Assembly (NCBI GenBank): GCA_013414765.1
Contig: CP058708.1
Location: 2,909,553 to 2,973,552, forward strand
Length of the DNA stretch: 64,000 nt
Source: Candidatus Accumulibacter cognatus
Lineage (GTDB): Bacteria > Pseudomonadota > Gammaproteobacteria > Burkholderiales > Rhodocyclaceae
Direction: 5' to 3'
Below are positions 1 to 64,000 of this stretch, piece by piece. The notes beneath the pieces were generated by a model. The model had not been told where the DNA came from. It searched no databases and saw only the letters and a list, made by a program, of their open reading frames with translations. Positions within the stretch are counted from its first letter, which is position 1. Each line of letters begins with the position of its first letter. The translations under genes were made by a program, and so were the position numbers.

Positions 1-1664
1 GCCACGTCATGCTCGTCCGAGACCCTGGCGAGTTTCGCAGGAATTCGCAGCTTGTTGTTGGCGAAAGTAACTTCGAGGCGATCATGTCGTCCGGCAACAG
101 GTTTCTGTTCACCCAGAGGCGTTTGCGACCAGACGCTTTTTTCGGGATACCAACGGTGTTGGGGAACATTTTCGACGGCGACCAATTCCTTCTTCTGATT
201 CAGCTCGAGTCGCACCCCTGCCGGTAACATCTGGTAGGCTTTCCAGGGTGCAGCCACATGGCGATTGGTCAGAATGAATCCGTTCTCGGTGACAGCAAAT
301 CCGGAACCGGAGTGGCTACCGCCGATCGGCACGCTGTTCTTCTGTGCCTGCGCGGTCAACACAGGCTCCAGGTCGCCTTTCGGTGTCCGCACGTAGGCTG
401 GTTTCCCTTCCCAGGACTGGTGATACAAAGGTTGTCCCGAAGCCAGGTCGATCAGCTTCCAGCTCACTTCGATGTACACCGTCGACCCCGAATACGCTGC
501 GGCAATTTCCTTCGGCGTCATCAGATCCTGCATCGCCTTGACTGTCGACGCAGTCGCTTCCGATTGCGATTTTGCAGCCTGGACCTGGGATGTTGTGGCC
601 TCGATCTTCTTGTCCGTTTCCCGGCCCATGAAGACGAACACCCCAGCCACCACGGCCACCAAGGCTAGCAGGGCAGCCACGATGTTGACCATGGACTTGC
701 GCGACTCCGCCTTGGTCTGGGTAATCAGTCGTTCCACCGTTTCCTTGCCCACCCCGCGCGCACCTGCCGCCGTCGCGGAAGACGCGGCTGTCTCGCCACC
801 GGTGGCAGTAGGCGCCATCGAGGTCATCGTCGCCTCGCGGGTCTGCGCAGGCGGAGCCTGGCGCGGGTCGAACTGGCGTGTCGCCCGGAGGGCATCGGCA
901 GGCGGCGGGTCGAGCAGGAACGTGAGTTCCGGCCCGCCCGCCCCGAACTGAATCAGGTCACCATGGTGCAGAGCGACATTGTCGCGAATGCGCGCACCGT
1001 TGACGAACACGCCATTCCGACTGTTGAGGTCAAGCAGCGTGAAGCCCTTCTGCTGAGCGTCGCGCTTGATCGTCGCATGATTGCGGCTGACCGTATCGTC
1101 ACGCTCGGCGTCGTAGGAGACGCTGGCTGCAGGGTCGCGCCCAAAGGTAATTTCAGTCGTCTGCGTGACCGGGAAGGTCACTTCCTGGTTCGCTTTCGAG
1201 CCGGTCAGGTGTCTGAGCAGCACGCGTTGCGGTCGTACCTCAGCGTTCGCCGCTGGCCCTGGGGCAATTTCACGAGTAGGTGCCGCTTGCCTGAGATCGA
1301 TCTGGCGCGTCGCCTTTGGAGTAAGTGCCGGTGGCGGGTCCATCTGGAAGCTAAATTCCGGACCCCCGGTACCGAGCTGCACGATGTCCCCATGATGGAG
1401 CGGCGTGCTACCGGCGATCCTTGACTGATTGACGAAGACACCGTTACGGCTACCGAGATCAGTGAGGATGAAAACCTTGCTCTGTGTAGGATCACGAGTG
1501 ATCCGGGCATGGTTGCGGCTGACGGCATCGTCCCGTTCCATGTCATAAGCGACGGTCGATCCGGCATCTCGTCCAAGCGAGATCTCCGGTACCTGATCAA
1601 TGGGAAAACTGATCTCCTGATTTGCTTTGGAGCCCGAAAGGTGTTTGATGACGATACGTTCCAT
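1..1664 (-). CDS. Tandem FHA-domain, membrane-anchored trypsin-like serine protease (partial, C-terminus off window)
   Basis: I read this frame open from an ATG at 1664 to the window edge, 554 codons without a stop. Residues 1-110 and 145-255 are two similar FHA domains, each with GRD, SRNHA and SRNGVFVN motifs, the phosphothreonine-binding signature. After a Pro/Ala/Thr-rich linker comes one membrane helix at about 325-347. The region beyond it carries SGSGFAVTENGFILTNRHV, the catalytic-His block of S1C/DegP-like proteases (His469). The catalytic Asp and Ser would lie off the window. The FHA domains should be cytoplasmic and the protease periplasmic. AGGAAGG stands 8 nt before the ATG. Inference: a phosphorylation-responsive transmembrane protease, possibly linked to Ser/Thr kinase signalling or type VI secretion. 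The partner is unknown. Confidence 0.85.
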   Translation of the reverse strand, partial: MERIVIKHLSGSKANQEISFPIDQVPEISLGRDAGSTVAYDMERDDAVSRNHARITRDPTQSKVFILTDLGSRNGVFVNQSRIAGSTPLHHGDIVQLGTGGPEFSFQMDPPPALTPKATRQIDLRQAAPTREIAPGPAANAEVRPQRVLLRHLTGSKANQEVTFPVTQTTEITFGRDPAASVSYDAERDDTVSRNHATIKRDAQQKGFTLLDLNSRNGVFVNGARIRDNVALHHGDLIQFGAGGPELTFLLDPPPADALRATRQFDPRQAPPAQTREATMTSMAPTATGGETAASSATAAGARGVGKETVERLITQTKAESRKSMVNIVAALLALVAVVAGVFVFMGRETDKKIEATTSQVQAAKSQSEATASTVKAMQDLMTPKEIAAAYSGSTVYIEVSWKLIDLASGQPLYHQSWEGKPAYVRTPKGDLEPVLTAQAQKNSVPIGGSHSGSGFAVTENGFILTNRHVAAPWKAYQMLPAGVRLELNQKKELVAVENVPQHRWYPEKSVWSQTPLGEQKPVAGRHDRLEVTFANNKLRIPAKLARVSDEHDV

Positions 1665-1951
1665 CCGACCATCCTTCCTGTCAATGTCACTCGATTTCAT
1701 TGATGACCATAGATCACCCTGTATCCCAGTCTACCTCAAGGCCCATTGACGTTCAATCCTGCACATGCCCATACCAGACATGGTTCCCAACCACGCTGGA
1801 TGGAGAATCCAGGCATCCACGTCAATGACATTGACACAAGTTGTCTGTGCGGCCCGCCTTGTGAAGAATTCTTCCCGGGGCTCCGCTATACTGTGCTTGC
1901 TGAGCTGATCTGTTGTCAGTGCTCGATGAAAGTGAAAGGGAAATCATCATC
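1665..1951. other. Divergent intergenic region
   Basis: This gap separates the FHA-protease gene from the lipoprotein gene, so both promoters should lie here. A TATACT hexamer at 1887-1892 could be the -10 box of the rightward gene, but no convincing -35 is spaced correctly. I see no RNA gene or repeat. Confidence 0.4.
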
Positions 1952-2431
1952 ATGAACAAGAGAACACACATCTTTGGCCGGCGAACCAGCATGGGACTGG
2001 TGGTGGCAACATACATTATTTCCGCCTGTTACGTGGTGCCCACGACGGGGACTGACGGCACGGTTCAATATAGTCATTACCCTTTGCCTCCCGCAGGAAC
2101 GCCGCTGCCGGTGCCGGCAGGTGCCACGCCAGCGACGCTCACGGTCAGGCTGTATCCAAGCAATGAACAAGCGACCCACACCGGCGTCGTTAGCGGCAGT
2201 GTTACCAACATGATGACCGGCAAAGGCCGCTTCGTGGTCAACTATCTTGGTGAAGTACTGAGCGGGGAAGCAACACGCGTCTCGAACGAAGAAAAGCGCG
2301 GCGTCGCGAGCGCCTACAGTTCGGGTGGCATGTACATGTCCTGCGAGTACCAGATGAACACGCCTCATCAGGGTGCGGGGACTTGCTCGTTCGCCAACGG
2401 CGCCAAATATCAGATGCACATTGGCAACTGA
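1952..2431 (+). CDS. Small predicted lipoprotein of unknown function
   Basis: 159 residues from the ATG at 1952, preceded by AAGGGAA. An upstream in-frame ATG at 1913 lacks these features, so I prefer the internal start. The N-terminus MNKRTHIFGRR is basic, then hydrophobic and ends in IISAC, a lipobox that predicts lipidation at Cys26. The mature part has no domain I recognise. It contains a Pro-rich stretch, then beta-like segments with a CEYQMN...CSFANGAKYQMHIG ending, as in small envelope proteins that display a conserved beta fold. It is divergent from the FHA-protease gene. Function not assigned. Confidence 0.7.
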   Translation: MNKRTHIFGRRTSMGLVVATYIISACYVVPTTGTDGTVQYSHYPLPPAGTPLPVPAGATPATLTVRLYPSNEQATHTGVVSGSVTNMMTGKGRFVVNYLGEVLSGEATRVSNEEKRGVASAYSSGGMYMSCEYQMNTPHQGAGTCSFANGAKYQMHIGN

Positions 2432-2546
2432 AACAAGGCACCGCCAGTGATCCGTGATGGGCGAACACACTCTCAAGATTTCGAGCGAGCATCCGTTTCT
2501 GAGGGTATTACCCCACTTCACCGACAGTACTGACGGAGCAAGCACA

Positions 2547-3281
2547 ATGTTCAAGCATGACCACTCATCCCTTGTGCATTCTTCCCGGCGCGCATCCCGT
2601 CGCTTTCACAGGCGCCCAACTCTTCCAGCCCTGGCGTCGGCACAGCCGCCCGGGTGCCTGCCGGCAGCTTCCGGCCGCGCGCAACACGCGCACGTTCGCC
2701 GTTTCGATACGCGCAAACCCGAAGCCACTGCACTGGAATTACTGGCAGCCGAACTGCGCATCGGTGACCTCGAAAGAGCCTTGAGCGAAGCGCGGGAGGC
2801 GGCCCATACCGACGCGCTGACCGGTGCACTTAACCGCCACGGTTTTGCCGAGGCCTACCAGCGTGAAACTGCGCGCTCACGCCGCAATAACAGCCCATTG
2901 GCGCTGGCGTTGATCGATCTCGATGATTTCAAGCGGCTGAATGACACCCTTGGACATCAGGTGGGCGACGAAGCACTGGTTCATCTGGTCAGGGTGATGC
3001 GCTCGGCGCTACGTCCATCAGACATTCTCTGCCGCTTTGGTGGCGAGGAGTTTGTCGTGCTGCTGCCCGAAACGGCACTCAGCCAGGCGATCAATGCAAT
3101 TGCCCGTTTTCAGCGCCAGCTCGCTGCACAGGCCATCCCGGGCCAGGAAATCGTTCTGACCTTCAGTGCCGGCGTCGTTGTGCAGCAAAGTGGCGAATCG
3201 CTCGAACAGTCGATTCTACGTGCCGACGTGGCGACCTACGCGGCCAAGCGGGCAGGCAAGAATTGCGTCGTCACGGGTTGA
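2547..3281 (+). CDS. GGDEF-domain diguanylate cyclase
   Basis: 244 residues from the ATG at 2547, with GGAG about 10 nt upstream; earlier in-frame starts extend into sequence without protein character. The first 75 residues are basic and low complexity, followed by a short helix (ALELLAAELRIGDLERAL) that may be a coiled coil leading into a single GGDEF domain. Conserved blocks present are DALTGALNRHGF, DLDDFKRLNDTLGH, the active site GGEEF (about 165-169) and ADVATYAAKRAGKN. RPSD five residues before GGEEF fits the RxxD product-inhibition site. It should condense two GTP into cyclic di-GMP. No sensor domain or membrane segment is visible, so the input signal is unknown. Confidence 0.88.
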   Translation: MFKHDHSSLVHSSRRASRRFHRRPTLPALASAQPPGCLPAASGRAQHAHVRRFDTRKPEATALELLAAELRIGDLERALSEAREAAHTDALTGALNRHGFAEAYQRETARSRRNNSPLALALIDLDDFKRLNDTLGHQVGDEALVHLVRVMRSALRPSDILCRFGGEEFVVLLPETALSQAINAIARFQRQLAAQAIPGQEIVLTFSAGVVVQQSGESLEQSILRADVATYAAKRAGKNCVVTG

Positions 3282-3408
3282 ACTGTCCCTGTGTGGAGAC
3301 CCAAGGAATCGGAGACCCGAGCATGCACCGGTGTCAGGGAAAGAGCATGATAGACTGCTCGCCATTCACCACTTGTCCTCCATCCGATTCTTCCATACGG
3401 TCATTGCC

Positions 3409-4884
3409 ATGCGCTATATCTCGACTCGGGGTTACACCGCAAGTTCACTGAGTTCCTCTGGTCACACATTTACCGAGATCCTGCTCGGTGGACTGGCGCC
3501 GGATGGCGGCCTCTATCTGCCCGAGACCTATCCGCAAGTCAGCCGTGATGAACTTGAGCAATGGCGATACCTGTCGTACGCCGAGCTGGCCTACGCCGTG
3601 CTCTCCAGATTCATCGACGATATCCCCGCCGCCGATCTGCAGGCTTTGCTGGCCAGGACCTACACTGCGGGGGTTTACTGCAACGGTCGCAGCAGTGCAC
3701 AGGCGAGCGAGATTACCCCCTTACGCTGGCTCGAAAGGCCGGATTCCGCACGCGCCGAAGGCGGACTGGCGATCCTTGAATTGTCTAACGGTCCAACCCT
3801 GGCTTTCAAGGACATGGCTATGCAGTTGCTCGGCAATCTGTTCGAGTACGTTCTGGCCAGGCAGGGTGAGGAAATCAACATCCTTGGCGCTACCTCGGGC
3901 GATACAGGTTCTTCGGCCGAACACGCGATGCGCGGCAAGAAAGGCATACAGGTATTCATGCTCTCGCCGCACGAGCGGATGAGCGCTTTCCAGCGGGCGC
4001 AGATGTATTCGCTGCACGATGCGAATATCCACAACCTGGCGGTACGCGGCATGTTTGATGATGCCCAGGACATCGTCAAAGCAGTGTCCAATGATCATGC
4101 CTTCAAGGCAAAGTACAAGATCGGAGCGGTCAACTCGATCAACTGGGCACGGGTTGCCGCACAGATCGTCTACTACTTCAAGGGGTACTTCGCAGCAACT
4201 ACCGGCAGCAACGCCCGACAGGTCGCCTTTGCGGTACCCTCAGGCAACTTCGGCAATATCTGCGCTGGCCACATCGCACGCATGATGGGCTTGCCAATCG
4301 GTCGCCTGGTTCTGGCAACCAATGAGAATGATGTTCTTGACGAGTTCTTCCGTACCGGCGTCTATCGCCCGCGGGCTGCCGCCGAAACCTGCGCTACTTC
4401 GAGTCCGTCGATGGACATTTCGAAGGCATCAAACTTCGAACGCTTTGTCTTTGATCTCGTTGGCCGCAACCCGGCCATGGTTCGCCAGTTGTGGTTGGAG
4501 ATCGATGCGGGCCGCAGCTTTGACTTGTCCGGAACGTCATTCTTTGCCAGACTGCCGGAATTCGGTTTTGTTTCCGGGAAAAGCACACACGCTGACCGTC
4601 TGGCAACAATCCGCCGAACCTTCGAAAAGTATGGTCTGATGATCGACACGCACACCGCCGATGGACTCAAGGTCGGCAGTGAGTTACGCACACCTGGAAT
4701 GCCAATGATTGTCCTCGAGACGGCCTTGCCGGTCAAGTTCGAGGAAACCATGGTCGAGGCCCTCGGCCGGAAACCAGAACGGCCCGCCAGCCTGCAGGGT
4801 ATAGAAAACCTGCCACAACGAGTCGCGGTCATGGACGTCAGTGTCGAAGCTGTGAAGCGCTTCATCGAGCAGCATCTGAGCTGA
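3409..4884 (+). CDS. thrC: Threonine synthase
   Basis: 491 residues. PLP enzyme that converts O-phosphohomoserine to threonine and phosphate, the last step of threonine synthesis. The start MRYISTRG is the family's usual N-terminus. The PLP lysine sits in NGPTLAFKDMAMQ and the phosphate loop is GATSGDTGSSAEHA; FAVPSGNFGNICAG is also typical. The long form (about 480-490 residues) matches proteobacterial fungal-type ThrC. There is no clear Shine-Dalgarno sequence. The IS1182-type element begins 6 nt after the stop, so any native terminator has been replaced by the hairpin inside that element. Confidence 0.95.
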   Translation: MRYISTRGYTASSLSSSGHTFTEILLGGLAPDGGLYLPETYPQVSRDELEQWRYLSYAELAYAVLSRFIDDIPAADLQALLARTYTAGVYCNGRSSAQASEITPLRWLERPDSARAEGGLAILELSNGPTLAFKDMAMQLLGNLFEYVLARQGEEINILGATSGDTGSSAEHAMRGKKGIQVFMLSPHERMSAFQRAQMYSLHDANIHNLAVRGMFDDAQDIVKAVSNDHAFKAKYKIGAVNSINWARVAAQIVYYFKGYFAATTGSNARQVAFAVPSGNFGNICAGHIARMMGLPIGRLVLATNENDVLDEFFRTGVYRPRAAAETCATSSPSMDISKASNFERFVFDLVGRNPAMVRQLWLEIDAGRSFDLSGTSFFARLPEFGFVSGKSTHADRLATIRRTFEKYGLMIDTHTADGLKVGSELRTPGMPMIVLETALPVKFEETMVEALGRKPERPASLQGIENLPQRVAVMDVSVEAVKRFIEQHLS

Positions 4885-4947
4885 TCCTGGCTAGCAGCCT
4901 GTCGGACTTGGAGCCCGGGAAACCGACAAATTTTACTTTTCGGCATG

Positions 4948-4983
4948 AAAAAGGCCGGAATTTGTCGATTTTCCGGCCTTTTT
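4948..4983. terminator. Strong bidirectional intrinsic terminator inside the IS1182-type element
   Basis: A perfect 13-bp stem (AAAAAGGCCGGAA / TTCCGGCCTTTTT) with a 10-nt loop. The stem is GC-rich at its core, and the A and T runs at its base give a U-tract in both directions. It lies just downstream of the minus-strand transposase stop and 60 nt after thrC, so it can end transcription of both. Confidence 0.8.
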
Positions 4984-5004
4984 GAGGTTTTTCCTCGTTT
5001 TTCT

Positions 5005-6363
5005 CTACTGCGGGCGCAACTTGGCCATGCGCTTCAAATTCCACGCCAGGCAGACCAGCGTCCATTCCCCGGTGACCTTCTGCCAACCCCGCAAGGAAAA
5101 CTGGCGAAAGCCCATGACCGACTTGATGATGCCGAAGACCGGCTCGACGGTCTGCTTGCGCAACGCATAGAGCGCTCGCCCCGCTTGGGTCTTCAAGCGA
5201 TGCGACAGGGCTTGTACGGGGGTCGCGTTCTCCGGCAGCGCTGCCGGTTCGCTGTGTCGCTCCCGCCAGTCCGGGTGGTGCTCGTCGCGAGCCGGCGCGA
5301 TCATCGGATCAATGCCGGCCGCCGCGCACGCGTTGACGTTCTTCTCGCTGCAGAAGCCGCTGTCGGCGATCAGCGTTTCGACAGTCCCCAGAACCTCGGC
5401 TTGTGCCTTGAGCGTCGCCAGCATCGGCTCGACCTGCTCCTTGTCATTGGGGGCTTGCGTTACGCCGACCGCCACGACCAGCATCGTCGCTGCATCAACC
5501 CCAGCCTGCGCGTTGTACGCCTGTTCGAAGCCGCCACCGGCCACCGGCATGATCCGCGATTCTTCGTCGGTCAGGTTGATCTGGTCGCTGTCCCGCGCTC
5601 CCGGCTTGGGCGCCTTCGGCGGCCTGCCGCCGGTTTTCTTGCCCGTGACTTCTTCCTTGGCCTTACGCCGGGCCATCTTCTCGTCGTACTCGGCTTTCTC
5701 TCGCTGATAGCGCTCCTCGGCCCGAGCAGCAATCTTCCCCTTGGCCGCCGCCATCGCCGCTAGCCGGTCTTCGCGAGGCTTGATTTCTTCGGGGAGGCTC
5801 ACCCCGTCCGGAACGTCCGCCTGGTCGGCCTGCTCCGCCAGGGCGAAGAGCTCCTGTACCTCGGCCTTGAGCTGCGCTTCCAGCTTTTCGAGGTGTCCAT
5901 GCGAGAGCGCGCTGTGCCTCGAAGCGTTCGCTTCGATCTTCGTCCCATCAAGACAAACGGTCCCCAGCTTCAGCAGCTTCATTTCCTTGGCCATCTCCAG
6001 GACCTGTACAAACAGGTCGCTCAGTTCGTCAAGAAAACGCCTCCGGAACGTCGCCAAGCTGTCGTGATCCGGATGGCTGCCCGCCGCAATGTAGCGAAAC
6101 GCCACCGAGTCGTAGGTCGCCCGCTCCAGCTTGCGGCTCGAGAAGATTCCCGTGCTGTAGCCATAGACCATAATCGACAGCAGGGTCGCCGGATGGTACG
6201 CCTTCGATCCGCGCCCAGCGTACTGCCGGGTCAGGTTCGACAGGTCGAGTTGGTCCACCACCTCCACGATGAACCGGGCCAAGTGATCTTGGCTCAGCCA
6301 ATCGTCAACTGACGGGGGCAGCAGGTGGTCTGTCTTGCGGTCGGTGACAATGAATTGGGACAT
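5005..6363 (-). CDS. IS1182-family transposase
   Basis: 452 residues, full length. DDE transposase: the N-terminal helical domain (SVDDWLSQDHLARF, YHPATLLSIMVYGYSTGIFSSRKLE) is typical of the family. The catalytic acids are likely in VCLDGTKIEANAS, LIADSGFCSEKN and KQTVEPVFGIIKSVMGFRQF. A charged helical insertion (about 160-240) separates the first two. The reading frame is uninterrupted, so the element may still be active. Confidence 0.92.
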   Translation of the reverse strand: MSQFIVTDRKTDHLLPPSVDDWLSQDHLARFIVEVVDQLDLSNLTRQYAGRGSKAYHPATLLSIMVYGYSTGIFSSRKLERATYDSVAFRYIAAGSHPDHDSLATFRRRFLDELSDLFVQVLEMAKEMKLLKLGTVCLDGTKIEANASRHSALSHGHLEKLEAQLKAEVQELFALAEQADQADVPDGVSLPEEIKPREDRLAAMAAAKGKIAARAEERYQREKAEYDEKMARRKAKEEVTGKKTGGRPPKAPKPGARDSDQINLTDEESRIMPVAGGGFEQAYNAQAGVDAATMLVVAVGVTQAPNDKEQVEPMLATLKAQAEVLGTVETLIADSGFCSEKNVNACAAAGIDPMIAPARDEHHPDWRERHSEPAALPENATPVQALSHRLKTQAGRALYALRKQTVEPVFGIIKSVMGFRQFSLRGWQKVTGEWTLVCLAWNLKRMAKLRPQ

Positions 6364-6438
6364 GCCGAACCCCGGTTGCGCTAATCCATATCATTTTAGC
6401 ATATTTGGCGGCGAGCGGGCCCAAAGGCCGACAGGCTG

Positions 6439-6576
6439 CTAGAGATAGATGACGGCTGGAAAGACGGCGACCGCGAGCACCAAGACCAGCCATTCGAGAT
6501 TATGTCGCGCCAGGAATCCCGTGAAGTGCATGATCAGAATTGAAATCGCCAACACGTAAAACAGCGCAAATAGCAT
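6439..6576 (-). CDS. Small two-helix membrane protein, C-terminus possibly cut by the IS
   Basis: 45 residues from the ATG at 6576 with an excellent AGAGGGGGG ribosome site upstream. The protein is almost all hydrophobic: helix 1 MLFALFYVLAISILIMHF, a short GFLARHNLEW turn, and helix 2 LVLVLAVAVFPAVIYL. The TAG stop (6441-6439) is part of the CTAG at the right end of the IS1182-type element, so the native C-terminus may have been lost or replaced. I do not recognise the family. It is too short for ordinary gene callers, but the ribosome site and composition argue that it is real. Confidence 0.6.
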   Translation of the reverse strand: MLFALFYVLAISILIMHFTGFLARHNLEWLVLVLAVAVFPAVIYL

Positions 6577-6748
6577 CGAACCACCCCCCTCTTGTTATTT
6601 CGCGCAGACCACAATGCCCAGCCTGCTGCGTATCGCTCGGGCCAGATTATATTACTGCCTTGCTCGGAATTCCCGTCAGCGATCGCGCGGCCGAATAACC
6701 GCTGCCTCAGGACAAGACCGCTCACGCTGTGCAGACGAATGACCCCTG

Positions 6749-6833
6749 ACGGTCATGATTTTGCCAGACACTCCCGATCATGAAAGTCATGACCGTTTGC
6801 CTCTCCCGGAAGGGAGATTCGTGAGTCGCTGAC
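6749..6833. repeat. Dispersed intergenic repeat, family B, copy 1
   Basis: From ACGGTCAT to GAGTCGCTGAC. It matches 16914-17016 with scattered differences, sharing CCCGATC, AAGTCATG, CTCTCCC and GGAGATTC-GAGTCGCTGAC. Its 3' tail resembles 56882-56911. It has no coding potential. 6577-6748 holds no gene that I can support. Confidence 0.6.
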
Positions 6834-6840
6834 TTCCACA

Positions 6841-7698
6841 TCAAGCCTGGAAACGCATCGACAGATCAAGGGCGCGGACATCCTTGGTCAGGCTACCAAT
6901 CGAAATGCGGTCCACTCCGGTCTCGGCAATGGCACGCACACTTTCCTGGCTGACGTTGCCCGATGCCTCGAGAACGGCACGACCGGCAGCAATCGCGACG
7001 GCTTCGCGCATCTCGTCAAGCCCCATGTTGTCGAGCAGGATCATTTCCGCACCGGCATCCAGAGCCTGCCTCAATTCGGCCAGGGTTTCGACTTCGATCT
7101 GAACGAACTGGCAGCGACCTGCCGCGTTCTCGGCAACCTGTTGTGCGGCAGCCAGGGCTGCGGCGATGCTGCCGGCAGCTAGAATGTGGTTTTCCTTGAT
7201 CAGAATCCCGTCATAGAGGCCAAGGCGGTGATTGCCACCACCACCGCATCTGACCGCGTACTTTTGTGCTAGGCGCAGACCGGGGATCGTTTTGCGCGTA
7301 TCGACCACCTGCGCCCGCGTACCAACAACCAGGTCGGCGTACTGCCTGGCTTTACTGGCAACCCCGGAAAGCAGTTGCAGGAAATTGAGCGCACTGCGCT
7401 CGCCGGTGAGCAGGGCGCGTGCCGGCCCTTCGATTTCGCAGAGCAGTTGACCCGGGCTGATGCGTTGGCCATCATCAGCCTTCCAGACAATGGTGATTGC
7501 CGCATCGATCCGGGTGAAGCAGCGCTCGAACCAGGCGGTCCCGCAAAGAATGGCTTGTTCACGGGCAATCACGGTGGCGCGCCGGATTTCGCTTGCGGGA
7601 ACCAGTTGCGCGGTCAGATCGCCGCTCCCGACATCCTCGCTGATCGCGGCCGCGACGTTGCGCTCGATTTCCGTATCCAGCATGGCTGCAAAGGTCAT
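6841..7698 (-). CDS. nadC: Nicotinate-nucleotide pyrophosphorylase (quinolinate phosphoribosyltransferase)
   Basis: 285 residues, the normal length. It makes nicotinate mononucleotide from quinolinate and PRPP, releasing CO2 and pyrophosphate, in de novo NAD synthesis. Family blocks visible: SEDVGSGDLTA, GERSALNFLQLLSGVAS, DTRKTIPGLRLAQKYAVRCGGGGNHR split by conserved basic residues, GLYDGILIKENH, EVETLAEL and LLDNM, ending with ASGNVS and GVDRISIGSLT. It is transcribed away from the downstream FMN enzyme gene. nadA and nadB are not in the window. Confidence 0.96.
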   Translation of the reverse strand: MTFAAMLDTEIERNVAAAISEDVGSGDLTAQLVPASEIRRATVIAREQAILCGTAWFERCFTRIDAAITIVWKADDGQRISPGQLLCEIEGPARALLTGERSALNFLQLLSGVASKARQYADLVVGTRAQVVDTRKTIPGLRLAQKYAVRCGGGGNHRLGLYDGILIKENHILAAGSIAAALAAAQQVAENAAGRCQFVQIEVETLAELRQALDAGAEMILLDNMGLDEMREAVAIAAGRAVLEASGNVSQESVRAIAETGVDRISIGSLTKDVRALDLSMRFQA

Positions 7699-7757
7699 GA
7701 CAATTCCCGTACACTAAGAGCTGATTTGACCGATTCTACCATCTAAGGGAAACGGAT

Positions 7758-9278
7758 ATGCTTGACCTGTTGCTTGTTGGCCTGGGAGTGATGCTTGCCC
7801 TTGCATTAGTTGGCGGCCTGGTTTACCTCTATGTCCAGGACGTCAGGCAGGAAAAGCATGCCGTGTTGCGGAATTTTCCGCTGGTCGGTCATCTGCGCTA
7901 CTTTTTCGAGACTCTCGGCGAATATTTCCGGCAGTATTTTTTTCTCGGCGACCGAGACGAGATGCCCTTTGATCGGGCGACTCGCAGCTGGGTCTACCGC
8001 ATGGCCAAGAACGAAGGTGGAATTATCGGCTTCGGCTCGACTTACCGGATTCATACACCCGGCGCTCTGATTTTCGTCAATGCTCCGTTCCCCGTTCTCG
8101 ATGAGGAGAAACAAGCAACACCAGCGTTGGCGATTGGTGAAGACTATTGCCGGACCCCTTTTATCGGCCGCTCGCTGGTGAACATCAGCGCCATGAGTTT
8201 TGGCGCCATCTCTCAACCTGCCGTCCGCGCGCTTTCCCACGGTGCAGCGGCAGCCGGCTGTTGGCTGGACACCGGCGAAGGGGGGCTTTCTCCGTATCAC
8301 CTGGAGGGTGGTTGTGACATCATCTTTCAGATCGGCACGGCCAAGTATGGCGTTCGTGACGGCAACGGCGAGCTGTCCGACGAGCGTCTGCGCGAACTCG
8401 CCGCACAAGCGAGCGTGCGCGCTTTCGAGATCAAGCTCTCGCAGGGAGCCAAGCCGGGCAAGGGCGGAGTTTTGCCGGGCAACAAGGTGACGCCCGAGAT
8501 CGCGCGCATCCGCGGCATCAGCGAAGGACGCGATTCACTGAGCCCGAACCGCCACCGCGATATCGCCAACATCGACGAACTGCTCGATCAGGTCGAGCAT
8601 GTCCGGGCCATTACCGGCAAGCCAGTGGGTGTCAAGACCGCCATCGGAGGAGAGCGCTTCATCAAGGAACTCACGGCAGCGGTTGCGCACCGTGGTCTAC
8701 AGGCAGCGCCCGACTTTCTGACCATAGACGGAGGCGAGGGCGGCAGTGGTGCCGCACCACAGGCGCTGGCCGATCACATGGCGCTGTCGATTGACGAAGC
8801 CTTGCCACTGGTTGTCGACGCATTGCTGGCCAACGGCCTCAGGGAACGGATTCGGATCATCGCTGCCGGCCAACTGGTGACGCCGGCCCGTGTCGCCTGG
8901 GCGCTGGCGACAGGCGCCGATTTCATCAATACCGCGCGTGGCTTCATGTTCTCGCTGGGCTGCATCCAGGCCCTGCGCTGCCACACCAATACCTGTCCGA
9001 CCGGCGTCACCACGCACGATCCGCGCCTGCAGCGCGGCCTGGTCGTCGAGGACAAAGCGACGCGGGTGGCGTCCTACTGTCGGAACATGAACAAGGAAAT
9101 CGAGATGATCGCTCACTCCTGCGGCCTGCGCCATGCCCGCGAGCTTCACCGCGAGCATGTACGCATCGTGCAGCCCTCCGGACAGAGCATCGCACTCGAC
9201 AGACTCCATCCCTATCCGGGCACGTCTCCCCGAAATCAGTCAGCCGCCGCGACGATGGCCAGCAGGTCTTCGCCGTAG
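7758..9278 (+). CDS. FMN-binding glutamate-synthase-family protein (GltB2 domain, membrane-anchored)
   Basis: 506 residues. An N-terminal hydrophobic helix ([25 protein letters not shown]) anchors a glutamate-synthase FMN domain. Conserved features are [32 protein letters not shown], the nucleotide-contact region [22 protein letters not shown], and [16 protein letters not shown], whose cysteines fit a 3Fe-4S site. It lacks the amidotransferase and GXGXG domains of full GltB, so it is the stand-alone class whose substrate is not established. The ribosome site is AAGGGAAACGG. The 3' end overlaps recQ convergently by 43 bp. Confidence 0.88.
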
Positions 9279-11050
9279 CGGTCGGCCTTGGCAAGGCCGA
9301 TCCCCGGTACGGCGAGCAGCGCCTGCGCAGAATCGGGCAGCAGCTCAGCGATCTCGTAGAGCGTGCGATCATGCAGGATCACGTAGGCAGGAACTCCCTG
9401 TTCGCGTGCTCTCTCGCTGCGCCAGGTCCGCAGCCTGGCTAGCAGCGGTGAATCGTTGGCTCGCTGCGGCGGGCTGTCTGGCAAGTTTTTGCTCCGGGCT
9501 GGCTTGCCCTTTGGCCGATCCGAACGCTGTCGCAGCTTGAGGCTGATTTCTCCCTTGAGAATCGGCCGTGCGCTGTCCGTCAGCTTTAGCGCCCCGTAGG
9601 CCGTGGCGTCGGCTGCGAGCACTCCACCTGCGAGCAACTGCCGAAATACCGAGCGCCAGCCCATGTCGTCCATCTCCACTCCGACGCCGAAAGTCGGCAG
9701 GCGGTCGTGACCGAACTGCCTGACTTTGTCGGTAGGCTTGCCACGCAGGATGTCGATCAGATGCCCGGCACCAAAACGCTGGCCGGTTCGCAAGGCTGCA
9801 GACAGCGCCTTCTGCGCCGCTACCGTACCGTCCCAGAGCAGTGGCGGGTCAAGGCAGACATCGCAGTTGCCGCAGGGCGCTGCGGCCTCGCCAAAATAGT
9901 TGAGCAGGAGGACGCGACGGCACTGCGCCGATTCGCAATAGGCGAGCATGCTCTCGAGCTTCTGCCTTTCGACGTGCTTCTGCTCGAGCGGTGCGGACGA
10001 CTCCTCGATCATTTGCCGGTGGATGACTACATCATTCAATCCGTAGGTCATCCACGCTTGCGAAGGATCACCATCGCGCCCGGCCCGCCCGGTTTCCTGG
10101 TAATACGCTTCGAGGCTCTTGGGCAGGTCGAGATGAGCGACGAAGCGCACGTCGGGTTTGTCGATTCCCATCCCGAATGCGACGGTGGCCACCATCACCA
10201 GCCCATCCTCGCGCAGAAAGCGCTGCTGGTGACGTTGCCGGGCGTCGGCGGTCAGTCCGGCATGGTACGGCAGGGCAGCCACTCCCTGCGCATTCAGCCA
10301 GACGGCGGTTTCATCCACCTTGCGGCGCGAAAGACAATAGACGATGCCGGCCGCACCATGATGCGCAACGAGAAAGCTCAGCAATTGTTTGCGCGGGTTG
10401 TCACGCTCGACGATCGTGTAACGGATGTTTGGCCGATCGAAACTTGCGACGAACAAGCTCGCTTCCTCGAGATTCAGGCGGGTAACGATTTCCTGCCGGG
10501 TTAGCTGGTCTGCAGTCGCCGTCAAGGCAATGCGTGGTACCCCAGGGAAGCGCTGGTGCAGCTTTGAGAGCTGAATGTACTCCGGGCGAAAATCGTGTCC
10601 CCATTGTGAAACACAATGGGCCTCGTCAATCGCAAAGAGTGCGAGCTGCTGGCGCGCGACGAGTTGTTCGAGCAGGCCGATGAAACGGTCGCTGAGCAGC
10701 CGTTCAGGTGCCACATAGATCAGATCCAGCTCGTCGTTCAGCAAACGGCGCTCGGTGTCGACCGCCGATCGAAAATCCATCGACGAATTCAGGAAAGCTG
10801 CGCGCACACCCGCCAGCCGCAAGGCATCAACCTGGTCTTGCATCAGCGCGATCAGTGGCGAGACGACCACGCCAACGCCCTGGCGCAGCAGTGCCGGGAT
10901 CTGATAGCAGAGCGACTTGCCGCCGCCGGTCGGCATCAGCACTAGCGCGTCACCGCCAGCGACGAGCTGGTCGACGATTTCCTCCTGCTGACCACGAAAC
11001 GACGGATAGCCGAAAACCCGGCGCAGGATGTCGACCGCTGGCTTGCTCAT
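9236..11050 (-). CDS. recQ: ATP-dependent DNA helicase RecQ
   Basis: 604 residues from the ATG at 11050 ([22 protein letters not shown]), the family's usual beginning; in-frame sequence upstream is not conserved. 3'-5' helicase in recombination and fork repair. Seen in order: Walker [30 protein letters not shown], motif VI-type [10 protein letters not shown], the zinc cysteines CESAQCRR...CGNCDVC, the winged-helix RQC region, and a C-terminal HRDC domain ending [11 protein letters not shown]. It converges with the FMN enzyme gene. Confidence 0.96.
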
Positions 11051-11084
11051 GGCCTGGGTGCGCCGTGGGGATGACAGAAGGGTA

Positions 11085-11816
11085 TCAGATCCAGTGCTCC
11101 CGGTACAGTTCCCGGCCATCCCAGCAAAGAAACTCGCCTTGTGTCTCCTGCCAGTCTGCCAGTACCCAGCGCTCGACATGTATCCCGTCGACTAGGTGGG
11201 CATGCGTCGCCGGACGATGTGTATGACCGTGGATCAGCGTGGCATAGCCATGTGCGCGCAGGAAATCGTCCGTCGCACCGGCATTGACGTCCATCAGGTT
11301 GTCCGCCTTGTCGCGTTTGGCAGATTCGCTTTTTTGGCGGGCCGCGATGGCCATCGCCTTGCGTTCCGGCAGGGATTTGCCCAGAAAGATGGTCTGCCAG
11401 TCGGGCCGGCGCACCAGCGCACGAAATGCCTGGTAGTCGTGATCGTCGGTACACAAGGCATCGCCATGCGACAGGACGAACTGCCATGCCGGCAGGGACA
11501 GGATATAAGGATCCGGCAGCAGCCGAGCGCCGCTGCGGGCAGCGAAGTGGTCTCCGAGCAGAAAATCGCGGTTCCCATGCATCACTGACACGCGCACCCC
11601 GTCCACCGCCAGCTCGTGCAGGGCATCGACGATGTGGACGGCAAACGAATCTTCCGGATCTTCCAGGCAGTCGTCACCCGGCCAGGTTTCAAACAGATCG
11701 CCGAGAATGAACAATTGCTCGGCGGCACGCGCACGGCCACCGAGAAAATCCAGAAAGATGCGGGTGACGCCTGGCGCCTGCGGTGTCAGATGCAGATCGG
11801 AAATGAACAGGATCAC
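11085..11816 (-). CDS. lpxH: UDP-2,3-diacylglucosamine diphosphatase
   Basis: 243 residues if started at the GTG at 11816, which gives the usual N-terminus (M/V)ILFISDLHL; a farther GTG at 11864 would overlap ppiB and has no conserved sequence. Metallophosphoesterase of lipid A synthesis that converts UDP-2,3-diacylglucosamine to lipid X and UMP at the inner membrane. Metal ligand blocks are [27 protein letters not shown] and HGHTHRP. It follows ppiB by 31 nt and is probably in one operon with ppiA-ppiB. No clear Shine-Dalgarno sequence. Confidence 0.92.
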
Positions 11817-11847
11817 TGCGTGAATGAATCGTGGACTGGAATGAGCA

Positions 11848-12339
11848 TCAGCAGACCTCAGCACGTTCGATCAGTACATCTTCTACGGGCACATCGCCAT
11901 GCCCATTGGAAAAGCCCGTTTTGACCGCCTTGATCCGATCGACCACCTCGCGACCCTCAACCACCTTGCCGAATACGCAGTATCCCCAACCCTGGGCATT
12001 GGGCGCACGGTAATTGAGAAAATCGTTGTTCACCAGATTGATGAAGAACTGTGCGGTGGCCGAGTGCGGCTCAGAGGTACGCGCCATGGCAACCGTGTAG
12101 GCATCATTCTTGAGCCCGTTGCTCGCTTCATTTTGGATCGGATCCTTGCAGGCCTTCTGTTTCATGCCCGGCGCGAAGCCACCGCCCTGAACCATGAAGC
12201 CGGGAATCACTCGATGGAAAACCGTATTGTCATAGTGGCCAGCCTCGACGTAGTCGAGGAAGTTTCTGGCTGACAAAGGCGCTTTTTCGGCGTCCACTTC
12301 GATGGCAATAACGCCAAAATTGGTATGCAGCTTGATCAT
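11848..12339 (-). CDS. ppiB: Cytoplasmic peptidyl-prolyl isomerase (cyclophilin)
   Basis: 163 residues. Cyclophilin fold with [42 protein letters not shown] and [11 protein letters not shown], including the catalytic Arg and the GQF-like active site. There is no signal peptide, so it should act in the cytoplasm. Its ATG overlaps the TGA of ppiA by 4 bp (ATGA), which implies translational coupling. The two proteins are close paralogues. Confidence 0.95.
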
Positions 12340-12902
12340 GGCTTTCCTTTCTCGGGAATGATCTTGACCGACTGGATAATGACCGGTTCAAGGGGAACGT
12401 CCTGGTGCATCGAGCGGTTTCCGGTCGCCACCTTGGCGATCTTGTCCACCACATCCATGCCTTCTGTGACCTTGCCAAAAACCGTATAGCCCCAGCCATC
12501 GCTCGCAGGATAGTTGAGTGCGGCATTGTCGCGGAGATTGATGAAGAACTGAGAACTCGCCGAATGCGGCTCTGAGGTACGGGCCATGGCGATCGTTCCC
12601 CGATCGTTTTTCAGGCCATTCTTCCCCTCGTTTTCCACCTTTCGGACCGCCGGCTTCTGTTGCAGATCAACGGTAAAACCACCACCCTGAATCATGAAGC
12701 CGGGAATGACGCGGTGGAAAACCGTGCCGTTGTAGAACCCCTCGTTGACGTACTGGACAAAGTTCTGGACGGTTTTTGGTGCCTTTTCGGAATTGAGTTC
12801 AATCACGATCCGGCCCATGCTGGTCTGCATGTCGACGCTGGGTGCAGCCAAGGCCGCTACCGACAGTAGGCCAACGGCAATCAGGGCAAGTTTCCTGTAC
12901 AT
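12336..12902 (-). CDS. ppiA: Periplasmic peptidyl-prolyl isomerase (cyclophilin)
   Basis: 188 residues. The N-terminus [22 protein letters not shown] is a Sec signal peptide cleaved near ALA-A, so it is exported. The mature part is a full cyclophilin with [32 protein letters not shown] and [17 protein letters not shown]. It probably assists folding of envelope proteins. It is followed directly by the cytoplasmic paralogue, an arrangement consistent with local duplication and re-targeting. Confidence 0.95.
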
Positions 12903-12932
12903 CAGAGAATTCCTCCAGGTAAATAATGATCA

Positions 12933-14012
12933 TCAGCCGATCCGTTCCTGCTGAATCAACCACCTGCCCCTGGATTTGACCAGGATGATGGTCTTGGTGA
13001 CGGAGGATTTCAGGTAGGGCGAACTGTAATGCTGTCGGAGCCTCACCGTTGCCTTGTCGTCGGCAAACGAGACCTTGATGTCCTCGATTTCCACCTGTAG
13101 CCTGCCAAGTTTGTTCATCGGTCGAGTGCGCTCATTTTCCCATGCCTTGCGGGGCATTCCACCGGGCGTACGAAAATCCGCTGCATAGTACGCGAGATAG
13201 GCCTTGGCATCCTTCCGTGACCAGGCGCCAACCCAGCCTTGCAGGGCTTTCGTCACGGCCCTCTCGTCACTCGAAATCACCGTTGCCTGCTGCACCGATT
13301 TGTCAGCATCCGTCGCGGCAGCGAGCGGGGTGATACCCTTGCCCGTTGGTATCGTGGCAGCAGAGGTGCCAGCGGCAGGGATTGATGCTTCCGCAATCGG
13401 CATGACAGCCGGTTCGTTGCTGGTTTTTCGGCTACTACCGGTCTCGCCAGCTGGCAGCATCGCCACCCTTGAGCTGCTTGTGGAGGACTTGTTGAGTTCC
13501 CGAAGCCTGGCACGCTTGGATTGTGTCACTTGCCTCGACGGATCCAGCTGTAGCGCTTTGTCATAAGCCTGGCCGGAGAGCATGGCATAGACATCACCAA
13601 GGTTGTCGTAGGCGGTAGCGTAGCCCGGATGAATCCTGATCGCCATCTCGAGTGCCGTACGCGCCTTCTCGTATTGTTTCTGTTGGGCATACAGAACCGC
13701 CAGATTGTTGTAAGTCTCTGGCAATTCGGGATAGTCCTCGGTCAGTTTGCTGAAGACGGCTATGGCTTCCTGTTGTTTGCCCATCTCGGTGAGGGCGAGA
13801 CCCTTGAGGAATCGCCCCTGTGCGTCCGATGGCTTGTTCGCCAGGTAGGCGTCGACCTTTTCGAGAGCATGTGCAGTCTGGCCCTGGCGCATTAGCCGCT
13901 GTGCATCCGACAGCGTGTCGGATGTGGCAAAGAAACTGCTGCAGCCCAGTAGCAAGCCGACGATCAAAGCCGGGAAGGAGGCAGGCATAGGCATCGGAAG
14001 ATTCGAGTGCAT
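12933..14012 (-). CDS. TPR lipoprotein with C-terminal NTF2-like domain
   Basis: 359 residues from the ATG at 14012. The N-terminus is hydrophobic and ends in LLLGCSS, a plausible lipobox. Residues of about 35-150 form TPR repeats (SDAQRLMRQGQTAHALEKVD, KPSDAQGRFLKGLALTEMGK, PETYNNLAVLYAQQKQYEKA, ATAYDNLGDVYAML). A Ser/Ala/Pro-rich linker leads to an NTF2/SnoaL-like domain (ALQGWVGAWSRKDAKAYLAYY...GRWLIQQERIG). This architecture occurs in envelope proteins found with L,D-transpeptidases and peptidoglycan factors, but the exact role is unknown. A start at 13994 is also possible. Confidence 0.75.
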   Translation of the reverse strand: MHSNLPMPMPASFPALIVGLLLGCSSFFATSDTLSDAQRLMRQGQTAHALEKVDAYLANKPSDAQGRFLKGLALTEMGKQQEAIAVFSKLTEDYPELPETYNNLAVLYAQQKQYEKARTALEMAIRIHPGYATAYDNLGDVYAMLSGQAYDKALQLDPSRQVTQSKRARLRELNKSSTSSSRVAMLPAGETGSSRKTSNEPAVMPIAEASIPAAGTSAATIPTGKGITPLAAATDADKSVQQATVISSDERAVTKALQGWVGAWSRKDAKAYLAYYAADFRTPGGMPRKAWENERTRPMNKLGRLQVEIEDIKVSFADDKATVRLRQHYSSPYLKSSVTKTIILVKSRGRWLIQQERIG

Positions 14013-14146
14013 GGGTATGGTATACTTGCCTATGCAGCAGGTGGGTGTCACTAAACCGATTGATTCTAACAAGAAGTGCGTCCAAACCAAAGCACTCGAC
14101 GTGTACGCAGGGTAATTTTGTTCTTCCCGTAACCCTATGACTGCCA

Positions 14147-14178
14147 GTCATTCCGGCGGGGGTAAGCCGGCATCCAGT
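14147..14178. repeat. Small palindromic intergenic repeat
   Basis: GTCATTCCGGC, a short spacer, then GCCGGCATCCAG form a small hairpin of the common type scattered through proteobacterial genomes. It stands in the 225-bp gap before cysS. No second copy of this exact unit was found in the window. Confidence 0.35.
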
Positions 14179-14315
14179 CCGTTCATCAAACTTGGGTTTA
14201 GAATCCTGATTAGATTGATGAATCTTGATTCTGCCCGGCTCCGGAATCGAGACTCGAAGAGAACAGATTTGCCCTGGGTGTACGTCTGTGCCGAATGCTA
14301 TAGCGGACATAAAAT

Positions 14316-15698
14316 ATGTTGAAGATCTACAACTCGCTGACCAAGGAAAAGCAGGACTTCGTACCGATCACGCCCGGTAGTGTCCGCATGTACGTCTGTG
14401 GAATGACCGTTTATGACTACTGCCACCTCGGCCATGCACGCGTATTGGTCGTTTTTGACATGGTTCAGCGCTGGCTGCGGGCGAGTGGACTAAAGGTGTG
14501 CTACGTCCGGAACATTACCGACATAGATGACAAAATCATCCAGCGGGCACTAGCCAACAAGGAAAGCATCGGCGAATTGACCGACCGCTTCATTGGCTTC
14601 ATGGATGAAGATGCGACCGCACTTGGCGTAGAGAAACCCGACCATGAACCCCGGGCAACCCAATATATTCCGCAGATGCTCGGCCTGATCGAACTGCTGG
14701 AGAAAAACGGGCTGGCTTACCAAGCGACCACTGGTGACGTGAATTTCTCGGTCCGCAAATTTCCTGGCTACGGCAAACTGTCGGGTAAGTCTATCGACGA
14801 TCTTCGCGCAGGGGAACGCGTCGACGTTGACACTGGTAAGGACGACCCGCTCGACTTCGTGCTCTGGAAACAGGCCAGGAAGGGCGAACCTTTCTGGCCA
14901 TCGCCGTGGGGCAATGGTCGCCCCGGTTGGCACATCGAGTGTTCCGCGATGAGTTCGGACCTGCTCGGCAAGCACTTCGATATTCACGGAGGTGGGCAGG
15001 ACCTACAGTTTCCTCATCATGAAAACGAGATCGCGCAGTCCGAAGGCGCACATCACTGCCCGTTCGTTAACTTCTGGATGCACAACGGCTTCGTTCGTAT
15101 CGATGACGAAAAAATGTCGAAATCGCTCGGTAACTTCTTCACGATCAGGGACATCCTCAAGCAATACGATCCTGAAGTACTGCGTTTCTTCATCCTGCGG
15201 GCACACTACCGCAGCCCACTCAACTATTCTGATGCCCATCTCGACGATGCACGGCAAGCGCTGAGCCGGCTTTACACTGCACTCAAGGCGGCACCACCGG
15301 CAGTCGAAGTGGCCGCCGTGGACTGGCATGAGCCGCATGCGATTCGCTTTAGCCAGGCAATGAACGACGACTTCAACACCCCTGATGCCTGTGCCGCGTT
15401 GTTTGACTTGGCCAGCGAGGTGAACCGCAGCAAGTCTGCGGGACTGGCCAGCCAGTTGCGTGGGCTGGCGGGCCTTCTGGGACTGCTCAAGCGCGACCCA
15501 CAAGGATTTCTGCAGGGGACGCCGACACCGGGCGCTGAAGAGATGTCTGTCGAAGCGATCGAAATCCTGATCGCCAGCCGGTTGGCGGCAAAGAAACGCA
15601 AGGACTACGCCGAAGCAGACAGAATCCGTAGCGGACTACTGGCCGCAGGAGTTGTTCTTGAGGATGGTGCCCAGGGAACCAACTGGCGACGCGCCTGA
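14316..15698 (+). CDS. cysS: Cysteinyl-tRNA synthetase
   Basis: 460 residues, normal length. Class I synthetase that charges tRNA-Cys. The HIGH box appears as CHLGHARV and the KMSKS loop as [10 protein letters not shown]. The zinc-binding residues that select cysteine are in [26 protein letters not shown] and [20 protein letters not shown]. The C-terminal helical bundle ([26 protein letters not shown]) is complete. It converges on the LivK-type gene with only 12 nt between stops. Confidence 0.97.
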
Positions 15699-15710
15699 TC
15701 GTTTAATTGA

Positions 15711-16859
15711 TTAACGAAGAACCCGGCCGCTGTTGCCAATGACCGTCAGGTCGACAAAGCGAGAACCCAACCGATCATTGGCCGAATAGCTGACGCGATA
15801 GCCCCCAAGGTCATGGTTCTGCATGCCTTCGAGACTGCTCAGCAGCTTTTCGCGGCTGAGCTCTTTGCCCGTTTTGCGGATGGCATCGACCAACACTTTC
15901 GCCATGGCGTAAGCCTCGACGCCATAGTAGGAGAATTTTCCATTCTGGCCGAGCAGCTTCTGGTATTCGCGTACCAGCGGCGTGGTATCGTTCCAAGGAT
16001 AGGGCATGACCTGTGAAATGCCGATGCCGCGTGCCTCGTCACCAAGCTCCTGTACCAGCAGGTCAGCGCCGACTGGCGACAGGGTCATGAACTGCGGTTT
16101 TTGACCGATCTTCCTCATCGCACGAACGAAGGCGGCAGTAGGCTTGTACAAGGTCACCATGATCACCGCTTGCGGGTTCGCCTGGGCAATGGTCTGCACC
16201 GCCTGGCCGACCTCGGCCGAGTTACGTTCCACCGTGGCTACTGCCACCGGTGCCTGGTTATGCTTTCTGAGCGCGGTAACGACTCCATCGAGGCCGGATT
16301 TGCCGAATCCATCGTTCTGGTACAAAACGGCGATGTTGCTGAAGCCGAGAGAAACCAATTGATTGACGATTGCTTCGGTCTCGTTCGCGTAACTTGCCCG
16401 CACATTGAACATGTAGCGATTTTTCGGGTTGTCCCTAGGCAACTGGCGGATCGAGTCTGCACCCGAAATCGCTCCGACCAGCGGCACTTTGGCAACGCCA
16501 AAGACCTCGTTCATAGCCGCCGTTGTGGGACTCGAACCGTACGATGCGACCAGGGCAAAAACCTTTTCCTGGCTGATCAAGGCGCGGGTATTGGCGACCG
16601 CACGATCAGTTTCGTAGCCATCGTCGAGTGCGCGCAACTCCAGCCTTCTACCATGAATCCCTCCTGCATCGTTGATCTGGCGAAAATAGGCATTGATGAC
16701 CATCTTCATGTCCAGACCGTACGCCCCGTTAGGGCCGGAGAACGGCGCAGTCATGCCGATCAGGATGCTGTTGTCGGTCACCCCTACCTCAGCCGCCAGC
16801 ACACAGTTGACCCAACTCAAGCAAGCAAACAGTAGCGCCCTGACGATTCTCATGCCCAT
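15711..16859 (-). CDS. Branched-chain-amino-acid-type ABC transporter substrate-binding protein
   Basis: 382 residues. A signal peptide (MGMRIVRALLFACLSWVNCVLA-AE) precedes a type I periplasmic binding fold: GVTDNSILIGMTAPFSGPNGAYG, INAYFRQINDAGGIHGRRLEL, VFALVASYGSSPT, and VAVLYQNDGFGKSGLDG. The ligand is probably an amino acid or small carboxylate, but cannot be set from sequence. No permease or ATPase genes are adjacent, so it is an orphan component or works with a distant transporter. The start could also be the ATG at 16853. Confidence 0.85.
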   Translation of the reverse strand: MGMRIVRALLFACLSWVNCVLAAEVGVTDNSILIGMTAPFSGPNGAYGLDMKMVINAYFRQINDAGGIHGRRLELRALDDGYETDRAVANTRALISQEKVFALVASYGSSPTTAAMNEVFGVAKVPLVGAISGADSIRQLPRDNPKNRYMFNVRASYANETEAIVNQLVSLGFSNIAVLYQNDGFGKSGLDGVVTALRKHNQAPVAVATVERNSAEVGQAVQTIAQANPQAVIMVTLYKPTAAFVRAMRKIGQKPQFMTLSPVGADLLVQELGDEARGIGISQVMPYPWNDTTPLVREYQKLLGQNGKFSYYGVEAYAMAKVLVDAIRKTGKELSREKLLSSLEGMQNHDLGGYRVSYSANDRLGSRFVDLTVIGNSGRVLR

Positions 16860-16913
16860 TCTCCTTCAATGCGATTGCCGTGATTGTTCACGGACCTGCG
16901 ACTGGCTTCAGTC

Positions 16914-17016
16914 AACGGTCATTACTTTTCAGGTACCCCCGATCTGGAAGTCATGGCCATTACCCTCTCCCCCGACATTTCCCAGGCTGGAATGGGGAGA
17001 TTCACGAGTCGCTGAC
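16914..17016. repeat. Dispersed intergenic repeat, family B, copy 2
   Basis: Lies in the 292-bp gap between the LivK-type gene start and the dnaJ stop. It shares with 6749-6833 the ordered words CGGTCAT, CCCGATC, AAGTCATG, CTCTCCC and GGAGATTC-GAGTCGCTGAC. Nothing else coding is visible in the gap. Confidence 0.6.
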
Positions 17017-17151
17017 GCAACTTTCACCTTGAAGAATGGCGAAGCAAACTGACACACCCCTTACACGCAGCAACAGTGTGCGATATATTCGCCTGCGATT
17101 GTCTCGCCCGACACTGCTGGGCTGCATCAACGGGCGCAGAGATGGCAGTTC

Positions 17152-18273
17152 TCAGGTGGCCGCGAAAAAGTCGCGCACACGATCCATCCAGGATTTGGCG
17201 CGCGGGTTGTGGTGAGCGGAGTTCTCGCGGCTGGACTCCTCAAGTTCGCGCAACAACTCTTTCTGGCGTTCGGTGAGATGCACCGGGGTTTCCACAACCA
17301 CATGGCAGAGCAGATCACCGTGGGCGTTACTACGTACGCCCTTGATACCTTTGCCGCGCAAGCGAAAAATTTTTCCTGATTGCGTTTCCGGGGGAACACG
17401 GATTTTCGCAGCTCCATCCAGCGTCGGAATATCGATTTCTCCACCCAGAGCCGCGGTGGTAAAACTGATCGGCATCTCGCAGTGCAGGTCGTTCTGTTCG
17501 CGCTGAAAGACAGGGTGTGCCTTGAGGTGAATCTGAACGTAAAGATCCCCTGACGGCCCGCCATTGATGCCATGCTCGCCTTCGCCCGTGAGTCGAATCC
17601 GGTCGCCCTCATCAACTCCCGCTGGAATCTTCACCGCCAGGGTTTTGTGCTGCTTGACTCGGCCCGAGCCGTGACACGGAACACACGGCTCGGCTATAAA
17701 GCGCCCGGTACCATGACATTTCGGACAGGTCTGCTGAATCGAGAAGAAGCCCTGCTGCAGGCGAACCTGACCGCTCCCCTGACAGGTCGGACAGGTCTTT
17801 GGCTGCGTTCCGGCCTTGGCACCACTGCCATGGCAGGCGTCGCAAACCTCCATTGTCGGAATGCGGATCTTGGTTTCAGTGCCGAAGGCTGCCTGTTCCA
17901 GCGAAATTTCGAGGTTGTAGCGGAGGTCGGCGCCGCGATAGACATTTGAACGTCCACCGCCACGACGACCACCGAAGATCTCATCAAAGATGCCACCGAA
18001 GGTATCGGAAAATCCCCCGGCCCCCGCAGCGCCCATACCGGCCTGCGGATCGATGCCGGCGTAACCGTACTGGTCATAGGCGGCGCGCTTCTCCGGGTCG
18101 GTGAGAGTTTCGTAGGCTTCCTTGACTTCCTTGAAGTGCTCCTCAGCTTTGGGATTATCCGGATTACGGTCCGGATGATGCTTCATCGCCAGCTTGCGGT
18201 AAGCTTTCTTGATTTCTTCATCGGACGCGTCGCGATTGACGCCGAGAATGTCGTATAAGTCGCGTTTTGCCAT
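17152..18273 (-). CDS. dnaJ: Chaperone protein DnaJ
   Basis: 373 residues. Hsp40 co-chaperone that stimulates the DnaK ATPase and delivers substrates. J domain residues 1-70 contain the HPD tripeptide ([12 protein letters not shown]). A Gly/Phe-rich linker ([29 protein letters not shown]) follows, then four CxxCxGxG zinc repeats ([32 protein letters not shown]), and the C-terminal substrate domains. It lies 67 nt downstream of dnaK in the same direction. A GC-rich imperfect hairpin in that gap may attenuate or stabilise the transcript. Confidence 0.97.
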
Positions 18274-18340
18274 GGGTTTATGAACAATTGGTGGGAGCAG
18301 GGCGAGGCGCGATTATACGCCCCGCCTGGTAGGCAAAGAC

Positions 18341-20269
18341 CTACTTCTTGTCTTTGACTTCGGTAAACTCGGCGTCCACGACGTCGCTGTCGTCCTTCTT
18401 CGCTTCACCGGCAGCCCCGGCAGTATGTGCGGAGCCCCCCGTTTGCTCCTGTTGTTTGGCGTACATCTTCTCGCCCAACTTCTGAGCAGCGGTTCCGAGC
18501 GCCTCGTTCTTCGCCTTGATGGCCTCGATGTCGTTGCCACGAATGGCCTCCTCGGCTTCACGCATCGCCTTTTCGATGACCTGTTTCTCGCTGTCGGAGA
18601 GTTCCTTGCCGTATTCGGCAAGCGACTTCTTGACGGTGTGAATCATGCCGTCGCACTGATTGCGGGCTTCCGCCAGTTCGTGTGCTTTCCGGTCTTCTTC
18701 GGCGTGCAACTCGGCATCCTGGACCATGCGCTGCACTTCCGCTTCACTGAGGCCAGAAGACGCCTGGATCTTGATCTTGTTCTCCTTACCAGTGGCCTTG
18801 TCCTTGGCCGAAACATGTAAAATACCATTGGCATCAATATCGAAGGTCACTTCGATCTGTGGCATGCCACGTGGTGCCGGCGGAATGTCGGAAAGATTGA
18901 ACTGTCCAAGGCTCTTGTTGCCGCTGGCCATTTCCCGCTCGCCCTGCAGCACGTGAATGGTTACCGCAGACTGGTTATCGTCAGCCGTCGAAAAGACCTG
19001 CGTCGCTTTGGTTGGAATGGTCGTATTCTTCTTGATCAGCTTGGTCATTACGCCGCCCAGCGTCTCGATACCCAGCGACAATGGCGTCACATCGAGGAGC
19101 AGAACATCCTTGACCTCGCCCTGCAGAACGCCACCCTGGATCGCAGCACCGACGGCCACCGCCTCATCCGGATTGACGTCGCGGCGCGGTTCGCGGCCGA
19201 AGAACTCCTTGACCCTTTGCTGCACCTTGGGCATCCGGCTCTGTCCGCCAACCAGGATGACATCGTCGATGTCGCCGATCTTGCAGCCAGCATCCTTCAG
19301 GGCAATTCGGCAGGGTTCGATAGTCCGCTCGATGAGATCGTCGACCAGCGCCTCGAACTTGGAGCGTGTGATCTTCAGCGTCAGATGCTTGGGTCCGGAG
19401 GCGTCAGCGGTAATGTAAGGCAGGTTGATTTCATTTTGCTGGCCGGACGAAAGCTCGATCTTGGCTTTTTCAGCGGCATCCTTGAGGCGTTGCAGAGCCA
19501 GCACGTCGGCCTTGAGGTTGACGCCCGATTCTTTCTTGAACTCGTCGATGATGTAATCGATCAGACGCTGGTCAAAGTCTTCGCCGCCGAGGAAGGTGTC
19601 ACCGTTGGTCGACAGCACCTCAAACTGGTGCTCGCCTTCGACCGCAGCAATTTCGATGATCGAGATATCGAAGGTGCCGCCGCCCAGGTCGTAGACCGCG
19701 ATCTTCTTGTCACCTTGCTTTTTGTCCATGCCGAAGGCCAGGGCCGCTGCCGTCGGTTCGTTGATGATGCGCTTGACTTCCAGGCCGGCAATCCGCCCGG
19801 CATCCTTGGTCGCCTGGCGCTGGCTGTCGTTGAAATAGGCAGGCACGGTAATCACCGCCTCGGTCACGTCTTCGCCGAGATAATCTTCGGCGGTCTTCTT
19901 CATCTTGCGCAGAACTTCCGCAGAAACCTGTGGCGGTGCAATTTTCTTGCCGCGCACCTCGACCCATGCGTCGCCATTCTCGGCTCTGAGAATCTTGAAC
20001 GGCATCAGCGAGATATCCTTCTGTACCTCCTTCTCTTCAAAACGGCGACCAATCAGCCGCTTGATCGCGTACAGCGTATTTTTCGGATTGGTCACCGCCT
20101 GACGTTTCGCTGGCGCCCCGCAGAGAATCTCGCCATCCTCCGCATAAGCAACCGTTGATGGCGTCGTACGCGCGCCTTCAGAGTTCTCTATGACCTTCGG
20201 TTTGCCGTTTTCCATGACGGCTACACAGGAGTTAGTCGTTCCGAGATCAATGCCGATGATCTTGCCCAT
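18341..20269 (-). CDS. dnaK: Chaperone protein DnaK (Hsp70)
   Basis: 642 residues. ATP-dependent Hsp70. N-terminal ATPase signatures: [33 protein letters not shown] and [14 protein letters not shown]. The substrate-binding domain follows ([19 protein letters not shown]) and the C-terminus ends in the acidic tail [16 protein letters not shown]. Gene order grpE-dnaK-dnaJ is typical of proteobacteria. A heat-shock promoter stands directly upstream, so dnaK can be induced separately from grpE. Confidence 0.98.
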
Positions 20270-20335
20270 TTCAGAATCCTTTCAATATTATTTTGAGAAC
20301 ATTCGCCAAAACCGAAATGTTTGGTAACGCTACGC

Positions 20336-20363
20336 AATTGGGGATTGTCGTGACGATTTCAAG
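20336..20363 (-). promoter_or_regulatory. Sigma-32-type heat-shock promoter for dnaK
   Basis: On the minus strand, CTTGAAA (20363-20357), a 13-nt spacer and CCCCAATT (20343-20336) match the sigma-32 consensus CTTGAA-N13-15-CCCCAT. The -35 box overlaps the grpE stop codon. Initiation is expected about 60 nt before the dnaK ATG. Confidence 0.75.
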
Positions 20364-20940
20364 CGCTGGCCCTGGCTACAACGACCAGGGCCGGGCGCAG
20401 TACGCGGTCGGCCAGCAGGTAGCCCTTCTGCAGTACGCTGACCACGGTGTTGGGTTCCTGTGGTGATTCGACGACGCTGATCGCCTGGTGTCGATGAGGG
20501 TCGAACTTTTCGCCCAGCGGGTTGACCTCGGTCAGTGCCGACTTTTCGAAAGCCGCGACCAGTTGCCTGAGGGTCAGTTCGGTACCGGATCGAAGGCTCT
20601 CGACACTGGCTGTCTCGGTTGCCAGCGCAGCTTCGAGGCTGTCCTTCACCGCCAGCAGTTCCCGGGCAAAACGGTCAACAGCGAATTTCGCGGCCTTGCT
20701 GATGTCCTCCTGCGCACGACGGCGCACGTTCTCGGTTTCGGCCTTGGCGCGCAGCCATGCATCATGGTACTCCTCGGCCTGTTGTTGAGCTTGTTTAAGG
20801 GTTTCTTCGAGATTGGGCGGGCCGCTTGCAGGGGGCGCTCCTGTTGATGGCGACTCAACGATCTCTGGTGTGACAGAAGCAACTTCCGGTGTGGCCGGGG
20901 CGGCAGTGGTCACTTCGGGTACGGTGTCGTTCGTTTGCAT
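20359..20940 (-). CDS. grpE: Nucleotide exchange factor GrpE
   Basis: 193 residues from the ATG at 20940, with GGGAG about 10 nt upstream; in-frame codons farther back lie in the promoter region. GrpE releases ADP from DnaK. An acidic, Pro/Thr-rich N-terminus is followed by the long dimerising helix ([40 protein letters not shown]) and the beta domain with [15 protein letters not shown] and [21 protein letters not shown]. First gene of the grpE-dnaK-dnaJ cluster. Confidence 0.96.
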
Positions 20941-20970
20941 AAATGGTGATCTCCCTGAAAACGGGAAAGA

Positions 20971-20997
20971 GTTTGGGGCGAGTTCTCCGATTTCAAG
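20971..20997 (-). promoter_or_regulatory. Sigma-32-type promoter for grpE
   Basis: On the minus strand, CTTGAAATCGG begins at 20997 and CCCCAAAC ends at 20971, with 13 nt between CTTGAA and CCCC. Same architecture as the dnaK promoter. It lies about 30 nt before the grpE ATG. Confidence 0.65.
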
Positions 20998-21116
20998 CTT
21001 TTTGTCCATTGATCTTGTTGGCTGCGATGCAACTGACGCAAAATTGTTCATGCACGCGGCGGTTCTGCTGCTAGCATCTCAATTCCGGCTGGCAGTCGAT
21101 AGGGGTGGGTTCTGGC

Positions 21117-22463
21117 ATGTTGGAAAAGATCGGCAAATATCCAATCATTCGCTCCCTTGGAAAGGGTGCGACTGCTGTCGTCTATTTGGCCCGAGACCCG
21201 GATATGGACTGCCAGGTCGCCATCAAGCTGATTCGCTTCGGCGAAGAAAATGCAGCCATGTCACGGCGTCTGCGCAAACTTTTCCAGACCGAGGACGCGA
21301 TCGGTCGTCGGCTGAATCACCCCAACATCGTCAAGATCTTCGACGCTGTGGTGGAACCGGATCAGGCCTATCTGGTGATGGAGTTCGTCGAAGGCACCGC
21401 GCTCGACAAGTATTGCGCGATCAATCGACTACTGCCGATGCACCGCGTCATCGGCATCATCTTCAAGTGCTGCCTGGCTCTCGATCACGCCTTCCGCCAG
21501 GGCGTCGTACATCGTGATATCAAACCGGCCAACATCCTGCTCAATGACAACGACGAGCCGAAAATCACCGATTTCGGCCTGGGCCTCAACCTGCTCAAGG
21601 ATATGGGCATGGACTCGACCTTCGTGATGGGGGTTGGTTCACCAGCCTACATGTCCCCTGAGCAGGTCAAGAACTATCCGCTCAATCACAAGACCGACCT
21701 CTATTCGCTGGGGGTCATGCTGTTCCAGTTACTGACCGGGCGCCTACCATTTCGCGCCAACAATCCCGCGACACTGGTCTACAAGATCATCAACATGGAC
21801 TCGCCTTCGGTCTGCGCACTCAACCCGACTCTACCAGCGGGCCTTGATCCGATCATCAAGAAGGCACTTGAGAAGGATCTTTACAGCCGCTACCGTAATG
21901 GTGCCGAGTTCGCCAAGGATCTTTCCTCGGTGCGCTACCAGATGCTCGAAGAAGATCAGATCCAGCAGGATCAGACGCACTTCGAAAGGTTGCGCAAGGT
22001 GGAATTCTTCGCCGAGTTCGAGGATATCGAGTTGTGGGAGGTGCTGCGCATCAGCGTCTGGCGAGAGTTGTCGGAGAAAGTCACGATCATCCGTGAAGGC
22101 GATAACCATCGCAAGTTTGGCGTGGTGGTTGATGGCTTTGTCGAGATCTCCATCAATGGACGGGTGATCTGTCGACTCGGTGCGAGTGAGGTAGTCGGAG
22201 AGATGGCCTTCCTGCACCCGAGCGACTCTCGACGTCACGCCACGGTGGTGACTCTGGAGCCGACCTTGTTCCTGGAGATCAATAGCGCAGCGCTGGAATT
22301 GAGTTCTGATGAAGTACGGGAGCGCTTCAACAAGATTCTGCTGAGCAAACTGCTCGATCGCTTGCGCGAAGCCAACAAAGTGCTGGCCAAGTTCGGCCAG
22401 AACGCCGTTCAAGGCAGCTCTGCCTACGCCGCAGGCCTGATGCCGCCCCTGGAGTTAATGTGA
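21117..22463 (+). CDS. Hanks-type Ser/Thr protein kinase with C-terminal cyclic-nucleotide-binding domain
   Basis: 448 residues from the ATG at 21117, preceded by AGGGGTGGG. The kinase domain (about 5-275) has all key residues: LGKGATAVVYLA loop, Lys37 in VAIKLI, VVHRDIKPANILL (Asp134, Asn139), DFG at 152-154 and YMSPEQV. After a linker, about 305-400 is a cNMP-binding fold (FGVVVDGFVEI...GEMAFLHPSDSRRHATVV) that keeps the Glu and Arg of the phosphate cassette. No membrane segment. Inference: a cytoplasmic kinase gated by cAMP or a related nucleotide. Its stop overlaps the next gene (TGATG), so it is coupled to the TerC-type protein. Confidence 0.9.
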   Translation: MLEKIGKYPIIRSLGKGATAVVYLARDPDMDCQVAIKLIRFGEENAAMSRRLRKLFQTEDAIGRRLNHPNIVKIFDAVVEPDQAYLVMEFVEGTALDKYCAINRLLPMHRVIGIIFKCCLALDHAFRQGVVHRDIKPANILLNDNDEPKITDFGLGLNLLKDMGMDSTFVMGVGSPAYMSPEQVKNYPLNHKTDLYSLGVMLFQLLTGRLPFRANNPATLVYKIINMDSPSVCALNPTLPAGLDPIIKKALEKDLYSRYRNGAEFAKDLSSVRYQMLEEDQIQQDQTHFERLRKVEFFAEFEDIELWEVLRISVWRELSEKVTIIREGDNHRKFGVVVDGFVEISINGRVICRLGASEVVGEMAFLHPSDSRRHATVVTLEPTLFLEINSAALELSSDEVRERFNKILLSKLLDRLREANKVLAKFGQNAVQGSSAYAAGLMPPLELM

Positions 22464-23203
22464 TGCCTGACCTCTCCTCGCCAACGTTCTGGATCGCCGT
22501 ATTCCAGATCATTCTGATCGACATTCTGCTCGGCGGCGACAACGCCGTGGTGATTGCTCTGGCGTGCCGCAGACTGCCTGTGGCGCAACGCAACAAGGGA
22601 ATTTTCTGGGGTGTCTTCGGTGCGATCGGGCTGCGTCTCGTACTGATCTACTTCGCCTTGCAACTCCTGGCGATTCCATATCTCAAGATCGTCGGAGGAC
22701 TGCTGTTGTTCTGGATCGGGGTCAAGCTCATCCTGCCTGAAAATGAAGATGCGCATGATCATGTGCAAGGAAGCAGCACGCTGATCGGAGCGATCAAGAC
22801 GATCATCGTCGCCGACGCGGTGATGAGTATAGACAACGTCATTGCGGTCGCCGGCGCGTCGCATGGATCGATCGTTCTCGTCACATTCGGGATCGTGGTT
22901 TCGATCCCGATCGTGGTCTGGGGTAGCAAACTGGTCCTCGCCCTGATGGATCGATTCCCGATCGTGATCACGGCTGGCGGTGGACTGCTGGGCTGGATTG
23001 GTGGCGGCATGTTGGTGAGCGACCCGGCACTACCAGCAAGCTGGCATGCAACGGTTCCGCACAGCGCTTACCTCGTGTCAGCTTTCGGCGCGTTGCTGGT
23101 GGTAATAACGGGTAAGTGGCTGGCCAGCCGGCAAGCGGCGCATGCGGCCGTTGAACTGGCAACTGCGGCCACCGAGAAATTTGGGGAAGGAAGAAAACAA
23201 TGA
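22463..23203 (+). CDS. TerC-family (YjbE-type) integral membrane protein
   Basis: 246 residues, mostly hydrophobic, with about seven predicted helices. The paired acidic motifs DILLGGDNAVVIALA and DAVMSIDNVIAVAG are the TerC signature, implicated in metal-ion handling (Mn2+ efflux or metalation of exported enzymes in characterised relatives). The ATG overlaps the kinase stop (TGATG); the end overlaps the Usp gene start (ATGA). A loop with NEDAHDH between helices could bind metal. Substrate not determinable from sequence. Confidence 0.9.
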   Translation: MPDLSSPTFWIAVFQIILIDILLGGDNAVVIALACRRLPVAQRNKGIFWGVFGAIGLRLVLIYFALQLLAIPYLKIVGGLLLFWIGVKLILPENEDAHDHVQGSSTLIGAIKTIIVADAVMSIDNVIAVAGASHGSIVLVTFGIVVSIPIVVWGSKLVLALMDRFPIVITAGGGLLGWIGGGMLVSDPALPASWHATVPHSAYLVSAFGALLVVITGKWLASRQAAHAAVELATAATEKFGEGRKQ

Positions 23204-23628
23204 AAGCACTCTGGCTGATTGCGGTCGACGGCTCGCCGCCCGCCTTGCGGGCAGTCGATCATGTCCTGCTCGAAGCGGCTCGAGACGCCATCGCACCGGC
23301 GATCATGCTGGTCAATGTGCAGGCGCCCCTGCCCTCGGACGTCACCCGTTTCGTCAGCCACGGCGTCGTCCAGGACTACCACCGCGAGGCCGGCGAAGCC
23401 GCATTGGCCGGTGCGCGTTTCAGACTGGAAACCGGTGGGCTCGCATACTCGCAACATATCCTGGTCGGCGAGCCGGCCCCGACGATTGTCAATTTCGCCA
23501 GAGAGCAGCACTGCACCTTGATCGTCATCGGGGCTCGGGGCCTTGGCTCAGTGGCCAGCGCGCTGCTGGGATCGGTCACGAGCAAGGTCATCCATCTCAC
23601 AGAACTGCCGGTTCTGGTGGTGAAGTAG
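23200..23628 (+). CDS. UspA-type universal stress protein
   Basis: 142 residues. Single Usp domain: LWLIAVDGSPPALRAVDHVL at the N-terminus and the ATP-binding motif G-2x-G-9x-G-S in GARGLGSVASALLGSV near residues 110-130, so nucleotide binding is likely. It ends with LTELPVLVVK, a full domain. It is translated from an ATG overlapping the TerC-family stop, the third gene of a kinase-membrane protein-Usp operon. It may be a target or partner of the kinase (inference only). Confidence 0.92.
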   Translation: MKALWLIAVDGSPPALRAVDHVLLEAARDAIAPAIMLVNVQAPLPSDVTRFVSHGVVQDYHREAGEAALAGARFRLETGGLAYSQHILVGEPAPTIVNFAREQHCTLIVIGARGLGSVASALLGSVTSKVIHLTELPVLVVK

Positions 23629-23644
23629 GCGGCAGACCTGCGCG

Positions 23645-24976
23645 CTACAGAACGTAGCGCGACAGATCCTCGTTCCGGGCCAGTTCGGCAAGCCGACTGT
23701 CCACGTAGGCTGCATCGATGGCAACGTTCTCCAGGCCTCCCTCGCAGGCGGAAAACGACACCTCCTCAAGCAGCCGCTCCATGACCGTATACAGTCGTCG
23801 AGCACCGATGTTCTCGGTGCGTTCGTTGACCGACCAGGCAATCTCGGCCAAGCGTTTGATACCGTCAGCGGCAAAGTCGAGGGTTACCCCTTCGGTTGCC
23901 AGCAGCGCCTGGTATTGCATGGTCAGGCAGGCGTCAGTCTGCGTCAGAATGCACTCGAAGTCGGCAACCGACAAGGAATCAAGCTCGACCCGGATCGGCA
24001 GGCGACCCTGCAGTTCTGGGATCAGATCCGACGGTTTGGCCAAGTGGAATGCACCGCTGGCAATAAACAGGATGTGATCGGTACGAATCATCCCGTACTT
24101 GGTCGATACCGTGGTGCCTTCAACGAGTGGCAGCAGATCGCGCTGTACCCCCTGACGCGAAACGTCCACGCCGTGCGTGTCGCTGCGCGAGGCAATCTTG
24201 TCGATTTCGTCGAGAAAAACGATGCCGTTCTGCTCGACATTGCGCACGGCATCGTGTTTGACGTCTTCATCATTGACCAGTTTTGCGGCTTCTTCCTCGA
24301 TCAGCAATCTGCGCGCATCGCAAATCTTCAGCTTGCGCGATTTCTTGCGACCCCCGCCCATGTTCTGGAACATGCCCTGGATCTGGGAGGTCAGTTCCTC
24401 CATCCCCGGTGGAGCAAAGATCTCGGCCTGCATCAACGGAGCAGCGACATCCACCTCGATCTCCTTGTGGTCCAGTTCGCCCTCGCGCAGTTTCTTGCGG
24501 AATTTCTGCCGTGTCGCACTGTCTTCCGTCGATTGCGCATCGTTGAAGAAATTGCCGCGTGCTGGCGGCAATAGTGCGTCGAGAATGCGATCTTCGGCAG
24601 CGTCTTCGGCGCGCACGCGAACGCCTGTCAGCGCCTGCTCACGAGCGCTTTTGACGGCAATCTCGACGAGGTCGCGGATAATCGTTTCGACATCGCGACC
24701 CACGTAACCAACCTCGGTAAACTTGGTCGCCTCGATCTTGATGAACGGCGCATTGGCCAGACGCGCCAGCCGGCGTGCGATTTCGGTCTTGCCAACACCA
24801 GTGGGCCCGATCATCAGAATGTTCTTGGGTGTGATCTCCTGGCGTAGTGGCTCGGTGACCTGCGCGCGCCGCCAGCGGTTGCGCAGCGCAATTGCCACAG
24901 CCTTCTTGGCCTTCCCCTGACCAACGATATGTTTGTCCAGTTCGTGAACAATTTCCTGCGGAGTCATCGCCGACAT
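23645..24976 (-). CDS. hslU: HslU ATPase subunit of the HslVU protease
   Basis: 443 residues. AAA+ unfoldase that feeds substrates to HslV. Begins [37 protein letters not shown] (split here by conserved motifs), Walker [16 protein letters not shown], the GYVGRD pore loop, Walker [12 protein letters not shown], sensor region FIASGAFH, and the C-terminal [13 protein letters not shown] ending in DLSRYVL, the tail that inserts into HslV. It is 2 nt downstream of hslV. Confidence 0.97.
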
Positions 24977-24978
24977 GA

Positions 24979-25515
24979 TTATTCAAGCACCTCGATGGTG
25001 AAGTTCTGATTGGTATAGATGCACAGATCACTGGCGATTTGCAGCGACTTGCGGACCACCTCGGCCGGATCGAGTTCGCTGTTTTCAACCAGTGCGCGTG
25101 CCGCTGCTTGCGCGAAGGCGCCTCCCGAACCAATGGCGACGATGCCGTACTCCGGTTCGAGCACATCACCATTGCCTGTGATGATCAGCGAATTCTCCTG
25201 ATCAGCGACTGCCAGCATGGCTTCCAGCCGGCGCAGGGCGCGGTCGCTGCGCCAGTCCTTGGCGAGTTCGACCGCCGAGCGGAGTAAATTGCCCTGGTGT
25301 TTGTCAAGTTTGGCTTCGAAACGCTCAAAGAGGGTGAAGGCATCCGCCGTTCCACCCGCAAAGCCAGCGAGAATCCGCCCCTGATAGATGCGCCGAACCT
25401 TGCGCGCACTTGCCTTGATGACGAGCTGGCCAAGGGTTACCTGTCCGTCGCCACCCATGGCAACACGCTTGCCGCGGCGAACTGACAGGATCGTCGTGCC
25501 GTGGTACTGGTCCAT
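24979..25515 (-). CDS. hslV: HslV peptidase subunit of the HslVU protease
   Basis: 178 residues. Threonine peptidase with proteasome beta fold. A six-residue propeptide MDQYHG precedes [19 protein letters not shown]; Thr7 becomes the N-terminal nucleophile after processing. [17 protein letters not shown] and [16 protein letters not shown] are family blocks. AGGAG lies before the ATG. Forms a dodecamer capped by HslU. No heat-shock promoter is evident immediately upstream; transcription may come from the STAS gene. Confidence 0.97.
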
Positions 25516-25536
25516 ACAAAACTCCTGTTGGTAATC

Positions 25537-26772
25537 CTAGTTTCTGGCGAGAACGATTTCCGCCACGGACTTCAGACCGACGACACGGAAGAGTTCAGCA
25601 AGTAGGTAATGGGGATGACGGAAAATAATCTGCCGGCCAGTCCGCTTGACCGTGGTCAGAATGTTGAGCAGGGCGCCAGCACTCAGGAAGTCCATACGGG
25701 TTACTGCCGAACAGTCAATAAGTACCGGATCATTGACTGCGGCGTACGCCAGCAAGTCGGGAAAACGAGCCCCCTTGACATCGCCCTTGATGACATAGGC
25801 TTCGGTCAACAACTGATCGGCGGCGGCGAGAACCAGCGGAGGAGACTCGGCTTCCATCACCCGCTTGGGCTCCCAGGAGGGTGGCGAAATCTCGAAAGTC
25901 ACCGCATAGTTGACCGCCAGATCCTCGAAAACCTCCAACTCTCCACGCAACTGACAGATCTCGAGCTTCAACAGCCAGCAGGCCTGGCTTTCTGCACGAC
26001 CGGGCACGACCAGGCGGTCGACCAGGGTCGCCAAATGATCACGGCCCAGCAGTTCGATCTCACGCCGATCCTTGCGAGCCTGCTGCAGCAGTTCCAGTAG
26101 CCGCTGACAACCGGCAGCATCCAGTTTGCGCAACTTCGACATATCTAGACGAAGATGCGGGGTTCGTGCGAGGGCTTGGCGCACGGCGGTAAACCCGGTT
26201 TCGTTGTCGCCCGTCAAATCACCTTTAAATAATACCGACCCAACCCCTTTGGCGTGTACCGAAACGGCGACGACAGCATCGCGCCAACCTGGCGGCGATT
26301 TCTCGAAGGATTGAGCATAATCGATTCCCAGACCCTCAAAAGCGGCTTTTTGGCCGGTCAATCGGAAAAGGTCAAAAAGCATCAACCACAAGCGCTCGCC
26401 GGGGCCAGAGCGGTAGGAGCGCGTCGACCTCTCTAGCAACGCGCGAACCGCGCTCTCCTGGCCATTCGAATAAAGCATGGCCGCTTCTTCAGCCTCGGCA
26501 TCGATCGGATCCAGCTCGGCCTCGATCTGAAATTCAGGAGCGGTCTCACTAAATTGAAACTCGCTGAGATCCAGTGGCTGCCCTTCGGCCGGGGAAACCG
26601 GAGCAGTGAAGGGGAGGTCTCCCGGTACCAGGCCGACTGGAGCCGTGGCGACCGGTTTGTCTTCCGGTGCCTGACCAAGGGCTCCGCCCCGTTCGTCGCG
26701 TGTGCGGGGAACGGCGGCCGGCCGCGCAACCATTTTCTTTTCCTGCGGCTTTTTAAAAAACGAAAAAACCAT
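25537..26772 (-). CDS. Protein with two STAS-type domains
   Basis: 411 residues if started at MVFSFFKKPQEKK (ATG 26772); an upstream start to 26838 is open, and neither has a clear ribosome site. The N-terminal third is Pro/Glu-rich. One STAS-like domain spans about 165-250 (SVLFKGDLTGDNETGFTAVRQ...LDMSKLRKLDAAGCQRLLELL) and a second about 315-405 (AYVIKGDVKGARFPDLLAYA...LIDCSAVTRMDFLSAGALLNIL). These are anti-sigma-antagonist-like folds; the DFLSAG Ser could be the phosphorylation site. It lies 21 nt upstream of hslV in the same direction. Partners are unknown. Confidence 0.75.
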   Translation of the reverse strand: MVFSFFKKPQEKKMVARPAAVPRTRDERGGALGQAPEDKPVATAPVGLVPGDLPFTAPVSPAEGQPLDLSEFQFSETAPEFQIEAELDPIDAEAEEAAMLYSNGQESAVRALLERSTRSYRSGPGERLWLMLFDLFRLTGQKAAFEGLGIDYAQSFEKSPPGWRDAVVAVSVHAKGVGSVLFKGDLTGDNETGFTAVRQALARTPHLRLDMSKLRKLDAAGCQRLLELLQQARKDRREIELLGRDHLATLVDRLVVPGRAESQACWLLKLEICQLRGELEVFEDLAVNYAVTFEISPPSWEPKRVMEAESPPLVLAAADQLLTEAYVIKGDVKGARFPDLLAYAAVNDPVLIDCSAVTRMDFLSAGALLNILTTVKRTGRQIIFRHPHYLLAELFRVVGLKSVAEIVLARN

Positions 26773-26982
26773 TTGATGAGGAGAACTGCAGTTGAATTCC
26801 AAAATTCGCGATAAGGCAATAAGTTTACCTTGTAACACATCGCCCAGCGCACTGCAATTTCAATCCGGGGTCGATTCTTACTTCCGACCTGCATTCGGGA
26901 GGATGTTCACTGCCACCCGCAAGTAGCCGATTCTCCACACTTTATTTGGATCGACGAATTCATCCTGATTTCGTCGTGGGGA

Positions 26983-28487
<1,505 letters not shown>

Positions 28488-28501
28488 CCTGCGAGCAAGG
28501 A

Positions 28502-28523
28502 GGGCATCGCCTGGGCGATGCCC
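28502..28523 (+). terminator. Hairpin after eno
   Basis: A perfect 9-bp stem GGGCATCGC / GCGATGCCC with a 4-nt loop, starting 15 nt after the enolase stop. No U-tract follows, so it may be a 3' stabilising hairpin or need Rho. The remaining gap to 28778 shows nothing else. Confidence 0.5.
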
Positions 28524-28778
28524 TGCCGTGCGTTGTTTGACCCGCTCTGGATCGACAACCAATCCCTTTCCCGCGTTGCTGACGCCTTCTCGCGAACAAT
28601 CAGCTTGGCTGTATGATCTTCTACCTAAAGCTCCTTGCCGATCCAGTTCAAGGCAAGCGATTTCATGGTGTCGAATGCCATAATCGGCCAGATGATGAGT
28701 CCCAAACTCGATACCGCAATACCCAGCCTGTCTGCAAACGCTTTGCGAGATCCGGAATATTTCGGTATCGTTGGAACG

Positions 28779-29090
28779 ATGACCAATACCGACGCCGTCA
28801 CCACGCTCGCCGCGCTGGCACAGGAAAGCCGCCTCGCCATCTTCCGCCTGCTGGTGCAGAACGCGCCTGCAGGCTTGACCGTAGGCCTGATTGCCGAGCA
28901 GCTGCAATTACCGGCACCCACCCTGTCTTTTCACCTGAAGACCCTGACTCACGCAGGTCTGGTCAATACCACGCAAGAAGGCCGCTTCGTTCGCTGTCAT
29001 GCCGTGCTGGACAGAATCGACGACTTGGTTGCTTTCCTGACTGACAACTGCTGCGGAGGACATCCCGAGATTTGCAAACCACAGCTATAA
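28779..29090 (+). CDS. ArsR-family winged-helix regulator
   Basis: 103 residues from the ATG at 28779 (MTNTDAVTTLAALAQESRLAIFRLL), the usual ArsR beginning; the longer open frame upstream has no conserved sequence. The helix-turn-helix is in LTVGLIAEQLQLPAPTLSFHLKTLTHAGLV. The C-terminus DNCCGGHPEICKP contains three cysteines, which could bind metal or arsenite. Family members repress until ligand binds. It lies 29 nt upstream of the polyamine-type transporter operon in the same direction, but its own target cannot be read from this sequence. Confidence 0.85.
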   Translation: MTNTDAVTTLAALAQESRLAIFRLLVQNAPAGLTVGLIAEQLQLPAPTLSFHLKTLTHAGLVNTTQEGRFVRCHAVLDRIDDLVAFLTDNCCGGHPEICKPQL

Positions 29091-29119
29091 TCGTTCCCGG
29101 AAGCTACACTATTTGAATC

Positions 29120-30205
29120 ATGGCGCTACTCGAGATCCGAAATGTCAGCCGCCGTTTCGGCGAACTCCAGGCTGTCGACGACGTTTCCCTGTCGATCGAG
29201 GCGGGCGAATTCTTTACCTTGGTGGGTCCCTCGGGCTGTGGCAAAACCACCCTGCTGCGCCTGATCGCCGGATTCGACGCACCTGACGCCGGCCAGCTAC
29301 TACTTGACGGGCAAGCTCTGGCCGGCATTCCACCTGAAAAAAGACCGGTGCACACGGTTTTTCAGAGCTACGCGCTGTTTCCGCACATGACCGTGGCGCA
29401 GAATGTCGCCTTTCCCTTGGAGATGGCTGGAAAGTCCCAGGACGAGATCAGTATTCGTCTCAAGGATGCGCTGGAACTGGTGCACCTGGCCAACAAGGCT
29501 CGCCAGTTTCCCCGCCAATTGTCCGGCGGACAACGGCAGCGCGTCGCTCTAGCGCGGGCGCTGATCAACAAGCCGCGCCTGCTGTTGCTCGATGAACCGC
29601 TGGCGGCACTCGACGCCAAACTGCGCGAACAGATCACCGGGGAACTGATCGCGCTACAGCGCGAGGTCGGCATCACCTTTATCTTCGTCACCCATTCGCA
29701 GCAGGAGGCGCTGGCGGTATCACACCGCATCGCCATCATGAACAATGGGCGCATCGAGCAGGTCGGCGCTCCCGAGCAGATCTATGGCTTCCCGCGCAAC
29801 CGCTTTGTGGCCGATTTCATCGGGACCATCAACCTGCTGCCGGTCGAAGTGCGGGCAACGGATCACGATGGACTGCACCTGTTCGCTGCTGGACTCGGGG
29901 ATATTGTCGGCACACCGATCGTCGGACCCAGCCCCGGCGAGCAGGGTGCCTTTGCCGTCCGCCCGGAACAACTGCGCATCGTCCCTGCCGGGGACCTGAC
30001 CGAGCTGGACAACCACTTTTATGGCCGCGTGCGCGACCACCTTTACCTCGGCGACGTCACCGTTTACAAGATTGCGCTCGAAAATGGGGTAGTGCTCGAG
30101 GCGATGCTCACCAACGCAGTTCCTGGACGCGCCAGGTTCCTTGAACGCGGCGCCCCGGTCGCGGTCGGCTGGCAACGTGACGCAGGGGTCTACCTGCGTG
30201 ACTGA
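29120..30205 (+). CDS. potA: Polyamine-type ABC transporter ATPase
   Basis: 361 residues. Walker A LVGPSGCGKTTLLRLIAGF, Q-loop FQSYALFPHMTVAQNVAFPL, signature LSGGQRQRVALARALI, Walker B LLLLDEPLAALD and the switch His in FVTHSQQEAL. The C-terminal part is a TOBE domain (QGAFAVRPEQLRI...LGDVTVYKI), as in PotA/MalK-type ATPases. First gene of four overlapping transporter genes. Substrate by analogy: putrescine or spermidine. Confidence 0.9.
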   Translation: MALLEIRNVSRRFGELQAVDDVSLSIEAGEFFTLVGPSGCGKTTLLRLIAGFDAPDAGQLLLDGQALAGIPPEKRPVHTVFQSYALFPHMTVAQNVAFPLEMAGKSQDEISIRLKDALELVHLANKARQFPRQLSGGQRQRVALARALINKPRLLLLDEPLAALDAKLREQITGELIALQREVGITFIFVTHSQQEALAVSHRIAIMNNGRIEQVGAPEQIYGFPRNRFVADFIGTINLLPVEVRATDHDGLHLFAAGLGDIVGTPIVGPSPGEQGAFAVRPEQLRIVPAGDLTELDNHFYGRVRDHLYLGDVTVYKIALENGVVLEAMLTNAVPGRARFLERGAPVAVGWQRDAGVYLRD

Positions 30206-31046
30206 AACAGCCAGACGCCCGGTTGGTCGAGGTGAGTCGTTGACCAAATGGCTGGTCAGCCTGCCGCCAACCCTGTTTCTGGTGGTTTTTTTCCTTGCGC
30301 CGGCCTTGCTGATGGTTGGTGCCTCGTTCCAGCAGCCGGGTGACTTCGGAGGACTGGTGCCGGCCATGCAGGATGGCCAGTTCACCCTGTCCCTGGAAAC
30401 CTACCGCTTCTTCCTCGGCGACTGGATCTATGCCGAAATCTTCGGCCGTTCCTTCCTGGTCGCCGCAACCACCACTTCGATCTGCCTGCTGCTGGCCTAT
30501 CCTCTGGCCTTACTGATCGCCCGCAGCGGCCAGCGTCATCGCAATCTGCTGGTGTTGTTGGTAATCCTGCCTCTGGCCAGCAATTTCCTGATCCGCATCT
30601 ACGCCTGGATCATTCTCCTCGGCCCGGCCAATCTGCTGTATACGCCTTTCGCAGTGATTGCCGGCATGGTCTATGTGCACCTGCCGTTCATGGTCCTGCC
30701 ACTGTACAACAACCTGGAGCAGCACGATCCGGCACTGCTCGAAGCGGCCCAGGATCTTGGTGCCGGCACCTGGACGCGCTTTTGGCGAATCACCCTGCCG
30801 CTTTCGCTACCCGGTATCTGGGCGGGCTCGGCGCTGGTCTTCATTCCGGTTCTCGGCATGTTCGCCATTCCCGAGTTGCTTGGAGGCACACGAGATCTGC
30901 TGATCGGCAATCTGATCAAGGAACAGTTTCTCGACAACCGCGACTGGCCGCTGGGTTCGACCTTGTCGCTGCTGTTGACCGCCGCCGTGCTGGCTCTGGC
31001 GGGATTGTCAGCGAAGGCCGGGCGGTTGCGCCGGGGGAGTACCTGA
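30198..31046 (+). CDS. potB: Polyamine-type ABC transporter permease (PotB-like)
   Basis: 282 residues from the GTG at 30198, which overlaps the potA end; AGGGGTC lies upstream. About six membrane helices, the first LPPTLFLVVFFLAPALLMVGASF. The cytoplasmic EAA loop that docks the ATPase is EAAQDLGAGTWTRFWRITLPLSLPG, split between conserved EAA and G positions. Its stop overlaps the next start (TGATG), showing translational coupling. Confidence 0.9.
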   Translation: MTETARRPVGRGESLTKWLVSLPPTLFLVVFFLAPALLMVGASFQQPGDFGGLVPAMQDGQFTLSLETYRFFLGDWIYAEIFGRSFLVAATTTSICLLLAYPLALLIARSGQRHRNLLVLLVILPLASNFLIRIYAWIILLGPANLLYTPFAVIAGMVYVHLPFMVLPLYNNLEQHDPALLEAAQDLGAGTWTRFWRITLPLSLPGIWAGSALVFIPVLGMFAIPELLGGTRDLLIGNLIKEQFLDNRDWPLGSTLSLLLTAAVLALAGLSAKAGRLRRGST

Positions 31047-31840
31047 TGGCGCGTGCTCGCCAGTCGCTCTGGCTGTGGGCTGCGGCGCTGGCCGTCTACG
31101 CCTTTCTGTACCTGCCGCTTGCGGTGGTGGTGATCTTCTCTTTCAACGATTCGCTGCTCAACGCCGAGTGGGTCGGTTTTACGACCCACTGGTATGAGAC
31201 GCTTTTCGACGACAGCGAGATGCTGAATGCCGCTGTCAACTCGCTGTTCATCGCCATCGCTGCGGCAAGCGTGGCCACCGTGCTCGGGACCATGGCCGGC
31301 ATGGCCATGCAGCGCTGGCGATCGGGTTTTCTGCGCTGCCTGCCTTTTCTGGTGCTGACGCCGGTGGCGATGCCCGAGCTTCTGCTCGGGGTCTCTCTCC
31401 TGCTGTTCTTCCGGCAGGTGCTCGATCTGACGCTCGGGCTGATCTCGATCCTGATCGCGCACATCACTTTCTCGATCGGTTTCGTCGCGATCATCGTCCG
31501 CACTCGTCTGGCCGGGATGGACGAGAGCATGTTCGAAGCCGCAAGGGATCTCGGTGCCAGACCTTGGCAGAGCTTCCGGCGCGTGACTCTGCCCCTGCTC
31601 CTGCCGGGCATCCTGGCAGGCTTTCTGATGAGCTTCACGCTCTCGATCGACGACTTCGTGATCACCGTCTTTGTCGCCGGCGTTGGCGTCACGACACTGC
31701 CGCTGCAAATCTACTCGATGATCAAGGTGGCCGTGAGTCCCGAAGTAAACGCCGTGTCTACGCTGTTGATGGCGCTGACCCTGACCTTGATCGCGCTGGC
31801 CTCGAAACTTGCACCTGACACATTGCAGGGCAGGGCATGA
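31046..31840 (+). CDS. potC: Polyamine-type ABC transporter permease (PotC-like)
   Basis: 264 residues from the ATG at 31046, with GGGGGAG upstream. The first helix is LWLWAAALAVYAFLYLPLAVVV, followed by FSFNDS, a PotC hallmark. The EAA loop is EAARDLGARPWQSFRRVTLPLLLPG (conserved E, G and P positions). The later helix region SFTLSIDDFVITVFVAGVG is typical. It pairs with PotB to form the channel. The stop overlaps the next gene start (ATGA). Confidence 0.92.
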   Translation: MARARQSLWLWAAALAVYAFLYLPLAVVVIFSFNDSLLNAEWVGFTTHWYETLFDDSEMLNAAVNSLFIAIAAASVATVLGTMAGMAMQRWRSGFLRCLPFLVLTPVAMPELLLGVSLLLFFRQVLDLTLGLISILIAHITFSIGFVAIIVRTRLAGMDESMFEAARDLGARPWQSFRRVTLPLLLPGILAGFLMSFTLSIDDFVITVFVAGVGVTTLPLQIYSMIKVAVSPEVNAVSTLLMALTLTLIALASKLAPDTLQGRA

Positions 31841-32907
31841 AAGCGCTGCAGGCCAGCGTCGTTGCAGTGCTGCTCGCAGTCCTCGCGATGCTGGCACATG
31901 CTGAAGACGTTCTCTATCTCTACATCTGGAATACCTACCTCTCGGACGACACCGTACAACGGTTCGAGGTGCAATGTCGCTGCCGGCTGAGACAGGATTT
32001 TTACTCTGACAACGAGGAAATGCTGGCCAAGCTCGAAGCCGGCGCCATCGGCTACGATCTCCTCGTTCCGACCGGCAACGCCGTCGAGACCCTGCTCCGC
32101 AAGAACGCGCTGCGCCCGCTCGACAAGAGAAAACTTCCGAATCTGAAGAACATCAAGGCCGAGTTTCATAACCCATGGTATGACCCCGGCATGCTTTATG
32201 CAGTTCCTTACGCAACCACGGTGACACTGCTCGGTTACAACGCCACCCGGCTGGCCGAACTCGGCCTGCCGACCGACAGTTGGGCGTTGATCTTCGAACC
32301 GCGTCACCTCGAAAAACTGAAAGGCAAGGTGACGGTTCTCAACAGCCAGCGCGAACTGATGGCTGCGGCGATGAAATACCTCGGCTACTCGGTTCAGGAG
32401 AGCGACCCAGCGCGCTGGGATGAGGCCAAGCGCCTGATCCTGCGCGCCAAGCCGTACTGGGCGACCTTTTCCAACAGCACCTACATCAAGGACCTGGCAA
32501 TCGGCAACATCTGGGTCGCACACGGCTACTCAAGCGACATGTTCCGCGCCCAGCAGGACGCGCAGGAGGCAAAGCGCCCATTTGCCATCGGTTTTCGAAC
32601 GCCAAAGGAAGGCGCGGTGTTGGCGGTCGACAGCTTTGTCCTGCACAAATCCGGTCGCCGCCCCGACCTCGCGCACCAGTTCATTCAGTTCATGCTCGAA
32701 GGAGCCAACGCCGCCGACGTCTCCAGTCTGATTGGTGCCGGCAACCCGAACGCGGCGGCGATGCCGTACATTTCCCCCGAGATCGCCGGCAATCCGGGGA
32801 TTTTCCCGCCGCCCGACGATTTGCGCCGCCTTGAAATGCTGCGCGATTTCGATCCGAAAACGCGCCGCTTGTTGTCGCGGATGTGGACCGAGATAAAGGT
32901 CCGCTGA
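31837..32907 (+). CDS. potD: Periplasmic polyamine-type binding protein (PotD/PotF-like)
   Basis: 356 residues. Signal peptide MKALQASVVAVLLAVLAMLAHA-ED, then LYLYIWNTYLSDDTVQRFE as in the PotD/PotF family. GYDLLVPTGNAVETLLRKNALRPLDK, WYDPGMLYAVPYATTVTLLGYN and AVDSFVLHKSGRRPDLAHQFIQFML are family-like. Aromatic and acidic pocket residues are present, so a polyamine ligand is likely but not certain. Last gene of the transporter operon. Confidence 0.88.
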   Translation: MKALQASVVAVLLAVLAMLAHAEDVLYLYIWNTYLSDDTVQRFEVQCRCRLRQDFYSDNEEMLAKLEAGAIGYDLLVPTGNAVETLLRKNALRPLDKRKLPNLKNIKAEFHNPWYDPGMLYAVPYATTVTLLGYNATRLAELGLPTDSWALIFEPRHLEKLKGKVTVLNSQRELMAAAMKYLGYSVQESDPARWDEAKRLILRAKPYWATFSNSTYIKDLAIGNIWVAHGYSSDMFRAQQDAQEAKRPFAIGFRTPKEGAVLAVDSFVLHKSGRRPDLAHQFIQFMLEGANAADVSSLIGAGNPNAAAMPYISPEIAGNPGIFPPPDDLRRLEMLRDFDPKTRRLLSRMWTEIKVR

Positions 32908-32924
32908 ATCCCGTTACGATTCAG
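32904..32924. terminator. Short stem at the potD/ggt convergence
   Basis: CTGAATC and GATTCAG pair perfectly around a 7-nt loop, and the stem includes the potD stop codon while the ggt stop sits in the loop. No U-tract is present. It may block read-through in both directions. Confidence 0.3.
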
Positions 32925-34479
32925 CCACCATTACCACGCCGCCACGCCGGTGGTCAGCGGCGCCAGACAAACGACCGTCGTCGCTGGCAACGCCATTGAC
33001 CCCGCCAAAGAACATGCTCGTCGCGTCGAAGCAGGTCGCGGCCGGCCAGGCCTGCTGCAGGGCGTCAGCCACCCCCTCGTCGAGGCCGACGTTCTCGAAC
33101 CACAGTTTGCTGTCTTCGACATGCAGGCGGGCGGCGTTCAAGGCTTCGTCAAGCGGGCGCCGATAGAGAAGAAGATTGAGGAGTGCCTGCAGGATGGCAC
33201 TGCGAATCCGGTTTGACCCACCACTGCCGAGGGCAAAACACGGCCGGTCGCCGGCGACGACGATGGTGGGTGACATCATGGTGCTCATCCAGCTTCCCGG
33301 TGCCAGTCGATGGAAACCGGCCGGGTTGATGTCGTCTTCGCCGAGGAAGTTGTTGACGTGGATTCCCAGCTCCGGCAACACATGCCCGCAACCCTCGCCG
33401 TTGCTGGTAGTCATTGCCGCGGCCATGCCTTCGGCATCAATTACCGAGATATGCGTGGTGGCACCGAGCAGGTTCTCGTGAGTGCGTGAGCGTGCCCGCT
33501 CGACCCAGGCCGGGAGGCCATCGCCGGCAACCAGTGCACGAATCGACGCCGGGTCGGCATATAGTCGGTGGTCGTAACCCGCAAGGCGAATCTGCGATAC
33601 GGTTGCCAGTATCGCCGCCACCACGAGTTGATGCTCGCGCGAGAGAAATGACTCCTGGCCAATACCCAGGCTCTCGGCGATGCGCAGCCCGGCGCCGATC
33701 AGGCCGCCGCCGGCGGCTGGTGGCGGGTTGGTCAACACGCGGTAAGGACCGAAGGGAACATGCAGCGGTTCACGCACTACCGGCGCGTAGGCGGCAACAT
33801 CCTGCGTGGTCAGCAGTCCGCCTTGAGCAGGGCCGAAGTGATTGACCAACGACGCCTGGTACTGGGCGACCAGGCTGTTCGGATCACCTTCGCCAAGCGC
33901 CTGCAGAAAATCGCCGAGGTCGGGGTTGGCCAGGCGATCCCCGGCTTGCGGCAGGCGTCCGCCAGCCAGGAGCAGACGTGCTGCCGCTGGCGTCGATTTG
34001 GCGATCGGCTCGATCAGGCCGATGATCATCGCGATCTGCGGACTGACCGTGAATCCGTTGCGTGCCCAGGCGGCTGCCGTCGCCACGACTTCATGCAAGG
34101 GCAGGCGACCGGCGCGCCTGTGCAATTCGAGCAGGCCGACCAGTTCACCGGGAACTGCTGCGGCCGCCTTGCCGATGTGAAAGACCTGCTTGGTCTGGCC
34201 GAAATCGACGGTCACCGGTGCAAAGTCCAGCGTCGGCAAAACGCCGAGGCCAAGGCCCGGAACGGCAGCAAAAAAATCGAGCACCTGGTAGCCATCGGCC
34301 GCGTCGCCCCAGACACAGACCCCGCCACCGCCAAGCGAAGTCAGCGGCAACTCGGTCACGGTGGCGGCAAACTTGGCAGCGACGATCGCGTCAACTGCGT
34401 TGCCGCCGCGCCGCAAGATGCGCGCACCGGCCAGCGCCGTATGCGGCTCGGATGCGGCGATCACTCCACGAATGCTCAT
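32914..34479 (-). CDS. Gamma-glutamyltransferase-family Ntn hydrolase
   Basis: 521 residues. N-terminal block GARILRRGGNAVDAIVAAKF, mid-region PPPAAGGGLIG and the autoprocessing site GATTHISVIDAEGMAA, in which Thr341 is the expected nucleophile. The C-terminus holds CFALGSGGSNRIRSAILQAL. It should cleave or transfer gamma-glutamyl groups. No signal peptide is visible, unlike typical periplasmic GGT, so it may be cytoplasmic. It converges on the polyamine-type transporter; a role in gamma-glutamyl-amine or glutathione turnover is an inference. Confidence 0.85.
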   Translation of the reverse strand: MSIRGVIAASEPHTALAGARILRRGGNAVDAIVAAKFAATVTELPLTSLGGGGVCVWGDAADGYQVLDFFAAVPGLGLGVLPTLDFAPVTVDFGQTKQVFHIGKAAAAVPGELVGLLELHRRAGRLPLHEVVATAAAWARNGFTVSPQIAMIIGLIEPIAKSTPAAARLLLAGGRLPQAGDRLANPDLGDFLQALGEGDPNSLVAQYQASLVNHFGPAQGGLLTTQDVAAYAPVVREPLHVPFGPYRVLTNPPPAAGGGLIGAGLRIAESLGIGQESFLSREHQLVVAAILATVSQIRLAGYDHRLYADPASIRALVAGDGLPAWVERARSRTHENLLGATTHISVIDAEGMAAAMTTSNGEGCGHVLPELGIHVNNFLGEDDINPAGFHRLAPGSWMSTMMSPTIVVAGDRPCFALGSGGSNRIRSAILQALLNLLLYRRPLDEALNAARLHVEDSKLWFENVGLDEGVADALQQAWPAATCFDATSMFFGGVNGVASDDGRLSGAADHRRGGVVMVAES

Positions 34480-34682
34480 GGCCGGAGGATACGGGATCTC
34501 ATTCAGCGTGCAAGGTGTCGACGGCCTCTATCGGTCATCGCTGTTGTGGGCACAGCCTCGATCATGAAAGATTCGTCCTCTCAGCGAATGACCTGTATTC
34601 AGCACACGATCGTCATGTGCCGGGTCTTGCCGATACCTGCGCGAACCTCGGGTGGGGTGTGGCCGCCCAGGGAGGTTGTTGA

Positions 34683-35963
34683 TCACCAGGCGCGAAACAC
34701 CGCTTCAGCCGCAGCAATGGTCGTGGCGACATCGGACTCGCTGTGCGCTGCCGAAACGAAGCCGGCTTCAAAGGCCGAGGGAGCGAAATAGTGACCGGCG
34801 TCGAGCATGGCGTGGAAGAAGCGATTGAAGGCTTGCGTGTCGCACTCCATCACTTCGGCGTAGCTCTGTGGACACTCGGAACGGAAATACAGCCCGAACA
34901 TGCCGCCAATCGCCTGCGCCGAAAACGGTACCCCATGCTTGCCAGCCGCGGCAGACAGCCCATCGGTGAGTTGTCGGGTGCGCTGCGCCAAGGATTCGTA
35001 GAACCCTTCGGCCTGTAGCAGTCTCAGCGTCGCCAGCCCGGCAGCAACCGCCACCGGATTGCCCGACAGGGTGCCCGCCTGGTACACCGGGCCCAGCGGC
35101 GCGATTCGGCTCATGATCTCGCGTTTGCCGCCGAATGCGCCAACTGGCATTCCGCCACCGATCACCTTGCCGAGAGTCGTCAGATCAGGAATGATACCGT
35201 ACAGGCCCTGAGCACCCTGGGCACCGACGCGGAAGCCGCTCATCACCTCGTCAAAAATCAGTACCGCGGAGTGGCGGCTGCACAGTTCGCGCAGGTTCTG
35301 AAGGAAGGCAGGCTGCGGCGCGATGAGATTCATGTTGCCGGCAACGGCTTCGACGATCACCGCGGCAATTCGCGGCCCGTGTTCAGCAAATGCCGCTGCC
35401 AACCCGATGCTATCGTTGTAGTCGAGAACCAGCGTATGCCTGACAAAGTCAGCCGGTACGCCGCTGGAACTCGGGTTGCCGAAAGTGAGCATCCCCGAAC
35501 CGGCCTTCACCAGCAGGCTGTCCGAATGGCCATGGTAGCAGCCTTCGAACTTGATCAGCAGATCACGCCCGGTAAAGCCTCGCGCCAGGCGGATCGCACT
35601 CATCGTCGCTTCCGTCCCGGAACTGACCAGACGAACCATTTCCAGCGAAGGCAGCAACTCGCACAGCAGTTCGGCGATCTCGACCTCGCCTGCGGTCGGC
35701 GCCCCGAAGGAAAGACCTCTGAGCGCCGCCTGCTGAACGGCGGCGACCACCTCGGGGTGCGCGTGCCCGAGGATCAACGGCCCCCAGGAGCCGACGTAAT
35801 CGATGTAGCTCAGGCCATCGACATCACGCACGCGCGCGCCATCGCCCGCGGCAAAAAACCGCGGTGTGCCGCCGACCGAGCGAAAGGCCCGTACCGGTGA
35901 GTTGACACCACCAGGGATGCGCTGCTGCGCACGCTCAAACAGTTGCTCGCTACGAGAACTCAC
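34683..35963 (-). CDS. hemL: Glutamate-1-semialdehyde 2,1-aminomutase
   Basis: 426 residues from the GTG at 35963, preceded by GAGGAAG, inside the end of thiE. A start farther back would read through thiE. PLP enzyme that forms 5-aminolevulinate, the C5 route to haem. [65 protein letters not shown], and [18 protein letters not shown] with the PLP lysine are all present. The GTG-start overlap suggests coupling to thiE. Confidence 0.96.
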
Positions 35964-36618
35964 GATGCTCTTCCTCGAAAAGTTGTTGATAGGCCGCCGC
36001 GCGCGCCGCCACGTCAGGTGCTTCAAACAAGTCACCGATTACCGCCAGCAGGTCGGCGCCGGCGGCAAGCAAGGGCCTGGCCCGGTTCACCGTGATGCCA
36101 CCGATGGCACAAGCCGGCACCCTGAGTTCGCTGCGGCAACGGGTGAACAGCGACCACGGCGCAAGCTCGGCCTGCGGCTTGGTCGCGGAAGGATAGACCG
36201 CTCCGAAAGCGACATAGTCGACACCCGCCAACACGGCTGCGCGCGCGCGATCGAAATCGGCATAACACGAGGCACCGAGCAAAGCGTCGGCGCCAAGCGC
36301 CTGCCGAGCCGCCTGCAGATCACCGTCAGTGGCACCGAGATGCACGCCGTCAGCATTGACTGCCAGTGCCAGGGCGAGATCGTCATTGATCAGCAGGCGC
36401 GCGCCAAACTCTTTGCAGAGGCTCAGCAGCGCGCGCGCAGTGTCGGCCCGCCGGGCAGCGTCTTGGCTCTTGTCCCGATACTGAACGAACCCCGCGCCTC
36501 CCTCCAGGGCAGCCCCGACCTGGGCCAGCAAAGTGCTCGACGCGAGGCCTTCAGGAGTGATCGCATATAGACCGCGCAGGGTCTTGCCGACCGCTTCAGG
36601 CATCAAGAGTCCCGCCAT
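35950..36618 (-). CDS. thiE: Thiamine-phosphate synthase
   Basis: 222 residues (206-217 if started later, for example at the ATG at 36603). TIM-barrel enzyme that joins HMP pyrophosphate and thiazole phosphate. [40 protein letters not shown] and [14 protein letters not shown] are family hallmarks, and the phosphate loop is [11 protein letters not shown]. Its start overlaps the thiD stop, and its end contains the hemL start. Confidence 0.95.
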
Positions 36619-37450
36619 GGCCTCGAATCTGGAAAAAGCGATCCGGGATGAATTGCCCCATTCCCGGCCGAAAACCGGCGGTCAGCGATTGCCAGGTATA
36701 TTCCTGGGCTGCCCCCACTGCTTGCTCGACTGACCAGCCTCTCGCCAGATAGGCGGCAATTGCCGAGGCGAGCGTACAACCCGAACCGTGGTAGCTGCCG
36801 GGAAGGCGGTCCCAGATGTCGTTGCGGACTAGGCCGAGCCTTCGGCCATACAGGCTGTTGACCACGCGTGTCGTGTTTTCATGGGTACCGGTCAATAGCA
36901 CATACTCGCAACCCAGGTCGAGCAGGCTTTGCGCGCATTCGACCAGAGTCCGCTGTTCATTGTCTCCATTGTCATCCATGTTGCCGTCAAGCAGGCGGCG
37001 CGCTTCGAGAGAATTGGGCGTCAGGATCGTCGTCAGCGGCATCAGCAACTCGCACAGGCCAGCAATCATTTCCTCGTCGGCCAATTCGTCGCCACGTCCG
37101 GAGGCAAGCACGGGGTCGAGGACCAACGGGATGCCGGGGTAATCGACAAGAATTTCAGCGATCACCGAAACATTCTCGATGCTGCCCAACAGGCCCATCT
37201 TGAAAACAGCGACCGGCATGTCTTCGAGTAGCGTCCGCGCCTGATCCTCAACGCAATCGGCATCGATCGCGAGGATGCGGCTGACGCCGACGGTATCCTG
37301 TACAGTCAGCGCCGTCACCACTGACAGCGAATGACAGCCAATCGACGACAGGGTCATCAGGTCGGCCTGCAGCCCCGCGCCTCCACAAGGATCGCTGGCG
37401 GCGAAGGTGAGAACGATGGGCGGCGGCAATGGTAGGGCGCGTGGGTTCAT
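36596..37450 (-). CDS. thiD: Hydroxymethylpyrimidine kinase / HMP-phosphate kinase
   Basis: 284 residues from the ATG at 37450. Ribokinase-fold enzyme with two consecutive phosphorylations of HMP in thiamine synthesis. N-terminus [44 protein letters not shown], the NSLEARRLL region, and the anion-hole Asp region [23 protein letters not shown] (conserved GSGC). First gene of thiD-thiE-hemL, divergent from the rubredoxin gene. Confidence 0.95.
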
Positions 37451-37567
37451 GACAGCAAGCGGGCGTCGACAAGGTGCTCCTGTCGACAAAATCTTGGCGG
37501 AATAAGAAAGGTTTGGCTAGAATCCGTAAATTTTCTACCCGATTCTAACCGAAAACTGACCAAGACC

Positions 37568-37756
37568 ATGAACACAGCAAGCGATGAGCCCTATTACACT
37601 TGGATGTGCCTGACCTGCGGTTTCATCTATGAAGAGGCCAAAGGCCTGCCGGAAGAAGGCATCACACCAGGAACCCGCTGGGCGGATGTACCCATCAACT
37701 GGACTTGTCCGGAATGTGGGGCGCGCAAGGAAGACTTTGAAATGGTCGAAATTTAA
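37568..37756 (+). CDS. Rubredoxin
   Basis: 62 residues. Small mononuclear iron protein for single-electron transfer. Iron ligands are CLTCGFIY and CPECGARKEDFEMVE, with the usual aromatic core (Y, W, F). It starts at the ATG at 37568, divergent from thiD, and lies 90 nt upstream of pilG. The rubredoxin/pilG adjacency is common in betaproteobacteria; its partner enzyme is not evident here. Confidence 0.96.
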   Translation: MNTASDEPYYTWMCLTCGFIYEEAKGLPEEGITPGTRWADVPINWTCPECGARKEDFEMVEI

Positions 37757-37846
37757 AGACAATGCGTTATAGTAGCTACTGGCGCGAAAGTACGCCGGAA
37801 CCGGAACTTCCTTAAAACAACGATCTGGGATATCTGGAGGAGAGAA

Positions 37847-38242
37847 TTGGCTGAAGCAGCAAACCTGCGCGGCGTCAAGGTCATGGTCATCGATGACAGC
37901 AATACGATCCGGCGCAGCGCGGAAATATTTCTTGTGCAGGCCGGCTGTCAAGTGCTGCTCGCAGAAGATGGTTTCGACGCGCTTGCCAAGGTCGCGGATC
38001 ATCAGCCCGCCGTGATCTTCTGTGATATCGTGATGCCGCGCCTTGACGGCTACCAGACCTGTGCCTTGATCAAAAAGAACCAGCGCTTCCGCACCACGCC
38101 AGTGATCATGCTGTCGTCTAAGGACGGTCTTTTTGACCGCGCACGTGGCCGCATGGTCGGGTCGGACCACTATCTGACCAAGCCATTCACCAAAGACAGC
38201 CTGCTGCAAACGGTCGCGGCCTTTGCTCCGGCAGCAACCTGA
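37847..38242 (+). CDS. pilG: Twitching-motility response regulator PilG
   Basis: 131 residues from a TTG start at 37847, chosen because GGAGGAGA stands 5 nt before it and no ATG fits. CheY-like: MVIDDSNTIRRSAEIFL, phospho-acceptor Asp in VIFCDIVMPRLDGYQT, Thr/Ser switch VIMLSSKDG and Lys in YLTKPF. It carries phosphate from PilL to the type IV pilus extension machinery. First gene of pilGHIJL. Confidence 0.92.
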   Translation: MAEAANLRGVKVMVIDDSNTIRRSAEIFLVQAGCQVLLAEDGFDALAKVADHQPAVIFCDIVMPRLDGYQTCALIKKNQRFRTTPVIMLSSKDGLFDRARGRMVGSDHYLTKPFTKDSLLQTVAAFAPAAT

Positions 38243-38293
38243 ATGTGAATGAAACCAACCTTGTTGAGAGGCAACCACGGAAGCTGAGAAGCC

Positions 38294-38656
38294 ATGACCA
38301 TCAAGAAAATCCTCGTCGTAGACGATTCGCCGACCGAACGTCATGTGTTGAAAGCACTACTGGCCAGCAATGGTTATGAAGTGATTACTGCGGAGAGCGG
38401 TGAAGAAGGCATTGCCAAAACGAAAAGTGAATTGCCGGACCTTGTCTTGATGGACGTGGTGATGCCCGGCCTCAACGGCTACCAGGCCACCCGAACCCTG
38501 ACCCGTGATCCGGCGACCCGGAACATTCCGGTCATCGTGTGCACGACCAAAGGCCAGGAGACGGACAAGATCTGGGGCTTGCGCCAAGGAGCCCAAGATT
38601 ATCTGGTTAAGCCGATCAACGGCCCAGAGTTGCTGGCCAAGATTGCAGCGCTCTAG
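38294..38656 (+). CDS. pilH: Twitching-motility response regulator PilH
   Basis: 120 residues, CheY-like: ILVVDDSPTERHVLKALL, acceptor Asp in LPDLVLMDVVMPGLNGYQA, PVIVCTTKGQ, and Lys in YLVKPI. It lacks any output domain; in the Chp system PilH modulates PilG signalling and pilus retraction. 51 nt after pilG, 14 nt before pilI. Confidence 0.93.
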   Translation: MTIKKILVVDDSPTERHVLKALLASNGYEVITAESGEEGIAKTKSELPDLVLMDVVMPGLNGYQATRTLTRDPATRNIPVIVCTTKGQETDKIWGLRQGAQDYLVKPINGPELLAKIAAL

Positions 38657-38670
38657 AAGATCACCAGGGC

Positions 38671-39180
38671 ATGACCAAGAAGATCAGCCTACATGAATTT
38701 CAGGCCTACCTCGCGGCCCGCTTGGCCGGCACCAGCCATCAAAGCTCCGCTGGCTTGCTGGGCATTCAGGCTGGTCCGGACCATTGGCTGCTCGACCTGG
38801 CGGACTCCGGCGAAATCATCCCGCTGCCCCCCTTGACCAAGGTTCCTCTGACCAAACCCTGGTTTGCAGGGATCGCCAACATTCGCGGCAATCTGTACTC
38901 GGTCGTGGATTTTTCCGCCTTCCTCGGCAAGGAAGCGACGCCCCAGAATACCAGCTCGCGACTTCTCTTGGTTGGAACCCGCCATGGCAGCAACGCAGCC
39001 TTGCTGGTCACGCGCATGATCGGCCTGCGCAATATCGAAGCCCTGACTCCTGAAATCGTCGCACCAGACGTGCCGGATTGGTCCCGTGAAGCTTATTCGG
39101 ACAACGAAGGACGTCACTGGAACAAACTCAGGGTGCGCGAACTCCTGGCTGACGAGTCGTTCATGGACATTGGCGCCTGA
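38671..39180 (+). CDS. pilI: CheW-like adaptor PilI
   Basis: 169 residues, one CheW domain. GIQAGPDHWLLDLADSGEIIPLPPLTKVPLTKPWFAGIANIRGNLY is read here as separate conserved blocks: the beta-strand opening, LPPLT, and GIANIRGNLYSVVDF. It links the receptor PilJ to the kinase PilL. Same operon, short intergenic gaps. Confidence 0.9.
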   Translation: MTKKISLHEFQAYLAARLAGTSHQSSAGLLGIQAGPDHWLLDLADSGEIIPLPPLTKVPLTKPWFAGIANIRGNLYSVVDFSAFLGKEATPQNTSSRLLLVGTRHGSNAALLVTRMIGLRNIEALTPEIVAPDVPDWSREAYSDNEGRHWNKLRVRELLADESFMDIGA

Positions 39181-39252
39181 ACTGCCTGCGCGCCATGAAA
39201 TCTACAACCAGCAGTGTTTCCGCTGTCGAAAAAGTGTAACCGGAGAAGCAAG

Positions 39253-41418
39253 ATGAAGTTCAAACCCAAGCTACCGGCTTTCCTGTCCCGGATGACTACT
39301 GCGGCAAGCGAAACCCTCGTGGCTCGTACCGTGATCGATCCCAGCGAACCGGTGAGCAAAGGGACGATCCCGTTATTGCTACCGCTGCTGAACCGCTTTC
39401 CGGTGGTCAAACAACTTCAGATCCTTGGCGGCTGCCTAGTGCTGGTCATGCTGGTGATTGCCGTCCTTGCCTATCGCGACGACCGTCAGTCGGCCTATAA
39501 CACGGCCTATATTGCGACTGCCGGTGAGATGCGCATGCTTTCTCAGCGTCTGGCAAAGGCGTCGAGCCTGGCGCTGCTGGGTGACACGGTTGCCTTCAAG
39601 CAACTCCTCGAGTCGCGTGACAGCTTCGCCAACTACCTTGAGCGATTGACGACGGGCGGAGAACTGGCCGCCACGCGCGTGCCTCCTTCTCCAGCGAGTG
39701 TACAGGGCCAGTTGCAGACACTGACCCAAATCTGGGAGAAGACCGACAAGAACGCTTCGCGCCTGCTCGAGATGGAGAAAAACCTGGTCTCGCTGGGCAA
39801 GGACATCGCCACGATCAACGACAAGAATCCACAGTTGCTCGAACTCTCGGAACAGATCGCCGCCCTCAAGCTGCAGGGCAGCGCAAGTGTCCGCGAGATT
39901 GCGGCGGCCAACCTGTTGGTGATGCTGACCCAGCGAATCGCGAAAAACGCCAGTGCGTTGTTGCTGGGCGATGCCATAGACCCGGAAATTGCCTTCCTGC
40001 TGGGCAAGGACACGAACACCTTTCGCGACACCATACAAGCGCTGACCAAGGGGAGCGATACCTTGCGCATCTCCGCAACAACGGATGCGGATACCCGGCA
40101 GAAGCTGAACGCCCTCGATAGCAGCTTTGCCGAGTATCGTAAGGCCGTGGGTGGCATCCTCGGCAACATGCAGAAACTGATCATTGCCAAACAGGCCGGT
40201 TCGCAAATCTTCCGCGACAGCGAAGAGTTGCTTGACGCCACCTACCAGCTGGCGCAGGCCTATCATGGCAGCTTCATGCAACGTACCGCTTATGGTATGG
40301 CACTGCTGATCCTGATCCTGCTCGCCATCTCGCTGGTGTTTCTGTTGGGCAAAACCTACCTCGCCGAGAGCCAGCGTCAAACCGAACAGGCCGAACAACG
40401 CCGCCAGGAAACCGAGTTGCTCAACCGCCAGAATCAGGATGCCATCCTGCGTCTGATGAACGAACTCGGCGACCTCGCCGACGGCGACCTGACGGTGACC
40501 GCAACGGTATCCGAGGACATCACCGGCGCCATCGCCGATTCGATCAACTATACGATCGAGGAATTGCGGGTACTCGTCGGACGCATCAATGATGCAGCCG
40601 GGCGGGTGACGCAGGCGACTGAAATGGCCCAACAGACGTCTGCCGAGTTGCTCGCTGCCGCCGAGCGCCAGGCCGCCGAGATCAAGGCGGCTGGCCAATC
40701 GGTACTGACCGTAGCCAGCTCGATGACCAATGTGTCCGGCGATGCGAAGCAATCGGCAACTGTGGCGCGCCAGTCACTGATGGCTGCCGGCAAGGGTGCG
40801 CAGGCGGTGGAAGACTCGATCAAGGGCATGAACAAGATCCGCGAGCAGATCCAGGAGACCTCGAAACGAATCAAGCGTCTCGGTGAGTCATCACAGGAAA
40901 TCGGCGAGATCGTCGAACTCATTTCGGACATCACCGAACAGACTAACGTACTGGCGCTCAATGCTGCCATTCAGGCCGCCTCTGCCGGGGAAGCCGGACG
41001 CGGCTTCACGGTCGTGGCCGAGGAAGTGCAACGCCTTGCCGAGCGTTCGGGCGAGGCGACCAAACAGATCGGAGCTATCGTCAGAACCATCCAGACCGAT
41101 ACCCAGGACACGGTCTCGGCGATGGAAGAATCCACCCGTGGCGTCGTCGAAGGGGCCAGGCTTTCCGATGCGGCTGGCCAGGCGCTGGCCGAGATTGGCG
41201 AGGTTTCAAGGACACTGACGGCGCTGATTGAAAATATCTCGGGAGCAACCCGCCAAGCGGCCGACTCAGCAACCAAGGTGGCCCGAAAAATGCAGGAAAT
41301 ATTGCTGGTCACAGGGCAGACCACCGCTGGAACGGAAAAAACGGCCACGGCAATCGGCGAACTGGCTGGTCTGGCGACCGAGCTCAAGGGGTCGGTCGCC
41401 GGCTTCAAGGTGTCCTGA
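39253..41418 (+). CDS. pilJ: Methyl-accepting receptor PilJ
   Basis: 721 residues from the ATG at 39253 (GGAG upstream). Two membrane helices, near residues 55-78 ([17 protein letters not shown]) and 345-367 ([19 protein letters not shown]), bracket a helical periplasmic region with two related PilJ-type modules ([38 protein letters not shown]). A HAMP-like linker leads to the cytoplasmic signalling hairpin tip [24 protein letters not shown] (key residues E, N, AA, G). Senses surface or pilus state and controls PilL. Confidence 0.93.
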
Positions 41419-41425
41419 AATCTAG

Positions 41426-44400
41426 ATGAATGCCCCGACGGACTTCGATATCGGCCCGCTGACCTGGGTCAAGAGCGAGATCGACCTCGCCCTCGAGCGA
41501 GGCGACGCGGCGTTGCAACAGTTTACTGCGAGCGCTGCCGATGGGAACGGCGGCGACCTCACGCAAATCAGATTCTGCCGCACCCATTTGCACCAGGTGC
41601 AGGGCGCCCTGACGATCATCGGTCTGGATGGTGTGACCCAGTTTGCCGAAGCGCTGGAGTCGCTGCTGGGGGCCTTCGAACTGCAGGAGCGTCCTGCCAC
41701 CCCTACGGCTGTCAAACTCGTACAAGGAGCACTGGCAGCGCTTCGCCATTATCTCGATGATCTGATCAGCGGCCAACCGAACCAGCCACTCCGGCTATTG
41801 CCGCTGTACCGTGAAGTGCAGTCGGCACGCGGACTCGAACGTGTCTTCCCAACCGATCTGTTCTTCCCCGACCTCAGCGTCCCGCCGCCCCTGACCAGCC
41901 CGGCGCCAAAACTTCGCCGTGTTGAATTTGAGCACCGCCTCCATCAGCAGCGCGCACACTTCCAGCATGGCCTGCTGTCGTGGTTGCGCGCACCCCTGGA
42001 TGCCCAGGGCATAGACGAAATGCGCAACGCCGTCAAACGGATTGCAGCCCTCCAGAAAACCGCGTCGGCACGCGCGTTCTGGTGGGTCGCCACGGCTTTC
42101 CTGACCGCTCTGGGCGAACAGACCTTGCCGGCGGATGCGGATGCCCGGCAACTCTGCAGTCGCATCGATCTGCAGACTCGCCGGCTCCTCGAAGGTTCGA
42201 ACAATGTCGCCGAACGCCTGATGCGCGATGCGCTGTATCTGGTCGGCAAGGCCAACAGCGACAACCTGCTCGTACGCCGGGTCCAGGATACTTACCAGTT
42301 GGCCGCATTGATGCCCGGTGTTGCCAGCCCAGCTCCGGTCGCAGTGGAGTCCGTCCGCCGCCGTTTGCGCGAAGCGATCGCAGCCACCGAAGAGGCCTGG
42401 AGCCGGTTCTGCGCCGGTACCATGCAGGTTCTGCCCCTGTTCAGGACCCATACCAGTACGCTGTTGACCCTGGTCGAAGAGCTGGACCACTCTGACTATC
42501 GTCGTCTGGTGCAGGCTATTGCCGATGTGGCCGGCCTGCTGACGCAATACCCGTCTCGCCATACCGAAGCCCTGGCCATGGAAACCGCGACGGCCATCCT
42601 GCTTGCCCAGAACGCGCAGGAAAACATCCAGTACCTGGACAGCAGTTTCGCGCACCAGGTCAATGTGATGGTCGACCGGATCCAGGGCTGTATTGCCGGC
42701 ACGCCACCGCGCCCGGAATCGGAGTTGCCGTCGCTCGACGAAATGTCGCGCCTGGCACAGGAAAAAATGGTCGTTGGTCAGGTCGCCCGGGAGATCACCA
42801 GCAACCTCGCACAAATCGAACAGGTCCTCGATGGCTTTTTCCGTGATGCCGAGAAACGTGCCGATCTGAACGGACTGGAGACCCCGCTACGACAAGTCAT
42901 CGGTGCGCTGACCATGATGCGCCACGATGATGCCGTGGCCGTTCTGAGGCAATGTGCGAAAGACATTGCGACCTTCTCTGAAGCGGACTATGTTCCGCAG
43001 GTGGCCGACTTCGAAAACGTCGCCGAGCAACTCTCGCTGGTCGGTTTCTTTGTCGATGCCATGCAGCACGGCACGACCGATTTTGCGACATTCGTCAACA
43101 AGATGCAGACGGCTGCGGCCCGCAAGCAGGACGACACGGCGGTAAGCGTCGAACAGGAGCTGGAGCAGCAAAAACGCGATACGCACGCCTTGCTGGTGGC
43201 CCTCAAGGAGCAGCCCAGCGATCCCGGGCTGCGCCAGGAGGTCCGGCAAAATCTGACGGCACTGCAAAAGGATGCCGACCTGATTGCCGACAAGCAACTC
43301 GGACAGCAAACCAAACATGTGCTGTCGGCACTGGCTGGCGGCGGCGATGCCGCGCAGCAGATCGACGCGGCCATGGCGACACTCAAGCAGCAGACGCCGG
43401 AAGCCCCCCCGCCCTCAGCAGAAACCATTCAGCTCGCACAGGCCAGCGCCGAAGAAGTCGACGCCGAGCTGGTCGAGATCTTCCTTGACGAAGCCGACGA
43501 GGTCCTGGCCAGCATTCATGAACACTTGCGCCTGCTGCACGAGCAACCGCACGACACGGAACTGCTGACGGCCATCCGTCGTTCCGCGCACACCCTCAAG
43601 GGCAGCGGCCGGATGGTCGGACTCAAGGATTTCGGAGAAGCGGCGTGGTCGATTGAACAGGTTCTCAACCTCTGGTTAAGGCAGGAACAGGAAGTCACGC
43701 CAGCTCTCTTCGACCTGCTCGAACAGGCTTACCGCGTTTTTCTCGCGTGGGTCGAGCATCTCAAGACCAGGCGCGGCCATGCCCCTGACGTGACGGGGAT
43801 GGTCGCTCTGGCCAATTCCCTTCGCGACGGCAGTGAGGTCGGCCTCCTGTCTGTGCTGCCAGGCGAGGCCGAAACGCCACGGAGCGAACACCCGGCGGCG
43901 ACCACAGCCGCCATTCCAGAGGAAGCAGGCGCCGACACCTTGACTCAGGTCACCGCCGTTGCACAGCCCCCCCGCGCACAGCTTTCGATCGACCGGGAAC
44001 TGGCCGAAATCTTCAACCAAGAAGCGGGCGCTCACCTGGCCACCCTGCAGCGCGAGTTCGCGGTCCTCGAAAAAGACCAGTCCGCTCCGACAACGCACGA
44101 AATGTACCGAGCGGCGCATACCCTTGCCGGCATCGCCGGAACCGTCGGTATCGTGGCGGTCAAGGATCTGGCGCACGCACTCGAACTGGCGCTGTTGCGC
44201 CGCAATCACGCCGAACATCCCGATAGCCTCGAAGCATTTGCCTGCATCCAGCAGGCAATCGGCGCACTCGCCTTGATGCTCTCAGATGTGGTAGGTCAAC
44301 ACCAGCCTGAAGCAGCACCCACTCTGGTCGAGATACTCGACACGCTCTACCCGGAGCCGGCTGTCGAAAAACCCGAGGCGCCGGCCACGACTGACAAGCC

Positions 44401-46783
44401 AGAACGGATTGTCTCCGGGAAAGGTGCGAAGGATGCCGCAGCCGTACCTGCCGACATCCCGGTGGCCACTGCGGTCGAAGCGCCGCCACTGCATGACGAA
44501 CTTGACGAGCAACTGCTTCCCCTGTTTCTTGAAGAGGCGCTCGATCTCAACCAGAACATTGCCACGCAGCTACACGCCTGGCGCAGCAATCCCTCTGATG
44601 GCGAAGCCGTGCGCCGGCTGGCGCGTCTCTTCCATACGCTCAAGGGTAGCGCGCGCATGGCCGGCGCGATGAACCTTGGCGAACTCACGCACGCCATTGA
44701 AACGCGCATGCAGGAAGCGCAGGAGACAAGCAGTGCGCCATTGCAACTGATCGACGACATCGACAATGCTTTCGACGTGATCGTGCAGATTGTCGAGCGA
44801 TTGCAGCACGGCGAGTCTGCAGACGCACCGGTCGAGATATCCGACGCGGCGGCGTCGGAACTGGCCGCTGAGCACTCTGCCGAAGGCCCCGCCTTGGCCG
44901 CCGAACAGAGTACGACTACCAGCCCGCAGGAAGTCGAGGGCGAAGTCGCCGCACAACGCGCCACCCTACGGGTGCGTGCTGACTTGATCGACCGGCTGGT
45001 CAACGAAGCTGGCGAATTGTCGATCGCCCGCTCGCGGATTGAAGGCGAGATGCGAGCCATCAAGGGATCGCTGCTCGACCTGACCGAGAATGTCATCCGT
45101 CTGCGTCGGCAGTTGCGCGACATCGAGATCCAGGCCGAACTGCAGATGCAGTCACGTGTCGGTCAGAGCTCTGAACTGCATACCGATTTCGACCCCCTGG
45201 AATTCGACCGCTTCACGCGCTTCCAGGAACTGACACGGATGATGGCCGAATCAGTCAATGACGTCGCCACGGTCCAGCAGAATCTGCTCAAGAATCTTGA
45301 CGATGCCAACGCAGCCATCGTCGCGCAGGCGCGTCTGAACCGCGAAGTGCAGCAGGAATTGATGTCGGTACGCATGGTGCCATTCGTCAGTATTGCCGAT
45401 CGTCTTTACCGGATCGTCCGGCAAGCCGGCAAGGAGATCGGCAAACGGGCGAACCTTGAAATCCAGGGCGCCCAACTCGAACTCGACCGGACGGTGCTCG
45501 AAAAAATGGTCGCGCCGCTTGAACACATGCTGCGCAACGCCATCGTGCATGGCCTCGAAGATGCACCCACGCGGCTGGCCAAGGGCAAGCCCGAGATTGG
45601 CGAGATCTCGTTGAAGCTGGCACAGGAAGGCAACGAAATCATTCTCTCCCTCTCCGATGACGGTACCGGCCTCAACCTCGACCGACTGCGCACGCGCGGT
45701 CTGAGTGCCGGCCTGTTGACCGAGGACGAGGCCCGTGATCCGACGCGCGTGGTGGATCTGATATTTGCACCGGGCATATCGACGGCAAGCGAGGTGTCAC
45801 GCCTTTCCGGGCGTGGCATCGGAATGGACGTACTGAAAAGCGAAGTGAACAGCTTGGGCGGCCGCATTGAAGTCCTCTCGAGTCCAGGCCAGGGGACGAC
45901 GTTCCGCCTTTACCTGCCGCTCACCCTGGCGGTCACCAAAGCCTTGCTGGTACGCTCCAGCAACCGGCAGTACGCGATCCCGTCGGCCATGATCGAGCAG
46001 GTGCTGGATCTCAAGGAGCAGATGCTGACCCGGATTCGTGAAGCCAAGGAAGCCGTCTGGACCGGAAATCATTATCCGTTCAGCTACCTGCCTCACCTTC
46101 TCGGCGAGACCCGCGCGCTACCGGAAAAGCATTCCCAGTACTGGGTCCTGCTGTTACGCAGCGGCAGCAAGCGAATCGCGATGCAGGTCGACGAGCTGCT
46201 GGGCAATCAGGAAATCGTCGTCAAGAACATCGGACCTCAACTGGCGAGGGTGATCGGCGTCGATGGCGCAACGGTTCTCGGTAATGGTCAGGTGGTGCTG
46301 ATCCTGAACCCGATTGCCCTGGCCAGCCGCGATCGCACGGCGAGCGCGGTCTCGCCGGTGCCCACGGTTCGACAACCGGTCGCAACGGACAGCGTCACCG
46401 CGACCTTGCCGACGATCATGATCGTGGACGACTCGCTGACCGTGCGCAAGATCACCAGTCGCCTGCTGGCACGTGAAGGCTACCAGGTGATGACCGCCAA
46501 GGACGGCGTCGATGCGCTTGAACAACTGGTCGCGCTGGTCCCGGACGTGCTGCTGGTCGATATTGAAATGCCGCGCATGGACGGCTTCGAGTTCACCCGC
46601 AACGTGCGTGCCGACAAACGCCTGAGCACGGTTCCGATCATCATGATCACCTCGCGAACTGCAGACAAGCATCGCCAATACGCCATCGAGCTGGGGGTCA
46701 ATCACTACCTCGGCAAACCCTATCAGGAAGAGGAGTTGCTGCGCCTGGTGGCCGGACATGTCAGGGAGCAGCGCCAGGCCTGA
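41426..46783 (+). CDS. pilL: Hybrid chemotaxis histidine kinase PilL/ChpA
   Basis: 1785 residues, ATG 8 nt after pilJ. At least three Hpt motifs are readable: RSAHTLKGSGR near residue 720, RAAHTLAGIAG near 896 and LFHTLKGSARMAG near 1069; the long N-terminal part is helical with degenerate Hpt-like modules. A dimerisation/HATPase core follows (HMLRNAIVHGLED N box, LSDDGTGLNLD, GRGIGMDVLKSEV), then a CheW domain (about 1500-1630) and a C-terminal receiver (IMIVDDSLTVRKI, acceptor in LLVDIEMPRMDG). Phosphodonor for PilG and PilH. The 3' end overlaps phrB convergently by 23 bp. Confidence 0.93.
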   Translation: MNAPTDFDIGPLTWVKSEIDLALERGDAALQQFTASAADGNGGDLTQIRFCRTHLHQVQGALTIIGLDGVTQFAEALESLLGAFELQERPATPTAVKLVQGALAALRHYLDDLISGQPNQPLRLLPLYREVQSARGLERVFPTDLFFPDLSVPPPLTSPAPKLRRVEFEHRLHQQRAHFQHGLLSWLRAPLDAQGIDEMRNAVKRIAALQKTASARAFWWVATAFLTALGEQTLPADADARQLCSRIDLQTRRLLEGSNNVAERLMRDALYLVGKANSDNLLVRRVQDTYQLAALMPGVASPAPVAVESVRRRLREAIAATEEAWSRFCAGTMQVLPLFRTHTSTLLTLVEELDHSDYRRLVQAIADVAGLLTQYPSRHTEALAMETATAILLAQNAQENIQYLDSSFAHQVNVMVDRIQGCIAGTPPRPESELPSLDEMSRLAQEKMVVGQVAREITSNLAQIEQVLDGFFRDAEKRADLNGLETPLRQVIGALTMMRHDDAVAVLRQCAKDIATFSEADYVPQVADFENVAEQLSLVGFFVDAMQHGTTDFATFVNKMQTAAARKQDDTAVSVEQELEQQKRDTHALLVALKEQPSDPGLRQEVRQNLTALQKDADLIADKQLGQQTKHVLSALAGGGDAAQQIDAAMATLKQQTPEAPPPSAETIQLAQASAEEVDAELVEIFLDEADEVLASIHEHLRLLHEQPHDTELLTAIRRSAHTLKGSGRMVGLKDFGEAAWSIEQVLNLWLRQEQEVTPALFDLLEQAYRVFLAWVEHLKTRRGHAPDVTGMVALANSLRDGSEVGLLSVLPGEAETPRSEHPAATTAAIPEEAGADTLTQVTAVAQPPRAQLSIDRELAEIFNQEAGAHLATLQREFAVLEKDQSAPTTHEMYRAAHTLAGIAGTVGIVAVKDLAHALELALLRRNHAEHPDSLEAFACIQQAIGALALMLSDVVGQHQPEAAPTLVEILDTLYPEPAVEKPEAPATTDKPERIVSGKGAKDAAAVPADIPVATAVEAPPLHDELDEQLLPLFLEEALDLNQNIATQLHAWRSNPSDGEAVRRLARLFHTLKGSARMAGAMNLGELTHAIETRMQEAQETSSAPLQLIDDIDNAFDVIVQIVERLQHGESADAPVEISDAAASELAAEHSAEGPALAAEQSTTTSPQEVEGEVAAQRATLRVRADLIDRLVNEAGELSIARSRIEGEMRAIKGSLLDLTENVIRLRRQLRDIEIQAELQMQSRVGQSSELHTDFDPLEFDRFTRFQELTRMMAESVNDVATVQQNLLKNLDDANAAIVAQARLNREVQQELMSVRMVPFVSIADRLYRIVRQAGKEIGKRANLEIQGAQLELDRTVLEKMVAPLEHMLRNAIVHGLEDAPTRLAKGKPEIGEISLKLAQEGNEIILSLSDDGTGLNLDRLRTRGLSAGLLTEDEARDPTRVVDLIFAPGISTASEVSRLSGRGIGMDVLKSEVNSLGGRIEVLSSPGQGTTFRLYLPLTLAVTKALLVRSSNRQYAIPSAMIEQVLDLKEQMLTRIREAKEAVWTGNHYPFSYLPHLLGETRALPEKHSQYWVLLLRSGSKRIAMQVDELLGNQEIVVKNIGPQLARVIGVDGATVLGNGQVVLILNPIALASRDRTASAVSPVPTVRQPVATDSVTATLPTIMIVDDSLTVRKITSRLLAREGYQVMTAKDGVDALEQLVALVPDVLLVDIEMPRMDGFEFTRNVRADKRLSTVPIIMITSRTADKHRQYAIELGVNHYLGKPYQEEELLRLVAGHVREQRQA

Positions 46784-48215
46784 CCACGGCGTAGCGTTGC
46801 AGGGTGCGCAGCCGCGCTTGCGCGTGCTCGACCAGCGGCGCCGGGAAATCGCGTCCAATGCGCACGCCACAGGCCTCCTGCTCGGGCAGACTCATCCGCC
46901 AGGGCGCATGCAGACACTGGTCGGGGACAGCGGCCAGCTCGGGCAGGTAGCGGCGAATGAACCTGCCGGCAAGGTCAAAGCGTTGCGATTGCGTCACCGG
47001 GTTGAAGATGCGGAAATAGGGTTGGGCATCGCAGCCGCTGGACGCCACCCATTGCCAGCCCCCGTTGTTGGCCGACAGATCGAAATCGTTGAGCTGGCGC
47101 GCAAAATAGGCCTCACCGCGCCGCCAGTCGATGCCCAGATCCTTGATCAGAAACGAAGCGGTCAGCATGCGCAGGCGGTTATGCATGTAGCCTGTACCGT
47201 TGAGCTGCCGCATCGCCGCATCGACCAGTGGAAAACCGGTGCGTCCCATGCACCAGGCGGCAAAGGCCGCGTCCGCCGATGCCCCCTGTTCCCAGCGAAT
47301 CGCGTCGTACGCCGGCTTGAACGCGCGCTCGCAGACCTGCGGAAAGCGGTCCAGAATCATGAAATAGAAGTCGCGCCAGATGAGTTCGGAAAGCCAGGTC
47401 GCCGCCCCTTCGGCACCGTCGCCCAAGGCGCCGGCAGTGATCGCCCGAGCCACCAGATCGCGAATCGAGACGGTCCCGAAGCGTAGATGAACCGAGAGAT
47501 GCGAACCTCCTTGCAGCGCCGGAAAATCACGCTGTTGATGGTAGCGCGCCATCCGCAAACGAAAATCGGCCAGGAGCTGCCGGCCACCGGACATCCCCGG
47601 CACGATGCCCAGCTCTCGCAGATCGCTGCGGAAAAAGCCGATTTCTGCCAGCGTCGGCACACCGCTGGCACCCGGCAGCGCGGCCAGCCTCCCGTCTCCG
47701 GCGGTGTGGGGTTGCCAGTCATCATCGCCAAGCCGCTTCAGCCAGGCTCTCCTGTAAGGCGTGTACACGGTGTAGGGCCGCCCGGCCTGGGTCAGTACTT
47801 CGTCGCCGTCGAACAGCGCCTGATCCTTGAACGACGCGAAGGCCACTCCATCCGCCTGCAAGGCTGCACTGACCGCGGCATCGCGTTTCTTCGCCTGCGG
47901 TTCGTAATCGCGATTGGTAAACACCGCCGTCACCCCCAGCGCCTTGGCCAGGCCCGGAATCTCGCTGACCGGCCAGCCATGGCGTACGATCAGGGCGCCG
48001 CCGCGAACGCGCAGCGCCAGATCCAGCTCGACCAGTGACTCGCGAATGAACTCGACGCGGCGATCGCAGCGCTGCTCCAGCGCATCGAGGATCTCGCGAT
48101 CGAAGACGAAAGCGCAATAGACGCGGCGTCCACGCCGTAGCGCTGCGCAGAGCGCCGCGTGATCGAAATCCCGCAAATCGCGCCTGAACCAGACCAGAAT
48201 CGCATTCTCCATCAT
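46761..48215 (-). CDS. phrB: Deoxyribodipyrimidine photolyase
   Basis: 484 residues (483 from the second ATG). Blue-light flavoenzyme that splits cyclobutane pyrimidine dimers. N-terminal antenna domain VWFRRDLRDFDHAALCAAL; C-terminal FAD-binding region with GGSHLSVHLRFGTVS, ELIWRDFYFMILDRFP, GRTGFPLVDAAMRQL, NRLRMLTASFLIKDLGIDWR (as separate conserved words) and GGWQWVASSGCDAQPYFRIFNP. The electron-transfer tryptophans are retained. Overlaps the end of pilL on the opposite strand. Confidence 0.94.
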   Translation of the reverse strand: MMENAILVWFRRDLRDFDHAALCAALRRGRRVYCAFVFDREILDALEQRCDRRVEFIRESLVELDLALRVRGGALIVRHGWPVSEIPGLAKALGVTAVFTNRDYEPQAKKRDAAVSAALQADGVAFASFKDQALFDGDEVLTQAGRPYTVYTPYRRAWLKRLGDDDWQPHTAGDGRLAALPGASGVPTLAEIGFFRSDLRELGIVPGMSGGRQLLADFRLRMARYHQQRDFPALQGGSHLSVHLRFGTVSIRDLVARAITAGALGDGAEGAATWLSELIWRDFYFMILDRFPQVCERAFKPAYDAIRWEQGASADAAFAAWCMGRTGFPLVDAAMRQLNGTGYMHNRLRMLTASFLIKDLGIDWRRGEAYFARQLNDFDLSANNGGWQWVASSGCDAQPYFRIFNPVTQSQRFDLAGRFIRRYLPELAAVPDQCLHAPWRMSLPEQEACGVRIGRDFPAPLVEHAQARLRTLQRYAVVRPGAAP

Positions 48216-48965
48216 CGATTACCTTTGTGTCAGGCGCCGCTGCCGAGCAAGGGAGTTCTTGAAATGTAACACGTGCACGTGATCCTTACGCGCAGCTCCA
48301 GTCTGATCCAGCGGGGTGCGATTGAAAGTGTTGGTCAAAGTCCCTTGTTCAATGGAGATGCCTTGACATCAGTGATCACCCCTCCCCCCTCGCGGGGGAG
48401 GGGCATATCGGGACATCCCGACATTTTCATTCGCACCCGATCCAGCGCCACTTTCGATGTATCAATGTGGCACAATTTTGGTGAACAAGCTTGGCTTCCA
48501 GGATGACGTCGTCAATCATATCACGGGTCCCACGATGAACACCCCAGCAAGCCGCTCGTGATGCCTACCTCGCCCGCACCCTCGACTCCAAGCCGGAACG
48601 GTTGCCAATGCGATGTGCAACTTTAATGAGGCAGACCTGACCAAACCGGCTTGCACAAACAGCAGGCAGGTCTCATGAGAAATGGCGCCAGGCCCCGCTC
48701 ATCGTCAATGGTCTGCAGGCGTCATGGATGACCCGTTGCCTGCGGCGCCGGGTATCAGCGACAATGCCTCACATTGTTTCCAGAGCATCTGGCGCGGACA
48801 AGGTGCAAGAGTGCACACCGCTCTCCTGACGAAAGTGGCGGTTCCCTGGACCCCGGTAACGAACCGCCGGGGCCCGCAGGACGCCAAGGCGCGGTCATTG
48901 TCCGGACATGAGCCAACGGGTGCTGCGACGCTTCCCCAATCCATCCTATTTGAAAGAGACTCAAC
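48216..48965. other. 750-bp intergenic region with a dispersed repeat
   Basis: Between phrB and the flavin oxidoreductase gene. 48319-48402 is a family A repeat. The rest contains short open frames without ribosome sites or conserved motifs; I see no RNA gene. A GTG at 48966 with weak AAAGAGAC upstream starts the next gene. Confidence 0.5.
48319..48402. repeat. Dispersed intergenic repeat, family A, copy 1
   Basis: GCGATTGAAAGTG through TTGACATCAGTGATC, then a hairpin CCCCTCCCCC / GGGGGAGGGG. The same order of words, about three quarters identical over the first 60 bases, is found at 55743-55825, where an IS982 element has inserted in the G-rich part. Confidence 0.65.
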
Positions 48966-50063
48966 GTGTCTGAACTGTTCTCCCCTTTCCAACTGAAATC
49001 CGTCACCTTCCGCAATCGCATCGCCATACCTCCCATGTGCCAGTATTCCGCAACCGACGGCGTGGTTAACGACTGGCATCTGGCCCATTACACCGGGCTG
49101 GCCCGCGGCGGCGCCGGTCTGGTCACCGTCGAGGCGACGGCTGTCTCCCCGGAAGGACGTATTACTCCCGCTTGTACCGGACTCTGGAATGACGCCCAAG
49201 CTCAGGCACTGGCGCCCATTGCCGCTGCCATCAAGGCCAGCGGCGCGGTAGCGGGCATCCAGATCGGCCATGCGGGCCGCAAGGCCAGTGCCAACCGTCC
49301 TTGGGAGGGTGACGACCATATCCCTGAAGGAGATGCCCGTGGTTGGCAAACGCTCTCGCCTTCAGCCATTCCCTTTGGTGCCAACCTGCCGAAGATACCG
49401 CAGGCGATGAGTCTCGCGGACATTGCCCGGGTACGCGACGATTTTGTCGCGGCCGCCCGGCGAGCCTGGGAAGCCGGGTTTGAGTGGCTTGAACTGCACT
49501 TTGCCCATGGCTATCTTGGCCAGAGTTTCTTCTCGGTTCATGCCAACCAGCGCGACGACCCATATGGAGGCAACCTTGAGAATCGCAGCCGCTTCCTTCT
49601 CGAAACGCTGGTTGCCGTTCGCGCTGTCTGGCCTGAACATCTGCCGCTGACTGCCCGCTTCGGCGTGCTCGAATATGACGGCCGCGACACCGAAACGCTC
49701 GCCGAATCGATCGAACTGGCCAGGGCGTTCAAGCGTCACGGGCTGGACCTGCTGAGCGTCAGCGTCGGCTTCTCGACGCCGGACGCGGTCATCCCCTGGG
49801 GACCCGCCTTCCTTGCTCCGCTTGCCGAACAGATCCGTCGGGCAGCCGATATTCCGGTCGCGGCTGCCTGGGGTATCGATAACCCCGAAATCGCCCAAAA
49901 CACGATTGCCAGCGGCCAACTCGATCTGGTATTGGTGGGGCGCGCTCATCTGGCGAATCCTCATTGGCCTTATCTCGCCGCGTTGAAGCTCAAAGTCAAA
50001 CGCGCCGCCTGGATCCTGCCTTCCCCGTATGCCCACTGGCTGGAACGTTATCGGCCGGCGTAA
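48966..50063 (+). CDS. Old-yellow-enzyme-type NADH:flavin oxidoreductase (YqjM/xenobiotic reductase class)
   Basis: 365 residues from a GTG (VSELFSPFQLKSVTFRNRI). FMN TIM barrel. PPMCQYSATDG carries the regulatory Cys and Tyr of the YqjM class; GIQIGHAGRKAS has the substrate-binding His pair region, LHFAHGYLGQSFFSVHANQRDDPYGG is read as HGYL and N-R-DxYGG, and AAWGIDNPE and VLVGRAHLANP bind FMN phosphate. It should reduce activated C=C bonds with NAD(P)H. Physiological substrate unknown. Isolated between a repeat-bearing gap and the IS nest. Confidence 0.92.
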   Translation: MSELFSPFQLKSVTFRNRIAIPPMCQYSATDGVVNDWHLAHYTGLARGGAGLVTVEATAVSPEGRITPACTGLWNDAQAQALAPIAAAIKASGAVAGIQIGHAGRKASANRPWEGDDHIPEGDARGWQTLSPSAIPFGANLPKIPQAMSLADIARVRDDFVAAARRAWEAGFEWLELHFAHGYLGQSFFSVHANQRDDPYGGNLENRSRFLLETLVAVRAVWPEHLPLTARFGVLEYDGRDTETLAESIELARAFKRHGLDLLSVSVGFSTPDAVIPWGPAFLAPLAEQIRRAADIPVAAAWGIDNPEIAQNTIASGQLDLVLVGRAHLANPHWPYLAALKLKVKRAAWILPSPYAHWLERYRPA

Positions 50064-50270
50064 ACGGCCCGCCAGGTCATGATTGAGCAGCGCCCGCAAG
50101 GCACAGGTCGATCTCCGGTCGTTGCACGCGGACGGAATGACGTCAGTATTAACCAATAATGGGAAATCCCCCGGTTCTGCCGGGGGACTGGAAAATGTTT
50201 GACATTTCAGGGAGTCCATCAGGAAACTTCAAGCCGTGAGCTGCTAAGCACACGCCTATGGAGAATCCCG

Positions 50271-50302
50271 ATGGACGTGTCTGAAAGCCTAAGCCACTCT
50301 AA
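50271..50302 (+). pseudogene. IS200 TnpA, 5' fragment
   Basis: ATG with GGAG 8 nt upstream, encoding MDVSESLSHSK, the characteristic beginning of an IS200-type TnpA. The frame is then broken by the IS5-type left end. The continuation is at 54292-54491. Confidence 0.65.
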
Positions 50303-50407
50303 GAAGCTGTCCCAAAACTGAACTTTACTCGAAGAACCTGAAGTTTAGACACTCGCAATCGCCAGCGGATGCCGAAGACATTCCGGCGCCGCAAAAATTT
50401 TTCGAAG

Positions 50408-51923
50408 GTAACTACTCAGTAGCCCCAGCCAAGGGCTGTGTAGGTCAAGCCAAACGAGGCTGAGGAGGTTGGCCTTGGAAAGTCAGCGTGAGGGCGTGAA
50501 AGAGATTGCTCCCTTGCTTGTGCAGGGTGGCAAGGTAGGAACGGATCGTGCAAAAGGTATCGGCGCCGTTTCTGGTCCGGAAGCCGCCGGAGATCTTCTG
50601 TTTGACCTTCGGCATGCGAACCGCCTGCTCGGCAAGGTTGTTGGAGAACGGGACGCTGGGGTCAGAAGCGAAGCGCCAGACATCATCGGCATAGGTGCGC
50701 AAGCGCCAGAGGAGGTTGGTCGCCTTGCTCTGTCGTGTTCGTCCGCGCTTCCCCGATTTTTCCGCCTGCGGATTGAGGACCTCGCCTTCGCTGAGAATTT
50801 CGGTATATCGGTTACGCCACAGCGCAACGCGTTCGACGGGTAGCGAACCGCCCGCCTGGTTCACCTCATGGCAGGCAGCCACCAGAAGTTCGATCAGGCG
50901 GCCTGCCCAAGCCTGCTGGAGTTCCTCGAAAAGATAGGTCAATTCCCGCAGGTGATGGGCATTGCACAGCCCGTGCTTGCACAGCAGATCGCGGTAAGGT
51001 TTCCAGCCGTCGTGGATCAGTGTGCCCAGAAAGCCGGGGAGAATCCCCAGCGCATCGAAGGCCCGCTTGCCCCGTTTCTCGTGACAGCCGACCCAGGTGA
51101 GCGTCGCCGTCACCAGCGCGTGCATCCAGTGCAGCTTACCGGCCACCCGCATCCCGGTTTCGTCCGCATGAGCGACCTCGGCCGTTTGGATGGCTTCACC
51201 CATCAAGGCCACGGTCGGCGCCAGGCGAACAGCCGCCTCTTCGCTGGCCGCCAGCACCGTCGCCTCAGCCATCGGCAGGCCAAAGAAATCGCCCATCAAC
51301 GCCGCCGTGCGTTGTACCGGCATCATGTGGTGGTGCGTGAGATGAACAGCGGCAGCCATGGCCGCCGGACCATACTGCACCGGCGCAGAAATGCCGGGAG
51401 GAAACTCGCCGCGGCAAATCTTGCCGCAGGCGCACTGCGCCGCCAGAACCTGATGCTCCGTCACCTCGAAGCGCAACGGCGGCAAATCGAACACCTGACG
51501 GGTTTCGACCACCGATCTCTCGGGCAAGGGACGCTGGCACTCTGCGCAGTGCGACGGTGGCGCATGCGTCACGATCCGATCCGGTTCGGCAACCTTCTTG
51601 AGACCATGCCCCTGGTGCCCTTTCTGCCCGCCCGTCGGGCGTTCCCCGCATTTGCGCAGAGATTTGGGCTGCGGCTTGTTCAGACCGTCCGAAGACGGTG
51701 GCTTGCTCGAATTTCGACTGTTGGTCGCCAGCCGCGCTTCCAGTTCCGTGACCTTCAATTGAAGGGCTGTCACTTGCGCCGCCAGATCACGAACCAGCGC
51801 CCGCAGCGGCCACAGCTCACGGATCAACTGCTCCTTCTCGGCAACGCTCAGCTTTTCAAGGTCGGGAAGTTCGTCCATGCCGAATTAAAAGCATCAAGCG
51901 TGCCAGCCGACCTGAGTAGTTAC
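50408..51923 (-). mobile_element. IS66-type element (single-gene, ISBst12-like) with perfect 8-bp target duplication
   Basis: 1516 bp between inverted repeats GTAACTACTCAG (50408-50419) and CTGAGTAGTTAC (51912-51923). TTTCGAAG flanks both ends (50400-50407 and 51924-51931), the 8-bp duplication typical of IS66. Only tnpC is present, without tnpA or tnpB, as in the ISBst12 subgroup. Innermost and youngest member of the nest. Confidence 0.9.
50445..51878 (-). CDS. IS66-family transposase TnpC
   Basis: 477 residues, intact. N-terminal leucine-rich coiled coil (VAEKEQLIRELWPLRALVRDL), a Ser/Pro-rich NSRNSSKPPSSDG box, a zinc-finger-like region (HCAECQRPLP, CACGKIC), then the catalytic core: HADETGMRVAGKLHWMH, LIHDGWKPYR, CNAHHLREL and NNLAEQAVRMPKVKQKISGGF, giving the D, D and E. 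Probably functional. Confidence 0.93.
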   Translation of the reverse strand: MDELPDLEKLSVAEKEQLIRELWPLRALVRDLAAQVTALQLKVTELEARLATNSRNSSKPPSSDGLNKPQPKSLRKCGERPTGGQKGHQGHGLKKVAEPDRIVTHAPPSHCAECQRPLPERSVVETRQVFDLPPLRFEVTEHQVLAAQCACGKICRGEFPPGISAPVQYGPAAMAAAVHLTHHHMMPVQRTAALMGDFFGLPMAEATVLAASEEAAVRLAPTVALMGEAIQTAEVAHADETGMRVAGKLHWMHALVTATLTWVGCHEKRGKRAFDALGILPGFLGTLIHDGWKPYRDLLCKHGLCNAHHLRELTYLFEELQQAWAGRLIELLVAACHEVNQAGGSLPVERVALWRNRYTEILSEGEVLNPQAEKSGKRGRTRQSKATNLLWRLRTYADDVWRFASDPSVPFSNNLAEQAVRMPKVKQKISGGFRTRNGADTFCTIRSYLATLHKQGSNLFHALTLTFQGQPPQPRLA

Positions 51924-51970
51924 TTTCGAAGAAATACAAAAAAGACTTGACATGACGTGGGAATCGTGAG

Positions 51971-52021
51971 GTCGCCGCGCGCTGCTTGCGCAGGGTTCTC
52001 GCGCAAGCAGCGCGCGGCGAC
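51971..52021. repeat. Perfect 21-bp hairpin in the IS4-type leader
   Basis: The arms 51971-51991 and 52001-52021 are exact reverse complements (GTCGCCGCGCG...TGCGC) around a 9-nt loop AGGGTTCTC. It lies just upstream of the IS4-type transposase. It may limit read-through transcription from the host into the transposase, or hide its ribosome site. No T-run follows it. Confidence 0.75.
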
Positions 52022-52057
52022 CAATGAGGGATCGTTTTCGATCCTGGACTTTCCCTC

Positions 52058-53335
52058 ATGTCTCTCGCTGCCAACGTCTGCTTGCTACTCTCGGAATGGA
52101 TTTCCTTTCTCCTGGTGGCGGTGCCACCGCGTTCTCGCCGGACCTTCGTCGAACTGCTGATCGGTTGCCTGCTCAACCCGGAAGGCTGGGTCACGCGGGC
52201 CATCGGGGCCATTCGCCGGGAGGCACACTGGACCACCTATTACAAGCTCATCGAGCGAGCACAGGTGCCGGTCACGGAATTGTCGCTGCGTTTGTTACAG
52301 CTGGTGCTGACGGTGTGCCCCACCGAACTGGTCACCCTGATCCTCGACGATACGCTGGTTCTGCGCGGCGCGAAGTCCGGGCCGGGGATCAGTATCAAGC
52401 ACGATCACAACCACAAGGCCAATCGGCCGACCTTTCTGAACAGCCAGTGCTGGGTCACGCTGGCCCTGGTCGTGCGCGTCCGCCTGGGTTCGGCGCTGAC
52501 GGTGCCGATTCGCTCGTGGCTGCTCGAAGAATCGGGTCAGCGCGGCAAGCTCTGGGGGGCACGCCAACTGATGGACTCGGTCCGGGGGCACGTCCAGGGG
52601 GGGCGCTTGCTGATCGATGCCTGGTTCATGCGCCGCACCCTGATTCTTCCGTTGCTCGAACAACCGGTCCGCATCATCGGACAGGTGCGCCGCGATACGG
52701 CCTTGTTTCTGCCGCCGGAACCGGAGCCGAAACGCCGAGGCCGCCAGCGCAAGTACGGCCAGCGGATCGATGCGGCGAGGCTCGAAACCTTGCCGGTGCA
52801 GGAGATGGAGCTGATGCTGTACGGCAAGGTGCAGCGGGTTCGGGTGCGTTCGGTCATCGCTGTGGCGCGATTCCTGAAGGGGCTCCCGGTACGCGCGGTG
52901 TGGTGCGAGATGCTCCTGCCCGATCACACCTGGTCGCGCCCACGCCTGATTCTGGCCACCGAGACCGACCTGTCGGCCCAACAGGTCGTCGCGATCTACG
53001 CCGAGCGCTGGGCGATCGAGCCCTTGTTTCACCACCTGAAGCGCTGGTGGGGCGTGGCCAATCTGTGGCAGCAGTCGAAGGCCGCGCTGGAACTGTGGAT
53101 GCAGATTCGCTCCACGGCCTACGCGTTGACGCAACTGCTCGCCCTGCAGTTGTGGCCGTCCTTTCCGCTGATGGCCATCGCCCCCTGGAGAAAGGGTGCC
53201 ATGATCACTGCGGGCCTTTTCGCCCAGGGGCTGCGCATGCAATTTATCGGACTTCCCGTGCGCGACGCCTACGACTCGAAGTCCGGTCAATTCGTGATGC
53301 CTCTCCCCGGTCAGGATCAGCGTTTGCAGTGTTGA
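52058..53335 (+). CDS. IS4-type DDE transposase
   Basis: 425 residues, intact. Catalytic Asp in TLILDDTLVLRGAK, second Asp in RLLIDAWFMRR, and the IS4 signature Y-2x-R-3x-E-6x-K in YAERWAIEPLFHHLK. The 9-bp duplication at the element ends agrees with this family. An in-frame overlapping frame on the same strand is a shadow. Start could be slightly upstream at other codons, but MSLAANVCLLLSEW is a reasonable N-terminus. Confidence 0.88.
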   Translation: MSLAANVCLLLSEWISFLLVAVPPRSRRTFVELLIGCLLNPEGWVTRAIGAIRREAHWTTYYKLIERAQVPVTELSLRLLQLVLTVCPTELVTLILDDTLVLRGAKSGPGISIKHDHNHKANRPTFLNSQCWVTLALVVRVRLGSALTVPIRSWLLEESGQRGKLWGARQLMDSVRGHVQGGRLLIDAWFMRRTLILPLLEQPVRIIGQVRRDTALFLPPEPEPKRRGRQRKYGQRIDAARLETLPVQEMELMLYGKVQRVRVRSVIAVARFLKGLPVRAVWCEMLLPDHTWSRPRLILATETDLSAQQVVAIYAERWAIEPLFHHLKRWWGVANLWQQSKAALELWMQIRSTAYALTQLLALQLWPSFPLMAIAPWRKGAMITAGLFAQGLRMQFIGLPVRDAYDSKSGQFVMPLPGQDQRLQC

Positions 53336-53500
53336 GACGTCTCGCCCAGCGTCGATCGGCGCTGGGGAATGCCATTGTCTTGAAAGCCATCGCTCGCCTC
53401 CGCGAAAACCCGGCGAGCGGAGCACGCGTGTGTCTAAACTTCAGTCGAAGAACTTCCTCGATAGCGGCTTTTGGACTACTGATTGGGTGAGGAAGAGAGG

Positions 53501-54276
53501 ATGTATCCGAGCGATTTGAGCGATAAGCAATGGGCCAAACTCGAGCCGCTACTTTGCCAGCGGACAACTGGGAAGCATGCGGGAGGGCGGCCGCGCCTGT
53601 ATCCGCTGCGGCGTGTGGTCGATGCGGTGCTGTACGTCGTCAAGACAGGCTGTCAATGGCGACAGCTACCGAAAGACTTTCCGCCCTGGAAATCGGTGTA
53701 CGAAGAATTCAGGCGATGGCGTCGAACCGGTTTGTGGCGCGCATTAGCCGCGCGCTTCGCAAGGAGCTTCGCCAGAAACTGGGGCGTTCGGAACAGCCCA
53801 CGGTTGCCATCATTGACTCGCAGTCCGTCAAGAGGACCTTGAAAGGGGACGGCCGGGGCTATGATGCGGGGAAAAAGATCAAGGGGCGCAAGCGCCACAT
53901 CGCCGTCGACACCCAGGGTTTGTTGCGGGCTGTGGGGGTCCATTCAGCAGGTATTCAGGATCGTGTGGGTGCCCCAGTCTTGCTGCTTCAACTGGCCGCG
54001 TTGTGCTGTACGATCCGGACGATATTTGCCGATAGTGCCTATACCAGTACCTTGGTGGAATGGGTTCGTGCCCTGTTCGACTGGACGCTGACCATTGTCA
54101 AGCGGACTGAAGCTCATCGCTTCGTGGTCTTTCCCAAATGCTGAGTGGTGGAACGTACCTTTGACTGGCTTGGCTGTTCTCGTCGTCTGTCCAAGGATGA
54201 TGAGGTCCGCCCGGACACCGCTGAAGCCATGGTCCATATTGCTGCTGCTCACCTCATGCTCCGGCGCCTCGCGTAG
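53501..54276 (+). pseudogene. IS5-family transposase, frameshifted and nonsense-mutated
   Basis: Begins MYPSDLSDKQWAKLEPLL at 53501. The first frame carries the DNA-binding and early catalytic region (YVVKTGCQWRQLPKDFPPWKSVYEEFRRWRR) and runs on to 53842. The homology continues in the +2 frame from about 53750 (RKELRQKLGR...IIDSQSVKRT, GYDAGKKIKGRKRHIAVDTQG), which may be the programmed frameshift of this group. At 54142-54144 a TGA interrupts the block VVERTFDWLGCSRRLSKDDE, and the frame then runs to TAG at 54274. The stop within the last catalytic block argues that it is dead. Confidence 0.8.
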
Positions 54277-54291
54277 TTTTTGGACAGGTTC

Positions 54292-54491
54292 CAAGTCAAA
54301 AATCACATCGTGTTCATCCCGAAGTGCCGACGCCCTACGCGGTATGGGTAGCTGCGTCGCTACCTCTGGGAGGTGTTTCCGCAAACTGGCTGAGCAGAGG
54401 GAGAGTCGGATCGAAGAGGGGCATCTGATGCAGGATCACGTACACATGCTGATCTCGACTCCATTGAAATACGCGGTCTCGCAAGTAGCCC
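54292..54491 (+). pseudogene. IS200 TnpA, 3' fragment
   Basis: Contains HIVFIPKCRRPTRYG, then LRRYLWEVFRKLAEQRESRIEEGHL (in pieces), QDHVHMLISTPLKYAVSQV, the HUH region of a Y1 transposase. The reading frame is broken by an in-frame TAG and frameshifts, and the protein ends before the catalytic Tyr. At 54492 a REP sequence begins abruptly. It continues the gene begun at 50271. Confidence 0.75.
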
Positions 54492-54521
54492 GTAGGTTGG
54501 GGTGAGCTTGCGAACCCCAAC
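54492..54521. repeat. REP sequence, left copy
   Basis: GTAG followed by arms GTTGGGGT and ACCCCAAC around a 10-nt loop. The GTAG tetranucleotide at the foot of an imperfect palindrome is the mark of REPs mobilised by RAYT enzymes. An identical 30-bp copy lies inverted at 55082-55111. Confidence 0.85.
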
Positions 54522-54529
54522 ATTTCCCC

Positions 54530-55054
54530 TCAGTCGCCCAACGCGCCCTCGTCACCCCTATCCGACGCCCACTCTGCGCACAGCCAACCGAGCCGAACAT
54601 AGCGGTGAATCGACGAATACGGCCACTCGACCGCCCGTGTGGCCAACCCATGCTTGACGGGATTGAAATGGATGGAATCCACATGGCGCGCGAAGTCGCC
54701 TTCGTCCCGAATCAGATGCTCCCAGTAGCGGCGCTGCCAGATATCGCGTTCCCACTTGGCTATGCGGCTTGGCGAACGGCGTTCCGTCGGAAGAATTTGC
54801 CTGGAGAATCCTGCCTTGATGAGCACCCAGCGCTTGGCAAAGTCCGCATCGCCAGCCGGTAGCGTCCACAAGGCCTGTAGGTGATCGGGGAGAACGATCA
54901 TCGCGTCGATGTGGAATGGGTGCGCGTCCCTGACACGCCGCAAGGTTTAGCGTCAGGCGTCAATAAGCTCGATGAGGACGCTCGACTGGCGGTCGGCGAG
55001 GTTGACCGTGACAAAGTACATCCCCCCGGCGACTTTGGCCCGGCGATAGCGCAT
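54530..55054 (-). pseudogene. REP-associated tyrosine transposase (RAYT), inactivated
   Basis: Starts MRYRRAKVAGGMYFVTVNLADR at 55054 and continues through HPFHIDAMIVLPDHLQALWTLP, FAKRWVLIKAGFSRQI and FNPVKHGLATRAVEWPYSS. Two in-frame stops, TGA at 54955-54953 and TAA at 54949-54947, split the gene near codon 34. The HUH motif reads DHLQ where DHLH is usual, and the position that commonly carries the catalytic Tyr (HVDSIHFNP) is Ser. Both flanking REPs are intact, so the gene has decayed while its substrate has not. Confidence 0.8.
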
Positions 55055-55081
55055 CGCGAAATGATAGAGGATTGCTTGGCC

Positions 55082-55111
55082 GTTGGGGTTCGCAAGCTCA
55101 CCCCAACCTAC
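55082..55111. repeat. REP sequence, right copy (inverted)
   Basis: Reverse complement of 54492-54521 over all 30 bases, ending in CTAC. Together the two form a cassette around the RAYT gene, with the GTAG ends facing outwards. The right edge cuts a caspase-like gene. Confidence 0.85.
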
Positions 55112-55597
55112 GGCGCTGCACCCCAAGGCGCTCAAGCTGGTCTGCACGCCGTGCCCGGCAAAGAAAAAGACCACCTGATCGCCACCGGTAATCCGGTCCA
55201 CGAGCGTTTCCTCCGCCTTGACCATGCCTCGGTGGTTGAGGTTGTGGTGCTGCAGCACGTCGAATCCCGCAGTCTTGAGTTCGCGCGCGATGGCTGTTGC
55301 GTCGTTGCCGGCCTTTTCCAGTTTGGATGCTTTCTCGTAGGCATCGTTGCCGATGACCAGCGCGATCCGTCGGCTGCCCGGCGCGCCTTGTTGGGCGAGG
55401 TTGCGGGCCGGGGTCGAGGGCTCGGCCGGAGGGCTGGCCTCCGCGGCCGGGGTTTCGGACTGAGGCTGGAAGAATTTGCCGAGCGAATCGAACAGGTTGG
55501 GCGTCTGCTCGGCGGCGTATGCGCAAACCAGCAGCAAGATGGCCATGGCCGCGATCACCGAGACACGGAGTAGAGACAACAGGCGGCGTCCAGGCAT
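55112..55597 (-). pseudogene. Secreted caspase-like (peptidase C14) gene, 3' half lost
   Basis: 162 codons remain from the ATG at 55597. A hydrophobic signal (LLSLLRVSVIAAMAILLLVCAYAA) is followed by a Pro/Glu-rich linker and a caspase p20 fold: RRIALVIGNDAYEKA, LEKAGNDATAIARELKTAGFDV and VVFFFAGHGVQ with the catalytic His149. The catalytic Cys block should follow but is replaced by REP sequence. The open frame continues by chance through the REP into the RAYT start; that join is not a real fusion. The catalytic Cys is absent from what remains. Confidence 0.75.
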
Positions 55598-55742
55598 GGA
55601 GGGAAGCCGTTCAGGTGGTCAGGGAAGGCGATGTTCCCCAGGCGCATCGCCCCGAGTCTTCCTGGTCGCCGCAACCAGTTCGACGAACCAGGCGACATTT
55701 ATTGACAATGCGTCATCGCAAGACAATCTTGACAATAAGGGG

Positions 55743-55825
55743 GTGATTGAGGGTGCTGGTCGAAGCGCCTTGTTCGATCGAGAGGCGTTGACATCGGTGA
55801 TCGCTTCTTCCCCCGTGCGGGGGGG
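55743..55825. repeat. Dispersed intergenic repeat, family A, copy 2
   Basis: GTGATTGAGGGTG through TTGACATCGGTGATC and a G-rich tract. It matches 48319-48402 and is interrupted at its G tract by the IS982-type element; its likely continuation resumes at 56882. Confidence 0.65.
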
Positions 55826-56881
55826 CTTAAAAGTGTAGGTAAACGTCAGTTCGGGATAAGTTTGGGAGACGGCGAGAGCCGGCGGAAGTCCTGAAGCGGT
55901 AGTCTGGGCTTGTTGGGCATCAGGCCATAGGCGATGAGGCCAGCCAGCAAATTGACGGCGAAATGGATGGGCGAGCGAGGGCGGGTATGCTCGATCTGAC
56001 AGAGGTTTTTCAGTTCGTCGATGACGGTTTCCACGAGGGATCGCTGCCGTAGCATCGCCTCGTCGAAGGGAGACAGGGCGACGGGCTTCCTGTTTTTCCT
56101 GACCTTGGTCACGAAGTCGATGCCGAGATCCTTCAGAAAGGGGGTCAGCCACTGGGCAATATCGCCCTTGTCCGCATACCGCTTGCCAAAGAGCCGCTCG
56201 GCAAAGTCGCACAAGGGCTTGCGGTCATCGACATTGCCTGGGGTCAGCTTGACGCCCAGCAGTTCGCCCAAGTGATTGATCACCCAATGGAGTTTGAAAC
56301 CGAAATACCAGCCGGTCGAACTCTTGCCGCGCGCCGCCATGCCCTGGAACACCCGGTGGCGAGAAATCCGCAAGTTCTTGCAGACAGAGAGAGGAGTCGA
56401 ATCCGCAATCGACACCCCGGAGCACTTGCCCGTGAGTTCCTCGAACAGGGCGGCCAGGGCGATCGCGCAGCGTGGCAGCAAATCGACACATCGCTGATAG
56501 GTGGGTAGTCGGGGAAACTCGCTACGCAGGTATCGGCCAACAGGGTTCAGATAGAAGGATTTAAACTGTCGGTAGCGAATCTGGTGGAATAGCACGACCA
56601 GCGTCATCAACTCCGGCACGGATAGGCTGCCTTTCCTCGACCGATGGCGCTTGCCATCGGTCAGCAGCCGGGCGTTGAGTTGAGGTTCGAACGCTTCGTA
56701 AAAGTCGTCCATCCGGCAGTCAGTCTCGGTCAGATCGTCCATGATGAGGCCTCCGTGTACGGGGTTGATCAGGTCATGCACTCAATGAATCAAGACAACG
56801 TTGACGATCATCCGTTTCTCATCAATGGGTTAGCGCCACATTTTTGGCCTCGTTATCCCGAGCTGACGTTACACTTGTAAG
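55826..56881 (-). mobile_element. IS982-type element
   Basis: About 1056 bp. The ends CTTAAAAGTGTA (55826) and, read inwards from 56881, CTTACAAGTGTA are inverted repeats that continue as ACGTCAG(T/C)TCGGGATAA on both sides after a 3-bp gap. The flanks are G-runs, so the target duplication cannot be read. It sits inside a family A repeat. Confidence 0.8.
55846..56742 (-). CDS. IS982-family transposase
   Basis: 298 residues from MDDLTETDCRMDDFYEAF (ATG 56742), intact. Early block SRKGSLSVPELMTLVVLFHQ, then VSIADSTPLSVCKN (first Asp), KRYADKGDIAQW (second Asp), and VETVIDELKNLCQIEHTRPRS (Glu). The RYRQFKSFYLNPV segment is also typical. Its start ATG could also be at 56781. Likely functional. 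Confidence 0.92.
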   Translation of the reverse strand: MDDLTETDCRMDDFYEAFEPQLNARLLTDGKRHRSRKGSLSVPELMTLVVLFHQIRYRQFKSFYLNPVGRYLRSEFPRLPTYQRCVDLLPRCAIALAALFEELTGKCSGVSIADSTPLSVCKNLRISRHRVFQGMAARGKSSTGWYFGFKLHWVINHLGELLGVKLTPGNVDDRKPLCDFAERLFGKRYADKGDIAQWLTPFLKDLGIDFVTKVRKNRKPVALSPFDEAMLRQRSLVETVIDELKNLCQIEHTRPRSPIHFAVNLLAGLIAYGLMPNKPRLPLQDFRRLSPSPKLIPN

Positions 56882-56911
56882 GGGGAGGGGCGATTTGTGA
56901 ATCGCTGACGC
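56882..56911. repeat. Repeat tail, GATTTGTGAATCGCTGAC block
   Basis: GGGGAGGGGCGATT...GAATCGCTGAC resembles the 3' tail of family B copies at 6810-6833 and 16995-17016. Position suggests that families A and B are parts of one longer element, split here by the IS982 insertion. The rest of the gap to 57010 holds nothing recognisable. Confidence 0.5.
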
Positions 56912-57010
56912 GATTTGCACCCATCAAGGTTGTCTCACACCGCCCGCACAGGCGAGACCGGGAACGGCGACCCATCCGGCGCCTGGTAACCGGCCGCGCC
57001 GCGACGGGAA

Positions 57011-57559
57011 CTAGCGACGCTCGTAAATCACGAAATCAAAGGCCGGGATACTCCCGCGAGTGGCCGTGGTCGGCGCCTGGGCGTTGCCGGTGCGACGGGA
57101 GATTTCCCGCCACTCGGCAAGCGAAACTTCGGGGAAGAAGCGGTCTCCCGGCGCATTCTCTGCGACTTCGGTCAGGTACAGACGTTTGGCCAGCGGCAGT
57201 GCCTGACGATACAGCGCCTCGCCACCCACGATGAAGACCTCGGCGGCGTCGCCTGCCAGAGCAATTGCCTCTGCGAGCGATCGGGCCGGCGTCGCGCCGC
57301 TCGGCAGATGATCGGGATTGCCGCTGACGACGATGTTGTGCCGCCCGGGCAATGGGCGAAAGGCGGTCGGCAGCGATTCCCAGGTCTTTCTGCCCATGAT
57401 CACCGGCTTGCCGCGCGTCGTTTCGCGAAAATTTCGCAGGTCTTCCGGTAGGTGCCACAGCAGTTGCTGGTCCTTGCCAATCGCGCGGTTGCGGGCAACG
57501 ACCGCGATCAGCGAGAGGATGGGGAGCCGTCCTGCTGCTGCCGGAGCCTGCGCACGCAT
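57011..57559 (-). CDS. folA: Dihydrofolate reductase
   Basis: 182 residues. NADPH-dependent reduction of dihydrofolate. LPILSLIAVVARNRAIGKDQQLLWHLPEDL (opened by the Ala/Val segment and the catalytic-acid region WHLPEDL), PVIMGRKTWESLP, GRHNIVVSG and VFIVGGEALYRQAL are the family blocks. The first 11 residues are extra. It lies 11 nt downstream of thyA, an operon that regenerates the dihydrofolate made by thymidylate synthase. Confidence 0.96.
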   Translation of the reverse strand: MRAQAPAAAGRLPILSLIAVVARNRAIGKDQQLLWHLPEDLRNFRETTRGKPVIMGRKTWESLPTAFRPLPGRHNIVVSGNPDHLPSGATPARSLAEAIALAGDAAEVFIVGGEALYRQALPLAKRLYLTEVAENAPGDRFFPEVSLAEWREISRRTGNAQAPTTATRGSIPAFDFVIYERR

Positions 57560-57570
57560 CGGCCGCAGGC

Positions 57571-58392
57571 CTAGACGGCGACTACAGCCGCGATGTGCGG
57601 GTGTGGATCGTAGCCTTCGAGCACAAAGTCTTCGAAGCGGAAACTGAACAGGTCGCGCACTTCCGGCTGCAGTCGCATCGTCGGCAAGGGGCGCGGGGCG
57701 CGTGTCAGTTGCAGGAGCGCCTGTTCAAAATGATTGCTGTAAAGGTGCGCGTCGCCCAACGTGTGCACGAAATCGCCTGGCCGATAGCCGCAGACCTGTG
57801 CCAACATCAGGGTCAGCAGTGCGTAGGATGCGATGTTGAAGGGCACGCCGAGAAAAATGTCGGCGCTGCGCTGATAGAGCTGGCAGGAAAGCTTCGCCCG
57901 GCGATCCCCCTCTGAATCGGCAGGCGGCGCGACGTACAACTGGAAGAGCACATGACACGGTGGCAGCGCCATGCGCTCGATGTCCCCCGGATTCCAGGCT
58001 GTGACCAGGTGTCGGCGCGAGTCGGGGTTGTTCTTCAGGCCGTCGACGAGTCGTGCGATCTGGTCGATTTCACTGCCCTGCGCAGTCTGCCAGTGACGCC
58101 ACTGCCGACCATAGACGGGGCCGAGATCGCCGTTGCGGTCGGCCCATTCATCCCAGATGCGGACGCCGTTCTCCTGCAGGTAGCGCACGTTGGTGTCGCC
58201 CTGCAGGAACCACAACAACTCGTGAATGATCGATCGCAAATGCAATTTCTTGGTGGTCAGCAGGGGGAAGCCGACACCCAGGTCGAAACGCATCTGCCAG
58301 CCGAACACCGAGCGCGTGCCGATGCCGGTGCGGTCTGCCTTGGGGGTCCCCTGTTCAAGGACGTGCCGCATCAGGTCGAGATACTGCTGCAT
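57571..58392 (-). CDS. thyA: Thymidylate synthase
   Basis: 273 residues, the expected size plus a short loop. Methylates dUMP to dTMP with methylenetetrahydrofolate. [19 protein letters not shown], the catalytic Cys in [13 protein letters not shown], the phosphate Arg in [11 protein letters not shown] and [20 protein letters not shown] (GVPFNIA block) are present. ATG at 58392, first gene of thyA-folA. Confidence 0.97.
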
Positions 58393-58557
58393 GCCGTTTT
58401 GCCTGTCGATCTGTCAGCGCGCATTGTAAAGGAGAGTGCCGGCGAATGCTGCGCCGGCGTCGCTTTGGCAAGGGCCACGCATTGATCGGCAGGGATTGCG
58501 CTCCTGGTTTACAATCTCCGTCTCAACCCGGTCATCCCTTGCCAAGGCGGGCTCTAC

Positions 58558-60084
58558 ATGCTCATCAACCTGTTTCCGCAACGTCCTGATCATCCCCTCG
58601 CAGACGCCAAGGAGTTGAAACGGATCCTCGCCGAACTGCACGTCGAGAAGGCGGCCCATGCCGTCGATGAACTGGCGAGCTGGTTCGAGTCATTGAAGCA
58701 CGCCAGGAACTTTCGCCTGGACCACTATTTTGACGTGCTTCGCCAGCTCGATGACGCTGGGCAGCCCCATCTGCGACGCCTGGCACGCGACTACCTTTAC
58801 TCGCCATTCTTGTCGAGGCTTGAGCTGCAGCGCTTATGGGAGCGGAATTACGGCTATTGGACGGCAGTTGCTGCGCTCTACGCTCTGTGCACGACACGCG
58901 CCCGACTCGAACCCAAGGAGAGAGGTGCGGATGCCTTCAAAGTTTCCCTGCCGCTGGCAGACGCGCGCTTGCAGGCGGCACGTCGTACCCTCATCAAGTG
59001 GCTGGCGTATCGCTACGAGCCGGTTGAAGGAGAGATCTGGAAAAGTCTCGGGAGAACTTCCCTGCTGGCCGAAGCGGCGGGCCATGCGCAGAAGCCGGTT
59101 CAGCTTTATCCGGGTCACCAGGGTTCGAGCAGTGCCGGGCATCAATATCTGCACGCACTGGTATTTTCTACCTCCTCGATGGATGGCTTGCTGCCGCAAC
59201 AGGTCGAACTGGCCGATCGGATGATCGCACATTTCTTGCCGGCCTTTGTGTGTTCGCCGGATTGCCGACCCGATAGCGTGTATTGGGTCGACGCGGAAAA
59301 GGGTTCGGCACCGACACGCTTGGCTCGTCATCCCGGCGCAGCCAGACCCGGCCTGCGCTTCTTTTCGCCGGGCCAGGCGCTCGCTGGGCTCGAAGAGTTG
59401 ATCCATGTGGTCGAACGCGACGAAGTTCCGGGCAGCCTCAATCTCGGCGGTGAATTTCCGCAGAAGGCCTTGCTGCCGGTGTTGCGCCATTTGCGGGTTT
59501 GCTGGGCATTGAAACCGCCTCAGCGACGTCATCAGCGCCATGCGGTCAAGACAAGAATGGCTGTCTTGCCGGGTTTTGACCATAGCTACACGGTCTTTTC
59601 GGGCACTTCGGCAGACCTGCAGACGCAAACGCAAAGCTGGGTCGTCGAAAACGTCAGTCTCGGGGGACTGCGCACCTGCTTCGACGAATCGGCGACTGAC
59701 CGGATCAAGCTTGGTTCACTGCTCTGCATGCAGGTGGAAGGGGGTGAGAACTGGCTGCTGGGGACGGCGCGGCGCTTCAACAGGCAGGCCGGTGGGCGCG
59801 CCAACCTGGGGGTGCAATTGCTTGCGCGGCAGGCGCAGGGTGTCGAGCTGCAACCACGCCGCAGTGGTTTCGCCGCAGCTGTCGCCATCCCCGGCATCTG
59901 GTTGCACGATGATGAAGTGCCTGGCATCGTACGCCTCGTGCTGCCCCTGGGCAGCTTCAGTGTGCGGGAAACCCTGAATTTCAGCCAGGATGGCCGTATC
60001 CATCTGCTGACGCCGATGGAAGTCGAAGCGAGTGGCTGCGATTACGAAATTGCTCGTTATCACGATCAGCCGTCACCGGCCTGA
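58558..60084 (+). CDS. Conserved-type protein with a PilZ-like domain
   Basis: 508 residues. The first 320 residues are alpha-rich and resemble nothing I know ([52 protein letters not shown]). Near residue 323 RRHQR gives RxxxR, and near 365 ENVSLGG matches (D/N)xSxxG, the two c-di-GMP-contact elements of PilZ, followed by [20 protein letters not shown] and NLGVQLLAR as in the PilZ barrel. No membrane segment. Inference: a c-di-GMP effector; the diguanylate cyclase at 2.5 kb could supply the signal. It precedes metG by 46 nt. Confidence 0.7.
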
Positions 60085-60130
60085 CCCCGCTTTGGTAGAA
60101 TGCGCCTTTGCCCCGGTTGCGCCCAACTCA

Positions 60131-62236
60131 ATGACACGCCAGATTCTCGTAACCTCCGCCCTGCCATATGCCAACGGCGCAATTCACCTCGGCCATCTGG
60201 TCGAGTACATTCAGACCGACATCTGGGTGCGTTTCCAGAAAATGCGCGGGCATGAATGCTGGTATGTCTGCGCCGACGACACGCATGGCACGCCGATCAT
60301 GCTGCGCGCCGAGCAGGAGGGAATCACCCCGGAAGCGCTGATCGAACGGGTCCATGGCGAGCACGCGCGCGACTTCGCCGGCTTCCTCGTCGGTTTCGAC
60401 AACTACTACACGACGCATTCCGAGGAGACCCGCGCCTGCGCCAACGAAATCTACACGCGCCTGCAGGCGGCGGGTCTGATCGAGACACGCACCATCGAGC
60501 AGTATTACGACCCGCTCAAGCAGATGTTCCTGCCGGACCGCTTCATCAAGGGCGAGTGCCCGAAGTGCGGCGCCCACGACCAGTACGGTGACAACTGCGA
60601 GAGCTGTGGCTCTGCGTACACCGCCAGCGAGCTGAAAAACCCCTATTCGGCAGTTTCCGGTGCCAGGCCGGAACTGCGGCAATCGGAACATTTCTTCTTC
60701 AGACTGTCCGATCCACGCTGCCAGGCTTTTCTACGGCGCTGGACACAGAGTGAAGGCCGATTGCAGCACGAAGCCGCCAACAAGCTGCAAGAATGGCTGG
60801 GCAGCGAGAGCGAGAACAGGCTCACCGACTGGGACATCTCGCGCGATTCACCGTATTTCGGCTTTGAAATCCCCGACGCTCCCGGCAAGTACTTTTACGT
60901 CTGGCTCGACGCGCCAATCGGCTACATGGGCGCTTTCAGGAACCTCTGCGCCAGGAACGGCCTAGATTTTGACGCGTACTGGCGTCCGGATTCGACCACT
61001 GAACTGTATCACTTCATCGGCAAGGACATTCTTTACTTTCATGCGCTGTTCTGGCCGGCGGAACTCGAACATGCCGGCTACCGAACCCCCAGCAAGGTCT
61101 TCGCGCATGGTTTCCTGACCGTCGATGGCGCCAAGATGTCGAAGTCGCGTGGCACTTTCATCACCGCAGAAAGCTATCTGGCGCAAGGCCTCGACCCCGA
61201 ATGGCTGCGCTACTACTATGCAGCCAAACTCTCGAGCTCGATGGAGGACATCGACCTCAACCTTGACGATTTCATCGCGCGCGTCAATTCCGATCTGGTT
61301 GGCAAATTTGTCAACATTGCCAGCCGCTCGGCCGGATTCATCGTCAAGCGCTTCGCTGGCCAGCTCTGTACCTGCGACGAATCGCTACCGGCGATCCAGG
61401 CCATCCGCGAACGACGGACGGCGATCGCGGATCACTATGAAGCGCGCGAATTCGGCAAGGCGATCCGCGAGATCATGGCCCTGACCGACCTCGCCAATCA
61501 GTATGTCGACAGCGTCAAACCCTGGGAACTGGCCCGGCATGAAGGTCGCGCAAACGAATTGCAGGCTGCCTGCAGCAATGCTCTGAATCTCTTCCGCCTG
61601 TTCGCGATTCTGCTCAAACCGGTATTGCCGGCGCTCAGCGCCAAGGCTGAAACCTTTCTCAACGTCGCCCCGCTGGTCTGGGAAGACAGCCGTACGGTCC
61701 TCGCCGCCGGGCATGCCATCAGGACTTATCAGCACCTGCTGTCACGTGTCGACAAGACACAGGTCGAGGCGCTACTGGCCGCCAACCGCCAATCGCTGGC
61801 GGCAACTTTGCAAACCAGCCCGCAGAGGCATGCCGAGCAGCAGGAGAAAGCGGCGGCCGGAGCTGTCGTGCAGGCCGCCATCGGAGCAAGCGTCAAGCCG
61901 CACATCAGCCTCGACGATTTCATGAGCGTCGACCTGCGTATTGCGCGCATCAGCGAAGCCACGCCGGTTGATGGCGCCGACAAGCTCGTTCGTCTGCTGC
62001 TCGACGTCGGCGCACTCGGCACCCGACAGGTCTTTGCCGGCATCAAGACCGCCTACGACCCGGCAAAGCTTGTCGGCCGGCTGACCATGATGGTGGCCAA
62101 CCTGGCGCCGCGCAAGATGAAGTTCGGCCTTTCGGAAGGGATGGTGCTGGCCGCCTCCGACCCGGATGGCCAGATGCCGGGCATCTTTCTGCTCTCGCCG
62201 GATGCCGGTGCTGAGCCCGGCATGCGCGTCAAGTAG
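60131..62236 (+). CDS. metG: Methionyl-tRNA synthetase
   Basis: 701 residues from the ATG at 60131 ([16 protein letters not shown]); the longer frame upstream overlaps the PilZ gene and is not conserved. Class I synthetase that charges tRNA-Met. HIGH-type box HLGHLVEY, zinc knuckle [23 protein letters not shown] loop [10 protein letters not shown] and the anticodon-binding helical domain are present. A C-terminal tRNA-binding domain begins near residue 590 ([19 protein letters not shown]) and the protein ends GAEPGMRVK. Confidence 0.97.
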
Positions 62237-62386
62237 TCCGGAAGGAATGGACCGCCGGCGGCCTCTGAGCTCAGTTCGGAGGCCATCGTGAGAACTCCAG
62301 CCGTGAAATAATGCCCAAGCAACGCTGCCGCTGATGGTCAACGGCAGTCTCTTCAATTCACACCCCATCAGGAATCAGGAATCCAC

Positions 62387-62890
62387 ATGACAAACACAGT
62401 GACACTCGGCGGCAGGCCGTTTCAGGTCAATGGCAATTTTCCACAAAAGGGCGAGGTGGCAGCGGCGTTTACGCTGGTCGGCAAGGATCTGGCCGATGTG
62501 TCGCTAAGCAGTTTTGCCGGCCAGCGCAAGATTCTCAACATCTTTCCGAGCATCGACACACCGACTTGTGCGACCTCGGTACGCAAGTTCAACGAAAGGG
62601 CCAGCGCACTGAGCAATACGGTCGTACTCTGCATTTCCGCCGACCTGCCCTTCGCACAGAGCCGTTTTTGCGGTGCCGAAGGTCTGGACAAGGTGTTGAC
62701 GTTGTCCTGCATGCGCGGTCGTGATTTTCTCGAAGCCTACGGCGTGGCCTTGAGCAATGGACCGCTGGCGGGGCTGGCGGCGCGCGCGGTGGTGGTCCTC
62801 GATGCCGATGACCGCGTACTGCACTGCCAGTTGGTTGCCGAGATCAAGGACGAGCCTGACTACGAGGCCGCATTGCAGGCGCTGGCCTGA
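62387..62890 (+). CDS. tpx: Thiol peroxidase (Tpx)
   Basis: 167 residues. Atypical two-Cys peroxiredoxin. [24 protein letters not shown] opens the domain. The peroxidatic Cys is in [13 protein letters not shown] and the resolving Cys in [16 protein letters not shown]. Reduces hydroperoxides with thioredoxin, probably in the cytoplasm here because no signal peptide is seen. It lies 17 nt upstream of the IclR-type gene. Confidence 0.95.
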
Positions 62891-62906
62891 TCTCCGAAAG
62901 GAAACG

Positions 62907-63731
62907 ATGTCCGAAACCAGTAGCGCTGAACCAGCCAAACAACGACAAGGCATCCAGTCGATTGAAGTCGGTACGCGCCTGCTGCGGGCACTGGCAGCCG
63001 GCCGGCGGGCAATGATGCTGCGTGATATTGCCCGAAACGCCGGCATGCCAGCCGCCAAGGCACACCGCTACCTGGTGAGCTTCATGCGCATGGGCCTTGT
63101 CGAACAGGATGCGAATACCGGCCGCTACGATCTCGGCGGGTTTGCGCTCGAACTTGGGCTCGCGAGTCTGGCCCGGCTCGATCCCGTGCGTCTGGCAGGG
63201 CCGGTGCTTGACGACCTCTGCGAGCGTAGTGGCGAAACAGTGGCACTCGCCATGTGGGGCAATCACGGCGCAACCTGTGTACGCTGGGTCGAAGCCGGCG
63301 GTCCGGTCACCATTACCCTGCGAACCGGCGTCGTGCTTCCGCTCACTTCGTCAGCGACTGGTCTGGCTTTCTCGGCTTTCTATCGCTCGCCGTATCTCAA
63401 AAAGATGCTTGACGCTGAGGTGCGGGCAACTGCCGAGGCAAGGAATGCGCAGCCGGAGGCGGTACTCGCCGCGCTCATGGCGCAACTCGACGAGATCCGC
63501 GGCCACGGCATCTCGCGCGCTTCGGGCAGTGTCACCCCGGGAATCAATGGCTTCAGCGCTCCGGTCTTCGATCACAGCGGCCGCATGGTCGCCGCGATCA
63601 CTTCGCTGGGCATCATCGGGAACTTCGACATCGACTGGGAAAGCCCGATCGCACAGAGTACGCGCGAGGCGGCAGCGACGCTTTCCCGGCGGCTCGGTCA
63701 CGGCAGCGTCGATGCTGACAGCATGGCGTGA
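62907..63731 (+). CDS. IclR-family transcriptional regulator
   Basis: 274 residues from the ATG at 62907 (GAAAGGAAA upstream). N-terminal winged helix-turn-helix GIQSIEVGTRLLRALAAGRRAMMLRDIARNAGMPAAKAHRYLVSF (in separate conserved words: IEVGTRLL, DIARNAGMP, AHRYL), followed by the IclR effector domain with LARLDPVRLAGPVLDDLCERSGETVALA and the pocket region SATGLAFSAF. Effector unknown; aromatic acids are typical. Same direction as tpx, so possibly co-transcribed. Confidence 0.9.
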   Translation: MSETSSAEPAKQRQGIQSIEVGTRLLRALAAGRRAMMLRDIARNAGMPAAKAHRYLVSFMRMGLVEQDANTGRYDLGGFALELGLASLARLDPVRLAGPVLDDLCERSGETVALAMWGNHGATCVRWVEAGGPVTITLRTGVVLPLTSSATGLAFSAFYRSPYLKKMLDAEVRATAEARNAQPEAVLAALMAQLDEIRGHGISRASGSVTPGINGFSAPVFDHSGRMVAAITSLGIIGNFDIDWESPIAQSTREAAATLSRRLGHGSVDADSMA

Positions 63732-63981
63732 ATGCCGGCCCGCCTGCGCGGCCTGTTGCATCGCACCCTCGATCACAACCGCGATGCCAGGCCACCCCAA
63801 CGGTAAACCGGCCGGCGAACACTGCGCGAATCTGACCGAAGACTGGCGCTGTGGTTTGTGGGGCCGCCCCGAGCGGCCGTCATGCTGCTCCGGACTGCAG
63901 CCCTCCGTCGAAATGTGCGGAGACCATCGACAACAGGCGATCGCCTGGCTAGCCGCACTGGAACAGGCAACCCGACCCTAG
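63712..63981 (+). CDS. YkgJ-type cysteine-cluster protein
   Basis: 89 residues from the ATG at 63712, which overlaps the iclR end by 20 nt. MLTAWRECRPACAACC starts a Cys-rich segment (the usual motif is CGACC), then GKPAGEHCANLTEDWRCGLWGRPERPSCCSGLQPSVEMCG and a short helix. Eleven cysteines at family positions suggest Fe or Zn binding, as proposed for YkgJ. Its frame differs from iclR; the overlap suggests coupling. Function of the family is not established. Confidence 0.75.
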   Translation: MLTAWRECRPACAACCIAPSITTAMPGHPNGKPAGEHCANLTEDWRCGLWGRPERPSCCSGLQPSVEMCGDHRQQAIAWLAALEQATRP

Positions 63982-64000
63982 GTGCTAGAATGCCGCTTTT

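Follow-up and report, generated by a model that had tools for sequence, protein, structure and literature searches.

The window analyzed here is a 64,000-nucleotide stretch of the single-contig, 5.17-Mb genome of Candidatus Accumulibacter cognatus. Positions 50153-54488 of this window are occupied by insertion sequences nested four levels deep, with an IS200-type remnant containing an IS5-type element, which contains an IS4-like element, which in turn contains an IS66 element. A first-pass annotation of the sequence had proposed these same four levels over 50161-54491, and all four were found; its limits for the IS200 layer were moved to ~50153 and ~54488, the right end of that element being lost. 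The annotation missed that the nest belongs to a 6.9-kb pile-up that also holds a REP-flanked RAYT gene, a fragment of a caspase gene and an IS982 element. The left neighbor of the nest is a flavin-oxidoreductase gene (PF00724). The features are as follows.

50149..50152, + strand: TTAA, the tetranucleotide that IS200 probably targeted, located 5' of its left end within a conserved TTAACC
50153..50302, + strand: left part of the IS200-type remnant, comprising the left end and the first 10 tnpA codons (ATG at 50271), through the left TAA
50300..50302, + strand: putative left copy of the IS5 duplication, TAA
50303..54291, + strand: IS5-type element, 873 bp once its insert is removed; a frameshift and an in-frame stop disrupt the transposase
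50329..50337, + strand: left copy of the 9-bp IS4-like duplication TCGAAGAAC, exact, abutting the element end
50338..53444, + strand: IS4-like element with ends CTGAAGTTTAGACAC, 1583 bp once its insert is removed
50400..50407, + strand: left copy of the 8-bp IS66 duplication TTTCGAAG, exact, abutting the IS66 end
50408..51923, + strand: 1516-bp IS66 element whose ends, GTAACTACTCAG, are perfect over 12 bp
50445..51878, - strand: IS66 transposase, 477 aa, intact frame
51924..51931, + strand: right copy of TTTCGAAG, exact, abutting the IS66 end
52058..53335, + strand: 425-aa IS4-like transposase with an intact frame and a YREK motif at residue 314
53445..53453, + strand: right copy of TCGAAGAAC, exact, abutting the element end
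54292..54294, + strand: putative right copy of the IS5 duplication, CAA, with one base changed
54292..54488, + strand: right part of the IS200-type remnant, tnpA continued with its frame broken, truncated before the right end
54490..55113, no strand assigned: REP-flanked RAYT unit with 32-bp perfectly inverted arms and in-frame stops

The innermost element is a member of the IS66 family, as indicated by a transposase that matches PF03050 (1.4e-45) and scores 294 bits on NF033517, well above the cut-off of 180. Like other members of this family (NF033517), it combines a DDE_Tnp_IS66 transposase that has a zinc-finger domain with 8-bp target duplications and with GTAA ends, which are an IS66 family trait. 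Unlike the family at large it has a transposase gene alone, as this frame takes 1434 of the 1516 bp and leaves no room for the accessory genes tnpA and tnpB, both of which are absent. These accessory genes are optional in the IS66 family, where a transposase-only type, ISBst12, is known. The genome has 15 matches to the element, five of them full-length, and four of these five are identical with the remaining one a single base apart. Four of the five full-length copies also lie between 8-bp duplications of their own that differ from copy to copy (ACCCGCCG, CAATTCGG and TCTTCACA outside of the nest). The copy that has no target duplication (L002, G000:C1:3049272-3053787) is identical to that in the window and is located 12.8 kb from another copy in the opposite orientation; it may mark a rearrangement.

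Four identical IS66 copies are the type of repeat that can mislead an assembly, and a false nest could in principle have been created by repeats that were wrongly joined. We regard this as very improbable, given that the genome assembly consists of one contig with a listed completeness of 100% and that both of the inner insertions have site-specific duplications, which a misjoin would not create. As the first-pass annotation had stated, these two duplications, of 9 and 8 bp, are exact and directly abut the element ends, and the transposase frames of the two inner elements are open. Among 200,000 random pairs of flanks drawn from the window, matches over 8 bp occurred in 5 and matches over 9 bp in 3.

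The IS4-like element that surrounds IS66 has ends in which 18 of 19 bases pair. When the IS66 element and one copy of TTTCGAAG are removed, 1582 of the resulting 1583 bases match an intact copy at G000 4649056, and the same reconstructed sequence is only 5 bases from a second intact copy at G000 2055519; further copies in the genome include one at 91%, with the others interrupted or partial. The site at which IS66 inserted is uninterrupted in four other IS4-like copies of this genome (L017, L018, L019 and the interrupted copy L020/L141). These copies argue against the alternative that layers arrived together, for example by the IS4-like element moving in already carrying IS66 as one 3.1-kb unit. 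Movement of such a unit is conceivable, as the IS4-like ends and transposase are still intact around IS66. However, the four continuous copies, and the failure of the innermost junction to find an exact match in genome_contigs (a collection from which records of or near this genome are possibly absent), make joint arrival unlikely relative to separate insertion of the two elements.

Duplications of 8-9 bp flank four of the seven IS4-like copies that have both ends, with none at the other three; L171 and L172 have no full ends and are left out of this count. The duplications at the other copies are GCTTCTAA, ACATCGAAA and TGGCAGTAA. We considered a common target motif for the two inner insertions, as TCGAAG occurs in both of their duplications and TCGAA is shared by ACATCGAAA, and took this overlap as chance since the other duplications have no common word by eye. 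Ahead of its transposase gene, the leader of the IS4-like element also contains a perfect inverted repeat (51970-52022) of 22 bp around a 9-base loop, and this repeat is identical in three of six other copies (L168, L182 and L141, not L196, L169 or L170). The copy in L141 (G000:C1:1468900-1476000), which is flanked by TGGCAGTAA, is itself split by an element coding for a 695-aa serine-recombinase-like protein, for which the best model is XisF at 98.6 bits, below its cut-off of 375.

The family assignment of this element is less straightforward, as the label IS4-type that was given to it in the first-pass annotation agrees with the other features tested, while the NCBIfam name for its transposase is IS701. 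Specifically, the transposase scores 469 bits on the IS701 model NF049999, well over the cut-off of 170, but only 46.8 bits on the other IS701 model (NF033540, cut-off 150), and 26-42 bits on three IS4 models, all under their cut-offs. In the published account of the split between these families, the YREK motif is incomplete in IS701 elements and their duplications are 4 bp long, while IS4 elements have a complete motif and duplications of about 10 bp (PMC2266710), with a range by subgroup of 7-13 bp, or about one helix turn. The transposase in the nest has a complete YREK motif in region C1 (YAERWAIEPLFHHLK, at residue 314), and the element makes duplications of 8-9 bp and not 4 bp. When set against the ISPepr1-like subgroup of IS4 as characterized in Table 1 of De Palmenaer 2008 (PMC2266710), the two are alike in the complete YREK motif, in length (1583 bp against a range of 1500-1600) and in ends, with CTGAAGTTT fitting YT-AA-YTT. 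They differ in that the end has C and not A at base 13, that duplications are 8-9 bp as opposed to 7-8 bp, and that the transposase carries the IS701 name of NF049999.

Relatives of this transposase on Acidithiobacillus plasmids, which are 47-50% identical to it, exhibit the same combination of features. One that was scored on NF049999 reached 475 bits, all three have the full YREK motif, and two of the three plasmid regions, which apparently represent one site, have the end CTGAAGTTTAGACA in common with the IS4-like element together with an 8-bp duplication. Element ends were also sought in the third plasmid region and were not found there. Judged by its motif, the length of its duplications and its CT ends, the element thus appears to fit the name IS4-type better than IS701. 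We give even odds to the further possibility that the NF049999 group is misfiled under IS701; a complete YREK motif, duplications of 8-9 bp and CTGAAGTTTAGACA ends in common would then set it apart as a distinct subgroup of the IS4 family, with members in Acidithiobacillus as well as this genus.

The two outer layers have a different character, and both of their transposase frames were found to be broken as had been claimed. The IS5-type element resembles the IS5 family (NF033580) in its 873-bp length, in a probable TNA target and in having DUF4096 and DDE_Tnp_1 domains, which are recovered on two pieces (PF13340 at 2.8e-30 and PF01609 at 1.2e-17); these pieces score 100.7 and 67.2 on NF033580, each under the whole-protein cut-off of 110. 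It differs from the family in its broken transposase and in having no close intact relative among the matches listed. Its terminal inverted repeats are of equal length, with 14 of 16 end bases pairing, and are flanked by TAA at the left end and CAA at the right end. In distant relatives the right end is directly followed by TNA, at 7 of 7 loci in Thiorhodospira and 14 of 14 in Bradyrhizobium (counted on right flanks alone), so the TAA/CAA pair is probably a 3-bp TNA duplication with one later change. This putative duplication is an addition to the earlier annotation.

No uninterrupted IS5 copy that spans the point of IS4-like insertion was found among the alignments to the own genome, to 28 genus genomes, to 395 sampled family genomes (E limit 1e-20; the own genome is counted in both sets), to plasmids and to genome_contigs. 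The first 180 bases of the IS5 query are covered only by the window in the genus and family-sample alignments, with other matches being partial, as is the case for G035 and G389. The IS5 relatives in genome_contigs (80 of 531 loci, among the matches listed) have 43-59% amino acid identity over a 122-aa piece. The join between the IS5-type and IS4-like elements consequently rests on the TCGAAGAAC duplication and the terminal repeats.

The outermost layer is recognized as IS200 (Y1 transposase, NF033573) by a tnpA frame and left end that match intact copies in the genus, and by the location of that left end after TTAA. Four other copies (L142, L143, L144 and a second copy of this genome in L037) have TTAACC in common with it, and their upstream flanks differ. 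IS200 elements characteristically insert behind a tetranucleotide and make no target duplication; in the window TTAA accompanies the left end, and the right end is absent. The transposase piece matches PF01797 (8e-8) and scores 32.9 bits on NF033573, a value below the cut-off of 55 for what is a partial piece, and its translation contains HVH, in keeping with the HUH motif of a Y1 transposase. Unlike IS200 proper, the copy in the nest is interrupted, frameshifted and truncated: a stop and a frameshift lie in tnpA, and its 3' part, where the catalytic tyrosine would be located, is gone. Excision of the IS5-type element in silico joins IS200 flanks that are continuous, at 89%, with the uninterrupted copies of G005 and G020 across query bases 1-335 (of 339). 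Weaker copies of nearly full span are present in G001 (81%), G010 (79%) and G014 (70%). In the IS200 alignment G005, G020 and G001 all run continuously through the IS5 site; it omits G010, in which no anchor could be located, and G014, whose row fell in the wrong place. The check proposed in the first-pass annotation, to remove the inserts and compare across the joins, thus gave the expected match at two of the three joins: the IS4-like element freed of IS66 and IS200 freed of IS5. Just to the right of the IS5 insertion, the window is missing 7 bases that are present in intact IS200 copies. The second own-genome copy (L037, G000:C1:27000-37500) is also split, by IS1634-type and IS630-type elements, and has an IS66-type gene nearby.

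To the right, the IS200 remnant ends at ~54488 against the left arm of the RAYT unit, and a cut caspase-domain gene lies on the other side of that unit. The REP arms (54490-54521 and 55082-55113) are 32 bp long and 100% complementary, and the RAYT gene between them scores 141.6 bits on NF047646 (cut-off 80) and contains in-frame stops. A RAYT gene between two inverted GTAG-headed REPs is a known layout (PMC2817692), and the unit in the window has this arrangement. It differs from the described REP-associated tyrosine transposase units in that an exact search, with no mismatches allowed, matched the searched REP core in this genome only at the two flanking arms, and in that the RAYT frame has stops. 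Beyond the unit are the caspase (Peptidase_C14, PF00656) domain gene fragment, cut at the REP (55113-55597), and an IS982-type element (55843-56869; transposase NF033520) with inverted ends ACGTCAG..CTGACGT, which its flanks AAGTGTA/TACACTT prolong with a small gap on the left.

Among the 27 other genus genomes, G027 has the best match to the flavin-oxidoreductase gene (94%), and in G027 the sequence from 50085 to 56979 is absent at this place, with the segments matching 48439-50084 and 56980-57999 located 121 bases apart. The gene to the right of this gap, as scanned in G027, belongs to the dihydrofolate-reductase family (best models below cut-off) and is followed by thymidylate synthase. Fragments of IS5, IS4-like and IS66 elements occur elsewhere in G027. 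The absence means that the 6.9 kb represent either accumulation in, or loss from, one of two close lineages, and we favor accumulation because the nested elements are young.

This absence also bears on the alternative that the nest serves a function, as a composite element or a regulatory device, and is more than a pile-up. Two open transposase frames are all that speaks for such a device. Among the frames scanned in the nest none was recognized besides transposases, the two outer elements are broken, and the whole region is missing at this place in G027, so we put the chance of a functional device close to nil. The window also has no Rfam matches at gathering score, no tRNAs and one low-scoring tandem repeat, none of which bears on the nest.

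We conclude, with a probability of about 0.93, that four different transposable elements landed successively at a single spot. Their order of arrival, which the first-pass annotation had described as readable from the sequence, is given by the nesting as IS200, then IS5, then IS4-like, then IS66. The inner two layers are young, as their transposase genes are open and the rest of the genome has near-identical copies of both, which are signs of recent movement, while the outer two are decayed. Counted against sequential insertion are the absence, from the alignments described above, of an uninterrupted IS5 copy across the IS4-like insertion point, the imperfect TAA/CAA pair, the 7 missing IS200 bases and the lost IS200 right end, as well as the lack of a duplication at one of five IS66 and three of seven full-length IS4-like copies. 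In the proposed series of events, an IS200-type element would have entered after TTAA in the spacer behind the flavin-oxidoreductase gene, and an IS5-type element then split its transposase gene after codon 10, probably with a 3-bp TNA duplication. The IS4-like element subsequently entered the IS5 leader and produced the 9-bp duplication, and IS66 entered the IS4-like leader and produced the 8-bp duplication; the outer two elements decayed afterwards. Dead elements in a spacer may provide harmless landing sites, which would be sufficient to explain the pile-up.

Nesting is common among mobile elements. One survey of such elements in prokaryotes flagged ~434,000 of 1.8 million recombinase islands as nested in the sense of having more than one recombinase (PMC8989519), and separation of nested elements is a routine step of one annotation pipeline, as outlined in PMC3852290. 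Other interrupted copies exist in this genome as well, namely the second IS200 copy and one IS4-like copy. Our search of the open literature, which covered titles and the starts of abstracts, yielded no account of such an IS nest in this host. Nothing points to a function beyond transposition, nor to a new mechanism, and the nest is an ordinary process that is unusually well preserved.

For the classification of these elements, the locus presents a case in which the family-model name, IS701, conflicts with published criteria that separate IS701 from IS4. For the organism, the nest preserves the sequence in which four transposition events took place at one spot, and it points to two young element families within one genome that are probably active.
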